Assembly: GCA_013388635.1 (NCBI GenBank)
Contig: JACAEX010000049.1
Location: 1-53,690, forward strand
Origin: Syntrophaceae bacterium
Lineage (GTDB): Bacteria; Desulfobacterota; BSN033; UBA1163
Direction: 5' to 3'
DNA: 53,690 nt
A model generated the notes under the pieces. It was not told where the DNA came from. It made no database searches and saw only the letters and a program-made list of their open reading frames with translations. This document shows positions 1-53,690 of the stretch, one piece after another; within the stretch, counting starts at the first letter, position 1, and each line of letters starts with the position of its first letter. The translations under genes and the position numbers were made by a program.

Positions 1-138
1 ATATCTGTTCTGAAAGAGATGACCATGCCTCCTGTGCCGCAGGTTAAAGTTGACCACGTAATCCGAAAGATTAAATCCACCCCCTCGTTTGTCAAGTTGT
101 TTCAGAACCAACGTCCCCTTTCTTGAACCCGCTTCGGT

Positions 139-167
139 TTGCGATTCTCTTATACAGGGCGTATAAT
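139..167 (+). promoter_or_regulatory. sigma70-type promoter of the LarA-like gene
   Basis: TTGCGA (139-144) and TATAAT (162-167) are separated by 17 bases, the ideal spacing. Transcription would start near 174, about 38 bases before the GTG start at 212. Seen in the sequence; activity is inferred. Confidence 0.6.
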
Positions 168-211
168 TTGTCAGAATTGAGTGATTATCTGGCTGAGATG
201 GAGGCTACAGA

Positions 212-1465
212 GTGGAAGAGATAAGGATGCGACGGATCTCCCAAGTCTTGGAGGGAAAGAAGATAGAGAATATCCCGGAGGAGATATCCAAGGAGTTTGA
301 GAAGATTGGATTAACCGAGAGGATAAAGCCAGGGATGCAGATTGGCATCACGGTTGGGAGCCGGGGGATTAAGAACATTGTGCTTATCATCAACTGCGTC
401 ATCGAAGAAGTGAGAAGACGAGGGGGGATTCCTTTTATTCTTACAGCCATGGGCTCTCATGGCGGCGCCACAGCGGAAGGGCAGAGGAGGGTTCTGGAGA
501 ATTACGGAATAACTGAAAAGACGATGGGGGTGCCTATCAAGAGTTCGATGGACGTGGTCGAATTGGGCCGTCTTGAAAATGGTCTGCCCGTCTATTTCGA
601 TAAGCTTGCCTTTGAGGCCGACGGCATCGTCGTGGTCAACCGGATCAAGGTTCATACCGCTTTTAAATCGGTGATCGAGAGCGGATTGTGCAAGATGCTG
701 TCCGTGGGTTTAGGCAACCACAAGGGCGCCAGTCTGGTCCACTACTTAGGAGTAAAGGGGCTCAGAGATTATATGGTTGATTTTGCCAAAGTCATATTGG
801 AGAAGGCGCCGGTTCTATGTGGGTTAGGAATCCTCGAGAACGCCTACGATGATACTTACAGGATGGCAGCAGCTCTGCCAGAGGATTTTGTGAGGGTGGA
901 CATGGAACTGCTCAAGGAGTGTAAAAGGATCATGCCCTCGCTTCCAGTATCGGACCTGGACATCCTGATCATCGAAGAGATCGGAAAGAATATCAGCGGG
1001 ACCGGAATGGATACCAACATTGTGGGCGGGATCAGGGAGTATCGCCAGGGAGAGTATGATCCTCCCAAGATCAAAAAGATCATCCTCCTGGACCTATCCA
1101 AAGGGGCGGAGGGAAACGCACTGGGGATTGGATTGGCAGACCTGATCACCAAGAAACTCTATGACAAGATCGACTTCAGAGCCACCTACGAGAATACCAT
1201 TACCACCACCTTTCTCGAACGGGCAAAAATACCGATCATCTGCAACACCGAGGAGGAGGCATTCCAGATCGCTCTAAAGACGATCTGGAATCTTCCTGGC
1301 ACGAAACCCCGAATCATAATAATTCGCAATACCCTGATGCTGGATGAATTATATGTCTCAGAGAGCATCTGGCAAGAGATTAAGAGCCGGTCCAACATCA
1401 GACCCGGTGGGGATTGGGAAACGTTACGCTTTGACCACCAGGGCAATCTGACGCTACGGGTTTGA
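212..1465 (+). CDS. LarA-like (DUF2088, lactate racemase domain) protein
   Basis: The 417-residue protein carries the N-terminal block typical of the LarA/DUF2088 superfamily: SHGGATAEGQ near residue 83, then a conserved run around VVVNRIKVHT and GLGNHKGA. LarA proper is a nickel-pincer lactate racemase. Members of this divergent branch are usually annotated only as lactate racemase domain proteins, and the substrate here is unknown. The GTG start is supported by GGAGG at 200-204, seven bases upstream; an ATG at 227 is the alternative. It has its own promoter and faces the DAO-family oxidase convergently across 22 bases. No larB, larC or larE homologue lies in the window, so cofactor supply cannot be judged here. 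The family call is firm; the reaction is not known. Confidence 0.8.
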   Translation: MEEIRMRRISQVLEGKKIENIPEEISKEFEKIGLTERIKPGMQIGITVGSRGIKNIVLIINCVIEEVRRRGGIPFILTAMGSHGGATAEGQRRVLENYGITEKTMGVPIKSSMDVVELGRLENGLPVYFDKLAFEADGIVVVNRIKVHTAFKSVIESGLCKMLSVGLGNHKGASLVHYLGVKGLRDYMVDFAKVILEKAPVLCGLGILENAYDDTYRMAAALPEDFVRVDMELLKECKRIMPSLPVSDLDILIIEEIGKNISGTGMDTNIVGGIREYRQGEYDPPKIKKIILLDLSKGAEGNALGIGLADLITKKLYDKIDFRATYENTITTTFLERAKIPIICNTEEEAFQIALKTIWNLPGTKPRIIIIRNTLMLDELYVSESIWQEIKSRSNIRPGGDWETLRFDHQGNLTLRV

Positions 1466-1487
1466 GGAAGAAACAGGGCAGAGGATC

Positions 1488-2651
1488 TCACCCTCTGAAT
1501 GCTGTCATAGGTTCTACAATCAACTGGCCTTTTTTGAAGCGCTCGATGGAGAGGGGAGCGATATCGATCGTTCTCGACTCCCCTTCTGTAATCAACTCAG
1601 CGATCACCTTTCCGATAGCAGGGCTATGTTGAAAGCCGTGGCCGCTCAGGCCGTTGGCAAGAATCAGGCCTTCCATTTCAGGAACCTTACCCAGGATCGC
1701 ATGGTTGTCCGGTGATATTTCGTAGAGCCCTGCCCATCCCCGCGCAATGCAGGCCTTCTCCAGGGCTGGCACGCGGTACGTCCCATTCTCAGAAGCCTCT
1801 GCCATGGCCTCATAATCCACGCTGAGGTTAAAACTGGGCTCCTGATCCTGGGGACCGGAAAGAAGCAATCCATCGACCTCCTGGCGGAAATACCATCCCC
1901 GATGAAAATCGATGGTGAGCGGAACGGTCCGATCGCTGAGATGGAAGGGCGCGGTCACGAAGAGCTGCCGCCTGAGCGGTTTGACAGGGATCTGGATGCC
2001 CGCCATCTCTCCGATCGATGAAGCAAAAGGACCGCCGGCGTTAACCACTACAGGAGCGAGGATCTCTCCTTTTTTAGTCTTCACCCCTCTGACCTTCCTC
2101 TGGACCACTGAGATGCCGATAACCTCTGCCCCTTCTGCCCCTTCACAGATCTCGACCCCTCTCCTCTTTGCTCCACCCGCAAATCCAGAAAGAACCTCAC
2201 TCGGGCCCGCATAACCATCCCACGAGCAGAACGTTCCAGCGACGATATCGTCCGTCCTCAGGAATGGCCACCGAGCCTTGATCTCATTCGGGGTTAAGAG
2301 TTCAACAGGGATGCCGAATCTCCTCTGAAGACTCACATTCTTTTTGAAGATCTCCTTCTCAGAGTCAGTGGTGGCTAAAAAGAGGTATCCGATCCGCTTA
2401 AATTCAGGATCGATGCCAAATTCTTCCTCAAACCGCTCGAAGGTCTTGAGCGATTCAAGCGAGAAACGGATATTGATCTCTGTGGAGAATTGGGTCCTTA
2501 TGCCTCCGGCAGAACGTCCGGTTGAGCCCTCGCCCAGTTGCCCTTTCTCAAGAAGGATGACCTTTCCTGGCCTTTTCAGTGCAAGATGATAGGCAATGCT
2601 AAGGCCAATAATTCCGCCTCCGATGATCACAATATCCGCAGTCTTTCGCAT
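1488..2651 (-). CDS. FAD-dependent oxidoreductase, DAO family (glycine/sarcosine oxidase-like)
   Basis: The 387-residue protein opens with an FAD-binding Rossmann fold, GGGIIGLSIAYHLA near residue 11, followed by an acidic residue ending the second strand (LLEKG). STGRSAGGIRTQF near residue 43 is typical of sarcosine-oxidase-beta and D-amino-acid-dehydrogenase-like proteins. The C-terminus has the NGLSGHGFQHSPAIGK block that closes over the flavin in this family. It probably oxidises a secondary or D-amino acid, but the substrate cannot be read from the sequence. The gene stands alone between the convergent LarA-like gene and murJ (78-base gap), and no clear ribosome-binding site precedes the ATG. 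Confidence 0.85.
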   Translation of the reverse strand: MRKTADIVIIGGGIIGLSIAYHLALKRPGKVILLEKGQLGEGSTGRSAGGIRTQFSTEINIRFSLESLKTFERFEEEFGIDPEFKRIGYLFLATTDSEKEIFKKNVSLQRRFGIPVELLTPNEIKARWPFLRTDDIVAGTFCSWDGYAGPSEVLSGFAGGAKRRGVEICEGAEGAEVIGISVVQRKVRGVKTKKGEILAPVVVNAGGPFASSIGEMAGIQIPVKPLRRQLFVTAPFHLSDRTVPLTIDFHRGWYFRQEVDGLLLSGPQDQEPSFNLSVDYEAMAEASENGTYRVPALEKACIARGWAGLYEISPDNHAILGKVPEMEGLILANGLSGHGFQHSPAIGKVIAELITEGESRTIDIAPLSIERFKKGQLIVEPMTAFRG

Positions 2652-2729
2652 GCTATTTTTTGTCCGCGGAGAGGTCCGTGAGCTTGGGATATGTATCCTT
2701 TATTGGAGTTTCTTCGAGAGGAACCAAGT

Positions 2730-4295
2730 CTATTTTCTCTTCTTCACCATCTTTAGCAAGAAGAGCATCTCCTCATTCTTCATCCAGTAAGAACAGAGGA
2801 GGTAAGCCCCCAGACCAAGCGAAATTCCACCAGAAAGGAGTAGAACTTTCTGGAATATATTTCCGGTCGTAGACCAATCCCCAAAGGAACAGATCAGATA
2901 AGCCAGCAAACCCATTGGAAGGCTGCAGAGCAAAACCCTTAATAGCGAACGAATATTCTTTTTCACATCCATCCCTCCCAATCTTATGTTCAACTTCTGG
3001 GAAAGCAACATCAGATTAAGAATGGATGAAAGGCTGGTGGCCAAGGCGAGACCTGCATGCTTGAGGGAGGTGAAAAAGATAAAAATCCCATTGAGAATTA
3101 CATTGGCCATCAGGCAGATCAGAGCAATTTTGAGCGGCGTCCGAGTATCCTGCATGGAATAGAAGGCGGGGGCAATCGTCCTGACACCGGCAATGGCCCA
3201 GAGGCCGATGGAGTAGAAGAAGAGCGCTTTGGCCGTCATTTCCGTTGCAGTATAATTGAACACACCTCTTTGGAAAAGCAGATTGATGATGGGGGTCTTC
3301 AGGGCAATCAGACCGACCATTGCAGGTATGCTGATAAAAGCAGTGAGACGAAAGGTGAAGGAGATCGTCTCCTTCAATTCTTCCATCTTTCCCTGGGAGA
3401 CCAATGCTGAAAGACTTGGGAGCGCTGCCATTCCAATGGCAATGGCAAAAATTCCAAGGGGGAATTCCATCAACCGATCTGCATAGAAAAGGTAGGAGAC
3501 ACTCCCGCCTGGAAGGAAAGAAGCGAAGATGGTATCGATGAAGACGTTAAGCTGATAGACAGCGGTTCCGATAAGTCCTGGAACCATCAGAAGTCCGATC
3601 CGCTTGATCGCTGGATGTCGTAAATTGAAATTGAACCGAAAGGTAATCCCCTTCTTCAACAAAAAAGGGAGCTGAAAGAGGAATTGGATCACCCCCCCGG
3701 CAAGGACACCAACGGCCAGCGACATGACCGGTCTTTGAAAACGGTGATAGAGGAGCAGGACAGAAACGATGATGGAGAGGTTCAAAAAGACAGGGGCAAA
3801 TGCCGGCGCAAAGAAATGCCTGAGAGAGTTCAGAACCCCCATGCACAGGGCGAAGAGCCCGATGAAAAAGAGGTAGGGGAAGATGATCTGGTTAAGCGTA
3901 ACGGTTAACTGAAACTTCTCTGGAATTCGGGCCCATCCCGGGGCAATGATGTTGATCAAGATCGGCGAGAAGAGGATTCCGAGAATTGTCAGGGCTGACA
4001 AAATAACCCCAGCAATCGTAAACGCGATATGGGTAACCTCCCGGGATTCCTCTTCTGTCCGCCGGGTGAGGTATTCGGTGTAGACAGGGATGAACGAAAT
4101 GGTTAATGACCCTTCTCCCACCAATCGCCTCCACAGATTCGGAATGCGAAAAGCGACAAAAAAGGCATCGGCCGCCATCCCCGCACCGAAGAAGTAGGCA
4201 GTCACCATATCCCTTAAAAAGCCAAATATCCGACTCAGAAGCGTACCCATTCCGATGGTAGTGGCCGCCTTAGTGATCTTGTGAGTCTCAGCCAT
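2730..4295 (-). CDS. murJ: lipid II flippase MurJ
   Basis: MurJ (MviN) belongs to the MOP superfamily and moves lipid II across the inner membrane for peptidoglycan synthesis. The 521-residue, strongly hydrophobic protein has the usual 13-14 membrane segments and the N-terminal signature SRIFGFLRDMVTAYFFGAG followed by ADAFFVAFRIPNLWRRL. The length is normal for the family. The ATG at 4295 is preceded by AAGGG eight bases upstream. It is divergent from rpsT across a 179-base gap that holds promoter-like and palindromic sequence. Proximity of murJ to rpsT and holA is common in deltaproteobacteria, in my recollection. Confidence 0.95.
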   Translation of the reverse strand: MAETHKITKAATTIGMGTLLSRIFGFLRDMVTAYFFGAGMAADAFFVAFRIPNLWRRLVGEGSLTISFIPVYTEYLTRRTEEESREVTHIAFTIAGVILSALTILGILFSPILINIIAPGWARIPEKFQLTVTLNQIIFPYLFFIGLFALCMGVLNSLRHFFAPAFAPVFLNLSIIVSVLLLYHRFQRPVMSLAVGVLAGGVIQFLFQLPFLLKKGITFRFNFNLRHPAIKRIGLLMVPGLIGTAVYQLNVFIDTIFASFLPGGSVSYLFYADRLMEFPLGIFAIAIGMAALPSLSALVSQGKMEELKETISFTFRLTAFISIPAMVGLIALKTPIINLLFQRGVFNYTATEMTAKALFFYSIGLWAIAGVRTIAPAFYSMQDTRTPLKIALICLMANVILNGIFIFFTSLKHAGLALATSLSSILNLMLLSQKLNIRLGGMDVKKNIRSLLRVLLCSLPMGLLAYLICSFGDWSTTGNIFQKVLLLSGGISLGLGAYLLCSYWMKNEEMLFLLKMVKKRK

Positions 4296-4347
4296 ATTGA
4301 AGCCCTTGACACACGCTATAATAGAATGTTAAAAAAATCAATAACTA

Positions 4348-4398
4348 ATCCCCCCTTAATCTTTCCCTTAGCAGGATGGAATTAAAGGAAGGGGGGAT
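4348..4398. repeat. imperfect palindrome between murJ and rpsT
   Basis: ATCCCCCCTT (4348-4357) is the exact reverse complement of AAGGGGGGAT (4389-4398). The interior contains a further CTTT/AAAG match. It lies in the divergent murJ-rpsT spacer and could form a hairpin in the rpsT leader. Confidence 0.6.
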
Positions 4399-4423
4399 CG
4401 CCGAACCGACACCCTCACCCTAA

Positions 4424-4446
4424 CCCTCTCCCATCAAGGGAGAGGG
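4424..4446. repeat. perfect 9-bp hairpin just upstream of rpsT
   Basis: CCCTCTCCC (4424-4432), a five-base loop and GGGAGAGGG (4438-4446) form a perfect stem ending 13 bases before the AAGGAG ribosome-binding site of rpsT. A near-identical hairpin sits between lptE and efp (10136-10158), so this is a dispersed REP-like element. It may also affect rpsT translation. Confidence 0.65.
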
Positions 4447-4474
4447 AGATTCAAAAAGAAAGGAGACCATATCT

Positions 4475-4762
4475 TTGGCAACTCATCTATCCGCATTAAA
4501 GCGAGCCAGGCAGAATGAGAAGAGGAGGCTTCGAAACCTCCACTACAAAAGCACGGTCAAATCCGCAATGAAGAAGGTAGCGGAGGCGGTTGAAAGGAAA
4601 GATCACGAAGCTGCCCAGAAGGCCTTGTCACGTGTAATCCCTCTGATTCAGAAGGCTTGTTCCAAAGGTGTCTTCCACAGGAATACCTCTTCGAGAAAGA
4701 TTTCCAGGCTGACCCTGAAGGTCAACGCCCTGTCCGCAGAGCCCAGGGCGCAGGGCGCATAG
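4475..4762 (+). CDS. rpsT: 30S ribosomal protein S20
   Basis: S20 binds 16S rRNA early in assembly of the 30S body. The 95-residue, Lys/Arg-rich helical protein begins ATHLSALKRARQNEKRRLRN and contains the conserved SAMKKV and FHRNTSSRKISRL segments; the final dozen residues are a poorly conserved tail. The start is TTG at 4475, ten bases after AAGGAG. In E. coli rpsT also uses a UUG start, which takes part in autogenous control, so the unusual codon may be meaningful. It runs convergently into holA with only five bases between the stop codons. Confidence 0.95.
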   Translation: MATHLSALKRARQNEKRRLRNLHYKSTVKSAMKKVAEAVERKDHEAAQKALSRVIPLIQKACSKGVFHRNTSSRKISRLTLKVNALSAEPRAQGA

Positions 4763-4767
4763 GGAAT

Positions 4768-5784
4768 TCACCGGGGCCGACAGAGGTCGATCACCAGCTT
4801 CTCCATCAGGAGCTCCTTTTGTGAGTGACCTCGCTTAATCGATAGATCGGTCTGGTGGCACCTCAGAATCCCTTCCCGAAGCGAAGATTCAGAAAAATGG
4901 CCTTCCTGCTCAATCAATCTCTTCACACTCCACGGTGACATCCCGAGTGACTTGACAATCTCGGCTACCTTTTTTTCGTGGGAGGCCATCTCCTTCACCC
5001 TCCACAGGTTCCGGTACTGTTTGGCCATCATGCTCAAGAGGAGCGGAACAGGATCATCGATCTTTTTCGACGCCTCCTCCTTTCTGAACGGGATGGTCTT
5101 GGTCGCTATCGCCTTCTCCAGGATTCCAAGGGCCTTCTTCAGATCTTGATGGCCGATGGCCTCCATGAGATCGAAGACGGTGCTCACCTTCACATCGGAA
5201 GCGACCCCTTCCACATCGGAGAGTTCAACCGTCCTCTTCTCACCCACGCTCAAAAACGCCTTTTCCAACGCACTGTCAAGATCGTACAGATGATCGCCGA
5301 CCACTTCGACCAGATAGTCCGCGGCCTCCTCGGATAGTCTTTTCCCTTTCTCCGCCATCCTATTCTTGACCCAGGAAATCAATGCCCTACCCTTCAAACG
5401 GCCACATTCGATCACCTTTCCGACTTTCTCTATCACATGCTGATGTTTTTTCCAGGGGCCGAAGGTCTGGCCGCAGAGAACGAGGCAGGTACTTGGAGAA
5501 GGATTCTGGATATATCTCAACAGCTCCTCCATCTTCCTTTCATCCACTCGGTCTGCGTCATTGACAAGGACAAATCGATATCGAGAGAACATCGGAAGGG
5601 TCTGAGCTGTCTGAACGATCTCCTTTCCACTCTCTTCTTCTCCGCTAAAGAGGTGGAAGTTCAATCCCCTCTCTTTCTCAGAAAGAGTTCGATCCAGTAA
5701 TCGCCGGACCTCAAGATCGATCAGAAAATCCTCAGGTCCATATATCAAGTAGACTGGGTAAATGTCTGCTTTTGGCTTTGTCAT
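4768..5784 (-). CDS. holA: DNA polymerase III subunit delta
   Basis: HolA opens the beta sliding clamp as part of the clamp-loader complex. The 338-residue protein shows the family's N-terminal pattern, PVYLIYGPEDFLI, where the Walker-like loop is degenerate as usual, followed by RFVLVNDADRV and the C-terminal helical collar domain with AKQYRNLWRVKEM and a helix rich in LRCHQTDLSIKRG. Length is typical. The ORF can also start at a GTG one codon upstream (5787). It is convergent with rpsT and 51 bases downstream of the RlmL-like methyltransferase gene, with which it may be cotranscribed. Confidence 0.92.
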   Translation of the reverse strand: MTKPKADIYPVYLIYGPEDFLIDLEVRRLLDRTLSEKERGLNFHLFSGEEESGKEIVQTAQTLPMFSRYRFVLVNDADRVDERKMEELLRYIQNPSPSTCLVLCGQTFGPWKKHQHVIEKVGKVIECGRLKGRALISWVKNRMAEKGKRLSEEAADYLVEVVGDHLYDLDSALEKAFLSVGEKRTVELSDVEGVASDVKVSTVFDLMEAIGHQDLKKALGILEKAIATKTIPFRKEEASKKIDDPVPLLLSMMAKQYRNLWRVKEMASHEKKVAEIVKSLGMSPWSVKRLIEQEGHFSESSLREGILRCHQTDLSIKRGHSQKELLMEKLVIDLCRPR

Positions 5785-5835
5785 CACTTATTTCTCTACC
5801 ATGTTTTCCAGTGGCATCGCAATCAGTTAATTCGA

Positions 5836-7020
5836 TTATTGGGGCTCGGAGCCTGGTGTTTGCTTTTTCTTGCTCCCTTCGTAGAGATCGTATTCTAATA
5901 ACCTGCACTCGATGTTGCTGTTAAAAAAAGGGATCCGTCTTTTCGTCCTCAACCCAACCCTCTTTGCGAGATCGAGATTGCCGGTAAAAATATATCCTCT
6001 ATACCCGACGCATCTCCTTTTGAAAAAATCCCCGATCCCCTTATAGGTCTCCTTGAGCTCTTCAATCCTTCCCAACCGCTCTCCATATTCGGGATTGAGC
6101 AGGACCACGCCCTTGCCCATTGGGACAGGGGTTTCAGAAAAATCGCAGATTCCAAATTCGATCAGATGGCCCACACCCGCAGTTGCCGCATTCTTCCTCG
6201 CTGCACGAACAGCCTCAGGGCTGATATCCGTTGCGATGATCTTTCCCTTCAGATCCTTCCTCGCTGTTTCTCTTGCCTTTTTTCGCAAAGCCTTCCAGGA
6301 AGATTCGTCAAATCCTTTAATATGCATGAAACCGTAATTCTCCCTTAAGAGACCAGGAGCCCTGTTCAGGCCGATCAGCGCCGCCTCGATGGCAAGCGTA
6401 CCGCTCCCGCACATCGGGTTGATGAAATTCCCCTCGCCCCTCCAACCCTTGGCCAGAACGACCGCTGCTGCAAGGGTTTCCTGCATCGGGGCCTTGAGCG
6501 GAATCCTTCTGTACCCCCTCTTGGAAAGAGGCTCACCAGAGGTGTCGATATAGATTTGACATCTCGCCCCTTTCCAGTATAAGTGGATCACTGTCCCCTC
6601 TCTTTTCGGGCCGGAATCAGGACGGCTGCCAAGTCTTTCTTTCAACCGGTCAACGATCGCATCCTTGCATTTCAGATTCGCAAATCGCGAATCCTTAATC
6701 GCCGGCGTCTCAACAGAGGAGGTCACGGAGAGGTAACCCACTTCCGGGATATAATCCTCCCACTCGATCCCCGAAACTCCTTCGTAAAGCTCATCCGGTC
6801 CCTTTGCCTTAAACTCCCGGAGTAGAAAAAGAACCCGATGCCCTGTCCGCAGAAAAAGATTGAGTCCCATGGTATCATTCATCGTTCCTTCGGTCTCCAC
6901 ATCCGCAATCCCCTCTGACCGGACCGGAAAGCCCATGAAAAGAACCTCCTCCCTTAAGAAAGGCACGATCCCCTTTGCACAGGTGACGATGATCCGGCTC
7001 CTTCTCGTCCAAAGGGACAT
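5836..7020 (-). CDS. THUMP-domain 23S rRNA guanine-N2 methyltransferase, RlmL-like
   Basis: The 394-residue protein has a ferredoxin-like/THUMP half (about 1-160) and a Rossmann methyltransferase half with SAM motif I NPMCGSGTLAIEAA (201-214), ATDISPEA (263-270) and the catalytic-loop motif NPEYGERL at 309-316. It corresponds to the N-terminal methyltransferase of E. coli RlmL/YcbY, without the second RlmK domain. Most relatives I recall read NPPY; here the second proline is glutamate. I chose ATG 7020 because GAGGA lies about seven bases upstream and MSLWTRRSRIIVTCAKG is a normal start; a TTG at 7071 would add 17 unusual residues. The rRNA target is inferred from the family. Confidence 0.88.
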   Translation of the reverse strand: MSLWTRRSRIIVTCAKGIVPFLREEVLFMGFPVRSEGIADVETEGTMNDTMGLNLFLRTGHRVLFLLREFKAKGPDELYEGVSGIEWEDYIPEVGYLSVTSSVETPAIKDSRFANLKCKDAIVDRLKERLGSRPDSGPKREGTVIHLYWKGARCQIYIDTSGEPLSKRGYRRIPLKAPMQETLAAAVVLAKGWRGEGNFINPMCGSGTLAIEAALIGLNRAPGLLRENYGFMHIKGFDESSWKALRKKARETARKDLKGKIIATDISPEAVRAARKNAATAGVGHLIEFGICDFSETPVPMGKGVVLLNPEYGERLGRIEELKETYKGIGDFFKRRCVGYRGYIFTGNLDLAKRVGLRTKRRIPFFNSNIECRLLEYDLYEGSKKKQTPGSEPQ

Positions 7021-7150
7021 AAGCAGGTCCTCGATACAGTAACACTTAATTGATCGTTCCTCCCATGTCAACCGGTTTGTTTCTCACTTTTCCACTCCTT
7101 TTGTGTTAATATTTAGATGATCTTCGAACCGCCAGAAGGGATGCGAAGAG

Positions 7151-8194
7151 ATGGAACAATGGCAGAGAAGTATTGAAAAGAGTTTGACCCGTCTCGAAGA
7201 GCTATCTGCTCTCTTCCACATTGACGTTGAGCCCTTGAAACCGGTGGTCGAGCGTTATCCGATGCGGATCACCCGCCATTATCTAAGCCTTATCAAGGAA
7301 CCGGGCGATCCCATCTGGCTTCAATGCGTTCCGGATATCCGGGAACTGGAGGATGGAAACCTCCTTGCCGATCCCCTTAACGAAGAAGGCCTCTCTCCGG
7401 TACCAGGCCTGATCCACCGCTATCCGGACAGGGTGGTCCTGCTTGTCTCATCAGCCTGCCCAACCCTCTGCCGGTTCTGCATGAGGAAAGCCCGGATCGG
7501 ACATCAAATAGGATTAAATGGTGGTAGCTCGATCGACGCCGGCCTGCGCTATATTGAACGAAATCCTTCAATCCGGGACGTCGTTCTCTCCGGCGGGGAT
7601 CCGCTGCTTCTGCCTGATGAAGGCCTTAAAGAGATACTCGCAAGACTCCACAAAATTTCCCATCTCGAAATGATCAGGATCAATACCCGTGCACCGGTCA
7701 CCCTGCCCGAGCGAATAACACTTCATCTGTGCAGCATGCTAAGAAAGTTTCATCCCCTTTATATCAACACCCACTTCAACCATCCCGTAGAGATTACATC
7801 TCGGTCCGCTGAAGCGTGCGCAAGGCTGGCTGATGCCGGTATCCCATTGGGGAATCAGACCGTACTGCTAAGAGGAGTAAATGACGATCCAGAGGTAATG
7901 AAGAAGCTGATGCAGAAGCTCCTGACCATTCGGGTACGCCCCTATTACCTCCACCAGATGGACCTGGTGGAGGGGACCGGCCACTTTCGCACCACTGTGG
8001 AAAAGGGTTTAGAAATCATGTCCGCTTTAAGAGGCCATACCTCGGGCATGGCAACCCCTTATTATGTGATCGACCTGCCCGGAGGTAAGGGAAAGGTGCC
8101 TATCCTGCCAGGCGACGTAAAGAGGAATGGGAAAAGGCTCTTTTTACGTAATTATCTTGGGGAGGTTGTTGAGTATCCTGACGATGGACGATGA
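7151..8194 (+). CDS. epmB: EF-P beta-lysylation protein EpmB (radical SAM lysine 2,3-aminomutase family)
   Basis: EpmB converts alpha-lysine to beta-lysine, which EpmA attaches to EF-P. The 347-residue protein has the radical-SAM cysteines C103, C107 and C110 (CPTLCRFC) and the PLP-lysine motif PGGKGKVP at 310-317 with K315 as the likely Schiff-base lysine. The short length matches EpmB rather than clostridial KamA, which is about 70-100 residues longer. The neighbouring epmA and efp genes make the assignment strong. It reads toward epmA convergently. AAGGG lies upstream of the ATG, somewhat far away. Confidence 0.9.
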   Translation: MEQWQRSIEKSLTRLEELSALFHIDVEPLKPVVERYPMRITRHYLSLIKEPGDPIWLQCVPDIRELEDGNLLADPLNEEGLSPVPGLIHRYPDRVVLLVSSACPTLCRFCMRKARIGHQIGLNGGSSIDAGLRYIERNPSIRDVVLSGGDPLLLPDEGLKEILARLHKISHLEMIRINTRAPVTLPERITLHLCSMLRKFHPLYINTHFNHPVEITSRSAEACARLADAGIPLGNQTVLLRGVNDDPEVMKKLMQKLLTIRVRPYYLHQMDLVEGTGHFRTTVEKGLEIMSALRGHTSGMATPYYVIDLPGGKGKVPILPGDVKRNGKRLFLRNYLGEVVEYPDDGR

Positions 8195-8266
8195 ATAAGG
8201 TAATCCTTCATGACGGGTTCTCACCCCCGAACAATAAAAATGATGCAGGGTTATGGTTACGAGGCC

Positions 8267-8305
8267 CCTGCCTACCGGCAGGCAGGCGTTTCGGTTACCG
8301 GTAAC
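8267..8305. repeat. two palindromes between epmB and epmA
   Basis: CCTGCCTACCGGCAGGCAGG (8267-8286) is palindromic apart from one mismatched pair, and GTTACCGGTAAC (8294-8305) is a perfect 12-base palindrome. The 200-base convergent gap also repeats GTTAC-like words. The first palindrome resembles short dispersed intergenic repeats I know from environmental genomes. A terminator role is possible, but no T-run follows. Confidence 0.55.
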
Positions 8306-8394
8306 GTACAAAGAATTAAAAGACGATAACCGTAGCCTTTTATTAACGATACGGACATCGTTACCTGATCATATGCCGAAACCTTCTAGGCGAT

Positions 8395-9348
8395 TTAAAG
8401 CTCTTCAGGAGTAAAAGCGACGACTTCATCAATGGATGTCACGTCTAAAAGGACCATGACCAATCGGTCCACGCCCAAGGCGATTCCGGCAGAGGGAGGC
8501 ATATCTTCGAGGTCCTCCAGAAACTTCTCCGGAAGGGGATAGACGGGCTTGCCCATGGCCTGACGATTCTCATTCTCTCTTAGAAAATGCTCTCGCTGCT
8601 CTTCGGGGTCGATCAGTTCTGAGAAGGCGTTCGCCAGTTCCAAGCCTCCTATGTAAAGCTCAAAACGTTCTGCCAGAGTCCGATCCTCCTGCTTCAAACG
8701 GGCCAGGGCTCTCCGCGCAGCAGGGTAGTCATAAATAAACGTCGGTTTCTCTATCCCCAATCTCGGTTCGATATCTCGAACCATGATCTCATCAAAGACG
8801 TCCTGTTCCAGTGCCTCTCCCATGGCAAAAGGTGAGTAACGCTCGAAAACCTCTTTTACAGAGATCCTTTCCCATGGTCTCCCCAGATCAATCTTCTGCC
8901 CCCGATAGACTATCTGATCTCCTAAGCCAATGGCAGAGGCAACGGTCTGGATCAGCTCCTCACACTCCTCCATCAAGCCAATATAATCACACCCCGACCG
9001 ATACCATTCCAGTAAGGTAAACTCGGGGATATGCTGACTTCCCCTCTCCCCTTCCCGCCAGCACCGGCAGATCTGAAAGACCTTCTCATATCCTGCAGCC
9101 AGCATTCGCTTCATACAGATTTCAGGAGAGGTATGCAGATACCACTCACCAGAGGGGATTGCATTGATATAGGATTCTGGTACAGGCGCGGGGATCCGGT
9201 GGGGGGTTTCAACTTCTAAGTAGCCCCGATCCACAAAGAACCTCCTGATCTCCTGGATGATCTTTGCCCTCTGCCGAAGGGTCTTCTCGCGCCTGGCAAG
9301 AGTCCAGTTTTTCGTCACAGAATTGCTCATGATTGCATGGTCTCTCAT
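8395..9348 (-). CDS. epmA: EF-P--(R)-beta-lysine ligase EpmA (LysRS-like)
   Basis: EpmA (GenX/PoxA) is a truncated class II lysyl-tRNA synthetase that activates beta-lysine and transfers it to a lysine of EF-P. The 317-residue protein is essentially only a catalytic domain, with no anticodon-binding domain, and carries motif 2 (CRCWREGERGSQHIPEFT, about 94-111, then LLEWYR) and motif 3 (GIALGVDRLVMVLLD near the C-terminus). Length fits the family, about 325. An in-frame ATG six codons downstream (9330) is an alternative start; neither start has a strong ribosome-binding site. Upstream lies a 200-base gap holding a long inverted repeat, then efp. Confidence 0.92.
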   Translation of the reverse strand: MRDHAIMSNSVTKNWTLARREKTLRQRAKIIQEIRRFFVDRGYLEVETPHRIPAPVPESYINAIPSGEWYLHTSPEICMKRMLAAGYEKVFQICRCWREGERGSQHIPEFTLLEWYRSGCDYIGLMEECEELIQTVASAIGLGDQIVYRGQKIDLGRPWERISVKEVFERYSPFAMGEALEQDVFDEIMVRDIEPRLGIEKPTFIYDYPAARRALARLKQEDRTLAERFELYIGGLELANAFSELIDPEEQREHFLRENENRQAMGKPVYPLPEKFLEDLEDMPPSAGIALGVDRLVMVLLDVTSIDEVVAFTPEEL

Positions 9349-9411
9349 ACCTGCGTGCCAGAAGGAAACATATCTACATAATTATAGGCGCGGACGATGA
9401 AAATGGTCCCA

Positions 9412-9525
9412 GGGTTAGGGTTAAGGTTAGGAAGCCAGTTTGGGTAAAGGCAAGGGGTAAGGTGAAATCTTTAAGCCCAATGGCCTAACCCATCTACCAA
9501 ACTGGCATCTTCACCCTAACCATTA
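9412..9525. repeat. long imperfect inverted repeat between efp and epmA
   Basis: GCCAGTTTGGGTA (9434-9446) pairs with TACCAAACTGGC (9495-9506) with one bulged base. Outside it, GGTTAGG-type words on the left (9412-9431) match CACCCTAACC on the right (9512-9521), and inside it AAGGC/GGCCT gives further pairing. The whole could fold into a hairpin of roughly 115 bases. It could be a small MITE-like element or a structured leader of epmA. Confidence 0.55.
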
Positions 9526-9550
9526 CCTACGACTTTTATTTTCTGAGCAA

Positions 9551-10114
9551 TTATCCCTTGACCCTGGTCGAATATTCACCGGTACGGGTATCAATGGTGA
9601 TCAATTCACCCTCCTCAATGAAGGGCGGGACACGGAGCACATATCCGGTCTCAACCGTGGCCGGTTTGAAATCGGTCTTCGCCGTATCCCCTTTGACCCA
9701 GGGTTCTGTCTTGATCACTCTGAGATTGACAAAGTTTGGCATTTCGACGCCGATCGGTCTCTCTTTGAATAAGAGCACCTCGACATTCAAATTCTCAGTG
9801 AGAAAGTTTTTGGCATCGCCGAGCGCTTCTTCGCTGATGGCGATCTGCTCAAAGGTCTCGTTATCCATGAAATGGTACTGATCTCCCTCTTTGTAAAGAA
9901 ACTGCATGGTGCGTTCTTCCAGTGAAGCAGGTTCAAAGGTATCGCCTTCCCGGTATGTCCGATCGATGACCATCCCCGTCAGCATATTCCGCAGCTTGGT
10001 CCGGTAAAGCGATTGACCTTTGCCAGGTTTCGTAAAATCGAAGGCGATCACAATATAGGGTTCGTTGTCGATCACAATTTTCAAACCCTTTCTCAAATCA
10101 GAAGCGGTGTACAT
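9551..10114 (-). CDS. efp: translation elongation factor P
   Basis: EF-P rescues ribosomes stalled at polyproline stretches. The 187-residue protein has the KOW-like domain I with the modification loop KPGKGQ; K32 is the site for beta-lysylation. Domains II and III follow, ending in the conserved GYVLRVPPFIEEGELITIDTRTGEY. The presence of a target lysine agrees with epmA and epmB next door. The ATG is preceded by GGAGG. It lies 62 bases downstream of lptE on the same strand, separated by a REP-like hairpin. The hydroxylase EpmC is not in the window. Confidence 0.97.
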   Translation of the reverse strand: MYTASDLRKGLKIVIDNEPYIVIAFDFTKPGKGQSLYRTKLRNMLTGMVIDRTYREGDTFEPASLEERTMQFLYKEGDQYHFMDNETFEQIAISEEALGDAKNFLTENLNVEVLLFKERPIGVEMPNFVNLRVIKTEPWVKGDTAKTDFKPATVETGYVLRVPPFIEEGELITIDTRTGEYSTRVKG

Positions 10115-10135
10115 AAGAACCTCCCCCCCACCCTT

Positions 10136-10158
10136 CCCTCCCCCTCAAGGGGGGAGGG
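10136..10158. repeat. REP-like hairpin between lptE and efp
   Basis: CCCTCCCCC (10136-10144) and GGGGGAGGG (10150-10158) form a perfect nine-base stem. Flanking CCCTT and GGGTGAGGG words extend the similarity. It is the same type as the hairpin upstream of rpsT. Confidence 0.6.
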
Positions 10159-10176
10159 TGAGGGAGGGGGTGCTAT

Positions 10177-10695
10177 TTAGAAATTATGGAAGAATCGGTT
10201 TCGGATCCGCTCTGCCATAAATCTGCCGAGCTCCTGTACCGCCGCGGCCCGATTGGACTCGCTGATCAGGACGCTCGCAGAAGTCCGATACCAACGGCTC
10301 TCAGACAGGTCCGGTTGCCTCCAGATGACCTCTCCCGTCGACTTTTTAAGGACCAAATCGATCACCACACTGGTCTGATATTCGGTGGCAAGGCCGGATT
10401 GATCATAGGCCACCGAGTAGATATTAAATGACTTGATGACACCTTCGAGAATGGAGTCCGCTCCTGTCCGGTCAACCACCCTGACCCTTCGGTCATTAAT
10501 GAAGTCCCGTAGAAAACCATGGGTGAATGGGACCTCAATCCCGGGTTCTAAGGTCTGGTTGAGGAAGGTGGGGATCGCAATCGAGGTCAGCCCCGGAGGG
10601 AGGTGCGTCTCTTTTCCCACCATCCGGTAGCCACATCCTGTTGCCAATAAAAAAAAGCTTAGCAACAGCAATGTTATTCTGATTACATTTAACAT
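10177..10695 (-). CDS. lptE: LPS-assembly lipoprotein LptE
   Basis: LptE plugs the LptD barrel in the outer membrane and helps deliver LPS to the surface. The 172-residue protein begins with a lipoprotein signal peptide ending in the lipobox LATGC (Cys21), followed by GYRMVG, HLPPGLTSIAIPTFLNQT and IVKSFNIYS-like beta-strand segments typical of LptE/LptB-associated RlpB proteins. It lies 183 bases downstream of leuS on the same strand, the usual leuS-lptE order. LPS-type outer membrane biogenesis is implied. Confidence 0.9.
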   Translation of the reverse strand: MLNVIRITLLLLSFFLLATGCGYRMVGKETHLPPGLTSIAIPTFLNQTLEPGIEVPFTHGFLRDFINDRRVRVVDRTGADSILEGVIKSFNIYSVAYDQSGLATEYQTSVVIDLVLKKSTGEVIWRQPDLSESRWYRTSASVLISESNRAAAVQELGRFMAERIRNRFFHNF

Positions 10696-10707
10696 TGGTA
10701 CGTATGC

Positions 10708-10878
10708 CCTAAATCCGAAGCACGAAATCCGAAATTCGAAACAATATCAAATGACCAAATATAAATGTTCTAAACAAAAAAGTTTAGAGAATTTGGATTT
10801 TGGAAATTCGAATTTATTTCGTATTTTCCGCCAGAGGCGGATCTACCTTGGCATGACGATATTCGGATTTCGGATTTT
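10708..10878. repeat. AT-rich inverted-repeat spacer between leuS and lptE
   Basis: The left side has AAATCCGAAGCACGAAATCC and AAATTCGAAAC; the right side has AAATTCGAATTT and ATTCGGATTTCGGATTTTTC, which begins directly after the leuS TGA. The words are mutually complementary over most of the 183-base gap. A short perfect hairpin, TCCGCC-AGA-GGCGGA (10827-10841), sits inside it. Confidence 0.55.
10827..10841. repeat. TCCGCC/GGCGGA hairpin
   Basis: A perfect six-base stem with the loop AGA, nested in the AT-rich spacer between leuS and lptE. Identical-looking GC hairpins are common dispersed repeats in environmental bacterial genomes, in my recollection. Confidence 0.5.
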
Positions 10879-13476
10879 TCAACAAACGATATTGACCAGT
10901 TTCTTTGGAACTAAGATCACCCGTTTGATCTCCTTGCCTTCGGTCAGCTTTCGGATCCTCTCGCTCTTCAGGGCCCAGGCCTTCACTTCGTTCTCTCCAA
11001 AAGAAGCAGGGATGGTGATACGGTCCCTCAGTTTCCCATTGACCTGTATAACAATCAGAACCTCCTCTTCCAGAACGGCCTCCCGATCGTAATCCGGCCA
11101 TTCCCTCTGGATGATGGACCTTTTCTCCCCCAATGCCTCCCACAGCTCTTCTGCAAAGTGGGGGACAAAGGGAGAAAGCAACAGGGCAACCGTCTCAATG
11201 GCTTCGCGCATCACCCTCTTAGAAAGCTCATCGGCTTGATCCTTCACCGGTGAGAGATAGATCTCATTCACCAGCTCCATGATCGCACTGATGGCTGTGT
11301 TGAAATGGAACCGTTCGATATCCTCGGTCACCTTCTTAATCGTCTTATGGGTTTTTTGTCGGAGAAGCTTCTGGTCTCCTTCGAGCGCCGTCCCAAACGG
11401 GACGGCTTTCACATCCTTAAGACGGCCGTGCTGCTCCGAGAAGAGCCTCCAGACCCGATTGAGGAAACGAAAAGACCCCTCCACCCCTTGATCACTCCAA
11501 TCCAGATCTTTTTCAGGAGGTGAAGCAAAAAGACAGAACATCCTGGCTGTATCCGCTCCGTATTTTTCAATCAGGTATTCCGGGTCAACCACATTCTTCT
11601 TCGACTTGGACATCTTCTCCAGTCTTCCCACAGAGATCTGACCTCCGCACTTCCGGCAACGGAATCCTTCTCCCTGGCCTTCGACCTCCTCGGGAAAGAG
11701 ATAGCCGTCTCTCGGACATTCATAGACCTCCTTGCAGACCATCCCCTGGGTCAAAAGATTGGTGAAAGGCTCATCCACGCTCACCCATCCCATCTCCTTC
11801 AACACACGAGTGAAGAAACGAGAATAGAGCAGATGGAGAATGGCATGTTCAATACCCCCGATATATTGGTCCACGGGCATCCAGTAATCCACCCGCTTCT
11901 TGTCCAGAGGACCCTCATCGTAGTCAGGACAGGCAAACCGATCAAAGTACCAAGAGGACTCCACAAAAGTGTCCATGGTGTCGGTCTCCCTTCGACCCGG
12001 TCCTCCGCACTTAGGACAGCGGGTCTCCACAAATTCCTTCAGCTTGGCCAGTGGCGATTCTCCCATTCCGGTCACCTCCACATTTGCCGGAAGCACGACG
12101 GGAAGATCCTTCTCCGGAACGGGAACGGTTCCGCATCGATCACAGTAAATGATCGGGATCGGCGCACCCCAGTATCGCTGTCTGGAGATTCCCCAGTCTC
12201 TCAAACGATAGCTGACCCTCTTGCCCCCGAGGCCCTTTTTCTCTAAATATTCTGCAATCGCCTCCCTGGCCTGAGCGCTATGCATCCCATTAAACTGACC
12301 GGAATTGACCAGAACGCCCTCTCCCTCATAGGCTTCGGTCATGGTCTCAGCACTTAGCTTGCCATCCCCGGGCTGGACCACCACGATCAATGGGAGCCCA
12401 TACCTCTTTGCAAACTCGAAGTCCCTCTGATCATGGGTTGGAACCGCCATTACCGCACCCGTCCCATACTCCATCAAGACGAAATTGGCAACGAAGATGG
12501 GCATTCTCGCCTTCGTCATCGGATTCAGACAGTAGGCGCCTGTGAAGACGCCCTCTTTCTCCGTTGTCTCCGCAGTCCTCTTCCTCCAATCCTGACGCCT
12601 CATCTTCTCAACGAAACTCCGGACCGCTTCCTCTTGAGAAGTCCCTTTTGAGAGGCTCAGGGCGAGAGGGTGCTCCGGTGCAAGGCTCATGAACGTGGCG
12701 CCGAAGACCGTGTCCTGCCGGGTCGTAAAAACCTTGATCACCTCTTCCGAATTCTCAAGAGGGAAATGGATCTCCGCGCCGACCGACTTCCCGATCCAGT
12801 TTCGTTGCATGGTCAGGACCCGTTCGGGCCATCCGGGAAGCTTGTCGCACCACTCCAACAGCTCCTCTGCGTAATCTGTGATCTTAAAAAACCATTGATC
12901 GAACTCCTTCTGGGTCACGCCCGGATCATCGGCGTGCCCGCGCCAGCACGTCCCATCGCTCATCACCTGCTCATTGGCCAGGACCGTCTTACAGATCTCA
13001 CACCAGTTGACAAAAGAACGCTTCTTGTAGGCCAGCCCCTTCTCGTACATCCTGAGGAAGAAGAGCTGTTCCCACTTATAGTAAGACACATCGCAGGTGG
13101 CAAACTCGCGATCCCAATCGTAGCTGAACCCCATGCGCTTCAGTTGGGCCTTCATGTTGGCAATATTTTCATAAGTCCATTTCGCAGGGTGGACGCCGTG
13201 TTCAATCGCAGCGTTCTCCGCAGGCATGCCGAAGGCGTCCCATCCCATGGGGTGAAGCACGTTAAATCCTCTCATCTTCTTATACCGGGCGACCACATCC
13301 CCGATGGAATAATTTCTCACATGGCCCATGTGGATCTTGCCCGATGGATAGGGAAACATCTCAAGAAGATAATACTTCTTCCGATTTCGATCCTCTGTCA
13401 CCTTGAAGAGCTTTTGACTCTCCCAGAAATTCTGCCACTTCTCTTCGATCTCTTTCGGGTGATATCTCTGATCCAT
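10879..13476 (-). CDS. leuS: leucyl-tRNA synthetase
   Basis: LeuRS charges tRNA-Leu. The 865-residue class I synthetase has the HIGH-type motif HMGH at 49-52, a CP1 editing insertion (about 225-415), and KMSKS at 621-625, then the anticodon-binding and C-terminal domains ending [17 protein letters not shown]. Length is normal for bacterial LeuRS. GGAGG precedes the ATG. In the editing domain, residues 271-278 read LALSLSKG, encoded at 12643-12666, a peptide identical to one encoded by a widespread dispersed repeat. lptE follows on the same strand. Confidence 0.97.
12643..12666. repeat. dispersed-repeat-like segment inside leuS
   Basis: On the minus strand these 24 bases encode LALSLSKG. From memory, a common palindromic repeat in environmental genomes contains CGCCCTGAGCCTGTCGAAGG; the copy here differs only at third codon positions in the second half. 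It is either an ameliorated repeat or a coincidence in a variable loop. Confidence 0.35.
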
Positions 13477-13537
13477 TCTGCTCGGATCCTCCTAATCCTA
13501 ATAAATCGTGAGCGACTTCCTTATCACGGGTCGATTA

Positions 13538-13650
13538 AACTCCAATAACCAAATCACAATCACCAAATAATAACCAATGGTCTAATCACCAATTTTTAGT
13601 TATTGAAATTTGGAGTTTATTTGATTATTGAGATTTGGAATTTGGTTATT
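13538..13650. repeat. AT-rich inverted-repeat spacer between argG and leuS
   Basis: AAACTCCAATAACCAAATCA on the left is mirrored by words such as TTTGGAGTTTATTTGATTA and GATTTGGAATTTGGTTATT on the right. It is an imperfect, low-complexity inverted repeat, different in sequence from the one on the other side of leuS. No promoter was clear enough to call. Confidence 0.5.
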
Positions 13651-13656
13651 AAGAAC

Positions 13657-14859
13657 TCATCCCCTCATCATCCTTCGGATTCGCAACCTCAGGGCATTCA
13701 GCCGGATGAACCCTTCTGCATCCTTCTGATTGTAGACCGTGTCTTTCTCAAAGGTTGCAAAGGCGCTATGGTAGAGCGACCTCTCCGATTTCCGGCCGAT
13801 CACCGTACAGTTGCCTTTGTAAAGTTTGAGCCGAACCGTTCCGGTCACATCCTTCTGGGTCTCATCGATCGCCTTCTTCAGGACCTCCGCCTCCGGTGAA
13901 AACCAGTACCCATAATAGATCAGCTCCGATATCTTCGGGATCAGGCTGTCCCGGAAATGCATCACCTCCCGATCCATGGTGATCGACTCGATCGCCCGAT
14001 GGGCAATATGAAGAATGGTCCCGCCAGGGGTCTCGTACACGCCCCTCGATTTCATCCCAACATACCGGTTCTCCACCATATCCACACGGCCGATCCCATT
14101 TCGGCCTCCTATCTCATTCAACTCGAGTAACAGGCTTGCGGGCGAGAGGGGCTTGCCATCGATCCGCTTGGGGATCCCGTCTTCAAAATCGATCTCGATC
14201 ACGGTCGGCCGGTCCGGTGCTCTCTCCGGAGAGACGGAGAGGACAAACATATCCTCTGGCGGGCCAGCCCATGGATCCTCAAGGATCCCTCCTTCGAAGC
14301 TGATATGGAGGAGGTTTCGGTCAGAGGAGTAAGGTTTCTCTTTTGTCACAGGGACCGGAATCCCGTTTTCCCGGGCGTAGGCGATCAATTCTTCACGCGA
14401 CTTGAACTGCCACTGCCTCCAGGGAGAAATCACCCTGATGTAGGGATTGAGGGCGTAGTAAGTCAGTTCGAACCGGACCTGATCATTGCCCTTCCCAGTG
14501 GCTCCGTGAGCGACAGCATCCGCTCCTTCCAACTGGGCGATCTCGATCTGTCTCTTGGCGATCAAAGGCCTGGCGATCGAAGTCCCGAGGAGATAGGTCC
14601 CCTCATAGATCGCATTGGCCTTTAATGCGGTGAATACATAATCCCGGACGAACTCCTCTCTGAGATCTTCGATATAGACTTTGCTCGCCCCTGTGGCGAT
14701 CGCCTTCTCCTCAAGGTGATCCAGTTCTTCAGCCTGGCCGATATCAGCCGTGAACGCGATCACCTCGCAGCCGAACTCATTCTTCAGCCACTTCAATATG
14801 ACAGAGGTGTCCAAGCCACCCGAATAGGCTAACACCACCTTCTTCACCTCGCCCTTCAT
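13657..14859 (-). CDS. argG: argininosuccinate synthase
   Basis: ArgG joins citrulline and aspartate using ATP, the seventh step of arginine synthesis. The 400-residue protein has the PP-loop AYSGGLDTS (11-19), [32 protein letters not shown] and [14 protein letters not shown], all diagnostic. Length is typical. GGAGG lies close upstream of the ATG. It is 38 bases downstream of argD. The usual intervening argF is absent from this window. Confidence 0.97.
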
Positions 14860-14881
14860 AAAACCTCCCTTTTAGTAAAGA

Positions 14882-14897
14882 CGCTAAGCGCTTAGCG
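14882..14897. repeat. 16-bp perfect palindrome after argD
   Basis: CGCTAAGCGCTTAGCG (14882-14897) is a perfect palindrome that begins immediately after the argD TAG, followed by the start region of argG. A related ACGCTTAACGC word occurs at 37491-37501. Confidence 0.6.
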
Positions 14898-16094
14898 CTA
14901 TGCGCATCGCGTTTTGAAAACTTCTTCTAATGCCTCGACGACTTGGTCCACCTCCTCTTTCGTCACAATCAGGGGAGGAAGGAACCGCAGGACATTTCCC
15001 ATGGTGCAGTTGATCAGAAACCCTCTCTTGATCATCTCCTTGACGATTGGACCTCCATCCATCTTCAATTCCATGCCGAGGATCAATCCCTTTCCCCGGA
15101 CATCCTGAACGAAGGTAAACTTCTTCTTCAGCTCTCGAAGCCTGCCCAGAAAGTAGTCTCCTACTCGCTGACAATTCTCCAACATCCCTTCTTCCAGGAT
15201 GGCGTTCAGAGCCGCCACACCCGCTGCCGTAGCCAGAGGATTTCCTCCGAATGTGGAGGCGTGATCTCCTGGCTCAAAACTCTCAGCAATCCCCTTCCTG
15301 ATCAACAGGGCGCCAATGGGAACGCCTCCTGCCAGGGATTTTGCAAGGGTCATCATGTCCGGTTCAACCCCTTCATGTTCATACGCAAAAAGCCTTCCGG
15401 TCCGACCCATCCCCACCTGGACCTCATCAAAAATGAGGAGAACCCCTTTCTCATCACAGACCTCCCGAAGGGCCCTGAGATAGCCCTCTGAGGGACAGTT
15501 GACCCCTCCCTCTCCCTGAATGGGCTCCAGCATCACCGCGCAGGTCTTCGAATCGATTGCCTTCCTCACTGCCTCTGGATCATTGAAGGCTACATACTTA
15601 AAACCTGGCATCAGGGGCGCATAACCCTTGTGAAACTTCTTCTGGGCTGTTGCCGTCAGGGTGGCTAGTGTCCTCCCGTGAAAAGAATGCTCCATGGTGA
15701 TGATCTCATATCGGTCCCCTTCCATCTTCTCCTTGGCATACTTGCGAGCTAACTTCATCGCGCCTTCGTTGGCTTCGGCTCCGCTGTTGCAGAAGAAGGC
15801 CTTATCCGCAAAGGAGCGCTGACAGAGAAGGGAGGCCAGCTCGATCTGCGGCTCGATATAGTAGAAGTTGGAGACATGGATCAGCTTCTCCGCCTGATCC
15901 TGGATCGCCTTCACCACTTTTGGATGGCAGTGACCCAAATTGCAGACGGCAAGGCCCGCCACAAAGTCGAGATACTCCCTGCCATCGCTGTCCCAAACCC
16001 GCGTCCCCTTGCCCCTGACCAGAACAATGGGATAGCGAGCATAGGTATGGGCCACATACTTTTCGGACAACATCATCAAGGTCTGAGAATCCAT
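14898..16094 (-). CDS. argD: acetylornithine aminotransferase
   Basis: ArgD is a PLP-dependent class III aminotransferase that forms N-acetylornithine from the semialdehyde. The 398-residue protein contains CNSGAEANEGAMKLARK, HSFHGRT, the PLP-phenol aspartate in LLIFDEVQVGMGRTG, and the Schiff-base lysine in TLAKSLAGGVPIGA. I used ATG 16094, preceded by AAGGTGG; the longest ORF starts at a TTG (16142) with no ribosome-binding site. It lies between argB and argG on the same strand. Related enzymes act on succinylornithine or succinyldiaminopimelate, but the arg context fits ArgD. Confidence 0.95.
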   Translation of the reverse strand: MDSQTLMMLSEKYVAHTYARYPIVLVRGKGTRVWDSDGREYLDFVAGLAVCNLGHCHPKVVKAIQDQAEKLIHVSNFYYIEPQIELASLLCQRSFADKAFFCNSGAEANEGAMKLARKYAKEKMEGDRYEIITMEHSFHGRTLATLTATAQKKFHKGYAPLMPGFKYVAFNDPEAVRKAIDSKTCAVMLEPIQGEGGVNCPSEGYLRALREVCDEKGVLLIFDEVQVGMGRTGRLFAYEHEGVEPDMMTLAKSLAGGVPIGALLIRKGIAESFEPGDHASTFGGNPLATAAGVAALNAILEEGMLENCQRVGDYFLGRLRELKKKFTFVQDVRGKGLILGMELKMDGGPIVKEMIKRGFLINCTMGNVLRFLPPLIVTKEEVDQVVEALEEVFKTRCA

Positions 16095-16135
16095 GATGCC
16101 ACCTTCTTGCTGGAAAAATGGAATATAGGAAGGCT

Positions 16136-16190
16136 GGAACAATGGGTTAAATTGTAGAATAAACCCATCATTTCAGTATCCCATTATTCC
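16136..16190. repeat. inverted repeat between argB and argD
   Basis: GGAACAATGGG (16136-16146) pairs with CCCATTATTCC (16180-16190) with one mismatch; a GGGTT/AACCC match lies inside. It fills most of the 97-base gap just upstream of the argD start. Confidence 0.5.
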
Positions 16191-16191
16191 A

Positions 16192-17160
<969 letters not shown>

Positions 17161-17163
17161 TTT

Positions 17164-18492
17164 TCATAAGATATACCGGCTCAGATCCTCGTCCTCCACA
17201 AAATCTTTCAACTTATCCCGGACGTACTGCGCATCGATGGTCATGGTTCTTCCGGTCATCTCGGGCGCATCGAAGGAGATCTCTTCGAGCAACCTCTCCA
17301 TGATCGTATAAAGCCTTCTCGCTCCGATATTCTCTGTCCTCTCATTGATCAAAGCTGCGATCTCGGCGATCTCGGCAATCGCATCCGTCTTGAATTCGAG
17401 CCTGACCGATTCGGTCTCCATCAGGGCTTTGTACTGCTTGATCAGGGCATTCTCAGGCTCGGTGAGGATTCGAATCAGGTCATCCTTCCCCAGGGAATCG
17501 AGCTCGACCCTGATCGGAAAACGGCCCTGAAGCTCCGGGATGAGATCCGAGGGTTTGGAAACATGGAAAGCACCCGCCGCAATAAAGAGGATATGGTCTG
17601 TCTTGACCATGCCGTACTTTGTCGTCACCGTGGTCCCCTCGACGATCGGCAGGATATCCCTCTGGACGCCTTCCCTCGAGACGTCCGGCCCGAAGCTCTT
17701 CTCCCTTCCGGCGATCTTATCGATCTCATCGATGAAGATGATCCCCGACTGCTCGACTCGCTCGATGGCCTGCTTGATTACGGAGTCCATGTCAATCAAT
17801 TTGTAAGCCTCCTCCTGAGAAAGGACGTTGAGCGCCTCCGGGACCTTGACCTTTCTCTGTTTCTTCTTCTTCGGAAAGAGGCTGCCGAACATATCTTTGA
17901 TATTGATATCCATCTCTTCCAATCCCGAGGCAGAGAAGATCTCCACAATGGGCAGATTCCGATCCACAATCTCAACCTCCACATATTTCTCATTCAACTT
18001 CCCTGCCCTGAGGAGCTTTCGAAGTTTTTCACGGGTGGCCTTCTGATTCTCACCCTCCTTATGAACCCCCTTTCCAGAAGAAGGGAGGAGTAGATCCAGA
18101 AGCCTCTCTTCAGCCATCTCCTCAGCCTTTGCCTGGACCTTTCGGGATTCCTCTGCCTTCAGCATGTTGACCGCGAGATCCGTGATGTCCCGGACCATGG
18201 ACTCCACATCCCTGCCCACATAGCCCACCTCTGTAAATTTTGAGGCCTCGACCTTCAAAAAAGGGGCCTGGGCCAGTTTGGCCAGCCTTCGCGCGATCTC
18301 GGTCTTTCCGACGCCAGTGGGACCGATCATGATGATGTTCTTGGGCGCAATCTCATCACGGAGAGGCTCGGGAACCTGTTGCCGTCTCCAACGATTTCTC
18401 AAGGCAATGGCCACAGACCTCTTGGCATCCTTCTGGCCGATGATATATTTATCCAATTCCGAGACAATCTCACGAGGCGTGAAGGTCTGCAT
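17164..18492 (-). CDS. hslU: ATP-dependent protease ATPase subunit HslU
   Basis: HslU is the AAA+ unfoldase that feeds the HslV peptidase. The 442-residue protein has Walker A GPTGVGKT (about 57-64), the pore-loop region after [10 protein letters not shown], Walker [11 protein letters not shown] and the sensor/arginine-finger GRFPIRVEL, ending in the conserved LSRYIL tail that docks into HslV. The ATG at 18492 overlaps the hslV stop as TGATG; a GTG one codon upstream is also possible. This overlap means translational coupling is likely. argB follows about 80 bases after. Confidence 0.97.
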
Positions 18493-19028
18493 CACAACTC
18501 CTCCAGGGCGATCTGATCGTTGGTATAGATGCAGATCGAGGCTGCAATCTTCATCGCCTCCTCGGCGATCGCTCTTGCATCGAGGTTCGAGAACCTGGTC
18601 AAAGCCTTGGCTGCAGCATGGGCATACGGGCCACCGCTTCCAATGGCGGTCACCCCCTCATCCGGTTCGATCACATCCCCATTGCCCGAAATCACCAGAG
18701 AACGCTCCTGGTCAGCGACGATGAGCAGAGCCTCCAGCCTTCGAAGAACCCGATCCGTTCTCCACTCCTTGGCCAGCTCCACTGCCGCCCTGAGCAGATT
18801 TCCGTTGTACTGCTCCAATTTCTCCTCAAATTTGGCGAAAAGGGTGAAGGCATCGGCTGTCGCACCGGCAAAGCCAGCCAGGACTTTATCGTGATAGATC
18901 TTCCGAACCTTCCTCGCTGTATGCTTCATGATCGTCTGCTCAAGGGTCACCTGACCATCGCCTGCCATGACCACCTTTCCCTTATGCCGAACAGATAAGA
19001 CCGTTGTCCCCTGCATTTTGTATGTCAT
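18492..19028 (-). CDS. hslV: ATP-dependent protease peptidase subunit HslV
   Basis: HslV is the proteasome-like threonine peptidase of the HslUV complex. From ATG 19028 the 178-residue protein reads MTYKMQG followed by [19 protein letters not shown], so the catalytic Thr would be exposed by removing a short propeptide after glycine. [24 protein letters not shown] and [23 protein letters not shown] are family hallmarks. I chose 19028 because AAAGGT lies about nine bases upstream; a GTG at 19046 falls within the tandem repeat tract that fills the xerC-hslV gap. Confidence 0.95.
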
Positions 19029-19106
19029 AATATATTTACCTTTCACCTTTCACCTTTTACCTTTCACATTTCACCCTTCACCTTTTACCTTTCACTTTTC
19101 ACCTTA
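19029..19106. repeat. GGTGAAA-type tandem repeat tract
   Basis: On the minus strand the tract is a run of degenerate seven-base units such as GGTGAAA, AGTGAAA and GGTAAAA. It starts inside the 3' end of xerC, supplies its last codons and stop, and ends by supplying the AAAGGT ribosome-binding site of hslV. A second copy of the same type lies at 36794-36840. Confidence 0.65.
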
Positions 19107-20053
19107 TTCCGAAAACTCCTTGGATGGGCCCTGTCATAGACCTCCATCAACTTGCCTGGACTGAGGTGGATATAGCGTTGTGTGGTCGAAAGACTGGCAT
19201 GTCCTAACATCTCCTGAATCTCCCGGATGTCGGCACCTGCATCCAACAGGTGTGTCGCAAAGGAATGGCGAAGCGTGTGAGGACTAACCCTCCGAAAGAT
19301 GGCCGACCGTTCGGTATATCTCTTAACGATTCTTCCCACTGTTCGAGCTGTAAGTCTTTTTCCATTTTGGTTGATGAAGAGAGGTCCATCCTCACCTGAG
19401 CCCAAGCGATCTCTTAGATAGGCCCTCAACGCCTCTACCGCTTTGGAACCCACCGGTACAATCCGCTCCTTTCTTCCCTTCCCCATCACCTTCACGATGC
19501 CTAAGTCAAGGTCTAATCGGCTTAAATCCAGTCCTACCAACTCGCCCACTCGTATCCCGCTGGAATAGAGAAGTTCTAAGATAGCACGATCCCTCAATCT
19601 CTTACTTTCCTCACCCCCTAAAAGAGACTTTTTTGAGGCAGGCAGGGGTGTCTCCAGCATCCGGAATACCTCGTCCACGGTCAGGGCAGTCGGAAGGGGT
19701 TTCTCCACTTTGGGTGTCGATACGCTTTTTGCAGGATTAGACGTGACCCGCCCCTCCCTGACCAGGTACTTATAAAAAGAACGGAGCGCGGAGACCTTCC
19801 TCGCAATGGAGCTCTTCTTCACCCTCCGATGGAGAAAGCTCAAATACTTTCGGATAGCCAAACGATCCGCGTTTTCAATCATCACGTCTCCAGCGGGAGA
19901 GAGATAGATACCCGAACTCTTCAAAAATTGTTCGAACTCCTCCAGATCCGTCTGGTATGCCCGGCAGGTATGAGGAGAGGCATTCCTCTCCGCAGACAGA
20001 TGATGAATGAACTGGCCGATTAAACTGTCTTTCTTTGGTAGGGAGAAGACCAC
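19085..20053 (-). CDS. xerC: site-specific tyrosine recombinase XerC
   Basis: XerC, with XerD, resolves chromosome dimers at dif. The 322-residue protein has a SAM-like N-terminal domain (about 10-105) and a catalytic domain with R168 (SGIRVGEL), the beta-hairpin lysine around 192-195 (GKGRKER), H259 and R262 (HTLRHSF), H285 (LGHASLSTTQRYIH) and the nucleophile Y294. The start is GTG 20053 with GGGGA five bases upstream. The last six or so codons lie in a GGTGAAA-type repeat, so the natural C-terminus may have been extended. The xerC-hslV-hslU order is common, and I treat it as housekeeping rather than as a phage integrase. Confidence 0.92.
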   Translation of the reverse strand: MVFSLPKKDSLIGQFIHHLSAERNASPHTCRAYQTDLEEFEQFLKSSGIYLSPAGDVMIENADRLAIRKYLSFLHRRVKKSSIARKVSALRSFYKYLVREGRVTSNPAKSVSTPKVEKPLPTALTVDEVFRMLETPLPASKKSLLGGEESKRLRDRAILELLYSSGIRVGELVGLDLSRLDLDLGIVKVMGKGRKERIVPVGSKAVEALRAYLRDRLGSGEDGPLFINQNGKRLTARTVGRIVKRYTERSAIFRRVSPHTLRHSFATHLLDAGADIREIQEMLGHASLSTTQRYIHLSPGKLMEVYDRAHPRSFRNKVKSER

Positions 20054-20098
20054 GTTTTCCCCATTCTGTAACTTATGGAAATGTCATCGAATCCAAAT

Positions 20099-20126
20099 TT
20101 TATAACATAATTTCAAAATTTATCAA
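20099..20126 (-). promoter_or_regulatory. probable sigma70 promoter of xerC-hslVU
   Basis: Reading the minus strand, TTGATA (20126-20121) and TATAAA (20104-20099) are 16 bases apart, about 45 bases upstream of the xerC GTG. Seen in the sequence; activity is inferred. Confidence 0.5.
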
Positions 20127-20190
20127 TAATTTTTAACTTTCCTCGCTTCGTCACCATTGCCTGTCTCACCTACTCTATGGGCCTTTGAAA

Positions 20191-20202
20191 AGAGACGTCT
20201 CT
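20191..20202. repeat. AGAGACGTCTCT palindrome
   Basis: Perfect 12-base palindrome in the xerC-dodecin divergent spacer, flanked by GGGC (left) and GCCC (right). It could be a protein-binding site; the role is unknown. Confidence 0.35.
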
Positions 20203-20231
20203 GCCCAATTTTCGGATCTCACCGTGCCTGA

Positions 20232-20248
20232 GTGATGCACTCCATCAC
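20232..20248. promoter_or_regulatory. operator-like inverted repeat upstream of the dodecin promoter
   Basis: GTGATG (20232-20237), five bases, CATCAC (20243-20248): a perfect inverted repeat ending 14 bases before the dodecin -35 box. It does not match the CRP or FNR spacing I know. The position suits an activator or repressor site. Confidence 0.4.
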
Positions 20249-20262
20249 ACCGTTAAATTTTC

Positions 20263-20291
20263 TTGACATTTCTCAGGAATTTTCGTATAGG
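20263..20291 (+). promoter_or_regulatory. sigma70 promoter of the dodecin gene
   Basis: TTGACA (20263-20268), a 17-base spacer and TATAGG (20286-20291). Transcription would start near 20298, about 35 bases ahead of the ATG at 20333. Confidence 0.65.
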
Positions 20292-20332
20292 TTCAATCAT
20301 TGTCTCAAACTAAAGTGGAGGAGGTGATCAGA

Positions 20333-20545
20333 ATGAGCGAGCCCAGGGTAGCAAGGGTAACAGAGATTATTGCAGGTTCTCCCAAGGGTTTTGAAGACGC
20401 AGTCAAGGTCGGTTTCGCAAGAGCTACCAAAACCTTGAGGGGGATTACCGGGCTACGTATTATGGAAATGCGGGTGGCAGTTGAGAATTCAAAGATCGCA
20501 GAATACCGGGTAAGGATGGAGGTCATTTTCGTCCTCGAAACATAG
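20333..20545 (+). CDS. dodecin family protein
   Basis: Dodecins are small dodecameric proteins; many store flavins. The 70-residue protein fits in length and pattern: RVARVTEIIAGSPKGFEDAVKVGFARATKTLRG, then a beta-strand ending in EYRVRMEVIFVLE. I chose ATG 20333 because GGAGGAGGTGATC, a near-perfect ribosome-binding site, precedes it; the longest ORF starts at a TTG in the promoter leader. By eye alignment to Thermus dodecin, the flavin-stacking Trp is Gly and the partner Gln is Arg, so flavin binding is doubtful. The gene is monocistronic, between its promoter and a strong terminator. Confidence 0.85.
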   Translation: MSEPRVARVTEIIAGSPKGFEDAVKVGFARATKTLRGITGLRIMEMRVAVENSKIAEYRVRMEVIFVLET

Positions 20546-20580
20546 CCGTTTATCATCTCCATCGTCTGAGTGAGAAAAAG

Positions 20581-20622
20581 AAAAAAGGCCCTGCCTCAAT
20601 ATCAAAGGCAAGGCCTTTTTTT
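20581..20622. terminator. bidirectional intrinsic terminator
   Basis: GGCCCTGCC and GGCAAGGCC form a stem with one mismatch, with AAAAAA on the left and TTTTTTT on the right. It can end the dodecin transcript on the plus strand and the heptose kinase operon on the minus strand. Confidence 0.85.
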
Positions 20623-20661
20623 CTATGTTGTAAAAGTGACCTGAGACCCAAAAGCCAGGGG

Positions 20662-21666
20662 CTAAGTGGCCTTTCTCATCGCCTCGATTAACTCCTTCCG
20701 GGTCGCTGTGGCTGTTCCCATCTTTCCGACCACGACACCTGCCGCATAATTTGCTATTTCTGCGGCCTCCTTAACGCTAACGCTGGGCCCTGTTCCCAAA
20801 CCAAGGGCCAGCGTCCCGATCACGGTATCGCCTGCTCCTGTTACGTCAAAAACTTCCACCCTCTCTGTCGGAACATAGACCGGCTTTCGGTGTTTCTCAA
20901 AGATGGCCATTCCCTCTTCCCCGCGCGTAATGACCAGGGCCTTGCATTGCAGCTCCTTCAATAACTTACTTCCTATCTTCTCTATGGACGACTGATCCAC
21001 AATAGGAACTCTTGATGCTTCACTCGCCTCCTTGGTGTTGGGGGTGACCACGGTCGCCCCTTTGTAGAACTTGTAATTCCTCAGCTTCGGGTCCACTAAG
21101 ACAGGCTTCCTCGACTTCTTCGCTTTTCGAATGATCGCCCGAATCAATCTGCCGGTCAAAACACCCTTCCCATAGTCCGAAATCACGATCCCATCGAAAT
21201 CCTCTATTCTGCCCATGATAAAATCTGTGAAATCTCGGAGGAGATGGGGTTTGGGATGATCAATCGTTTCACGGTCAATTCGGACCACCTGCTGCTGGTT
21301 GGCAAAAATTCTTGTCTTGACCGTGGTCTGCCTCCCCTTCTCTGTGAAGATCCCTTCCGTTTGAATTCCAATCTCGTCAAGTTTTTCCAGGAGCCTTTGC
21401 CCCATCTCATCATCGCCCACAACACCGCAGAGCAAAACCTCTCCTCCCAGCGAATGAATGTTGTTGGCTACATTGGCAGCCCCTCCAAGGCTCATCGTCT
21501 CAGACCTCTCGTTATTCTCCACCAAAACCACAGGCACCGGCGCCTCCGGCGATATCCGGGAGACCCTCCCCCAGACGAATCGATCGATCATGATATCGCC
21601 GACGACCATGATCTTTACCTTTGAAAACCCTTCTAAGATTCTTCCGAGTCTATTCTTTCTCTCCAC
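20662..21666 (-). CDS. rfaE1: D-glycero-beta-D-manno-heptose-7-phosphate kinase
   Basis: This PfkB-family kinase phosphorylates heptose 7-phosphate at C1 for LPS inner-core heptose. It matches the N-terminal half of E. coli HldE: MVVGDIMIDRFVWGRVSRISPEAPVPVV, LGGAANVANN and the catalytic DVTGAGDT motif near residues 274-281. The adenylyltransferase half is absent, so rfaE2 should lie elsewhere. The start is uncertain: GTG 21666 gives 334 residues beginning MERKNRLGRILEGF, while the longest ORF starts at TTG 21726 and overlaps the upstream epimerase gene by 32 bases. It closes the minus-strand operon at the bidirectional terminator. Confidence 0.9.
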   Translation of the reverse strand: MERKNRLGRILEGFSKVKIMVVGDIMIDRFVWGRVSRISPEAPVPVVLVENNERSETMSLGGAANVANNIHSLGGEVLLCGVVGDDEMGQRLLEKLDEIGIQTEGIFTEKGRQTTVKTRIFANQQQVVRIDRETIDHPKPHLLRDFTDFIMGRIEDFDGIVISDYGKGVLTGRLIRAIIRKAKKSRKPVLVDPKLRNYKFYKGATVVTPNTKEASEASRVPIVDQSSIEKIGSKLLKELQCKALVITRGEEGMAIFEKHRKPVYVPTERVEVFDVTGAGDTVIGTLALGLGTGPSVSVKEAAEIANYAAGVVVGKMGTATATRKELIEAMRKAT

Positions 21667-21694
21667 GGCTTCGCTTACCCTTCCCGAGAAACTC

Positions 21695-22642
21695 CTACTT
21701 CCTCCACGACCTCTTAAAGTACTCAACCGTCTTTTCCAAGCCTGCCTCTATCCCAACCCGCGGTTCATAATGCAATACTTGTTTTCCCTTCTCGATATCG
21801 GCCAGAGAGTGTCTCACATCTCCCTTCCGCGGCTCCTGATGGGTGGCAGAAACCCTCGAACCCGTGATGCCTTTGAGAATCTCAAGTAGCTGGTTGAGCG
21901 AAGTTCTTCTTCCGCAGGCGATATTAATCGCCTCTCCATTCAGATGGTTTGCTGACATAGCTAAAAGATTTGCCTGTACTACGTTCTCAATATAGGTAAA
22001 ATCGCGCGACTGCTCTCCATCCCCAAAGATGACAGGTGACCTCCCCTCAAGCAGTGCATCAATAAAACGCGGGATCACCGCAGAATAGATCGATTTTGGA
22101 TCCTGTCTCGGACCGAAGATGTTGAAATATCTCAACGAGATCGTCTCGAGTCCGTACAGACGAAAAAAGAGTTTGCAGTACTGTTCACCAACATATTTCT
22201 GAAGGGCATAGGGAGAAAGGGGATTCGGAGGCATCTCCTCTCTCTTCGGAAGCGTCGGGGTATCTCCATAAACAGAAGAGGACGAGGCGTAGATCAATCG
22301 CTTCACGCCCGCGTCCCTTGCTGCAAGGAGGATATTTAAAGTCCCTACGACATTGATCGAGTTTGAGGTTAAAGGATCTTCCACCGACCGCTGAACCGAT
22401 GGGAGTGCAGCCTGGTGAAAGACATATTCTACCCCCTTCATTGATTTCTGACAGACGGCGAGGTCACGGATATCTCCTTCAACAATTTCGAGAGATGAGT
22501 AGTTGTGGTCGAAACGGAGGTTCTCTTTTTTCCCGGTTAAAAAATTATCGAGGACCCGAACCCGATGCCCTTGCTTGAGCAAAGCCTCGGTCAAGTTTGA
22601 TCCAATGAACCCCGCCCCCCCTGTCACCAAAACATTCGACAT
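21695..22642 (-). CDS. NAD-dependent sugar-nucleotide epimerase (WbpP/GalE-like SDR)
   Basis: The 315-residue extended SDR has the Rossmann motif VTGGAGFIGSNL, the catalytic SSSVYG and YALQK (YxxxK) and a C-terminal substrate domain with RYFNIFGPRQDP and FGDGEQSRDFTYIENV. It resembles UDP-N-acetylglucosamine 4-epimerases of the WbpP/TviC/Gne type more than plain GalE (family impression). It likely supplies a UDP-hexosamine or hexuronic acid for surface glycans. It starts three bases after the stop of a HEPN gene and is followed by the heptose kinase, so it is probably cotranscribed with both. Confidence 0.85.
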   Translation of the reverse strand: MSNVLVTGGAGFIGSNLTEALLKQGHRVRVLDNFLTGKKENLRFDHNYSSLEIVEGDIRDLAVCQKSMKGVEYVFHQAALPSVQRSVEDPLTSNSINVVGTLNILLAARDAGVKRLIYASSSSVYGDTPTLPKREEMPPNPLSPYALQKYVGEQYCKLFFRLYGLETISLRYFNIFGPRQDPKSIYSAVIPRFIDALLEGRSPVIFGDGEQSRDFTYIENVVQANLLAMSANHLNGEAINIACGRRTSLNQLLEILKGITGSRVSATHQEPRKGDVRHSLADIEKGKQVLHYEPRVGIEAGLEKTVEYFKRSWRK

Positions 22643-22645
22643 ATC

Positions 22646-23050
22646 TTATATCGAAATTTTTAATATTTTTACTACGTTATCAAAAACAAATTTAGCATCA
22701 GAGTAAGCTTCTCCGGCTTCCTCTCTCTTAAATATCTTTTCTCCATAGAAAGAAGGACCTCTATCTTCGGCGAGCCGAGCAGAAATCCGGACAACCCTCT
22801 TCATCACCTCTTCGTCAAACTCTCCAATCTTTTTCTTCACCATCTCTTCGAATATCTTTCCTACGTCGTGAATCTTAGGGTATTCCACCCCAAGAATTTT
22901 TAATGCTCCTTTTAAAGCAAGCTCCACGACCTCTTGAGCACGTCTTACCACCATGTTGTCATCATTACCCTTCCAGGCCTCTTGAAGGTCTCTCTCCATG
23001 ATGCGCTTAGCCGTCAGGAGAAGGTCTTTTCCGCTTTCAAAGTTATTCAT
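22646..23050 (-). CDS. HEPN domain protein (pair D)
   Basis: The 134-residue helical protein has the core VVRRAQEVVELALKGALKIL then PKIHDVG, and a second conserved patch LAEDRGPSFYGEKIF. This matches the HEPN family common in archaea and thermophiles that pairs with MNT nucleotidyltransferases. It lacks the RX4HXY ribonuclease motif of HepT-type toxins. Its ATG overlaps the stop of the nucleotidyltransferase gene as ATGA, so the two are translationally coupled. It is paralogous to the HEPN at 25460-25894. The function is unknown; substrate-binding or regulatory roles are possible. Confidence 0.85.
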   Translation of the reverse strand: MNNFESGKDLLLTAKRIMERDLQEAWKGNDDNMVVRRAQEVVELALKGALKILGVEYPKIHDVGKIFEEMVKKKIGEFDEEVMKRVVRISARLAEDRGPSFYGEKIFKREEAGEAYSDAKFVFDNVVKILKISI

Positions 23051-23559
23051 AGCGAAAATATTTCTCCAACCTTAAGGTCTGGTTTAAGATCCCAAAACCA
23101 GGATCCATCTTCCAAAGGAACCTTCCTGGCCCCCAATTCTTGAAGTCGTGCTCTTATCTGGTTAAGTCTATCCGCGAAGAAACCATTCTTATCGTAGAGG
23201 ATCTTTGCATCATCAATCATGTCCAGGAATACGTATCTGTTCTCCTCGGCCTCTTTTCGAGAGAAAAGAAGGAAACTGAAATAAGGCTCCTGGCCAATTT
23301 CCTCCTTTATCCGCCTATACTCCTTTGATTTTCTCAGCCTGTCTTCAACATCCAAAACCTGATCCAGACGTCGATGGTAATTTTGATGAGGATCCTCAAG
23401 AATCAAAAGGAGATCGACATCACTTAATGCATCGCCTTTCCCCCTCGCAATAGACCCATATAAGACCAGAGAAACTAAATCTTCATGAAATTCCTCTTTC
23501 AACAAAGCGAGGAATGTCTCAAGAACTTTCTTATAAAATCTAAATCCGATTCTTCCCAT
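23047..23559 (-). CDS. MNT-type nucleotidyltransferase (pair D)
   Basis: The 170-residue protein has the Pol-beta fold signature LYGSIARGKGDALSDVDLLL with G35, S36, D47 and D49 (GSX10DXD). A C-terminal tail reads SWFWDLKPDLKVGEIFSL; related tails occur in the nucleotidyltransferases at 25891 and, weaker, 24022. Such enzymes pair with HEPN proteins; MntA of the HepT/MntA system AMPylates its HEPN partner, but this subfamily is not shown to. ATG 23559 was used; a GTG two codons upstream is possible. The HEPN partner overlaps by four bases. Confidence 0.85.
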   Translation of the reverse strand: MGRIGFRFYKKVLETFLALLKEEFHEDLVSLVLYGSIARGKGDALSDVDLLLILEDPHQNYHRRLDQVLDVEDRLRKSKEYRRIKEEIGQEPYFSFLLFSRKEAEENRYVFLDMIDDAKILYDKNGFFADRLNQIRARLQELGARKVPLEDGSWFWDLKPDLKVGEIFSL

Positions 23560-23578
23560 ACTCACACTCTCTCTAATT

Positions 23579-24025
23579 TTATATATAACGACAAAAATTT
23601 TCTAAGGTCATATAGGCGTTTCTTGCTCGTTTGTATAGATCCTCGGCCACCTCTTTTGTACATATGTCCACAGCAGCGTAATGGACACCTCCTCTTGCTT
23701 CCCCATAAGTGGCCAGCCCATGCCAGGGCCCTGCGAAATCGGCATCATCACTCAGGCGATACAGGGCCTTTATCAGCCCAGCGGGTAGGGATTTTTCCAG
23801 ATCCGCCTTTTTATCCTCGATGATCTTTATCAACTGTTTCCCTGGACTATGGGTCCATTCGGGTTCACCAAAATAGGAAATAATTGCCTTGCACGCACTC
23901 TCGATACAGAGCTGCGAATTCTGAGTAGCTGAACGGAAGCTGTTTTCGGAGAATGCCCTTTGAGCTTCTTTAAAATAGTCCTGAGCGTCCCTTTTCCAAC
24001 GCTGTAACTCAGTTTTATTATTCAT
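23579..24025 (-). CDS. HEPN domain protein (pair C)
   Basis: The 148-residue helical protein has the HEPN-like pattern YFKEAQRAFSENSFRSAT then SQLCIESACKAIISYFG, and a C-terminal YGEARGGVHY followed by TKEVAEDLYKRARNAY. The ARGGVHY stretch is an RX3H, one residue short of the canonical RX4-6H ribonuclease motif, so activity is uncertain. It is less similar to the other HEPN proteins here, so it is not a recent local duplicate. Its ATG overlaps the upstream nucleotidyltransferase stop as ATGA. Confidence 0.75.
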   Translation of the reverse strand: MNNKTELQRWKRDAQDYFKEAQRAFSENSFRSATQNSQLCIESACKAIISYFGEPEWTHSPGKQLIKIIEDKKADLEKSLPAGLIKALYRLSDDADFAGPWHGLATYGEARGGVHYAAVDICTKEVAEDLYKRARNAYMTLENFCRYI

Positions 24026-24486
24026 TCGCTCACGCTTACTTCAAAGGTCTCTCCTATCCTGATATCCTTTTTGACCCAATATCGATGTCCGTGAATCTCC
24101 TCTTCGACCAGACCTGAATTTTTTGCAGTTTGAACTATCTTTTCAAAAAGTTCTTCTACTTTCCCGTTCCGGTCGTAAATCAGCTTACCTTCGGATGCAA
24201 GCCTTAGAACATACCATGAGGAGACCTCTTTGAGTGACCTCAGAGAATAGACCAGTACAGTGATATCTCTTTGGAAGACCTTTAATTCTTCTCTCAGTAT
24301 CCTGTTCCATTGAAGCCATACCTCCCTCTCTGAGAAGCTATCTGGAATCACAATAAAAATATCAATGTCACTTTTTGAAGAAAAGTCCCCCCTTGCCAAC
24401 GACCCGCACACACCAATGGCTTCGATATCTCTAAAGGATAATTTCGAATCAAGAATGGTCTTCTTAACCTCTTCCAGTAGAGTCAT
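24022..24486 (-). CDS. MNT-type nucleotidyltransferase (pair C)
   Basis: The 154-residue protein contains GVCGSLARGDFSSKSDIDIFIV with G28, S29, D40 and D42, a complete GSX10DXD nucleotidyltransferase motif. The C-terminus, HRYWVKKDIRIGETFEV, is a diverged version of the W-x-W-DLKPD tail seen in pairs B and D. It lies 114 bases downstream of the cysteine protease gene, with nothing recognised in that gap, and overlaps its HEPN partner by four bases. Confidence 0.85.
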   Translation of the reverse strand: MTLLEEVKKTILDSKLSFRDIEAIGVCGSLARGDFSSKSDIDIFIVIPDSFSEREVWLQWNRILREELKVFQRDITVLVYSLRSLKEVSSWYVLRLASEGKLIYDRNGKVEELFEKIVQTAKNSGLVEEEIHGHRYWVKKDIRIGETFEVSVSE

Positions 24487-24600
24487 GGCTGCTGAAACGT
24501 CACCTCACTTCTTCTCATATTCTTATAGCAGATTTTTAAACCAACATAAATTGACGGGCGCTCCCAAAAGTTCATTTTCACAGTGGGCCTTGGAGCTTCC

Positions 24601-25476
24601 TTACTCCCGAAACTGGCCGCTATCGATCCACTCCTTCTTCAATACCGACCAGAAGTCCTCTGCCAGTCCCCTTAGGATATAATCATAAGGCAACCAGCCA
24701 TATCCTCCTTCTCCCCATCCCCTTCCCCATGAATTTCTGATCAGAAGCGCTCCGCTGCTCTCCGATTTTCCATATTTATTCTTGATCTTGATCTTATCAT
24801 CATAGCCCACTGCCAAAACTGCATGACCTCCCTCGATCCTCTCCTTCGGGGATGGAAATGGAATCCTTCCGCTCTGCTCCGCCTGCTCAATAGAGCTATA
24901 GACCGTAAATCCAAACATAGCAGGATGACCTTTTGCTAAATAGGACTTCAGCTTTTCCAATATCTTTTCCCCCTTCGTTCCGGGAGGATCGTGTCTGAAA
25001 TATTTAATCGTCTGGTAATTCTGAGCAAAAGCATAACAAAAAGCAGGAGGCTCCTTATCAAATGCCTCTTTCTCTTCACTGTAAGGCCAGTACTCCTCAG
25101 GCGGCACTCCAAAAAGCACCATGGCTCCCATAGTCGTTCTCAGGTAAGCCCCTGTATCTCCTTTCATCTTCATAAGATTTCGGGTCACCTTGTAGAGAAA
25201 GAGCCTTGAGGCATCAATATGTCTTCCAAAAGATTTTCTCTCATAATACTCAATCATCCCCACGCCTGCATGAGCCGTGCAGGAACCCAGACCTCCCTGA
25301 TCCTCAACCGGTGAGCACCACTGACGAAGATCTACTGAAGAGGGAATGCCTTTTTCCTTCGGGGCCTTCATAGTTCCAAAGGTTGATCTAACCTCTTCAG
25401 TCTCCTCTGTATAATCCCTGAAATCAGGATAATCTGGAATCCACCCCATCCCCCGTCTTCTATCTTCTCCGTCCAT
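24601..25476 (-). CDS. papain-like (C1 family) cysteine protease
   Basis: The 291-residue protein has the full papain catalytic set: oxyanion Gln60 and nucleophile Cys66 (EDQGGLGSC), His218 (GGHAVLAVGYDD) and Asn248 (IRNSWGRGWGEGGYGW). The N-terminal GWIPDYPDFRDY and VDLRQWCSPVEDQ are typical of bacterial cytoplasmic C1 peptidases. There is no signal peptide, so it probably acts inside the cell. I used ATG 25476, preceded by AAAGGGGAAAGGAA; it overlaps the HEPN gene at 25460 by 17 bases, giving likely translational coupling. The natural substrate is unknown. It is flanked on both sides by nucleotidyltransferase/HEPN pairs. Confidence 0.88.
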   Translation of the reverse strand: MDGEDRRRGMGWIPDYPDFRDYTEETEEVRSTFGTMKAPKEKGIPSSVDLRQWCSPVEDQGGLGSCTAHAGVGMIEYYERKSFGRHIDASRLFLYKVTRNLMKMKGDTGAYLRTTMGAMVLFGVPPEEYWPYSEEKEAFDKEPPAFCYAFAQNYQTIKYFRHDPPGTKGEKILEKLKSYLAKGHPAMFGFTVYSSIEQAEQSGRIPFPSPKERIEGGHAVLAVGYDDKIKIKNKYGKSESSGALLIRNSWGRGWGEGGYGWLPYDYILRGLAEDFWSVLKKEWIDSGQFRE

Positions 25477-25894
25477 TTCCTTTCCCCTTTTGCACAACTT
25501 CTGTAGCTGTAGCAACGACAAACTTGGCCCCTTCTATGGCCTCCATAGCATCCTCCTGTTTATATTCGTCTGTAGGTATAAAGTCTATATCGCCATAGAA
25601 GGCAAGTTCCCTCTCTCTTCTCAACTCCTTCGAAATCTTGGCAAGCCTCATAATATCTTCAGAAGAGACATCTCTAAATCTCCCCTGATACTCAATAAGG
25701 AGGGGGCCAACATCATGGTATTTCGGGGGTTCGATCCCCACATACCGAAGCATCCCCCTAAAGCCGAGTTCAACAATCTCTTGCGCCTCTCTCACCACAT
25801 CCGAGTAAGCCCCTTTTTTGAGAAGTAGATCAAGGACGTCCAGCCTGTCTGTGCGCTTCTTAAGATAACTTTTGGCAAGATCGCTGTTTGTCAT
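25460..25894 (-). CDS. HEPN domain protein (pair B)
   Basis: The 144-residue protein contains VVREAQEIVELGFRGMLRYVG then PPKYHDVG, and RRERELAFYGDIDFIPTDEY, followed by an AMEAIEGAKFV helix. It is clearly paralogous to the HEPN at 22646 and, like it, lacks the RX4HXY motif. Its ATG overlaps the nucleotidyltransferase stop as ATGA, and its own last 17 bases overlap the protease start. The C-terminus QKGKGNGRRR is basic and is encoded by the sequence that doubles as the protease ribosome-binding site. Confidence 0.85.
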   Translation of the reverse strand: MTNSDLAKSYLKKRTDRLDVLDLLLKKGAYSDVVREAQEIVELGFRGMLRYVGIEPPKYHDVGPLLIEYQGRFRDVSSEDIMRLAKISKELRRERELAFYGDIDFIPTDEYKQEDAMEAIEGAKFVVATATEVVQKGKGNGRRR

Positions 25895-26385
25895 AATTCG
25901 ATCAAATCCCCGAACTTATAGTCTGGCTTGAGATCCCAATACCATGCATTACCCTTCCACACCCTCTTCGCGCCCAGTTTCCCTAATTTTTCTCTCAACC
26001 TTTCAAGAATTCCTTGAAAAAAGCCACCTTTGTCAAAAAGGATTTTTGCATCCTCTACCATATCGAGAAAGAGCGGGCTCCCCTTCTGGGCTTCTTCAGG
26101 ACTTTTTATAAGTGCGGAGATATAGGTATTGATTCCCTCCTTTTGTTGAAGTGATTTCAAAAATGGTCCCACCCTCTCTTCCACAGAGTTAAATTCTCTT
26201 ATCCTCCTCATCCTCCCCTGCGGAAGGCCCTCCGCAATGATCAAGATGTCAAGGTCAGACTCGAAGCTTTGCGTCTCCCTTGCCGCCGATCCAAAAACAA
26301 CGACAGAGACCAGCCTCTCTCCATAGAAAACTTCTATCTCTGACAGAAGTAATTCTTCAAGCTCTCTAAACTTTTCTTTGAGCAT
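25891..26385 (-). CDS. MNT-type nucleotidyltransferase (pair B)
   Basis: The 164-residue protein has VVFGSAARETQSFESDLDIL with G32, S33, D44 and D46 (GSX10DXD). A middle segment LFLDMVEDAKILFDKGGFF and a tail WYWDLKPDYKFGDLIEL are shared with the pair D enzyme, so the two are paralogues. I recall the same tail in archaeal nucleotidyltransferases. ATG 26385 was used; TTG 26394 is the longest start and neither has a clear ribosome-binding site. It lies 78 bases downstream of the HepT-like gene. Confidence 0.85.
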   Translation of the reverse strand: MLKEKFRELEELLLSEIEVFYGERLVSVVVFGSAARETQSFESDLDILIIAEGLPQGRMRRIREFNSVEERVGPFLKSLQQKEGINTYISALIKSPEEAQKGSPLFLDMVEDAKILFDKGGFFQGILERLREKLGKLGAKRVWKGNAWYWDLKPDYKFGDLIEL

Positions 26386-26463
26386 TGTCGCCAACCGATC
26401 TACAAACTATAACAAAAACCTTAAGACCCTCTAAAATGCGTAATATAGAATCGTTGATCAAAG

Positions 26464-26883
26464 TTACTTAAGATGCTGAATCTCTGAAATGAACTTATCA
26501 ATTATTTTTAGACTTTCCTTTGTCTCTCTATATAATCTCCGATCATCCGTTTTCCAGTAGCCATGGATCAGCTGATGCCTAAGCTTGGTTAAGGGGATTA
26601 ATCGATTGGCAGTCTCTTCAGAAAGAAATCCTTTCTCCCTCATCCTTATTATTGCCTCCATATATTCCTCAACGACGATGTGGCTTTTTTTGGCCAATAC
26701 ATGGCGACAAATATTACAAATGGCCTCAATAAGGACAATCAATGTATATTTCATCGCCCGGATCATCATGGAATCCCGAATAAATTTATCACTATCCACC
26801 GATGTAATTTCTGTCAGAATACTCTCTGCTTCTCTGATTTCAGCTTCGTACTTCAAAATCTTCTCTTTATCCAGATTCGACAT
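26464..26883 (-). CDS. hepT: HepT-like HEPN toxin (pair A)
   Basis: HepT toxins are HEPN ribonucleases kept in check by AMPylation from MntA. The 139-residue protein carries the hallmark RX4HXY as LRHQLIHGYW with R102, H107 and Y109, and the preceding helices fit the DUF86/HepT fold. I chose ATG 26883, preceded by GGAG; it overlaps the mntA-like stop by 17 bases, the usual coupled arrangement. This is the only HEPN in the island with the canonical ribonuclease motif. Assigned to the family by motif and partner. Confidence 0.85.
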   Translation of the reverse strand: MSNLDKEKILKYEAEIREAESILTEITSVDSDKFIRDSMMIRAMKYTLIVLIEAICNICRHVLAKKSHIVVEEYMEAIIRMREKGFLSEETANRLIPLTKLRHQLIHGYWKTDDRRLYRETKESLKIIDKFISEIQHLK

Positions 26884-27340
26884 ATGTCTCTCCGACCAAT
26901 TCTCCAATCGATTCAATCCTTAAGTGATAATTATCCATAGCCTTTTCCCCAACTTCTTCAATAAAATTTGTTAATGCCTCCTCATCCTCTTTAAGAATAA
27001 GATATCTCCCTTTCAATAATTTGCTAACAAAAAAAATCGGCGCGTGATTCAGAAGGACCGCTTCAACAGGAACAATGTTTAAGCCTTTTGAAGATAGAAG
27101 AGAGTAAGCTTCTGCTTCAATGTTGGACTCCAATATATAGGTATATGTGTTCAGCTGATCTGGTTCGATATAAAGACCTATATCAATATCCCCATATTTT
27201 CCTTGAATGTCCGGGTTAACGAACGATCCATAAAGAAGAGCGAATTTGATCTCTTTATGTCTGTCCAAAAGCTCTTTAACGACCTCAACAATCTTCTCTT
27301 TCTGCTGGTCGTTTATCTCTCTTAAAGGCTTTATGGCCAT
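26867..27340 (-). CDS. mntA: MntA-like antitoxin adenylyltransferase (pair A)
   Basis: MntA-type enzymes AMPylate a tyrosine of HepT and neutralise it. The 157-residue protein has LLYGSFVNPDIQGKYGDIDIGLYI with G38, S39, D51 and D53; the loop between GS and DXD is 11 residues instead of the usual 10. ATG 27340 was used; GTG 27346 is possible, and both follow GAGGGAAGG. It is the first gene of the island and has a promoter-like sequence upstream. The remaining C-terminal part is not specifically recognised. Confidence 0.82.
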   Translation of the reverse strand: MAIKPLREINDQQKEKIVEVVKELLDRHKEIKFALLYGSFVNPDIQGKYGDIDIGLYIEPDQLNTYTYILESNIEAEAYSLLSSKGLNIVPVEAVLLNHAPIFFVSKLLKGRYLILKEDEEALTNFIEEVGEKAMDNYHLRIESIGELVGETYVESG

Positions 27341-27373
27341 TCCCACACCTTCCCTCTAAAATAATTTTAGACA

Positions 27374-27402
27374 TTTCTATCAAATCTAAAGTCAAATATC
27401 AA
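27374..27402 (-). promoter_or_regulatory. possible promoter of the nucleotidyltransferase/HEPN island
   Basis: On the minus strand TTGATA (27402-27397) and TAGAAA (27379-27374) are 17 bases apart, about 34 bases upstream of the mntA-like ATG. The 150-base spacer is AT-rich, so chance matches are likely. Confidence 0.4.
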
Positions 27403-27496
27403 TCAAAATTCATGGAGTCTGATTTTATAAAGAGGTTTAATCAAAGAACCTTTAGGTTGGTGGCTTTTTAAGGATTTCTTAATTCTACAAACATCT

Positions 27497-27856
27497 CTAA
27501 GGCGTGCTTTTCTTAAGCTCCTTAAACTCCAGTTCAAGAAGGGCATACCGTTGGGCCATTTCTTTATTTTGGCTGGTGAGTTTGGAAATGACCACCGAAA
27601 AATGGAAAACGATCAGAAGGAGAAAGAAAAAGGCAACGAGGACAATGGCCGACAGATAGAAAATCCCTGTTACCCTGCTGAAAAACTGAGAGAGAAAGAA
27701 TTCGGGCCACAGGGTTAATAAGAAAATCGCTATGCCCGTAAAAAGCCAGAGGATGGAATACTCTTCTCGAAGCCTGCCTTTCCGGATCAATTCGAAGGTG
27801 AGAAAAAACAGAATCACGCTCAATGCTCCGATGACCAGCTGAACCTTAAGCAACAT
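27497..27856 (-). CDS. DUF2304 membrane protein
   Basis: The 119-residue protein has three membrane segments (about 2-22, 34-52, 65-90) and a C-terminal coiled-coil-like tail. The pattern ELIRKGRLREEYSILWLFTGI is diagnostic of DUF2304, a family that accompanies GT2 polyprenyl-phosphate glycosyltransferases. It probably helps the adjacent transferase act at the membrane (inference). Its ATG has an excellent AGGAGG site and overlaps the GT2 stop by 11 bases. Confidence 0.85.
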   Translation of the reverse strand: MLLKVQLVIGALSVILFFLTFELIRKGRLREEYSILWLFTGIAIFLLTLWPEFFLSQFFSRVTGIFYLSAIVLVAFFFLLLIVFHFSVVISKLTSQNKEMAQRYALLELEFKELKKSTP

Positions 27857-28574
27857 CTTTTCCTCCTGTGACGAAACGGGGTTTTTTAAAGCAATCCACC
27901 AAAATTGCCAGAAGGACTTTGATCATATAGTAGATCGATCGGACTCTGGTGATAGAGGACTCTCCGGCATAACGTTTGCTCATGCCAATTGGAACTTCAG
28001 CCATTTTCAGTCCATACTGGTGAAGCAGGACCAATACCTCAGGCTCCGGGTAATCCTGGGGATAATCGAACGAAAATAATTGAATCGCCTTTCGATTCGC
28101 CGCTCTGAACCCGGAGGTAGGATCTGTGATCTTCTGTCCAACGATCCACGAGATCACTCTTGAGAAAATGGAAATGCCAATCCTTCTCATCCTTGAAGAT
28201 TTGAATTCCGAATCACCGATGAAACGCGAGCCGATCACCATATCCACTTCTCTCTCTTCTAATGCATTAAGGAGTTTAGGGATCTCTTTGGGATCATGTT
28301 GACCATCCCCATCCACCTGAATGGCAACCTCATAACCCTTCTGAAAGGCATATTTATAACCGGCCTGCATCGCCCCTCCAATGCCTAAATTAAAAGGAAG
28401 ATCCAAAACAAGGGCTCCATTCTCTCTTGCAATATCGGACGTCCGATCCCTGGACCCATCATTCACCACCAAGACATCCGCTCGTGGAAGATGATTCTTA
28501 ACCCCTTGAACCACCTCTCTTATCGCCCCTTCTTCGTTATAAGCTGGAATGATCACCAAAACTCTTTCATTCAT
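27846..28574 (-). CDS. GT2 glycosyltransferase, dolichyl/polyprenyl-phosphate sugar synthase type
   Basis: The 242-residue protein has the GT-A start VLVIIPAYNEEGAIREVV, VVNDGSRDRT and the metal-binding QVDGDGQHDP, followed by GSRFIGDSEF, the pattern of DPM1-like enzymes that load one sugar onto a polyprenyl phosphate. It has no C-terminal membrane domain, and the overlapping DUF2304 gene may compensate. The donor sugar cannot be read from the sequence. Confidence 0.88.
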   Translation of the reverse strand: MNERVLVIIPAYNEEGAIREVVQGVKNHLPRADVLVVNDGSRDRTSDIARENGALVLDLPFNLGIGGAMQAGYKYAFQKGYEVAIQVDGDGQHDPKEIPKLLNALEEREVDMVIGSRFIGDSEFKSSRMRRIGISIFSRVISWIVGQKITDPTSGFRAANRKAIQLFSFDYPQDYPEPEVLVLLHQYGLKMAEVPIGMSKRYAGESSITRVRSIYYMIKVLLAILVDCFKKPRFVTGGKDVA

Positions 28575-28595
28575 TTACACTTGCACCTGATCTCG

Positions 28596-29558
28596 TTATG
28601 ATGTTTTTGGAGGTAGAACATAATGGTCAGGCCAATAAGGATTGAAAGACTTCAAGCTTTCCAGCAGGATCCCCACTTGATTCCCATCCCCTCTCAGCCA
28701 TGTTCTCAGCGTCCAACCAACCACGATAAAAAAAAGGCAAGTTTTATAAACAACTCTGTGTGAAAATGAAAAGTGTTTTTGTATATAATGCAAATAAGCT
28801 TCTACAAAATAACGCTTAGTCAAGGGGTTATGATAAGCGCTCTTTCCTGCAAAATGGGTCATCGAGGCCTCTGAGATCAAAAAAGCGTGGTATCCACGCC
28901 GTGCGATACGTTGACCAAAGTCAGCATCTTCAAAGTACAAAAAGTATCGCTCATCAAATCCCCCCATTTTCTTAAAAAAATCTAACCGAGTGACCAAGCA
29001 GGCTCCTGTAATATACCCGTTATATTTGATCGGGTCGATCGTTTCACTTTGATTCCATATATCTAATAGAAAACGCCTCGGTTTTTTCAACCGTCTTCCC
29101 CGCAATAGTAAGGAAATCGGATACTTTATTATATTTATGATATGGGGTAACGAGCGGCAAATGGGTTGAGGTTTTCCAAACTCATCAACGGTACGGGGAC
29201 CGACAACGCAATCCGCTGCATACTTTTCTAAGAAATCTAACAAAATCCTTAAGGCCCCTGGAGAAAGCTCGGTATCAGGGTTCAGGATACATAGATAGCG
29301 TCCGGTTGCCGAGTTTACACCCTGGTTTACCCCTCGAGCAAACCCCTCATTTCTTCGATTTTTAATCATAATCGCATCTGGAAACTGAGCCCGAACCACG
29401 TCCAAAATGTTATCCTCTGAACCGTTATCTACAATGATGATCTCAAGTGTGAGCCCTTGCGCCGCTTGATAAATAGATCCGATACATCGTGAAATAAAAT
29501 CCTCGGACTTATAAGTCACGATGACCACACTCAGGTCAGGCAGGTTTTTGACTCCCAT
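28596..29558 (-). CDS. GT2 glycosyltransferase (rhamnosyltransferase-like)
   Basis: The 320-residue protein starts LSVVIVTYKSEDFISRCIGS and has IIVDNGSEDN, NEGFARGVNQG and the DXD-equivalent LNPDTELS, the pattern of WbbL/RfbF-like rhamnosyltransferases. GACLVTRLDFFKKMGGFDERYF marks the acceptor-side region. A hydrophobic stretch near the C-terminus may anchor it to the membrane. I used ATG 29558 rather than TTG 29579. It lies within a run of minus-strand glycan genes. Confidence 0.87.
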   Translation of the reverse strand: MGVKNLPDLSVVIVTYKSEDFISRCIGSIYQAAQGLTLEIIIVDNGSEDNILDVVRAQFPDAIMIKNRRNEGFARGVNQGVNSATGRYLCILNPDTELSPGALRILLDFLEKYAADCVVGPRTVDEFGKPQPICRSLPHIINIIKYPISLLLRGRRLKKPRRFLLDIWNQSETIDPIKYNGYITGACLVTRLDFFKKMGGFDERYFLYFEDADFGQRIARRGYHAFLISEASMTHFAGKSAYHNPLTKRYFVEAYLHYIQKHFSFSHRVVYKTCLFFIVVGWTLRTWLRGDGNQVGILLESLKSFNPYWPDHYVLPPKTS

Positions 29559-29594
29559 GACTCTCTCTCGTTTAGCCAACTATCCCTTTTTACC

Positions 29595-30818
29595 CTATTT
29601 CCATTCAATCTTTGCCCTTTTAAAAACATCCTCGACGAGGTCTATATTTTTCTCCCAGTTAAACCGCTCCACCACCTTCCTTCTTCCATTTTCCCCCATT
29701 CTCTTAGAGAGATCCGGATGGTTCATTAGATAAAGAATCTTCGAGGAAAGTTGTTCTACATTCCCAAACTCAACTAAGAAACCGTCTCGATCCTCTTCAA
29801 TAACTTCTGAAACCGCACCGATTCTGGCGCCGATCACTGGTTTGCCACATTTCCAAGCCTCGAGATAGACGATCCCGAAAGAGTCATACCTTGATGGCAT
29901 GACAAGGACATCGCATGCGTCAAAGGCATCCTTCTTTTCTTCCTCCTTGAGATATCCAAGATCGAGTAGGTTTGATTGATCAAGTATATGTTTCTTCTCT
30001 CTCCACACCCTTGTAGGCAATCCGACACTGACCAAGACCAGGCCCTCTATCCTATGCTTGATCCTTTCCACTGCCTTTAAAACGTGAACAGCCCCTTTAT
30101 CATATCCTTTCGGCCCCGCAAAGAGGATAAGTTTTTTTCCCCCCAACCCGTATTTCTTCCGGAATCTCTCTCCGTCAACGTTTTCCCATTCATTTAACTC
30201 GATTCCCATTGGAATCAAGATAATTTTGCAAGGATCGATTCCTATGCTAATCATTCTCTCTTTTTCAAAATGGGTACAGGCGATGACAAACGCTGCATCC
30301 TGAAGGATTTTCCACAGAAGTGGATTTCGAAATCTTGGATCTTCGAAGTGAATAAACGGCGAACAGACAAAAGGTATTCTTAGGGCCTTGCAAGCTTTCC
30401 AAACAAGGTAGACAAGTGCAAAAGGAGAAGGAGTAACGTGGATAACATCATATCTCTCATTCCGGAATTCTCCCTTCAGATTCGAAAGGTAAGGGCCGGC
30501 AGAGAGAAAAGAGACGATGTTTCTAAACGAACCAGGAAGTAACCCTCCCGCGATTCTTTCGAATAGATACATGGTAGAGGTGACCTGCCATCGAGTTCTC
30601 AGCCGCTTGACTCTCAGTCCGTCCATCCTCTCTTCTTTGACTGAGGAATATTTTCCGAATAGAGGGTCGGCCCATCCTCTTCCTGTAATGGCATTGGCAG
30701 TCAAGATCGTAACGGGATGTCCTTTTCCTGCAAGCCTACGAGAAATATCCCGAACATACCTCGAGCTACCGAAAAGCGTGCCTGGAAGATAAATAGGAAC
30801 AACCTGGCATATCTTCAT
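29595..30818 (-). CDS. GT4 family glycosyltransferase
   Basis: The 407-residue GT-B enzyme has an N-terminal acceptor domain with GTLFGSSRYVRDISRRLAGKGHPVTILT and a C-terminal nucleotide-sugar domain with LILFAGPKGYDKGAVHVLKAV, VLVMPSRYDSFGIVYLEAWKCGKPVIG and the EX7E-like segment. Typical of exopolysaccharide and O-antigen assembly; acceptor and donor are unknown. A 221-base gap of no recognised content separates it from the flippase gene upstream. Confidence 0.9.
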   Translation of the reverse strand: MKICQVVPIYLPGTLFGSSRYVRDISRRLAGKGHPVTILTANAITGRGWADPLFGKYSSVKEERMDGLRVKRLRTRWQVTSTMYLFERIAGGLLPGSFRNIVSFLSAGPYLSNLKGEFRNERYDVIHVTPSPFALVYLVWKACKALRIPFVCSPFIHFEDPRFRNPLLWKILQDAAFVIACTHFEKERMISIGIDPCKIILIPMGIELNEWENVDGERFRKKYGLGGKKLILFAGPKGYDKGAVHVLKAVERIKHRIEGLVLVSVGLPTRVWREKKHILDQSNLLDLGYLKEEEKKDAFDACDVLVMPSRYDSFGIVYLEAWKCGKPVIGARIGAVSEVIEEDRDGFLVEFGNVEQLSSKILYLMNHPDLSKRMGENGRRKVVERFNWEKNIDLVEDVFKRAKIEWK

Positions 30819-31039
30819 CTGATGCTATTTAACGATCTATGGGAGCTTTTGTCAAGAATCAGGCCATAGAATGGCAAAGCGTAAAGTCTAATGCCAACCG
30901 AGACAGCGAGTGATTCCCACAGGTCAGTATGATAAACTTCCTTAGCGGACACAACCGAGCCAGTACCACTTGCCGATCCAAAGCTCCACTCTCTATACAA
31001 ACATCAATAACTTCGACCTAATACCATTTTCTTTTATAC

Positions 31040-32461
31040 CTATGAAAGCCAGCCCTTTATATTGTAAAGCTCCTCTTTAGAGTAAATTCGGCTCGAAAAT
31101 AAACTCACACAGTAAATTACTACGGCTCCCAATAATATAATAAAGATGTTCCACCCCCGGAGCCAGTAAATGAAAAATCCCATTACCCCTAAAGATAAGA
31201 ATATTTTTAAAAAAGAAACATCGAAGACAGACTCCCCCCAGTAATACTTCAACACCTGATATTGCAGGACCAGGTTTACCCCCTCCGTTGCCAAGAAAGC
31301 AATAGCTGCTCCCGTATACCCATGATAAGGTATCAGAATTAGATTCAAGGTTACATTCAACATCGTATTGAAGGCATAAATATATGCCAATTGTCTTTGC
31401 CTCCCAATGGCAACCAAACAATTACCGGTAAAGTTCGTTAAAAAGAGGATGGGCGTCACCCAGATCAATATTTTTAAGACTTCGCTCGACTCATAGAACT
31501 CATTTCCATAAAGAAGAGATACGATCTCTTTGTTCAAAAGCATCCCGCCCACCGCAATAGGAAGGCCTAAGGCGCTCAAAACCTTAAACATATTTTTGTA
31601 AATAAGAAAGGTCTTTTCTTTACTGACCCTATTTTCTCTTGAAATAATGGGCAAAGCGGCAAGAACAACACTGTTTGAAATGATCATAAAGGTTATGACG
31701 ATCACATCCACCGCTCCATAAATCCCTGTTGCGTCTGCCCCTTTCCATTTAAGTAATAAAATCTTATTAATCTGCGAGTAAAAAGTTGCAAAAGCGATCA
31801 TGAGAGCAATAGGAAAGCTATCTTTTATCGTAGGCCAGAGGCTCGCCAATCCTTTTCTAAATGAAAGATGAAAAAACCTCATTTCAACCAATACCCAGCT
31901 TCCAATCAGATTCAGCACACTAAAAATGAGCAGAACAAGAGAGATACAAATCAAATTCCACCCTATATGGATCGCCCACAAGATGCCGAGGAGAAGCAGT
32001 GACCGATGGCTGAAATTAAAATATGCCTCATATTCTGCCCTTTCAAAAGCAATGAACACTGAGCGGAACGAATTTGAAAGAAAATTTAACGCTGTCCAAA
32101 TACCAAAGATGAGGACCAGAAGCCCTTCCAAATATCTCGTTTCAAAACAAATGACATACACCGAAAGCACCAATAGCCCGGTAATACAGGATATAATTTG
32201 AAACTTAAGCTTCGAAGAAAAGATCAGCGAAGCGTCCGCTCGATCTTTAGCTATATCCCGGATAATTAACCTCCCGAGACCAAAGTCCCAAAAAAAAGTA
32301 AAGAGACTTCCAAAGGCAACCGCGTAAACCAATCTTCCATAATCTCCCTTTCCCAGGTATCTGGCTAAATAAATCCCCACAAAAAAGGATAGAACCTTTT
32401 CAATGACCTGCGACGACGTAAGAAAAACAGAGTTTCTACCGATCGATTTAAAGGATGACAT
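31040..32461 (-). CDS. wzx: oligosaccharide flippase (Wzx family)
   Basis: The 473-residue, very hydrophobic protein has about 12-14 predicted membrane segments and the N-terminal pattern SIGRNSVFLTSSQVIEKVLSF then YLARYLGKGDYGRLVYA, as in Wzx/RfbX repeat-unit flippases. It would move polyprenyl-linked repeat units to the periplasm. The gene is AT-richer than the housekeeping half, common for polysaccharide clusters. Located between the GT4 gene and the polymerase gene. Confidence 0.9.
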   Translation of the reverse strand: MSSFKSIGRNSVFLTSSQVIEKVLSFFVGIYLARYLGKGDYGRLVYAVAFGSLFTFFWDFGLGRLIIRDIAKDRADASLIFSSKLKFQIISCITGLLVLSVYVICFETRYLEGLLVLIFGIWTALNFLSNSFRSVFIAFERAEYEAYFNFSHRSLLLLGILWAIHIGWNLICISLVLLIFSVLNLIGSWVLVEMRFFHLSFRKGLASLWPTIKDSFPIALMIAFATFYSQINKILLLKWKGADATGIYGAVDVIVITFMIISNSVVLAALPIISRENRVSKEKTFLIYKNMFKVLSALGLPIAVGGMLLNKEIVSLLYGNEFYESSEVLKILIWVTPILFLTNFTGNCLVAIGRQRQLAYIYAFNTMLNVTLNLILIPYHGYTGAAIAFLATEGVNLVLQYQVLKYYWGESVFDVSFLKIFLSLGVMGFFIYWLRGWNIFIILLGAVVIYCVSLFSSRIYSKEELYNIKGWLS

Positions 32462-32482
32462 AGGGATTCTAATCGTATGATT

Positions 32483-32590
32483 TCAGACTTCAGACCTTAG
32501 ACTTTAAACATCAGACCTTCCTATGCAGGAGATTAATCCTTCCCCTTAAGTCTAATGTCTGATGTCCGACGTCTGAGGTCTATCGTCTAA
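32483..32590. repeat. CAGAC/GTCTG low-complexity inverted repeat
   Basis: Units such as CAGACTTCAGACC and CATCAGACC on the left (32483-32518) are mirrored by GTCTAATGTCTGATGTC and GTCTGAGGTC on the right (32549-32581). It fills the polymerase-flippase gap. Confidence 0.5.
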
Positions 32591-32593
32591 TTT

Positions 32594-34597
32594 TTATGAT
32601 GACCAATAAATTTTTCCAACGGCAGGACCAAGATCCCATGGGTAAAGCGTTCCATCTGTTAGGTATGGGTTCCAAGTTCGGCTGGCTTCGAGCTTAAGCC
32701 TGACCTCCGCCCCCTCGATATTCTCGACCGAGTATTTTAAGACATGCCAATTATTATCATTAAATTCCAGATGATCAATAAGCCTTTTATTCATAAAAAC
32801 CTTGACCTTGACCGGTTTCTCCTTGATATCCGGGTTTCCTAACTTAACGGGGATTTGCACCCATCTTCCACTTTTTTCGAGAGGCATAAGAACAACCTTC
32901 TCCCCCCAACGATATTCCTTTCCCTCCTCCTTAAATACCTCTTTATATAGCCCGATACTTCTCTCCGGCAAAAAAGAGAGCTGAGACCTCTGATAAATCT
33001 GAAAAGGAATGGTTAGGAGGATGATTATCGATAGCCCAATCAATAACTTCTTATCAAATGGCTTTCGATGGACCTGGGCCACCTCCTCTCCTTTTTCATC
33101 CGCGAAAAGAAGACCAATGAATAACCAGAACATCAACATCATCTCAATATTCCAAAGGTAGCCATCCCCAAAAAATGTAAAAACAAAGCCCATGATTCCA
33201 AACCACAACCCCAATCTTTTAAGATCGCCGCCTTCTTTCATTATTTGAAACCCTTTAACAACAACCTTCCACAATATCCACAAAAAAGCAAAGAGTCCTA
33301 CCAGACCCATCTCCACCGCTATTTGAAGGAAATAGTTATGAGGATGATAATCACATTCTTTGTTCCAGGGATAGCCATAACTATATTTCGGCAGTATAAA
33401 ATTGAACTCCCCTATTCCAACCCCCCATAAAGGAAAATCTTCTAATATTTTAAGAGAAACTTTCCATATAGCTGCCCGACCTTCTAACTTCCGATCAATA
33501 GGAATACCCCAGTTCAAGTCTTCCCTCAGCAACCCAATGACATTCCTTTTACTTAAATACATATAGAAAGAACCAAAAATTACAACGAGGCAAATCGAAA
33601 ACACAATGGCCCATTTCCATTTCACAATCTTTAGAAAAGACCTAATACTTCCCTCCTTTATAAAGGAAATAGAAGAATAGATTCCCATGAAAATTAAAAG
33701 CAGAGTAAATGCAATCCATGAATTTTTAGACCTGGTGAGGATCAAGGCCATTACAGAAACCACAGTCAAAATCCAGAGAAGCATCTTCTTAAGGAAAGGT
33801 TTATCCATCGAATAAAAAATTGAAAAGGGAAAAATACATATAAGATAACCTGCAAAAAGATTTGGGTGGTTAAACATGGAGAACATTCTCATTGCAAACC
33901 TTCCATGTCCGAGTGTGCCGCCAAAATATTGGATAAATCCTAAGATAATTACGCTCCCCCACCCTAAAAGCAGAAAAGCATAAATCCGATTTAAAATCTT
34001 TTTTTTCGCTAAAACATTTGTGGCAATGAAGAAGCAAAATATTCCTTCTAACATCTTAAAAACAGATTTAAAGATATAAGAATAGTCATACGGATTGTGT
34101 ATAAACAGCAATCTCTTTAAAACACTAAAAACCTTCTCCTTATAAAAGTAATCGAACGGGTAATGGGTAATTGAGGACGAAAGAAAGGAGCTGATCAATA
34201 CTAAACTAAATATAATAATTGCTAAATCGATACTATTCTTAAAAAAGACAACTTTTTCCTTATCAAAAATAATTTTCAATAGATAAGCGTTTAATAAACA
34301 TAAAAAGATCAATTCGGAAGGAGAAAAATAAGCGAGATTTAGGAGCCTTGGAACATCACTCAACAAAGGAAGGGTGAGCACAAAAAAATAGAAAGCATAC
34401 TCAAGAAAGAAGTAACAAAGGGGAATAACAAATACAAACCCTAAGAAAGCGAGAGGATTTCTCGCGAAGAGAGCAAAATGGAAAAGGAAGTAGCTAATTA
34501 AAATAAATAGAACAACTTCGCTCCCCTTTTTAAAATAATGCATTGAATTAGTCCCAATTTTCATCAACCTATTCGCTTCAAAAATGTTATCCTGCAT
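32594..34597 (-). CDS. O-antigen polymerase/ligase family protein (Wzy_C) with extra C-terminal domain
   Basis: The 667-residue protein has about 12 membrane segments up to roughly residue 515 and the large periplasmic loop of the Wzy_C/WaaL family, with FNHPNLFAGY, ILEDFPLWGVGIGEF and the diagnostic HPHNYFLQIAVEMGLVG. After the last membrane segment (LLIGLSIIILLTIPFQIY) about 140 residues form a non-membrane domain rich in beta-strand-like sequence. It could be the polymerase Wzy or a ligase; the sequence does not decide. Met12 or Met19 are alternative starts. The gene is AT-rich. Confidence 0.82.
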   Translation of the reverse strand: MQDNIFEANRLMKIGTNSMHYFKKGSEVVLFILISYFLFHFALFARNPLAFLGFVFVIPLCYFFLEYAFYFFVLTLPLLSDVPRLLNLAYFSPSELIFLCLLNAYLLKIIFDKEKVVFFKNSIDLAIIIFSLVLISSFLSSSITHYPFDYFYKEKVFSVLKRLLFIHNPYDYSYIFKSVFKMLEGIFCFFIATNVLAKKKILNRIYAFLLLGWGSVIILGFIQYFGGTLGHGRFAMRMFSMFNHPNLFAGYLICIFPFSIFYSMDKPFLKKMLLWILTVVSVMALILTRSKNSWIAFTLLLIFMGIYSSISFIKEGSIRSFLKIVKWKWAIVFSICLVVIFGSFYMYLSKRNVIGLLREDLNWGIPIDRKLEGRAAIWKVSLKILEDFPLWGVGIGEFNFILPKYSYGYPWNKECDYHPHNYFLQIAVEMGLVGLFAFLWILWKVVVKGFQIMKEGGDLKRLGLWFGIMGFVFTFFGDGYLWNIEMMLMFWLFIGLLFADEKGEEVAQVHRKPFDKKLLIGLSIIILLTIPFQIYQRSQLSFLPERSIGLYKEVFKEEGKEYRWGEKVVLMPLEKSGRWVQIPVKLGNPDIKEKPVKVKVFMNKRLIDHLEFNDNNWHVLKYSVENIEGAEVRLKLEASRTWNPYLTDGTLYPWDLGPAVGKIYWSS

Positions 34598-34858
34598 AAT
34601 AAGGTAAACCCGTAGATTCCCACCTTAAAGGAGAGGGATATCCTAAATCTAGGACTTTCGGGATCATACCGGGTAAGTTAGCGTCTAAATAAGGATAAAT
34701 ACATTTTTGGCTTAAAACAAAAAATAGCAATGGTGAGGCCTCGGATCATATTTAAGCTATTCAAAATATCCAGGATTTAACGATTGATGAAAGGAAGAGG
34801 AAGGTTTTGTGACTGATGGAATGGCTAAAAAATGCGCAGTGAATTAAGAGATCAAGTC

Positions 34859-35575
34859 CTAAAGCTTATAACCCGCTTGACGGGCATCGTCATAAAACAT
34901 CCTTACGGTATCGAGGGAATAATCATCTAAGTCTTTTCCTACAAGGGGGACTTTCTTCAGGATGTCATTGGTCACGGTAATAATATGGCACCCAATACCA
35001 TCTGCCTGAAAAATATTCAGTAATTCCCGTGAGCTTGCCCAGACTAGCTCAGCATTGGGAGCAATTCGCAGGAGTTCCACTGCTGCTGCCATCAGTGGAA
35101 CTGGATCAAGGCCTGTATCAGCTATTCGACCTGCAAACACTGAAATAAAACAGGGGGAACCTCCGACAACACATTCAACTACATCATGTACCTGTTTCAA
35201 GGTCAATAAGGCTGTAACATTTAGTTTCACACCAGCGCTCGAAAGCTTTTTTATCAAATCGTAGGAGGGCTCACGGTGTGTGTTGGTTACTGGAATTTTC
35301 ACATAGACGTACTTTCCCCAACCAGCCATTTCAAGTGCCTGACGTTCCATTTCACTAAATTCGTCTGATAAAACCTCAAACGAAATCGGACGGTCCGGAA
35401 TAGCCTGAAGAACATCTTTGGCAAAGGTTCGGTAATCAGCGACTCCTGCTCTCCGCATTAATGTGGGATTTGTGGTAAATCCCTTTATATAAGGTTTGGC
35501 ATACATCTCAAGCATACGAGCTTTATCAGCACCGTCCGCAAAAATCTTTACCCTCAAGTCCTTGAGCGTTTTCAC
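34859..35575 (-). CDS. transaldolase family protein
   Basis: The 238-residue TIM-barrel protein has KGFTTNPTLMRRAG near residue 31, the Schiff-base lysine in VYVKIPVTNT and the active-site loop ISVFAGRIADTGLD. At the position where fructose-6-phosphate aldolase has Tyr (SPYVGR), this protein has Phe (SVFAGR), as true transaldolases do, so dihydroxyacetone transfer is more likely than free aldol cleavage. The GTG start follows GGGGGAG six bases upstream. The stop of the phosphofructokinase gene is 14 bases upstream. It may make sedoheptulose 7-phosphate for the heptose genes next door (inference). Confidence 0.85.
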   Translation of the reverse strand: MKTLKDLRVKIFADGADKARMLEMYAKPYIKGFTTNPTLMRRAGVADYRTFAKDVLQAIPDRPISFEVLSDEFSEMERQALEMAGWGKYVYVKIPVTNTHREPSYDLIKKLSSAGVKLNVTALLTLKQVHDVVECVVGGSPCFISVFAGRIADTGLDPVPLMAAAVELLRIAPNAELVWASSRELLNIFQADGIGCHIITVTNDILKKVPLVGKDLDDYSLDTVRMFYDDARQAGYKL

Positions 35576-35588
35576 AACTCTCCCCCTT

Positions 35589-36764
35589 TTATATTAAACC
35601 ATATTTATCCTCACAAATTTCATCAACCAGTTCCGCCAAATATTTCTTTCCAAGTTCTGTAACAGAATACTCCTCAGGGTTATAGAATCTCTTATCAACA
35701 AAACGATGGAATTCCTGAATGTTTTTTAGATTACAAAGAGGGTATGGTGTAATTGAGAACCTCTTTGACACTTTTCTAATTGTCAGAAAAACTGGTTTTT
35801 CGAGCCCGTCAGAAAGCATATTTACTGCTTTTTTCCCAATCTTACTTGCCCACCGGAAATCTAAATCTGATGGCATGCCCGATCGATACAGATAAGAAGG
35901 ATTCACCGCATTTATATTTCGGGTATCAAAATAGTTCTTTAGATCCTCTTTCATTCTTCTCGCTAACATTTCAGCAGAGCCTTTGAACCTTGGATGGCCA
36001 AAATCATCCTTCTCATTCTCATCAGCACTAATATGTGCACCATTGTCAAACCTCGCTCCTTCTGCCACAACAATAATTACATTTCTTTGGAGTTCATATT
36101 TTTCGAGAACCATATTAATAATTTTATTATAATCGAGTGGAAATTCCGGAATAACGATAAAATCAGGATGCCCCATACAGGATGACAGGGCAAGCCATCC
36201 GGCGTGCATTCCCATGGACTCAACAAACATAATACGTTCATGTGAGTATGCAGTCGTTCTTAAGCCTTCCTTCAAGCTTACGAAGGAAGAGATTTTTTTT
36301 GCTGCAGTAGGGAATCCCAATGTAAAGTAGTTGATGATTTCGACGGAACTATCTTCGCGCTTGCCGGCCTGAATCATTCCAACATCATTGTCTATTGTTT
36401 TTGAAATTAGCACCTGGGGAATATCCGGCAAGTAGAAAGAATTGGATAAGGTATCTTCTCCGCCAACAACGATCAACCCCTGAAGGCGAAGCTTTTTGAA
36501 GTTATTTTGTACTTTTTCTATGGCGCCGGGAATCTTTTCCAAATTGACTCGGGACGATTTAAGTATGGTTCCTCCGATCTTAGGATCGATATTTATTTTC
36601 GACAATTCAACATACCGATCATCAATCAGCCCCAACCACCCATAGAAAAAACCAAGAAGCTCAGTTTCATTGTCCAAGGAAGCTTGCCTGGCGGAAGCAA
36701 TCATTGCATTCAAAGGAGGAACATCCCCTCCACCGGTCAATATGCCAATTCGTTTTTTAATCAT
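35589..36764 (-). CDS. 6-phosphofructokinase family protein, PPi-type signature
   Basis: The 391-residue protein has GGGDVPPLNA (11-20), GGEDT (101-105) and SKTIDND (121-127), with SMGMHAGWLAL near 182. Asp in the GGxDT loop and Lys before TIDND are the pair that marks PPi-dependent PFKs; ATP enzymes have Gly at both places. The usual GGDDT has become GGEDT. PPi-PFKs often accept sedoheptulose 7-phosphate. I used ATG 36764 rather than TTG 36782. Its position between a transaldolase and a phosphoheptose-isomerase-like gene hints at heptulose phosphates as substrate (inference). Confidence 0.85.
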   Translation of the reverse strand: MIKKRIGILTGGGDVPPLNAMIASARQASLDNETELLGFFYGWLGLIDDRYVELSKINIDPKIGGTILKSSRVNLEKIPGAIEKVQNNFKKLRLQGLIVVGGEDTLSNSFYLPDIPQVLISKTIDNDVGMIQAGKREDSSVEIINYFTLGFPTAAKKISSFVSLKEGLRTTAYSHERIMFVESMGMHAGWLALSSCMGHPDFIVIPEFPLDYNKIINMVLEKYELQRNVIIVVAEGARFDNGAHISADENEKDDFGHPRFKGSAEMLARRMKEDLKNYFDTRNINAVNPSYLYRSGMPSDLDFRWASKIGKKAVNMLSDGLEKPVFLTIRKVSKRFSITPYPLCNLKNIQEFHRFVDKRFYNPEEYSVTELGKKYLAELVDEICEDKYGLI

Positions 36765-36793
36765 TTTCCTATGGACCGTCAAAAAGCTCGTTT

Positions 36794-36840
36794 TTCTTAG
36801 ATCCTTTTATCCTTTCACTTTTGATCTTTTACCTTTCACC
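36794..36840. repeat. second GGTGAAA-type tandem repeat
   Basis: On the minus strand units such as GGTGAAAGGTAAAA and AGTGAAAGG follow immediately after the TAA of the SIS gene, the same kind as the tract between xerC and hslV. It occupies the 76-base gap upstream of the phosphofructokinase start. Confidence 0.55.
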
Positions 36841-37455
36841 TTATTTTACACTTTCCCATTTCATCTCTGAAACCTTAAGACTCGGATGCGATACGATAAG
36901 ATGTAAAAGGACACTTTGGAAAGACTCCGTATGGGGAGTCACTGTTTCAGGGTTTACTGTGGGGATGATTATACAAATGTCTGCTACCTTCGACGTGTAT
37001 CCACCATCCCTTCCGACAATTCCAAATATCTTTGCGCCGACTTCTTTAGCGTAATCAAGGGCACGAATTAAATTGACGCTGATATTGTTTTCGATATTCC
37101 CTCCACCCACAGATAAAACAAAGACAGCATCCTTGGACGTAAGCTTGCTTCCCCTTAGCCATTCAACAAACACGGAATCCCAACCACTGTCGTTGGTCCG
37201 AGCTGTTAGTTCAGAGACGTTATCTGTTGGTGCATATGCTTCGATTCCACAAATCTTCCGAAAATCATTTACAGTATGCGAGGCATTAGCAGCCCCACCC
37301 CCAACCCCAAGGAAGAAGATCCGGCCATCTCTACCTCGCAAATTAACGAGCAATTCAACTATTCGCTGAATAATATTTCGGTCAAGCAAATCAACAACTT
37401 TTCTTACTTCGTTGAGATAGCTATTTATGTATTCCACACTCCTCCCGTTAGACAT
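36841..37455 (-). CDS. SIS domain phosphosugar isomerase, GmhA-like
   Basis: The 204-residue protein has IFFLGVGGGAANASHTVNDF (phosphosugar-binding loop, about 46-65), VLSVGGGNIENNISVNLI and GIVGRDGGYTSK, ending TPHTESFQSVLLHLIVSH. This is the GmhA (sedoheptulose 7-phosphate isomerase) pattern, with a His/Glu pair near the C-terminus as in that family. Sugar isomerase annotations at this level of divergence are uncertain, but the neighbouring GHMP kinase and nucleotidyltransferase are those of the GDP-heptose pathway. GGA lies upstream of the ATG. Confidence 0.82.
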   Translation of the reverse strand: MSNGRSVEYINSYLNEVRKVVDLLDRNIIQRIVELLVNLRGRDGRIFFLGVGGGAANASHTVNDFRKICGIEAYAPTDNVSELTARTNDSGWDSVFVEWLRGSKLTSKDAVFVLSVGGGNIENNISVNLIRALDYAKEVGAKIFGIVGRDGGYTSKVADICIIIPTVNPETVTPHTESFQSVLLHLIVSHPSLKVSEMKWESVK

Positions 37456-37485
37456 TCAGCATCCGCTGCATTTAAATTATCAATA

Positions 37486-37505
37486 CATTAACGCTTAACG
37501 CATCA
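37486..37505. repeat. TTAACGC-type short repeat
   Basis: TTAACGCTTAACGC is a direct repeat of TTAACGC in the 51-base gap between the SDR and SIS genes. It resembles the palindrome after argD. Confidence 0.35.
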
Positions 37506-37506
37506 C

Positions 37507-38451
37507 TTAGGGAATTCGGCCTGCAGCCATTTCTTGCCGAATATATTCAATCGTTTTTTCCAGACCAGCCTCGATAGGTGTTTTCGGTTCCCACCCAAGG
37601 GCTCTTGCCTGTCTGATGTCAGCAAGGGTCACTTGAGCTTCTCCAGGAAGATCATCTTTATAAATTGCACTCGGATTAGCCCCGAGTATCTTTGAGATTT
37701 TATCCAAGATTTCGTTAACAGAGTAGTTAGTTCCTGAACCAATATTGAACACGCTCCCATTTGTTCGATCATCCCGGATACATATCAAATGAAAGTCATT
37801 CACATCATCCACATAGACAAAATCGCGCCTTTTTTCGCCTGTTCCATAGATGATTGGACGTTCGCCTCTAAGTAATTTAATGATAAAGGCACTCATCACC
37901 GGAGGGATAGTGCGCCGGTAATCCTGCACAGGTCCGTAGACACAGAAATACCGTAACCCCGTAAAACATAAACCGTAGAAGGTTTCGTAGGCCTTGGCGA
38001 AGTGTATGGACGCCAGCTTACTAACTGCATAAAAACTCTCCGGTTTTAATTCCGATTCCGGTGTGGGATAGATGGATGACCCCTCGTATAGGGCTGAACT
38101 CTCAGCATAAATTACCTTTCTCACCCCAGCCCTTTTCGAAGCCTCGAAAACATTTACTGTCCCAGAAACATTGATCTCTGCGGTTTCAACGGGGTCAGCC
38201 TGGCAGTCCGAGATACAGTTCTTAGCAGCAAGATGGAAAACTGTGTCAATTCCTTTAAAAAGAGGAAAGATATCTTTACTACGAATATCCTTTAAGTGGA
38301 ACTCCACACCATGAGGGACATTTTCTCTCAAGCCGTAGGCAAGATTGTCAATTCCCAAAACCTCGTATCCTTCAGCAAGGAGACGAGAAGCCAGATTTGA
38401 CCCAATAAATCCAGCAACCCCGGTTACTAAGACTTTCTTCTGGTTTCGCAT
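37507..38451 (-). CDS. NAD-dependent epimerase/dehydratase (extended SDR)
   Basis: The 314-residue protein has VTGVAGFIGSNLASRLL, the YxxxK in SFYAVSKLA preceded by AESSALYEG, and YGTGEKRRDFVYVDDV, the pattern of nucleotide-sugar epimerases or dehydratases. The second Gly of the usual GGAGFIG is Val here, which is tolerated in the family. The start ATG 38451 lies four bases after the TGA of the upstream nucleotidyltransferase gene, with GGGAAG eight bases upstream; the longer ORF begins at a TTG. It probably modifies the activated sugar made by the neighbours. Confidence 0.85.
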   Translation of the reverse strand: MRNQKKVLVTGVAGFIGSNLASRLLAEGYEVLGIDNLAYGLRENVPHGVEFHLKDIRSKDIFPLFKGIDTVFHLAAKNCISDCQADPVETAEINVSGTVNVFEASKRAGVRKVIYAESSALYEGSSIYPTPESELKPESFYAVSKLASIHFAKAYETFYGLCFTGLRYFCVYGPVQDYRRTIPPVMSAFIIKLLRGERPIIYGTGEKRRDFVYVDDVNDFHLICIRDDRTNGSVFNIGSGTNYSVNEILDKISKILGANPSAIYKDDLPGEAQVTLADIRQARALGWEPKTPIEAGLEKTIEYIRQEMAAGRIP

Positions 38452-38455
38452 CTTC

Positions 38456-39181
38456 TCAACTTCCCGTCGAATGAACAAGCCTTGTAGCTAATTCATTGGC
38501 CTCTCGATAGGCTTCAATTGTGTCAATTCCAATTATAGGATCTTCCATTTTGACAGCATATATCTTTTCTCCGGCCTGGACCATTTTGGGAAAAATATCG
38601 AAGGCAAAATCGCAGAACCTCCCCTCGGGAATATAATCGAGAACCTTTGAATCCAGAAAGTAAAAGCCTGCGTTCACGTAGTGACTATTCAGGTTCTGTT
38701 CCGGCTTTGGCTTTTCCATCAGGCACAGAATCCTGCCATTTTGATCCAATTCCACAACCCCGCTCTGTGATACATCTTCTCGCCAGTGCACTGCCATCGT
38801 AGCAAGGGCTTGATTTTTCTCATGGACTTTCACGAGTTTTTTGAGATTCCATCGGCTGAAGTTATCCGAATAGATGACGAAAAAAGGGTGGTTAAAAAAG
38901 GAGGCCACTTTTTTAACGGCCCCTGCTGTACCGAGAAGCTCTGGCTCGTACGAGTACTGGACCCGTAAACCGTACTGGCTTCCATCAGCCACAAAATTCC
39001 GGACTTTATCCCCTAGGTAATGAAGATTGATTATACACTCTCTTACCCCTGCTTCATGCAGCCATGAAAGGGTCCAATCCATAAGGGGCCGTCCGGCCAG
39101 GGGAATAAGGCATTTGGGGATATCTTCAGTGAGTGGCCGAAGACGTGTTCCCAATCCAGCAGCCAAAACCATTGCCTTCAT
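38456..39181 (-). CDS. sugar-1-phosphate nucleotidyltransferase, HddC/ManC-like
   Basis: The 241-residue protein opens with MVLAAGLGTRLRPLTEDIPK and contains PLMDWTLSWLHEAGV, GTAGAVKKVASF, YSDNFSRWNL and VNAGFYFLDS. This is the short nucleotidyltransferase family that includes HddC (GDP-heptose) and small mannose-1-phosphate guanylyltransferases. Base specificity cannot be assigned from sequence alone. It lies between a Gfo/Idh gene and an SDR, in a set whose GHMP kinase would supply heptose 1,7-bisphosphate. The GmhB phosphatase expected in between is not in the window. Confidence 0.83.
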   Translation of the reverse strand: MKAMVLAAGLGTRLRPLTEDIPKCLIPLAGRPLMDWTLSWLHEAGVRECIINLHYLGDKVRNFVADGSQYGLRVQYSYEPELLGTAGAVKKVASFFNHPFFVIYSDNFSRWNLKKLVKVHEKNQALATMAVHWREDVSQSGVVELDQNGRILCLMEKPKPEQNLNSHYVNAGFYFLDSKVLDYIPEGRFCDFAFDIFPKMVQAGEKIYAVKMEDPIIGIDTIEAYREANELATRLVHSTGS

Positions 39182-39183
39182 TT

Positions 39184-39216
39184 TCTGGTTTCTCTGGTCT
39201 ATCTGGTTTCTTTTGT
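39184..39216. repeat. CTGGTTTC-type short tandem repeat
   Basis: TCTGGTTTC, TCTGGTCTA and TCTGGTTTC occur in tandem just upstream of the nucleotidyltransferase ATG. Low-complexity spacer in the style of the other short spacer repeats. Confidence 0.35.
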
Positions 39217-39250
39217 CTTTTTAGTTTATTTGTTAAAAAAATTTTTGGTC

Positions 39251-40372
39251 TCAACATTTTATTTCCTTGATTTTGATGGGACGGTTCTCACGGGCTGAGC
39301 GATAGGCAGCTTCAATCATTCGGTTAGCTTCAAGACCATCTCGGCCGCTGCCAAGGGGTTCACGCCCTTCCCTTATAGCAGCCGTAAATTCTTTCCACTC
39401 TTCTTCCCACGAAATATCTGGTCCAGGAAATTCAATGACTTCCTCGTCGGGCGCCCCTCCCCAGTACTGCACATTCTGCTCATGGCCAATAGCTGACGGC
39501 CTTTCAATATCGGTTATTCCTTCATCGATTACACGTTCGGTTTTCACCCTTCTCCTTTTGCCAATTTTCAAGGTTTCCGTTCCGTAACTTCCCCCCAACC
39601 CTTCAACAATTAGATATCCTGCCTCCCCATAAACCTCAAAGGTGAACCGATTTTTCCACTGAGTCAAGCTGGTATGCATAGAAGCAGTTTTACCTTCTGC
39701 AGTCTTGAACAAGGCAAATACATTATCCTCTACTTCCATATTCCAGTAGTAGATTGAGATGGTTCCAAAGGCCTCTTCGAAATCCCCCATGACCCATCGG
39801 AAAAGGTCTACTACATGGACTCCTTGGTCCAACAATTCACCTCCGCCGCACATCTCTTTGCTCGCTCGCCATTCTTTTTCGTAACCGGGCCTCCCACCAT
39901 GTCCATAGGTGCATTTTGCATAATAAATTTCACCGATAGCGCCCTCTTTTACCATGGTATAGGCTTTCCGGATTGCGGGGTGATAACGGTGATTAAAACC
40001 CGTTTTTAGGAAGACTTTGTTCCTTGCCGCCGCATCGACCATTTCAATGGAATCCACCAAATTTCGACCAAGAGGCTTTTCACATAAGATATGGATCTTT
40101 CTATGAGCAGCCTCTAAAGTTATCTCTTTCAGATATTTGTTGGGCGTAGCGACGACAACGAGGTCAAGCTTCTCTCTATCCAGCATTGCCCGCCAATCCT
40201 GATAAAGCTTGGTCTGTCTGTCACCAAACTGTTTGATCAGAGATTCAGCATTTGAAAGGACGGGATCGGAGCAACAGGAAAGAGAGCTTGATCGATCATC
40301 TTTGATAACTTTAGCTCTCTTATTGCCGATCAAACCACACCCAATAATTCCCACTCGAAAAAAAGAATCCAT
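39251..40372 (-). CDS. Gfo/Idh/MocA family oxidoreductase
   Basis: The 373-residue protein has the NAD(P)-binding GIIGCGLIGNKRAKVI at the N-terminus and the catalytic lysine in CEKPLGRN, with GGELLDQGVHVVDL in the C-terminal domain. The family oxidises or reduces sugars and sugar nucleotides, often at C3 to prepare an amino group, but nothing here fixes the substrate. It sits between the nucleotidyltransferase and the GHMP kinase on the same strand, so a role in modifying the same sugar is likely. No aminotransferase is present in the window. Confidence 0.85.
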   Translation of the reverse strand: MDSFFRVGIIGCGLIGNKRAKVIKDDRSSSLSCCSDPVLSNAESLIKQFGDRQTKLYQDWRAMLDREKLDLVVVATPNKYLKEITLEAAHRKIHILCEKPLGRNLVDSIEMVDAAARNKVFLKTGFNHRYHPAIRKAYTMVKEGAIGEIYYAKCTYGHGGRPGYEKEWRASKEMCGGGELLDQGVHVVDLFRWVMGDFEEAFGTISIYYWNMEVEDNVFALFKTAEGKTASMHTSLTQWKNRFTFEVYGEAGYLIVEGLGGSYGTETLKIGKRRRVKTERVIDEGITDIERPSAIGHEQNVQYWGGAPDEEVIEFPGPDISWEEEWKEFTAAIREGREPLGSGRDGLEANRMIEAAYRSARENRPIKIKEIKC

Positions 40373-40443
40373 TAAAGATCGCCGTTACTAATTCGTTCCA
40401 TCTTTGAGTTATTGCATCCATTCATTTCACTATTCACTATTCT

Positions 40444-41445
40444 TTACATGCTGCCATCCATGAAATTGACAATGACCTTGGTGCCTTCGAAGTCGAAGCG
40501 GTATTTCATTTCACGCAAGCCAAGGCTCTTCATCTTCTCTCTGAACTTCGTTTGTTTTTCTTCCACGTAGAATAAAAAGAAACCACCTCCACCCGCTCCG
40601 GATATCTTTCCACCAAGGGCACCATTTTCTTTTGCAATTTCATAAATCTTATCGAAATAGGGATTGGACATTTTTGTCGAAATCCTCTTCTTATACTGCC
40701 AATGCTCGTCAAACAGGGGTCCGATTCTCGTAATATTCCCGCTCTCCACCGCCTCCAAAACCTTGTATCCAAGATCCTTTATGAAATGCATGCTTTCTAC
40801 CACATTCTTCTTCTCTTCCTTTGCCCCCTTGCTCTGCTCAGAAAGTATCTCATTAGCATTTCTTTGGATGTGAGTATAAAACATGAGAAGATTCCTATTA
40901 AGATCCCCAATGATTTCATCCCGAACCTCAGCTTCCCTTACCTTTACATTACCGTCTCTTTCTATCTCGAGCACAGTTAATCCACCAAAAGCCGCCATAT
41001 ATTGATCCTGTTTGCCAATAGGTTTCCCGAGACGATTGATTTCAAGGTCACATGCTTCTTCAGCAAGAGTTTGGAGCGTTACATATTCTCTCTTCATTGT
41101 ATGGAGTCCGTTCAGTAGGCCAACAGCATAACAACTTGAGGATCCCAAACCGGTTCCAGCCGGTACGTCCGCCATTGAAACGATCTCGAGGGCTTTATCG
41201 ATTTCCATCATCAGCATAGCTTCTTTTGCGAGGTCATGTTGAAGTTCATCCCTGTGGGGCACAGTTTCGGATTTTGAATACTTTACCCTGACTAAATCAT
41301 CCACAATCGGTCTATTGAGGTTTATAAACATATACTTATTAATTCCTGCTGCAAATATGAAGCCACCATATTTTGAGTAATACGAGGGTAAGTCCGTGCC
41401 GCCACCCCCCAGAGTAATCCGAAAAGGAGTACGCGTAATTATCAT
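40444..41445 (-). CDS. hddA: GHMP kinase, D-glycero-alpha-D-manno-heptose-7-phosphate kinase-like
   Basis: The 333-residue protein begins RTPFRITLGGGGTDLPSYYSKYGG and has the ATP-binding ADVPAGTGLGSSSCYAVG, EINRLGKPIGKQDQYMAAFGG and the C-terminal KISGAGGGGFFLFY, the signature of HddA-like kinases. HddA makes heptose 1,7-bisphosphate in the GDP-heptose pathway. GGAGG precedes the ATG by six bases. Together with the GmhA-like and HddC-like genes it suggests an activated heptose for surface polysaccharide; the exact sugar is inferred. Related fucose or galactose kinases cannot be excluded. Confidence 0.83.
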   Translation of the reverse strand: MIITRTPFRITLGGGGTDLPSYYSKYGGFIFAAGINKYMFINLNRPIVDDLVRVKYSKSETVPHRDELQHDLAKEAMLMMEIDKALEIVSMADVPAGTGLGSSSCYAVGLLNGLHTMKREYVTLQTLAEEACDLEINRLGKPIGKQDQYMAAFGGLTVLEIERDGNVKVREAEVRDEIIGDLNRNLLMFYTHIQRNANEILSEQSKGAKEEKKNVVESMHFIKDLGYKVLEAVESGNITRIGPLFDEHWQYKKRISTKMSNPYFDKIYEIAKENGALGGKISGAGGGGFFLFYVEEKQTKFREKMKSLGLREMKYRFDFEGTKVIVNFMDGSM

Positions 41446-41523
41446 GATAACCTCCGTTTATTGTTATTGGTTATTACTTGATTGCTTGTTTATCAGTCCT
41501 TTTTCTTAACCCCTTCTTTACAA

Positions 41524-42399
41524 CTAATAATCAAGGTCTTTAATCAGAGGTTTGATGGTAAATGGATCTAACCGACGGATTGTATAAAGCGGTGAAGCGT
41601 TAAGCTGCTCATCCTTCCCAACCCACTCCCGCCAGGGATCATGCTGTGCACTGATTAGTTTACCTGTTAAACCACCTGATTCATCGGATGCAAGGAACAC
41701 GGCCAGCGCAACAACTGCTTCTAATGAATCCCCTCCACTTTGCTTCTGCTTCTTTGCTTGGGATAAAGCGACTTCGCCAGCTGCATCACCAGCAGCCAAG
41801 ACTTCATCCAGCATCCGCGTATTGATTGCCCCAGGTGCGATTGCATTAACTTGTATATTAAATGGTTTCACTTCCTCGGCCAAGGTCTCTGTGAACCGCA
41901 CTAACGCTGCCTTGGATGAAGCATAGGCCGAAAAATTGGGACGAGGCGACGTAGCCCCCCCTCCAGACAGATTTATGATCTTGCCTCGCTGTTGTTTCAT
42001 CATCACCGCCAGAACTGCCCGACAGCAAAGGAACGTACCAATGAGATTAATCATCACCGTTCTGATCCAATGGTCGGCGTCGTTATCATCAATAGATCCA
42101 ATTGGTCCTTGCACACCTGCATTGTTAACCAAGATGTCCACGGTGCCGATGGCCTGAATGGTTTGTTCCACAATCTTATTCACATTGGATTGGCTAGAAA
42201 CATCAGCCTGAATGGCAAGTGCTTGACTTCCCAGAGCTCGCACCTGGGCAGCAGTTTCCTCAATTTCAGAGAACGTTCTTGAAGTCACAACAACACTTGC
42301 TCCCTGTCTGGCAAAGGCCAAGGCAATGGCCCGGCCGATTCCCCGACCGGCACCTGTTACGATACCCACTCGCCCAGAAAGCACTCTTTGCGCTTGCAT
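41524..42399 (-). CDS. short-chain dehydrogenase/reductase (SDR)
   Basis: The 291-residue classical SDR has TGAGRGIGRAI near residue 17, NNAG (ILVNNAGVQG), and the catalytic Ser region with YASSK. The pattern resembles 3-oxoacyl-ACP reductase or sugar-ketone reductases, with an extra tail of about 30 residues after the usual end. ATG 42399 was used; a GTG one codon upstream is possible. In the restored reading of the methyltransferase gene its stop lies eleven bases before this start, so these two genes form an operon. Confidence 0.85.
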   Translation of the reverse strand: MQAQRVLSGRVGIVTGAGRGIGRAIALAFARQGASVVVTSRTFSEIEETAAQVRALGSQALAIQADVSSQSNVNKIVEQTIQAIGTVDILVNNAGVQGPIGSIDDNDADHWIRTVMINLIGTFLCCRAVLAVMMKQQRGKIINLSGGGATSPRPNFSAYASSKAALVRFTETLAEEVKPFNIQVNAIAPGAINTRMLDEVLAAGDAAGEVALSQAKKQKQSGGDSLEAVVALAVFLASDESGGLTGKLISAQHDPWREWVGKDEQLNASPLYTIRRLDPFTIKPLIKDLDY

Positions 42400-42409
42400 C
42401 ACACTGGAC

Positions 42410-42534
42410 CTATAGCTTGAGAATTGCCAAGCTCGAGCCCGGCAGCCGAGATATATCTTTGCCAGTGCGGGTAAACTCGTGTAACCATCGCGAAACTCCG
42501 TTCACACCCCATCGTCCGTAATCGTGCCAGACAA
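42410..42534 (-). pseudogene. out-of-frame 3' end of the methyltransferase gene
   Basis: Reading the minus strand in the frame shifted by one base, the 42 codons after the G-run give VIVWHDYGRWGVNGV and continue SRWLHEFTRTGKD to a TAG at 42410-42412. This is the expected end of a Methyltransf_24-type protein. With nine rather than eight Gs the protein would be 274 residues and end eleven bases before the SDR start. Confidence 0.85.
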
Positions 42535-43233
42535 TCACCCCCCCCGACGCGTGCACACAAGAGCATTCAAGGAATCTGAGCGCACATACTCGTAGCTGTG
42601 AGCGCCATCTATAAAGAACAAGTCCACTTTCTCGTGGTAGGGTGTAAAATCGAACTGCGCGCTGTCACCATACAGTTGCCTCACTTTCGTACCAGCCGGA
42701 TGGTCACGATAAAGGTATTCAGTGGAATGGGCATGAGCGGTAATATGGGCATCGTCAATAATGGTGGTAGGTAAAGATGGTGAACATAAATCGTCAGGGG
42801 GCAGATCGAGAGTGTAGATTATTGTATCTCTTGGTGTATTCAAGGCAAACAGTAGAGCCGTATATCCTTGCAAGGTTCCGATTTCAAAAACAATCTTTGG
42901 GGAAAGGACACGCCCCAACAGGGCAAGATAAAACACGTCCTTTGCATAATTAGCATCCCAATATGTCAAATAACCAATGGTAGGCAGCAAATCAATGGAT
43001 ACATATTTAGGAGTAGCAAACAGCTCGTGAAAATGGCTTTGTGGTAAGCCTTGCCCGCTAATGAAACGCCAACCGAATAACCCATATTGAATGTAACCCA
43101 TTGCTGCAGAAGGATGGCGAAGAAGAGCGAGTGTCGCCAAGTTACCACCAATAAATCCCGAGACAAGAGACGCACGGATAACGTTGACTATTTGAGAGAG
43201 TTTCCTAAAACAAGTATACACCTCTCGCACCAT
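42535..43233 (-). CDS. class I SAM methyltransferase, truncated by a frameshift
   Basis: The 232-residue frame has an amphipathic or weakly hydrophobic N-terminus and the SAM motif IVFEIGTLQGYTALLFAL, then IYTLDLPPDD, and DLFFIDGAHSYEYVRSDSLNAL near the end, a Methyltransf_24 pattern (sugar- or flavonoid-type O-methyltransferases). It stops early in CTRRGG at a TGA inside an eight-G run (42538-42545). Adding one G restores a 274-residue protein. It may be phase-variable, a real loss of function or a sequencing error. It lies in an exopolysaccharide cluster, so methylation of a sugar is likely (inference). Confidence 0.8.
   Translation of the reverse strand: MVREVYTCFRKLSQIVNVIRASLVSGFIGGNLATLALLRHPSAAMGYIQYGLFGWRFISGQGLPQSHFHELFATPKYVSIDLLPTIGYLTYWDANYAKDVFYLALLGRVLSPKIVFEIGTLQGYTALLFALNTPRDTIIYTLDLPPDDLCSPSLPTTIIDDAHITAHAHSTEYLYRDHPAGTKVRQLYGDSAQFDFTPYHEKVDLFFIDGAHSYEYVRSDSLNALVCTRRGG
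42538..42545. repeat. eight-base G/C homopolymer at the frameshift
   Basis: Eight consecutive Cs on the plus strand (Gs in the gene). One more base would join both halves of the methyltransferase. Homopolymers of this length slip during replication and are also a common source of sequencing error. Confidence 0.8.
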
Positions 43234-43274
43234 GATTTTTATTGAAGTTTGTTTATCCAGCTTCCTTCTATTTC

Positions 43275-44705
43275 TTAATACCCAGTCCCTTTAACCACGG
43301 TTAAAAATGTCTTGAAAAGAATTTTAACATCAAGCCAGAAACTCCAATTGTCAATATATTCGAGATCCATGCGCACCCATTCGTTGAAATCATTAATCTT
43401 ATTTCTTCCGCTAACCTGCCAGAGGCAGGTAATCCCAGGCTTGATGCTCAATTTTCTTCTATGCCAGCTTTCATATCGGCTCAACTCATGGGGACCCGCT
43501 GGTCTTGGGCCAACCAAACTCATGTCCCCTTTAAACACACTCCATAGTTGAGGGAGTTCGTCAAGGCTAAATTTTCGTAAAAATCTTCCAACCTTAGTAA
43601 CCCTCGGATCATTTTTGATCTTAAAGACGGGACCCTTCATCTCATTTTGGGACATCAGCACTTCCTTCCGAGCATCTGCGTCAACTACCATTGTTCTAAA
43701 TTTCCAACTTCGGAACGGTTTTTTATTGAATCCCATGACATTCCATTCATAAAAAGCTGGACCTTCAGATGTAGCCTTTACAACCAGGGCAATCAGCAAG
43801 AAGAGGGGAGAAAGGAAAATGAGCAAGCTTCCAGATAAGAGAATGTCCATTAACCTCTTTACATAAAGTGCCCACTCGCTATTCTGGACAGCAGCAAAGC
43901 TAATAATGGGCAGACCATATATTTGATCCACGGTAACCTTCTTTGCAACCCTTCCAAAGAAATCTGAATTGAGACGAACTTGAACTCCTTCGCGTTCGCA
44001 AGTTTCAAAAATCTCCTCGACTTTAGCTAATTCAGTGCCGGAAGCGCATATGATCACCTCATCTACTAGGTTCTGATGAAGTACTTTTTCAAAATCCTCG
44101 TTACTTCCGATTACTCTTTTTCCACAAAAGGTATTTCCGATTGACGACCTATCTTCCGCAACGATTCCGATGACGTCGAGTCCCCATCCAAGATTCCTTT
44201 CCACTGTCTCAACAAAATTCTTTGCCTTCAACCCAGTTCCAACCACGATCACTCTTTTTCTATCTTTTCCTTTCTTGCGAATTTGTTTTGCAACATTAAA
44301 TGCGATAATCTTTTCTAAGGTGAGAGCAAACAAATTTACAAAGAAAAAGATACCCACATAAGTACGAGGGATATATTCGAAACGAAGGAGAAAGTTCATT
44401 GCAAAAAAGACGAAGGTTCCAAATAACGAAGCCTTTGCGACAAGTTTTGTTTCCCGCACAAGAGAAGTGAACCTCTGATAGGTATAGGCACCCAGTTTTG
44501 TCAGAATGATCACCCAGATGATCGAAAATAGAATAATCTTCCACACTAAATCAGATGAGACTTTGATTTCTCTTCCAAATGGAGTCCCTGGAAAGATTTG
44601 ATTTGCCCACCACCAAGCAAGGTAAGCCACGAAAAAACTCAAGGCTGTTGTTACTGCATCAGCCAATTGGGCAATTCTTTTATGATGTGCTGGTCGCCAA
44701 ATCAT
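43275..44705 (-). CDS. undecaprenyl-phosphate sugar phosphotransferase (WbaP/WcaJ family)
   Basis: The 476-residue protein begins a repeat unit by moving a sugar phosphate onto undecaprenyl phosphate. It has four N-terminal membrane segments (within about 1-125), a Rossmann-like middle domain (VIVVGTGLKAKNFVETVE), a re-entrant helix around 285-310 and the catalytic core with RSWKFRTM, GDMSLVGPRPAGPHE and KPGITCLWQVSGRN. The middle domain is the CoA-binding-like fold of long WcaJ/WbaP proteins. It is the likely initiator of the second polysaccharide cluster. The sugar is not predictable from sequence. Confidence 0.93.
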   Translation of the reverse strand: MIWRPAHHKRIAQLADAVTTALSFFVAYLAWWWANQIFPGTPFGREIKVSSDLVWKIILFSIIWVIILTKLGAYTYQRFTSLVRETKLVAKASLFGTFVFFAMNFLLRFEYIPRTYVGIFFFVNLFALTLEKIIAFNVAKQIRKKGKDRKRVIVVGTGLKAKNFVETVERNLGWGLDVIGIVAEDRSSIGNTFCGKRVIGSNEDFEKVLHQNLVDEVIICASGTELAKVEEIFETCEREGVQVRLNSDFFGRVAKKVTVDQIYGLPIISFAAVQNSEWALYVKRLMDILLSGSLLIFLSPLFLLIALVVKATSEGPAFYEWNVMGFNKKPFRSWKFRTMVVDADARKEVLMSQNEMKGPVFKIKNDPRVTKVGRFLRKFSLDELPQLWSVFKGDMSLVGPRPAGPHELSRYESWHRRKLSIKPGITCLWQVSGRNKINDFNEWVRMDLEYIDNWSFWLDVKILFKTFLTVVKGTGY

Positions 44706-44723
44706 ATTCTTATTCTCAGGATA

Positions 44724-45974
44724 TCAGCTTAACGCAAACCGTATTGATCTCTTCTCACAATCGACGTCCTTTCTACCCTCACGATAGGCCGTAACCAACT
44801 CGAAAAACAAACCCTCCAGTTGCCTGAAGTGGTATTCCCATGACCAATATTTCTTCACATAGTTGCGCCCGGTTATCGATAATTTTTGTGCAACCTCAGG
44901 GCAATTGATTAGGGTTAATACCTTGGTGGCAAAATCCTCAGGATTCTTCCCCACAACCAGTGCCTCCCTTTCCGGCGCGCCAATCCCCTCATTAGCTTCT
45001 GGGCTCACAACCATCGGCAGACCTGCAGCCATACCTTCAATAACTTTATTTTGCATGCCTGCCGCAATACGAATTGGATCAACCCCGACACTACACCTCC
45101 ATAAGTAAGGCCGGATATCTTCAAGAAACCCTGTAACCCTTATCCTTGGATCTTTGTTCAGCCTGATAATCGAAGCCGGAGGATTCTTTCCAACAATATA
45201 GAATCTGACGTCCGGTCTTTGACGCCAAATTCTTGGCAGTATCTTATCAACGAAAAACAAAACCGCGTCGCTGTTGGTATCGATGCTCAGTGCCCCTGCG
45301 AATACAACCGACGCGGGTTCACGCTTATTATTAGGAGGAGGAGCAAAGAGATCTACATCTGTTCCGTGGGGATTATAAAAAACATTTTTCAGTTCTCTAT
45401 TCGGGTCTATAGCCAGCCGATCCTTCTCAGAAATTAGCAGACAACGATCAAACCTCCTCGCCACGGTTAGCTCGTATCCAATCAGGCGTTCATATTCCAT
45501 TCTATAAATGAATCGTTTAACTCGGCTCCGAACCAATTGAGCCCGCCTTCCGAAGTGGAGAACTTGGGCAGGTTGAATCGCAATGACGCACGGGACTCGG
45601 TCCACGTTTGCAATCCACTGAGCAGAACGAAGGTGGTACCCATATATCAATTCTATCTTTTGTTCATCAATAACCTGCAGAACTCTCTGCCGCATTTCAG
45701 AACACCGGTAGTACCACATTTGAAGTGGATCTCGATCTAAGAGACCCCTTGCCGCGTTCAACATCGACCGCCAGCGCGGGAGCACAATAGCTTCAGATCG
45801 CACAACATACGGTTTTATCAAATCCTGTCCCTCAAGGGCTTGTGAATCCTCTGCCAATGCAACAAGCGAAACCTCGTGCCGCCGACCAAAGTACTTGACC
45901 AGATGATAAGTGGTGTTTTTATCAGCAGTATAGGTGTTCGTAGGAAAACGATATGTTACGAACAATAGCCGCAT
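44724..45974 (-). CDS. GT4 glycosyltransferase, exosortase/EpsH1-associated type
   Basis: The 416-residue GT-B protein starts MRLLFVTYRFPTNTYTADKN and has VVFAGALSIDTNSDAVLFF, RPDVRFYIVGKNPP, RVTGFLEDIRPYLWRCSVGV and IAAGMQNKVIEGMAAGLPMV. This resembles TIGR03087, sugar transferases linked to PEP-CTERM/EpsH1 exopolysaccharide systems (memory of the family). I chose ATG 45974, just after the stop of the AlgD-like gene; the longest ORF would add 34 residues encoded inside that gene's 3' end. No exosortase is in the window. Confidence 0.85.
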   Translation of the reverse strand: MRLLFVTYRFPTNTYTADKNTTYHLVKYFGRRHEVSLVALAEDSQALEGQDLIKPYVVRSEAIVLPRWRSMLNAARGLLDRDPLQMWYYRCSEMRQRVLQVIDEQKIELIYGYHLRSAQWIANVDRVPCVIAIQPAQVLHFGRRAQLVRSRVKRFIYRMEYERLIGYELTVARRFDRCLLISEKDRLAIDPNRELKNVFYNPHGTDVDLFAPPPNNKREPASVVFAGALSIDTNSDAVLFFVDKILPRIWRQRPDVRFYIVGKNPPASIIRLNKDPRIRVTGFLEDIRPYLWRCSVGVDPIRIAAGMQNKVIEGMAAGLPMVVSPEANEGIGAPEREALVVGKNPEDFATKVLTLINCPEVAQKLSITGRNYVKKYWSWEYHFRQLEGLFFELVTAYREGRKDVDCEKRSIRFALS

Positions 45975-45981
45975 TGCACTC

Positions 45982-47286
45982 TCACACAATCCGAAATTGT
46001 TGTGCGGGCCTCCAATCACTTGAACTGACCAAGTCAATAACAATATGATTAGGACGCAATAACTTAAGGATCTCATCTGCCTGGGGCTGACGCTTCCCCA
46101 TAATCAAAACCTCGGATTCCTTTATTGTAGTCTTTAGATCGGTTGCCAACAGGGTGTTAATATGCGGTAGTACAGTTTCAATATACTCACGGTTGCGACC
46201 AAACACATTGGACAGTGAAACCTCCTCATCATAGATCTGCATCTGATAACCCTTACCAATGAGCGCCTCTGCCAGCAAAACCAACGGACTCTCGCGCAAA
46301 TCATCCGTGCCGGGTTTAAAACTCAGGCCAAGCAGGGCCACACGCTTTTTACCAGTTTGAACCACCAAGCTTATCGCCCGCTTGATATGCAGCTCATTGC
46401 TGAAAAGCACCGAATGCAAGACAGGGACTTCTATGTCACGTTCTTTAGCCACATATAACAAGGCACGGAGATCCTTGGGTAAGCAAGAACCCCCAAAAGC
46501 AAAACCTGGCTGCAGGTAGGCAGCCGAGATATTCAAAGTCTTATCTTGGCAAAAAATTTTCATAACTGTATGACTATCCACATCCAGCTCTTTGCATATC
46601 GCACCAATTTCGTTGGCAAAAGTAACCTTCAATGCATGAAACGCGTTGCTTGCATATTTCACCATCGCTGCGACATCCAGTTTCAGTCGATAAACCGGCG
46701 ACTGCAAAGGTCTATAGACCTCAAATACAACGTCACCGCTACGAGAATCCCATTCTCCGATCAGTGTGAATGGAGGGGACAGAAAATCCTTAATAGCGGT
46801 CCCTTCGCGGAGGAATTCTGGATTCACACATAGTCCAAAGTCGTCGCCAATCATTTTCCCACTCTTCGATTCTAACCGAGGAACTATTCGCTCCCGCACA
46901 AATCCTGGTAGCAGTGTGCTACGCACAGCTACTACATGGTAGGTTTCAGCTTCGCGGAGCGCTATGCCGATATCTTCAACAACTCGTTCGACATAACGAA
47001 AGTCAAGGTTACCATTGCTTCGACTGGGCGTACCCACACATATCATCGAAAGATTGCTCATCTTAACCGCTTCAGTAGCGTCTGGAGTAACTTTTAATTT
47101 CTCCTGCTCAACAACATTCCTAATGAGTGGCTCCAGTCCCGGCTCAATAATTGGCGATTGCCCCCTACGTATCATTTCAAGCTTCTGTAGATTTGTATCC
47201 ACCCCAACCACTTCATTCCCCATATTTGCGAGGCATGCTGCCGAAACACATCCTACATATCCTAACCCGAAAACTGCAATCCTCAT
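45982..47286 (-). CDS. algD: GDP-mannose 6-dehydrogenase (AlgD-like)
   Basis: The enzyme oxidises GDP-mannose to GDP-mannuronate using two NAD. The 434-residue protein has the N-terminal MRIAVFGLGYVGCVSAACLA, TPSRSNGNLDFRYVE, NPEFLREGTAIKDF (Glu161 region), Lys210 and the catalytic Cys268 in GFAFGGSCLPKD, positions equal to those of Pseudomonas AlgD as I remember it. A C-terminal YIETVLPHINTLLATDL block is AlgD-like rather than Ugd-like. The ATG overlaps the heparinase stop as TAATG. A mannuronate-containing polymer is implied. UDP-sugar dehydrogenase activity is possible, since the fold is shared. Confidence 0.88.
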   Translation of the reverse strand: MRIAVFGLGYVGCVSAACLANMGNEVVGVDTNLQKLEMIRRGQSPIIEPGLEPLIRNVVEQEKLKVTPDATEAVKMSNLSMICVGTPSRSNGNLDFRYVERVVEDIGIALREAETYHVVAVRSTLLPGFVRERIVPRLESKSGKMIGDDFGLCVNPEFLREGTAIKDFLSPPFTLIGEWDSRSGDVVFEVYRPLQSPVYRLKLDVAAMVKYASNAFHALKVTFANEIGAICKELDVDSHTVMKIFCQDKTLNISAAYLQPGFAFGGSCLPKDLRALLYVAKERDIEVPVLHSVLFSNELHIKRAISLVVQTGKKRVALLGLSFKPGTDDLRESPLVLLAEALIGKGYQMQIYDEEVSLSNVFGRNREYIETVLPHINTLLATDLKTTIKESEVLIMGKRQPQADEILKLLRPNHIVIDLVSSSDWRPAQQFRIV

Positions 47287-49268
47287 TATTTTTCACCTTT
47301 CGAATAACGGGATATTTTCCCTTTTCGTCGTAGCTTCATAGATTCAAACAAGAATTCACACGCCTCATCATTCCAGACGAATTCGACGCGAGGAATAGGC
47401 CAACTCGCACGAAATATTAAACTGCCCCATTCGGGTATCCCTTGACCAGCAAACTGTACGGACAACGTTGAACATGGCTGATCAAGGCCAAACTCTGGGG
47501 CGTACCATCCCTGGAGAGGTAACCCCTGCCCCTTAACGAGCGTGGTTTTAACCGAACCCAAAACCAATAACAAAAGTTCGCACGAACTATTGCAAAGTTC
47601 AAACAGTTGTGAATCGAGTTGACGTACCGCGACATCAGGATGCACGTGGAAATAACTAATCGCCTGAAGATCACTATTTCGTGAAAGCCGATCTAATATT
47701 AACCAAGCTCCTTCGTCCAGGACGAATATGGAGCGCGTGTGGAAAAGATCGGGTTTTATACGGACATAACCATCATGCCTGCCTATAAAGGCACTATATC
47801 CCTCACCGCGCTTACATGCCACAAATTCGGTTCGTGCCCGCCTTCCAGCACGAAAGGCAGACCAGACATCCGACTGGTTCACGTTATTTACCTCAACGGT
47901 GTTATGGGCACGCGTGCTCCGATAATAGTCGCGCCAAAAGTTTGCTACATACGTTCCCACGCCTGAGTCGACAAAAACCCTCTGTCCGTTCACAGAGAGC
48001 TCAAAACTGAACAGTCCGCTGTGTCCATGAGCAGGTATATGATCGGGACCAATTGCGCCTGCGTCCAATATCATTCTGTCACCTGCTGCCTGCCCTTGGA
48101 ATACGACATAGCCGGAGTCAGAAAAATGGTAGACGCCTGCTAAAGGTTCATCCACTGAAGGAATGGTATACTCATGATCCTCATGATCACATCCGCCTAC
48201 TAAGGCGGAAAGAGTGCCACCGACCGCCGGCAATCTTCGTTTCAATGGCCTAAACAATAAATGGTGTGCTGCCCTCAGCACATCGCCGGGCTTTCGCGAT
48301 ATGGCGAATACCGAATCCTGAAGCAATGGAATATCGCCGTCCGGATGCAGCATCATCTCCAGCCAATGGGTCATACGTTTCAATATTTCCGGCACCTGCA
48401 TGGGAACAGATAAATTATTATCCCGAAGAGAATTTAACACCTCTAAGTAGTCAGATAGCAAGATGGTATGATACATAGGGCTGCGTTCATAGTGCCCGCC
48501 GTCCGGTAATATCTGCTCTTCGAGTTGATCCCAAAGTATTTTTTCCCCTGCGGCCAGCCATTGAGCAGGTGCCGAACCCGAGAAGCATAGCCCCGCCAAA
48601 GTCAGTGCCTTTGCATTCTTAACTAAATGATTCCCCAGACTGTCAAACTCTAAATGCTTCAACAGGAAAGCAGCTTGAGAGTAAAGGCTGTGTAACATGC
48701 GTTTGTAGAATTCTACCTCTTGCCGAACTGTATTTCCACACAAATGTAAAGCATACAACCAGTTAACCATCCGCAGCGACGTCGGATAAGCATGCCAACC
48801 AATCCCTAACCCAACAGGATTACAGACAATCCAATCATCTACAATCCGCCTGAGGTCAGCGATGGCGTCGGGGTCATCGTCATGCCTAAAAACTAATGCC
48901 AATGCAAGGATATAGTCTCCGTAGTGGAGATTATATCGCCATAGACGTGATTCATTGGAACAGACCCAGTCGATCCGGCCGCCAAATTCTCTTGTGTGAT
49001 TTAAGAAGGTGAAACGATTCACGTGTACGTCTCTTACGACAGTCCGTAATCCTTCCATCTCATCCGCTGGTATGGCTTCGGGTTTGAAGCCCCGGAACAG
49101 GGTTGCGCCCGATTCCGAAACACTCCCCTTGGGAAGATACCTACGTCCCAACGCAGGCACTTGTTGCAAGGCGTATTGTTTTAAATGTGTGCTCAGGCGA
49201 GCAAGTATCTGGCGTGGTCGATAGTAACGCGCTGCATACCAGTAACGATTAAGCCGGTTTGTCATCAT
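47286..49268 (-). CDS. heparinase II/III family protein
   Basis: The 660-residue protein has an N-terminal alpha/alpha-toroid domain (WRYNLHYGDYI, GLGIGWHAYPTSLRMVNW, DSLGNHLVKNAKAL, DGGHYERSPMYH) and a C-terminal beta-sandwich with IPAHGHSGLFSFELSVNGQRVFVDSGVGTY, the Heparinase_II_III pattern. Members cleave uronic-acid polymers by beta-elimination or act in their synthesis. No obvious signal peptide is present, so cytoplasmic or non-classical export remains open. It overlaps the two-domain oxidoreductase by 20 bases and the AlgD-like gene by one, an obvious operon. Product length or release control of a uronate polymer is the likely role (inference). Confidence 0.88.
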   Translation of the reverse strand: MMTNRLNRYWYAARYYRPRQILARLSTHLKQYALQQVPALGRRYLPKGSVSESGATLFRGFKPEAIPADEMEGLRTVVRDVHVNRFTFLNHTREFGGRIDWVCSNESRLWRYNLHYGDYILALALVFRHDDDPDAIADLRRIVDDWIVCNPVGLGIGWHAYPTSLRMVNWLYALHLCGNTVRQEVEFYKRMLHSLYSQAAFLLKHLEFDSLGNHLVKNAKALTLAGLCFSGSAPAQWLAAGEKILWDQLEEQILPDGGHYERSPMYHTILLSDYLEVLNSLRDNNLSVPMQVPEILKRMTHWLEMMLHPDGDIPLLQDSVFAISRKPGDVLRAAHHLLFRPLKRRLPAVGGTLSALVGGCDHEDHEYTIPSVDEPLAGVYHFSDSGYVVFQGQAAGDRMILDAGAIGPDHIPAHGHSGLFSFELSVNGQRVFVDSGVGTYVANFWRDYYRSTRAHNTVEVNNVNQSDVWSAFRAGRRARTEFVACKRGEGYSAFIGRHDGYVRIKPDLFHTRSIFVLDEGAWLILDRLSRNSDLQAISYFHVHPDVAVRQLDSQLFELCNSSCELLLLVLGSVKTTLVKGQGLPLQGWYAPEFGLDQPCSTLSVQFAGQGIPEWGSLIFRASWPIPRVEFVWNDEACEFLFESMKLRRKGKISRYSKGEK

Positions 49269-51432
49269 CTAACAGCGTGGCGAGGCTTACCAACTGAGGA
49301 GCCCCAACTCGAATCGCCTCGGCGGCCTTTAATGTTGTCAAGGTAGTTAATAATGCTGACTCGAATGAGGGGGGATGTTTTTCTATCCCTTGAATCGTCC
49401 GGAGGAATGTTTTTATTTCTGCCACGTGCCCTTTGTCTTGGCGTAGTCGGGACTTTAAGCTTTTGCGGCAACCCGAGCGCACAAGTTCCAATCGACGGAA
49501 GTCGTCCAGTATGCCTACCCCGCCTTCACCAAATACCTCTAATCGTTCCTTACCAAACGCTGGACTGCCTCTGGTAATATAGGCCAGTGTCCCTATGGAT
49601 CCACCTGAAAATTTTACTGTTACCATCACATCTTCGATCCCAGCAGAGGAACCATAAACACTCTCCGGATTCTCTCCGCTTACAAAGCTCATCAGGTCAA
49701 CAAAGTGACCGCATTCGCCGATTAACCGACCTCCGCCTTGATCCGGATCCAGTTGCCAGTCATTTGGTTCTAATGCCCCGGCATTCACACGATATAACAT
49801 CGCCAGTGGCTGAGCATGTCCGGCGAAGAATTGTTGTAACGCTATCCCAAATGGTGAATGCCGTCGATTAAAACCCACCATTAGCGTACTTAAACCACTG
49901 CTATCACGATATGCTTTGGCAACCCTGTAGAGCTGGTACATGTCAGTCGCCAGTGGTTTCTCAACGAACACATGTTTGCTATGCTGCAAAGCTTGAATAA
50001 CCAATTCTGCGTGTGACGCCGGACGTGTTAAAATTAATATAGCATCAATTTCTGAATCACTTATAATTTCCTCAGGGTCAGAGGTGCAATAATCGAAGCC
50101 AAATCGGTCGGCTGCACTGCGTGCCGTCATTCCGCTCTGGGTCGCTATCCCACGAAAGCGAACCCCAGCTTTGCCAAGAGCTGGAAGCAAGACACTGGTA
50201 GCAAACGCCCCCGCCCCGATAACGCCTATGCGAACAATCGCCTCGTGCGAAACTAACCTGCTCTGTGCCTCCGATCTAAGTTTAATTTGTCGGAGCAGTT
50301 CAGGTTCTGGAGAATATTTCAACAAAATACCAATATAGGGTTCTTTTCGTTTGCCTAAAATCAAGTCATAAGCGTCCAATGCGCGCTCGATCTCAAATGT
50401 GTGAGTAGTCAAACGGTGCACATCAACTTTCTTTTCAGCCACTAACTGCAAAAAGGCCTGCATGTTACGATTCTCAGTCCACCGGACGTAACCAATAGGG
50501 TAGTCCTGTCCCTTCTCCTCATAAAGCCGGTCATAGCGGCCAGGCCCGTAGGAACGTGACATCCGTAGCTGCAAGGACTTTTCATAAAAGACCTTGCGCG
50601 GCAACTTCATTCCGGTAATACCCACCACAGAAACAACAGCCCGGTCGCGTGCAATCTCACCAGCAAGTTCCACAGGATCACTGGAAGGGGTCGCTGCAGT
50701 GACCACCACCGCATCCGATCCATGACCCGATGTAAAGGCAGCCACCTGGCCCTTCAAACTCTCGTCAGTCCGAACACAAGCCCCGTCAGCGCCAAGTTCA
50801 AGCGCCAGGGATACTTTGCTCGCATCTATATCGATGCCAAACACCCGACAACCAGACGCTTTCAGTAGCTGGATTGAAAGCAATCCTAACAGTCCCAAAC
50901 CAATAACGACCACACTCTCACCAAGTCGCACATCAGCCACCCGAATTCCTTCCAGCGCGATAGCGCCCAAGGTTACATAGGCCGCTTGAGCTAAATCGAG
51001 ACCATCTGGTACATGCACGCAGAGGTGGCGGGGTACATAGACTATTTCAGCATGGCTTGCAAAGCCCAGTCCAGCACAAGCCACCCGATGACCGGGAGCA
51101 ATATCTCTAATTTCGTCCCCAACCCTTTCAACTACGCCAGCACAGCTATATCCCAACGCCAGTGGTTGATCTAACCGCTGCATTGCCTTCCGGTAGGCGG
51201 TAAACACACCTTCAGTGTGGGCCTTGTCCAGGACTTTGCGCACTAAGTCAGGCCGAGCCCGTGCCTTTTCCAGCAAATTTTTCCGTGCAAAATCCACTTG
51301 TCCCTGTTCGGTACCCGCACTGATCAGAGAAAAAGCATTACGCACCAGCACTCCACCAGGGCGAAGCTGGGGCACCGGCACTTCCTGAAGAATGAGCTCA
51401 CCAGACCGATAATTTTGAACGAGTTGTTTCAT
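49249..51432 (-). CDS. two-domain oxidoreductase: medium-chain dehydrogenase plus Gfo/Idh
   Basis: The 727-residue protein fuses a zinc-type alcohol dehydrogenase-like half (about 1-350, with GYSCAGVVERVGDE and VVVIGLGLLGLLSIQLLKASG) to a Gfo/Idh/MocA half (about 375-727, with IRIGVIGAGAFATSVLLPAL, the catalytic VEKPLATD and GGGRLIGECGHFVDL). This fusion is typically found beside heparinase-like genes in polysaccharide loci (memory). It presumably interconverts sugar alcohols or ketones on a nucleotide sugar; the reaction is unproven. ATG 51432 follows AGGA; the longer ORF to 51492 is unlikely. Confidence 0.88.
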   Translation of the reverse strand: MKQLVQNYRSGELILQEVPVPQLRPGGVLVRNAFSLISAGTEQGQVDFARKNLLEKARARPDLVRKVLDKAHTEGVFTAYRKAMQRLDQPLALGYSCAGVVERVGDEIRDIAPGHRVACAGLGFASHAEIVYVPRHLCVHVPDGLDLAQAAYVTLGAIALEGIRVADVRLGESVVVIGLGLLGLLSIQLLKASGCRVFGIDIDASKVSLALELGADGACVRTDESLKGQVAAFTSGHGSDAVVVTAATPSSDPVELAGEIARDRAVVSVVGITGMKLPRKVFYEKSLQLRMSRSYGPGRYDRLYEEKGQDYPIGYVRWTENRNMQAFLQLVAEKKVDVHRLTTHTFEIERALDAYDLILGKRKEPYIGILLKYSPEPELLRQIKLRSEAQSRLVSHEAIVRIGVIGAGAFATSVLLPALGKAGVRFRGIATQSGMTARSAADRFGFDYCTSDPEEIISDSEIDAILILTRPASHAELVIQALQHSKHVFVEKPLATDMYQLYRVAKAYRDSSGLSTLMVGFNRRHSPFGIALQQFFAGHAQPLAMLYRVNAGALEPNDWQLDPDQGGGRLIGECGHFVDLMSFVSGENPESVYGSSAGIEDVMVTVKFSGGSIGTLAYITRGSPAFGKERLEVFGEGGVGILDDFRRLELVRSGCRKSLKSRLRQDKGHVAEIKTFLRTIQGIEKHPPSFESALLTTLTTLKAAEAIRVGAPQLVSLATLLDDDKPA

Positions 51433-51543
51433 CGCAATCCTATCCGCATCCTTTCGTCCACAATTAGCCCCGGCGAGAATTTTGGGCATCAAATCCCTTC
51501 CAGGAAATCCCTTCTAGTAGGATGATGCCCTTTCTTCCTCTCC

Positions 51544-52563
51544 TTACTCGATGTATTTGAACTGCCACTCCCTCATCACATTCCGATTTCGCAAATTCCG
51601 ATTAACAAAAAAATTCAGAATTGTCTTGTATGCCTCAAAACTGCGCTGATGATCTAATCGCTTGCTACCACTAAACATGCTAAGCATTGCGTGAAAAGTA
51701 GCCTTGGCAAAGACAATCATTCCCACTAAGAGCTTGTAAGTCAAGACAAAGCTAACACTTGAATGTTTCTCAAAATATTGAAGAAGACTTTTGTGTTGCT
51801 GAATAAGATAACGGTACTTGTATCGATTGACCGATTGATGTCTGTGATGTAACGCCGTTGCATCAACAGTATAATATATTTTCCAACCCGCGTTGCGTAT
51901 GCGATAGAACCAGTCTGCTTCCTCTGTAAAGAGGAAAAATCTTTGAGCATCAAACATCCCCACTTCCTCAATTACTTTCCTCCGAATCATAAAGGCTGAA
52001 CCCATGGGGCATTCAACCTCGGTAGAATGAACGTATTCATCAAGGCGACCAATATTTATACCGAGCCCCCGCGCTGTCCACCTTATCAACCTTAATATCC
52101 CTCGCTGTTCAACTATCGATGCCGGTACAATTTGCCGAATCATTATTGGAATCAAGCTCGGAAATCGGGAAATCGAAGGCTGAATCGTCCTGTCTGGATT
52201 TAGAAGCTTGGGAGCCACCACTCCAATGTCAGAACGATGATCCAGAATTTTGGCTAAGTTAGCTAACGCACCATCCAATACTTCAGTATCATTATTAAGT
52301 ATCATAACATATCGGCCATTAGCTGCTCTCATACCCTGGTTGCAGGCTGCCCCGTACCCTATGTTCACATTATTGACAATAACCCTTGTGCTCGGGAACA
52401 TTTGAAGAAGAGATTGAGGGGTGCCATCAGTGGATGCATTATCCACTACAATAATTTCGTAACTAACTTCGTGGGTATTCCTCAGAATCGAGCTTACGCA
52501 TGCATGCGTAAGTTCAAACCCGTTGTGAGAAACGATAACGACTGAAACGTCCGGCCTTAACAC
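51544..52563 (-). CDS. GT2 glycosyltransferase
   Basis: The 339-residue protein has VSVVIVSHNGFELTHACVSS, IIVVDNASTDGTPQSL, NIGYGAACNQGMRAA and MILNNDTEVLDGAL (DXD equivalent), then CPMGSAFMIRRKVIEEVGMFDAQRFF. This is the rhamnosyltransferase-like GT2 group used in polysaccharide assembly. A C-terminal hydrophobic stretch (KLLVGMIVFAKATFHAML) suggests membrane association. The GTG start at 52563 lies eleven bases after the stop of the upstream GT4 gene and has only a weak ribosome-binding site. Confidence 0.88.
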   Translation of the reverse strand: MLRPDVSVVIVSHNGFELTHACVSSILRNTHEVSYEIIVVDNASTDGTPQSLLQMFPSTRVIVNNVNIGYGAACNQGMRAANGRYVMILNNDTEVLDGALANLAKILDHRSDIGVVAPKLLNPDRTIQPSISRFPSLIPIMIRQIVPASIVEQRGILRLIRWTARGLGINIGRLDEYVHSTEVECPMGSAFMIRRKVIEEVGMFDAQRFFLFTEEADWFYRIRNAGWKIYYTVDATALHHRHQSVNRYKYRYLIQQHKSLLQYFEKHSSVSFVLTYKLLVGMIVFAKATFHAMLSMFSGSKRLDHQRSFEAYKTILNFFVNRNLRNRNVMREWQFKYIE

Positions 52564-52574
52564 GTGGACTTAGC

Positions 52575-53690
52575 TCATCGAGATAGGATATCCTCGTAAA
52601 GGTGCTCAATCTTTCGGGCATGCTCCTGTATCGAATAAACAGTCTTTGCTCGCTGCAAGGCAGCTTGTCCAAGCTCCTTAGCTAATGCTGGGTTTTGGAT
52701 CAAGTACAACACCCCCTGAGCCAATGCGTGAGCATTCCCTTTTTCAACCAGTATTCCTGCGCGGCCATTGTCGAGCATTTCCGGCACACCCCCTGAGTTT
52801 GTTGCAACAATCGGCTTGCCGGCGGCCATGGCTTCGAGAACGGTCCGTGGGTTTGGATCGTCATCGGACGCCGATACGAAAACGTCAAATGATCCAACCA
52901 AACTGGGGATGTCATGCCGAAGCCCGGTAAAGATCACCCGATCCTCTATCTTCAACTGCTTGGTCAAGTTTCTTAGGTAAAGAGTATGATTCGTTCCGGA
53001 ACGGTTCTCAACCTCGCTACCAACGATCACCCAGGTTCCGTCTATACCTTGCTTTTTTAATAGAGCAGCAGTCTGCAAGAAGAGATCATACCGCTTCCAC
53101 GGAGCCAGTCTACCAACGATTCCAACAATAGGACGATCAGGCAGACGAAACTCCTGCAAAATCGACTCTCTTGCCCCTTCGGGCGCCACAAAGTCTGCTG
53201 GATCAATGCCATTGTATATGACAAGGGCTCTCGAATATGAATTCTCACCACCGAGAGCTTTCTTTTTAACAGCCTGCGATACGAATATTATACGTGTAGG
53301 CCAGGGAATCTTGTAAAATGATTGTGGCCATATTGTCCGAATGTGCCAAATAACTGGAATGCCAAAGATTTTGTTCAGGAACCATCCTGTCAAGTGGGCG
53401 TCCAGATTGTTAGTATGAACAATATCAATCTTTTCCTGTCTTATGATTCGGATAATTCTAAACGCATCGGCCAGCCGATACATTAACCGGTAAGGATTTA
53501 CCGGTATCTCGCGGTTTCCAATGGAAATGCTGACGTAACGCTTTCGGAAAGTATAGGGAAATGTTCGTATGCCGGCTTTTACGGCCAGATCGAAGATTGG
53601 TCCAGGCGGACTAAGAAGAATAGGTTCAAAGCGTTCACGATTTAGATAACGCATCAGATAGTTCAGACTGTGCCCACCGCCACCAATCTC
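52575..53690 (-). CDS. GT4 glycosyltransferase, 5' end cut by the window edge
   Basis: The reading frame stays open from 52575 to the right edge; beyond Met at 53654 it reads EIGGGGHSLNYL, the glycine-rich N-terminal loop of GT4 enzymes, so the true start is outside the window. The C-terminal half has VGIVGRLAPWKRYDLFLQTAALL, VIFTGLRHDIPSLVGSFDVFVSAS and NPRTVLEAMAAGKPIVATNSGGVPE. At least 371 residues are visible. It is an exopolysaccharide-type retaining glycosyltransferase; the donor is unknown. Confidence 0.9.
   Translation of the reverse strand, partial: EIGGGGHSLNYLMRYLNRERFEPILLSPPGPIFDLAVKAGIRTFPYTFRKRYVSISIGNREIPVNPYRLMYRLADAFRIIRIIRQEKIDIVHTNNLDAHLTGWFLNKIFGIPVIWHIRTIWPQSFYKIPWPTRIIFVSQAVKKKALGGENSYSRALVIYNGIDPADFVAPEGARESILQEFRLPDRPIVGIVGRLAPWKRYDLFLQTAALLKKQGIDGTWVIVGSEVENRSGTNHTLYLRNLTKQLKIEDRVIFTGLRHDIPSLVGSFDVFVSASDDDPNPRTVLEAMAAGKPIVATNSGGVPEMLDNGRAGILVEKGNAHALAQGVLYLIQNPALAKELGQAALQRAKTVYSIQEHARKIEHLYEDILSR

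Follow-up and report, generated by a model that had tools for sequence, protein, structure and literature searches.

The window, which is the whole stretch of DNA analysed, comprises 53,690 nucleotides of a Syntrophaceae bacterium (contig JACAEX010000049.1, assembly GCA_013388635.1). Nine intact open reading frames lie on its minus strand in the region 22646-27340, namely four pairs of a nucleotidyltransferase (NT) and a HEPN gene, and a C1 peptidase gene that follows pair 2. The preliminary description had read this region as nine consecutive genes of these kinds, and the families were confirmed by Pfam with scores far above chance. The array and its flanks are composed as follows:

NT1, 26867..27346, minus strand: MntA-like minimal nucleotidyltransferase (MNT); Pfam Polbeta 3e-9; NCBIfam MntA 32.8 bits (cut-off 60)
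HepT1, 26464..26883, minus strand: HEPN protein, RNase-toxin-like; Pfam HepT-like 2e-20; NCBIfam HepT 64.3 bits (cut-off 60)
NT2, 25891..26394, minus strand: Class II MNT with GSX10DXD; Pfam NTP_transf_2 4e-6
HEPN2, 25460..25894, minus strand: Class II HEPN (PF05168) without RX4-6H; Pfam 7e-15
C1, 24601..25476, minus strand: xylellain-type C1A cysteine peptidase; Pfam Peptidase_C1 2e-16; 3ois 5.6e-43
NT3, 24022..24486, minus strand: Class II MNT with GSX10DXD; Pfam NTP_transf_2 6e-9
HEPN3, 23579..24025, minus strand: Class II HEPN (PF05168) without RX4-6H; Pfam 4e-12
NT4, 23047..23565, minus strand: Class II MNT with GSX10DXD; Pfam 1.8e-8; paralog of NT2 (38%)
HEPN4, 22646..23050, minus strand: Class II HEPN (PF05168) without RX4-6H; Pfam 1.2e-14; paralog of HEPN2 (37%)
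Conserved flank, 21695-22642, minus strand: NAD-dependent epimerase-like SDR, syntenic in relatives with PfkB and XerC
Conserved flank, 20662-21726, minus strand: PfkB-type kinase, forming one hotspot edge with SDR and XerC
Other flank, 27497..28574, minus strand: small membrane protein, presumably DUF2304-like, and family-2 glycosyltransferase, found beyond the variable interval in six relatives

With the nearest ATG used as start, NT1/HepT1 and HEPN2/C1 each overlap by 17 nt, and the overlaps within the pairs NT2/HEPN2, NT3/HEPN3 and NT4/HEPN4 measure 4 nt, all as claimed earlier. The remaining gaps are approx. 70-84 nt between HepT1 and NT2, depending on the start chosen, 114 nt between C1 and NT3 and 13 nt between HEPN3 and NT4.

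The four pairs belong to two classes. Pair 1 is HepT/MntA-like (Class I, type VII), and pairs 2-4 are Class II. The RX4HXY motif was present only in HepT1 (RHQLIHGY, residues 102-109, with R102, H107 and Y109) and absent from HEPN2-4. HepT1 also gave a weak PDB match to the HEPN toxin 7ae9. In NT1, GS and DxD are 11 residues apart and not 10 (GSX11DXD), while GSX10DXD was read in NT2, NT3 and NT4. Conserved positions of the HEPN2 subfamily are R35, Q38, E39, H60-D61, R95 and FYG. Judged by their families, NT1 would AMPylate HepT1 at Y109 of RX4HXY and so keep the HepT1 RNase in check, and the Class II pairs would be similar MNT-controlled HEPN modules with putative toxins.

The paralogy of pairs 2 and 4 is old. 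At 37-38% identity, a recent tandem duplication of the two is ruled out and the array did not arise in this way. With a subfamily profile, relatives of NT2 were detected in 25 of 395 genomes from this phylum. Some two dozen genomes have NT2/HEPN2-type pairs without C1, C1-free close homologs of the NT2/HEPN2 or NT4/HEPN4 pairs also exist, and stacked NT/HEPN pairs recur without C1 at two further loci (L183, L186). Among the PADLOC defence families, only loose nucleotidyltransferase matches were obtained for the array, and none for the protease.

The protease retains Q60, C66, H218 and N248, which are invariant in 62 sequences. Its AF2 model (pLDDT 90.9) matched 3ois best (E 1.6e-25), in agreement with a papain fold. 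The genes next to C1 homologs from Syntrophaceae, Aminicenantes, Nitrospirota, archaea, plasmids and viral contigs are unrelated, and xylellain-type peptidases are known to spread by horizontal transfer, tailed phages included (PMC10380794). From its family, C1 is predicted to be a cytoplasmic cysteine peptidase with a substrate of its own.

The same chromosomal site was compared in relatives. In the 11 genomes of the same family that were readable past the SDR gene, the array is missing next to the conserved SDR-PfkB-XerC block. The interval holds other cargo: a 109-aa gene alone in G015, a galE-like gene in G010, O-acyltransferase-type genes in G003, G004 and G005, and AbiEii (by Pfam) with a partner in G006, G007 and G008. 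Several toxin-antitoxin (TA) pairs of different kinds that are missing from the same locus in relatives correspond to a TA island. The array itself showed no mobility gene, no target-site duplication and no partial C1 copy, repeats flanking the island within the window were limited to short chance-like matches, and a strain carrying the array in part, as expected for stepwise assembly, was not found.

These data are best explained by a TA island of independent modules at an insertion hotspot, with C1 as a horizontally moving passenger outside the TA machinery, and we regard this as probable. At the margin of a polysaccharide region, one Class I HepT/MntA-like and three Class II modules, all independent MNT-HEPN units, would have gathered between the SDR-PfkB-XerC block and the membrane-protein/glycosyltransferase pair. 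C1 would have landed inside the island as another mobile gene and now abuts HEPN2. Mobility is the presumed cause of the array, and the biochemical activities of all array proteins are those predicted from sequence. At its C-terminus, HEPN2 exceeds its orthologs by several residues and takes its stop from the first codons of the protease gene, and on comparison of the C-termini no relative carried this upstream sequence. By this comparison, the HEPN2/C1 overlap is a local junction. Several observations count against this explanation. The negative results above on mobility genes, target-site duplications, partial C1 copies and partial arrays are among them. Co-expression is also likely given the tight packing on one strand and the 17-nt overlap, and the C1 clade lies beside TA genes too often for pure chance.

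The latter was seen in the closest relatives of C1: not counting the window, four of six independent loci have a PIN or HEPN toxin gene at a distance of up to 1 kb (p about 3e-6 under random placement). This count was made with unbiased Pfam profiles. For comparison, a HEPN gene was near a PIN gene in 2 of 57 cases, so that the closeness of C1 to TA genes is higher (Fisher p 4e-4). TA density within 1 kb of C1 amounted to 0.49 genes/kb in the 16 closest loci vs 0.03/kb in random regions, figures that are only supportive as our own profiles were seeded partly from C1 neighbours and are biased towards them. Location in polysaccharide regions alone was discarded as the cause, since none of 13 sugar-transferase matches had a PIN or HEPN gene within 1 kb. 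The TA partners are mostly VapBC, Phd/ParE, HigBA-like and AbrB, in either orientation and at a spacing of about 42-712 bp; with orientation and spacing so variable, there is usually no shared operon. TA genes next to C1 have turned over between two Smithella genomes whose C1 proteins are 99% identical: one has 490 bp between galE and C1, the other 1,498 bp and a TA cluster.

A possible mechanism, which we hold only tentatively, is that the 3' end of C1 genes serves as a recurrent insertion site where cargo, often TA genes, enters at the stop codon and brings along or duplicates the final 85-320 bp of the gene. C1-TA neighbourhoods, perhaps including that of the window, would arise in this way, and the mechanism is compatible with a TA island carrying C1 as a passenger. 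A 1,183-bp insertion in L067 lies between direct 95-bp duplicates of the C1 3' end, and L073 shows the corresponding empty site. In L049, an intact C1 gene precedes a series of MNT, DUF2204 nucleotidyltransferase and MNT-HEPN units with three copies of the C1 3' end between them, and L090 holds AbiEi-like/AbiEii between C1 and a C1 3' copy, a layout shared by L060. In four further sets (L078/L098/L103, L095/L099, L109/L112/L120 and L059/L061), nucleotide homology ends 0-28 bp from the C1 stop and continues upstream. However, independent events are few, L107/L115 and L062/L064 break at the C1 start instead, TA genes stand upstream of C1 in several TA-linked loci, and no C1 3' copy was detected in the window or the rest of its genome at E 1e-6. 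There was no attC-like folding and no recombinase was seen. Integron-like attC sites were dismissed, as the C1 3'-end repeats fold no better than shuffled DNA (z about -1.6 to +0.9); for the window's own C1 end, z reaches -3.1 on one strand. A stronger form, with the xylellain-type C1 3' end as a repeated landing site for TA cassettes that leaves partial copies between them, and with the window as a platform that has lost its copies, appears unlikely.

The mixture of TA families and the insertions at the C1 3' end point to shared insertion sites more than to joint biochemistry. Selection might nevertheless keep C1 near any TA type if it cooperated with TA modules generally, e.g. by degrading antitoxins or toxins. 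The unbiased PIN/HEPN count, the TA density with its biased seeds and the lack of such closeness at sugar-transferase matches would all suit such cooperation. The variable orientation and spacing do not, partner families offer no common substrate, and the association is absent in most distant C1 homologs (0.02 TA genes/kb), which makes it improbable. A dedicated multi-part defence system in which the protease acts as effector or degrades HEPN or NT proteins is very improbable: C1 does sit inside the stack on the same strand in overlap with HEPN2 and adjoins MNT genes in L049, but an NT or HEPN gene lay within 1 kb in only 2 of 79 homologous C1 loci among the matches listed, NT2/HEPN2-type pairs do without C1, and the protease lacks a PADLOC match.

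For this survey, 80 of roughly 400 C1 relatives were read, and among the matches listed for the 79 C1 loci no intact C1 inside an NT/HEPN stack was found beyond the window. Recurrence of the protease beside NT/HEPN pairs, proposed as a check on the array, is therefore rare. Four pairs around C1 and a non-random closeness to TA genes in its closest relatives remain from the earlier proposal. The joint role of the pairs and the protease, argued from position and overlap, does not, given that the overlap is local, that partners elsewhere are mostly other TA types and that NT2/HEPN2 orthologs occur without the protease.

In place of the proposed new multi-gene system, a checkable picture is obtained in which one site accumulates TA modules from several classes. 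An unexpected link between TA genes and one clade of proteases is added, with insertions in which the terminal part of the protease gene is used again. If confirmed, they would offer small TA cassettes a concrete way of spreading with no visible recombinase. The Class II pairs lend themselves as test cases.

Among known systems, NT1-HepT1 resembles type VII HepT/MntA (Class I HEPN/MNT, PMC7641770) in that the MNT gene comes first and overlaps a HepT-like gene, and HepT1 has RX4HXY and scores above the NCBIfam HepT cut-off. NT1 differs with GSX11DXD instead of GSX10DXD and a score below the MntA cut-off. Pairs 2-4 share with Class II HEPN/MNT (PF05168/PF01909, PMC7641770; HEPN-T of PMC3710099) a PF05168 protein without RX4-6H, an MNT with GSX10DXD, the MNT-first order and the 4-nt overlap; PMC7641770 reports no biochemical study of this class. 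In the HEPN2/HEPN4 subfamily, a Tyr is conserved, and so is a His at another position. Unlike Class II pairs as known, the three stand stacked here at a single locus alongside a Class I pair. The protease resembles short bacterial xylellain-type C1A peptidases (3ois; PMC10380794) in its length of ∼290 aa, the conserved N-terminal GWxPDxxDxRD segment and the Cys/His/Asn triad, with 3ois as best match in sequence and fold. It is only ∼34% identical to xylellain, and its clade tends to adjoin TA genes. The type IV TA system AbiEi/AbiEii fills the same chromosomal interval in three relatives; its toxin mechanism is unrelated to that of the array, and it shows only that this interval accommodates TA cargo. 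Islands of TA genes and insertions of MNT-HEPN units at syntenic positions have been described (PMC2701414), as have clusters of multiple MNT/HEPN genes in crenarchaea (PMC3710099). The array has in common with them close-set TA pairs of different subfamilies that are presumably mobile relative to conserved synteny, and differs in carrying a peptidase gene within the stack.

The nine genes of the preliminary description, four nucleotidyltransferase (NT)/HEPN pairs around a papain-like protease gene (C1), are present as described, and every family was confirmed by Pfam. The window contains:

20662-22642: SDR-PfkB flank
22646-27346, minus strand: array of NT1, HepT1, NT2, HEPN2, C1, NT3, HEPN3, NT4 and HEPN4 (5' to 3')
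28596-53654: large polysaccharide gene region, extending to the contig end

The overlap within the pairs is 17 nt in one and 4 nt in three; HEPN2 and C1 overlap by 17 nt. The polysaccharide region presumably encodes glycosyltransferases, a flippase, a polymerase, a UDP-sugar dehydrogenase, a heparinase-like protein and a polyprenyl glycosylphosphotransferase.

C1 is predicted to be a xylellain-type protease, with 3ois as best match of both its sequence (5.6e-43) and the fold of its AF2 model (pLDDT 90.9; Foldseek E 1.6e-25). The triad was invariant among 62 relatives. Horizontal transfer of xylellain-type peptidases, also into tailed phages, has been described (PMC10380794), and C1 relatives were also found on plasmids and 35 viral contigs.

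A joint role of protease and pairs had been proposed, but recurrence of this arrangement proved rare. Close C1 orthologues (65-82%) with diverse neighbours were found in nine other genomes (60 genomes of relatives searched). A scan of ~85,000 genomes yielded 398 C1 relatives; among the best 80 of these 398 loci (79 without one duplicate), NT or HEPN genes lay within 1 kb of C1 in two, namely L045, where two pairs of HepT/MntA type are encoded on the opposite strand, and L049, which carries minimal nucleotidyltransferase (MNT) and MNT-HEPN units. In another locus (L087), a pair was ~1.9 kb away. Of 395 genomes of the phylum, 25 contain NT2/NT4 relatives, with no C1 beside them among the neighbourhoods listed outside the window's genome (~1.5 kb flanks). 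L183 and L186 have stacked pairs and no C1.

C1 was nevertheless found close to toxin-antitoxin (TA) genes. With 195 PIN and HEPN toxins in the 26.9 Mb of seven C1-holding genomes, such a toxin lay within 1 kb of C1 in four of six independent loci, window excluded (p ~3e-6), a value that assumes random placement and rests on few independent loci. Many flanks are hidden by short contigs, and both loci without a nearby toxin are near a contig end. For comparison, PIN genes were within 1 kb of HEPN toxins in 2/57 cases (Fisher p 4e-4), and none of 13 sugar-transferase hits had a PIN or HEPN toxin at this distance. Close C1 relatives outside the family are flanked by VapBC, Phd/ParE, HigBA-like and MNT genes; the TA profiles that we used beyond the PIN and HEPN counts were seeded in part from genes near C1. 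In two Smithella genomes (L054, L055), the C1 proteins are 99% identical, and only one of the two has a TA cluster (Phd, a Gp49-like toxin and an HI1420-like antitoxin) between galE and C1. Three other C1 loci (L032, L033, L050) are near genes resembling exosortase/PEP-CTERM systems, which we take to be PrsK-, PrsR- and PrsT-like.

Insertions at the C1 3' end are a possible mechanism behind this proximity. DNA homology stops 0-28 bp from the C1 stop in several clades, although the breakpoint is at the other end of C1 in some. The following loci are in agreement with insertion:

L067:9953-12186: at the C1 3' end, 1,183-bp insertion that contains a methyltransferase-like gene and is flanked by a 95-bp direct duplication
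L073:11132-12176: its empty counterpart
L049:546-5455: TA-type units (MNT; DUF4258/DUF2283-like pair by our reading; DUF2204 nucleotidyltransferase; MNT-HEPN; Phd-like start) alternating with partial C1 copies, three in all, that cover the 3' end as far as the stop codon and match the full gene at 77-81% identity
L090:5066-6522: AbiEi-like/AbiEii genes exactly between intact C1 and a partial 3'-end copy

The L060 layout resembles the latter two. Since the window holds no such copy, the 3'-end repeats show no hairpin signal and some breaks are at the other end, insertion was kept as a rival mechanism. C1 is not quite a random passenger; for distant relatives, TA gene proximity was no higher than background. 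Operon partnership of C1 and TA genes is unlikely because distance and orientation vary.

The SDR-PfkB-XerC block adjoining HEPN4 is conserved throughout the family. In several relatives, a recurrent two-gene unit (L320:2540-3218, L309:2648-3326), encoding a 109-aa protein without Pfam match and DUF5674, adjoins the SDR gene. The array was not found at this site in 11 genomes with sequence extending beyond SDR. In six of them, the far edge of the interval is the same membrane-protein/glycosyltransferase pair, and the cargo is a lone 109-aa gene, a galE-like gene, AbiEii with a partner or O-acyltransferase-type genes (O-acyltransferase, and DUF2304 for the membrane protein, are among the names we assigned from the sequence). 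AbiEii is also at the site in G006 and G007, as assigned by Pfam in G007 and G008 and by near-identical sequence in G006. The site is therefore a hotspot that also accepts other TA genes, and the array is accessory cargo in it. TA islands and MNT-HEPN insertions at syntenic loci have been described (PMC2701414).

By their motifs, the pairs fall into two classes of PMC7641770, pair 1 into Class I and pairs 2-4 into Class II, because only HepT1 has RX4HXY (R102, H107, Y109), while HEPN2, HEPN3 and HEPN4 belong to PF05168 without RX4-6H and their NTs contain GSX10DXD. HepT1 exceeds the NCBIfam HepT cut-off; NT1 is MntA-like with a score below cut-off and has one additional residue between GS and DxD. 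For Class II, PMC7641770 reports no biochemistry. Across 19 sequences of the HEPN2/HEPN4 subfamily, conservation is 89-100% for R35, Q38, E39, H60-D61, R95 and an FYG motif. This agrees with PMC3710099, where HEPNs of this kind are noted to retain a histidine at another position.
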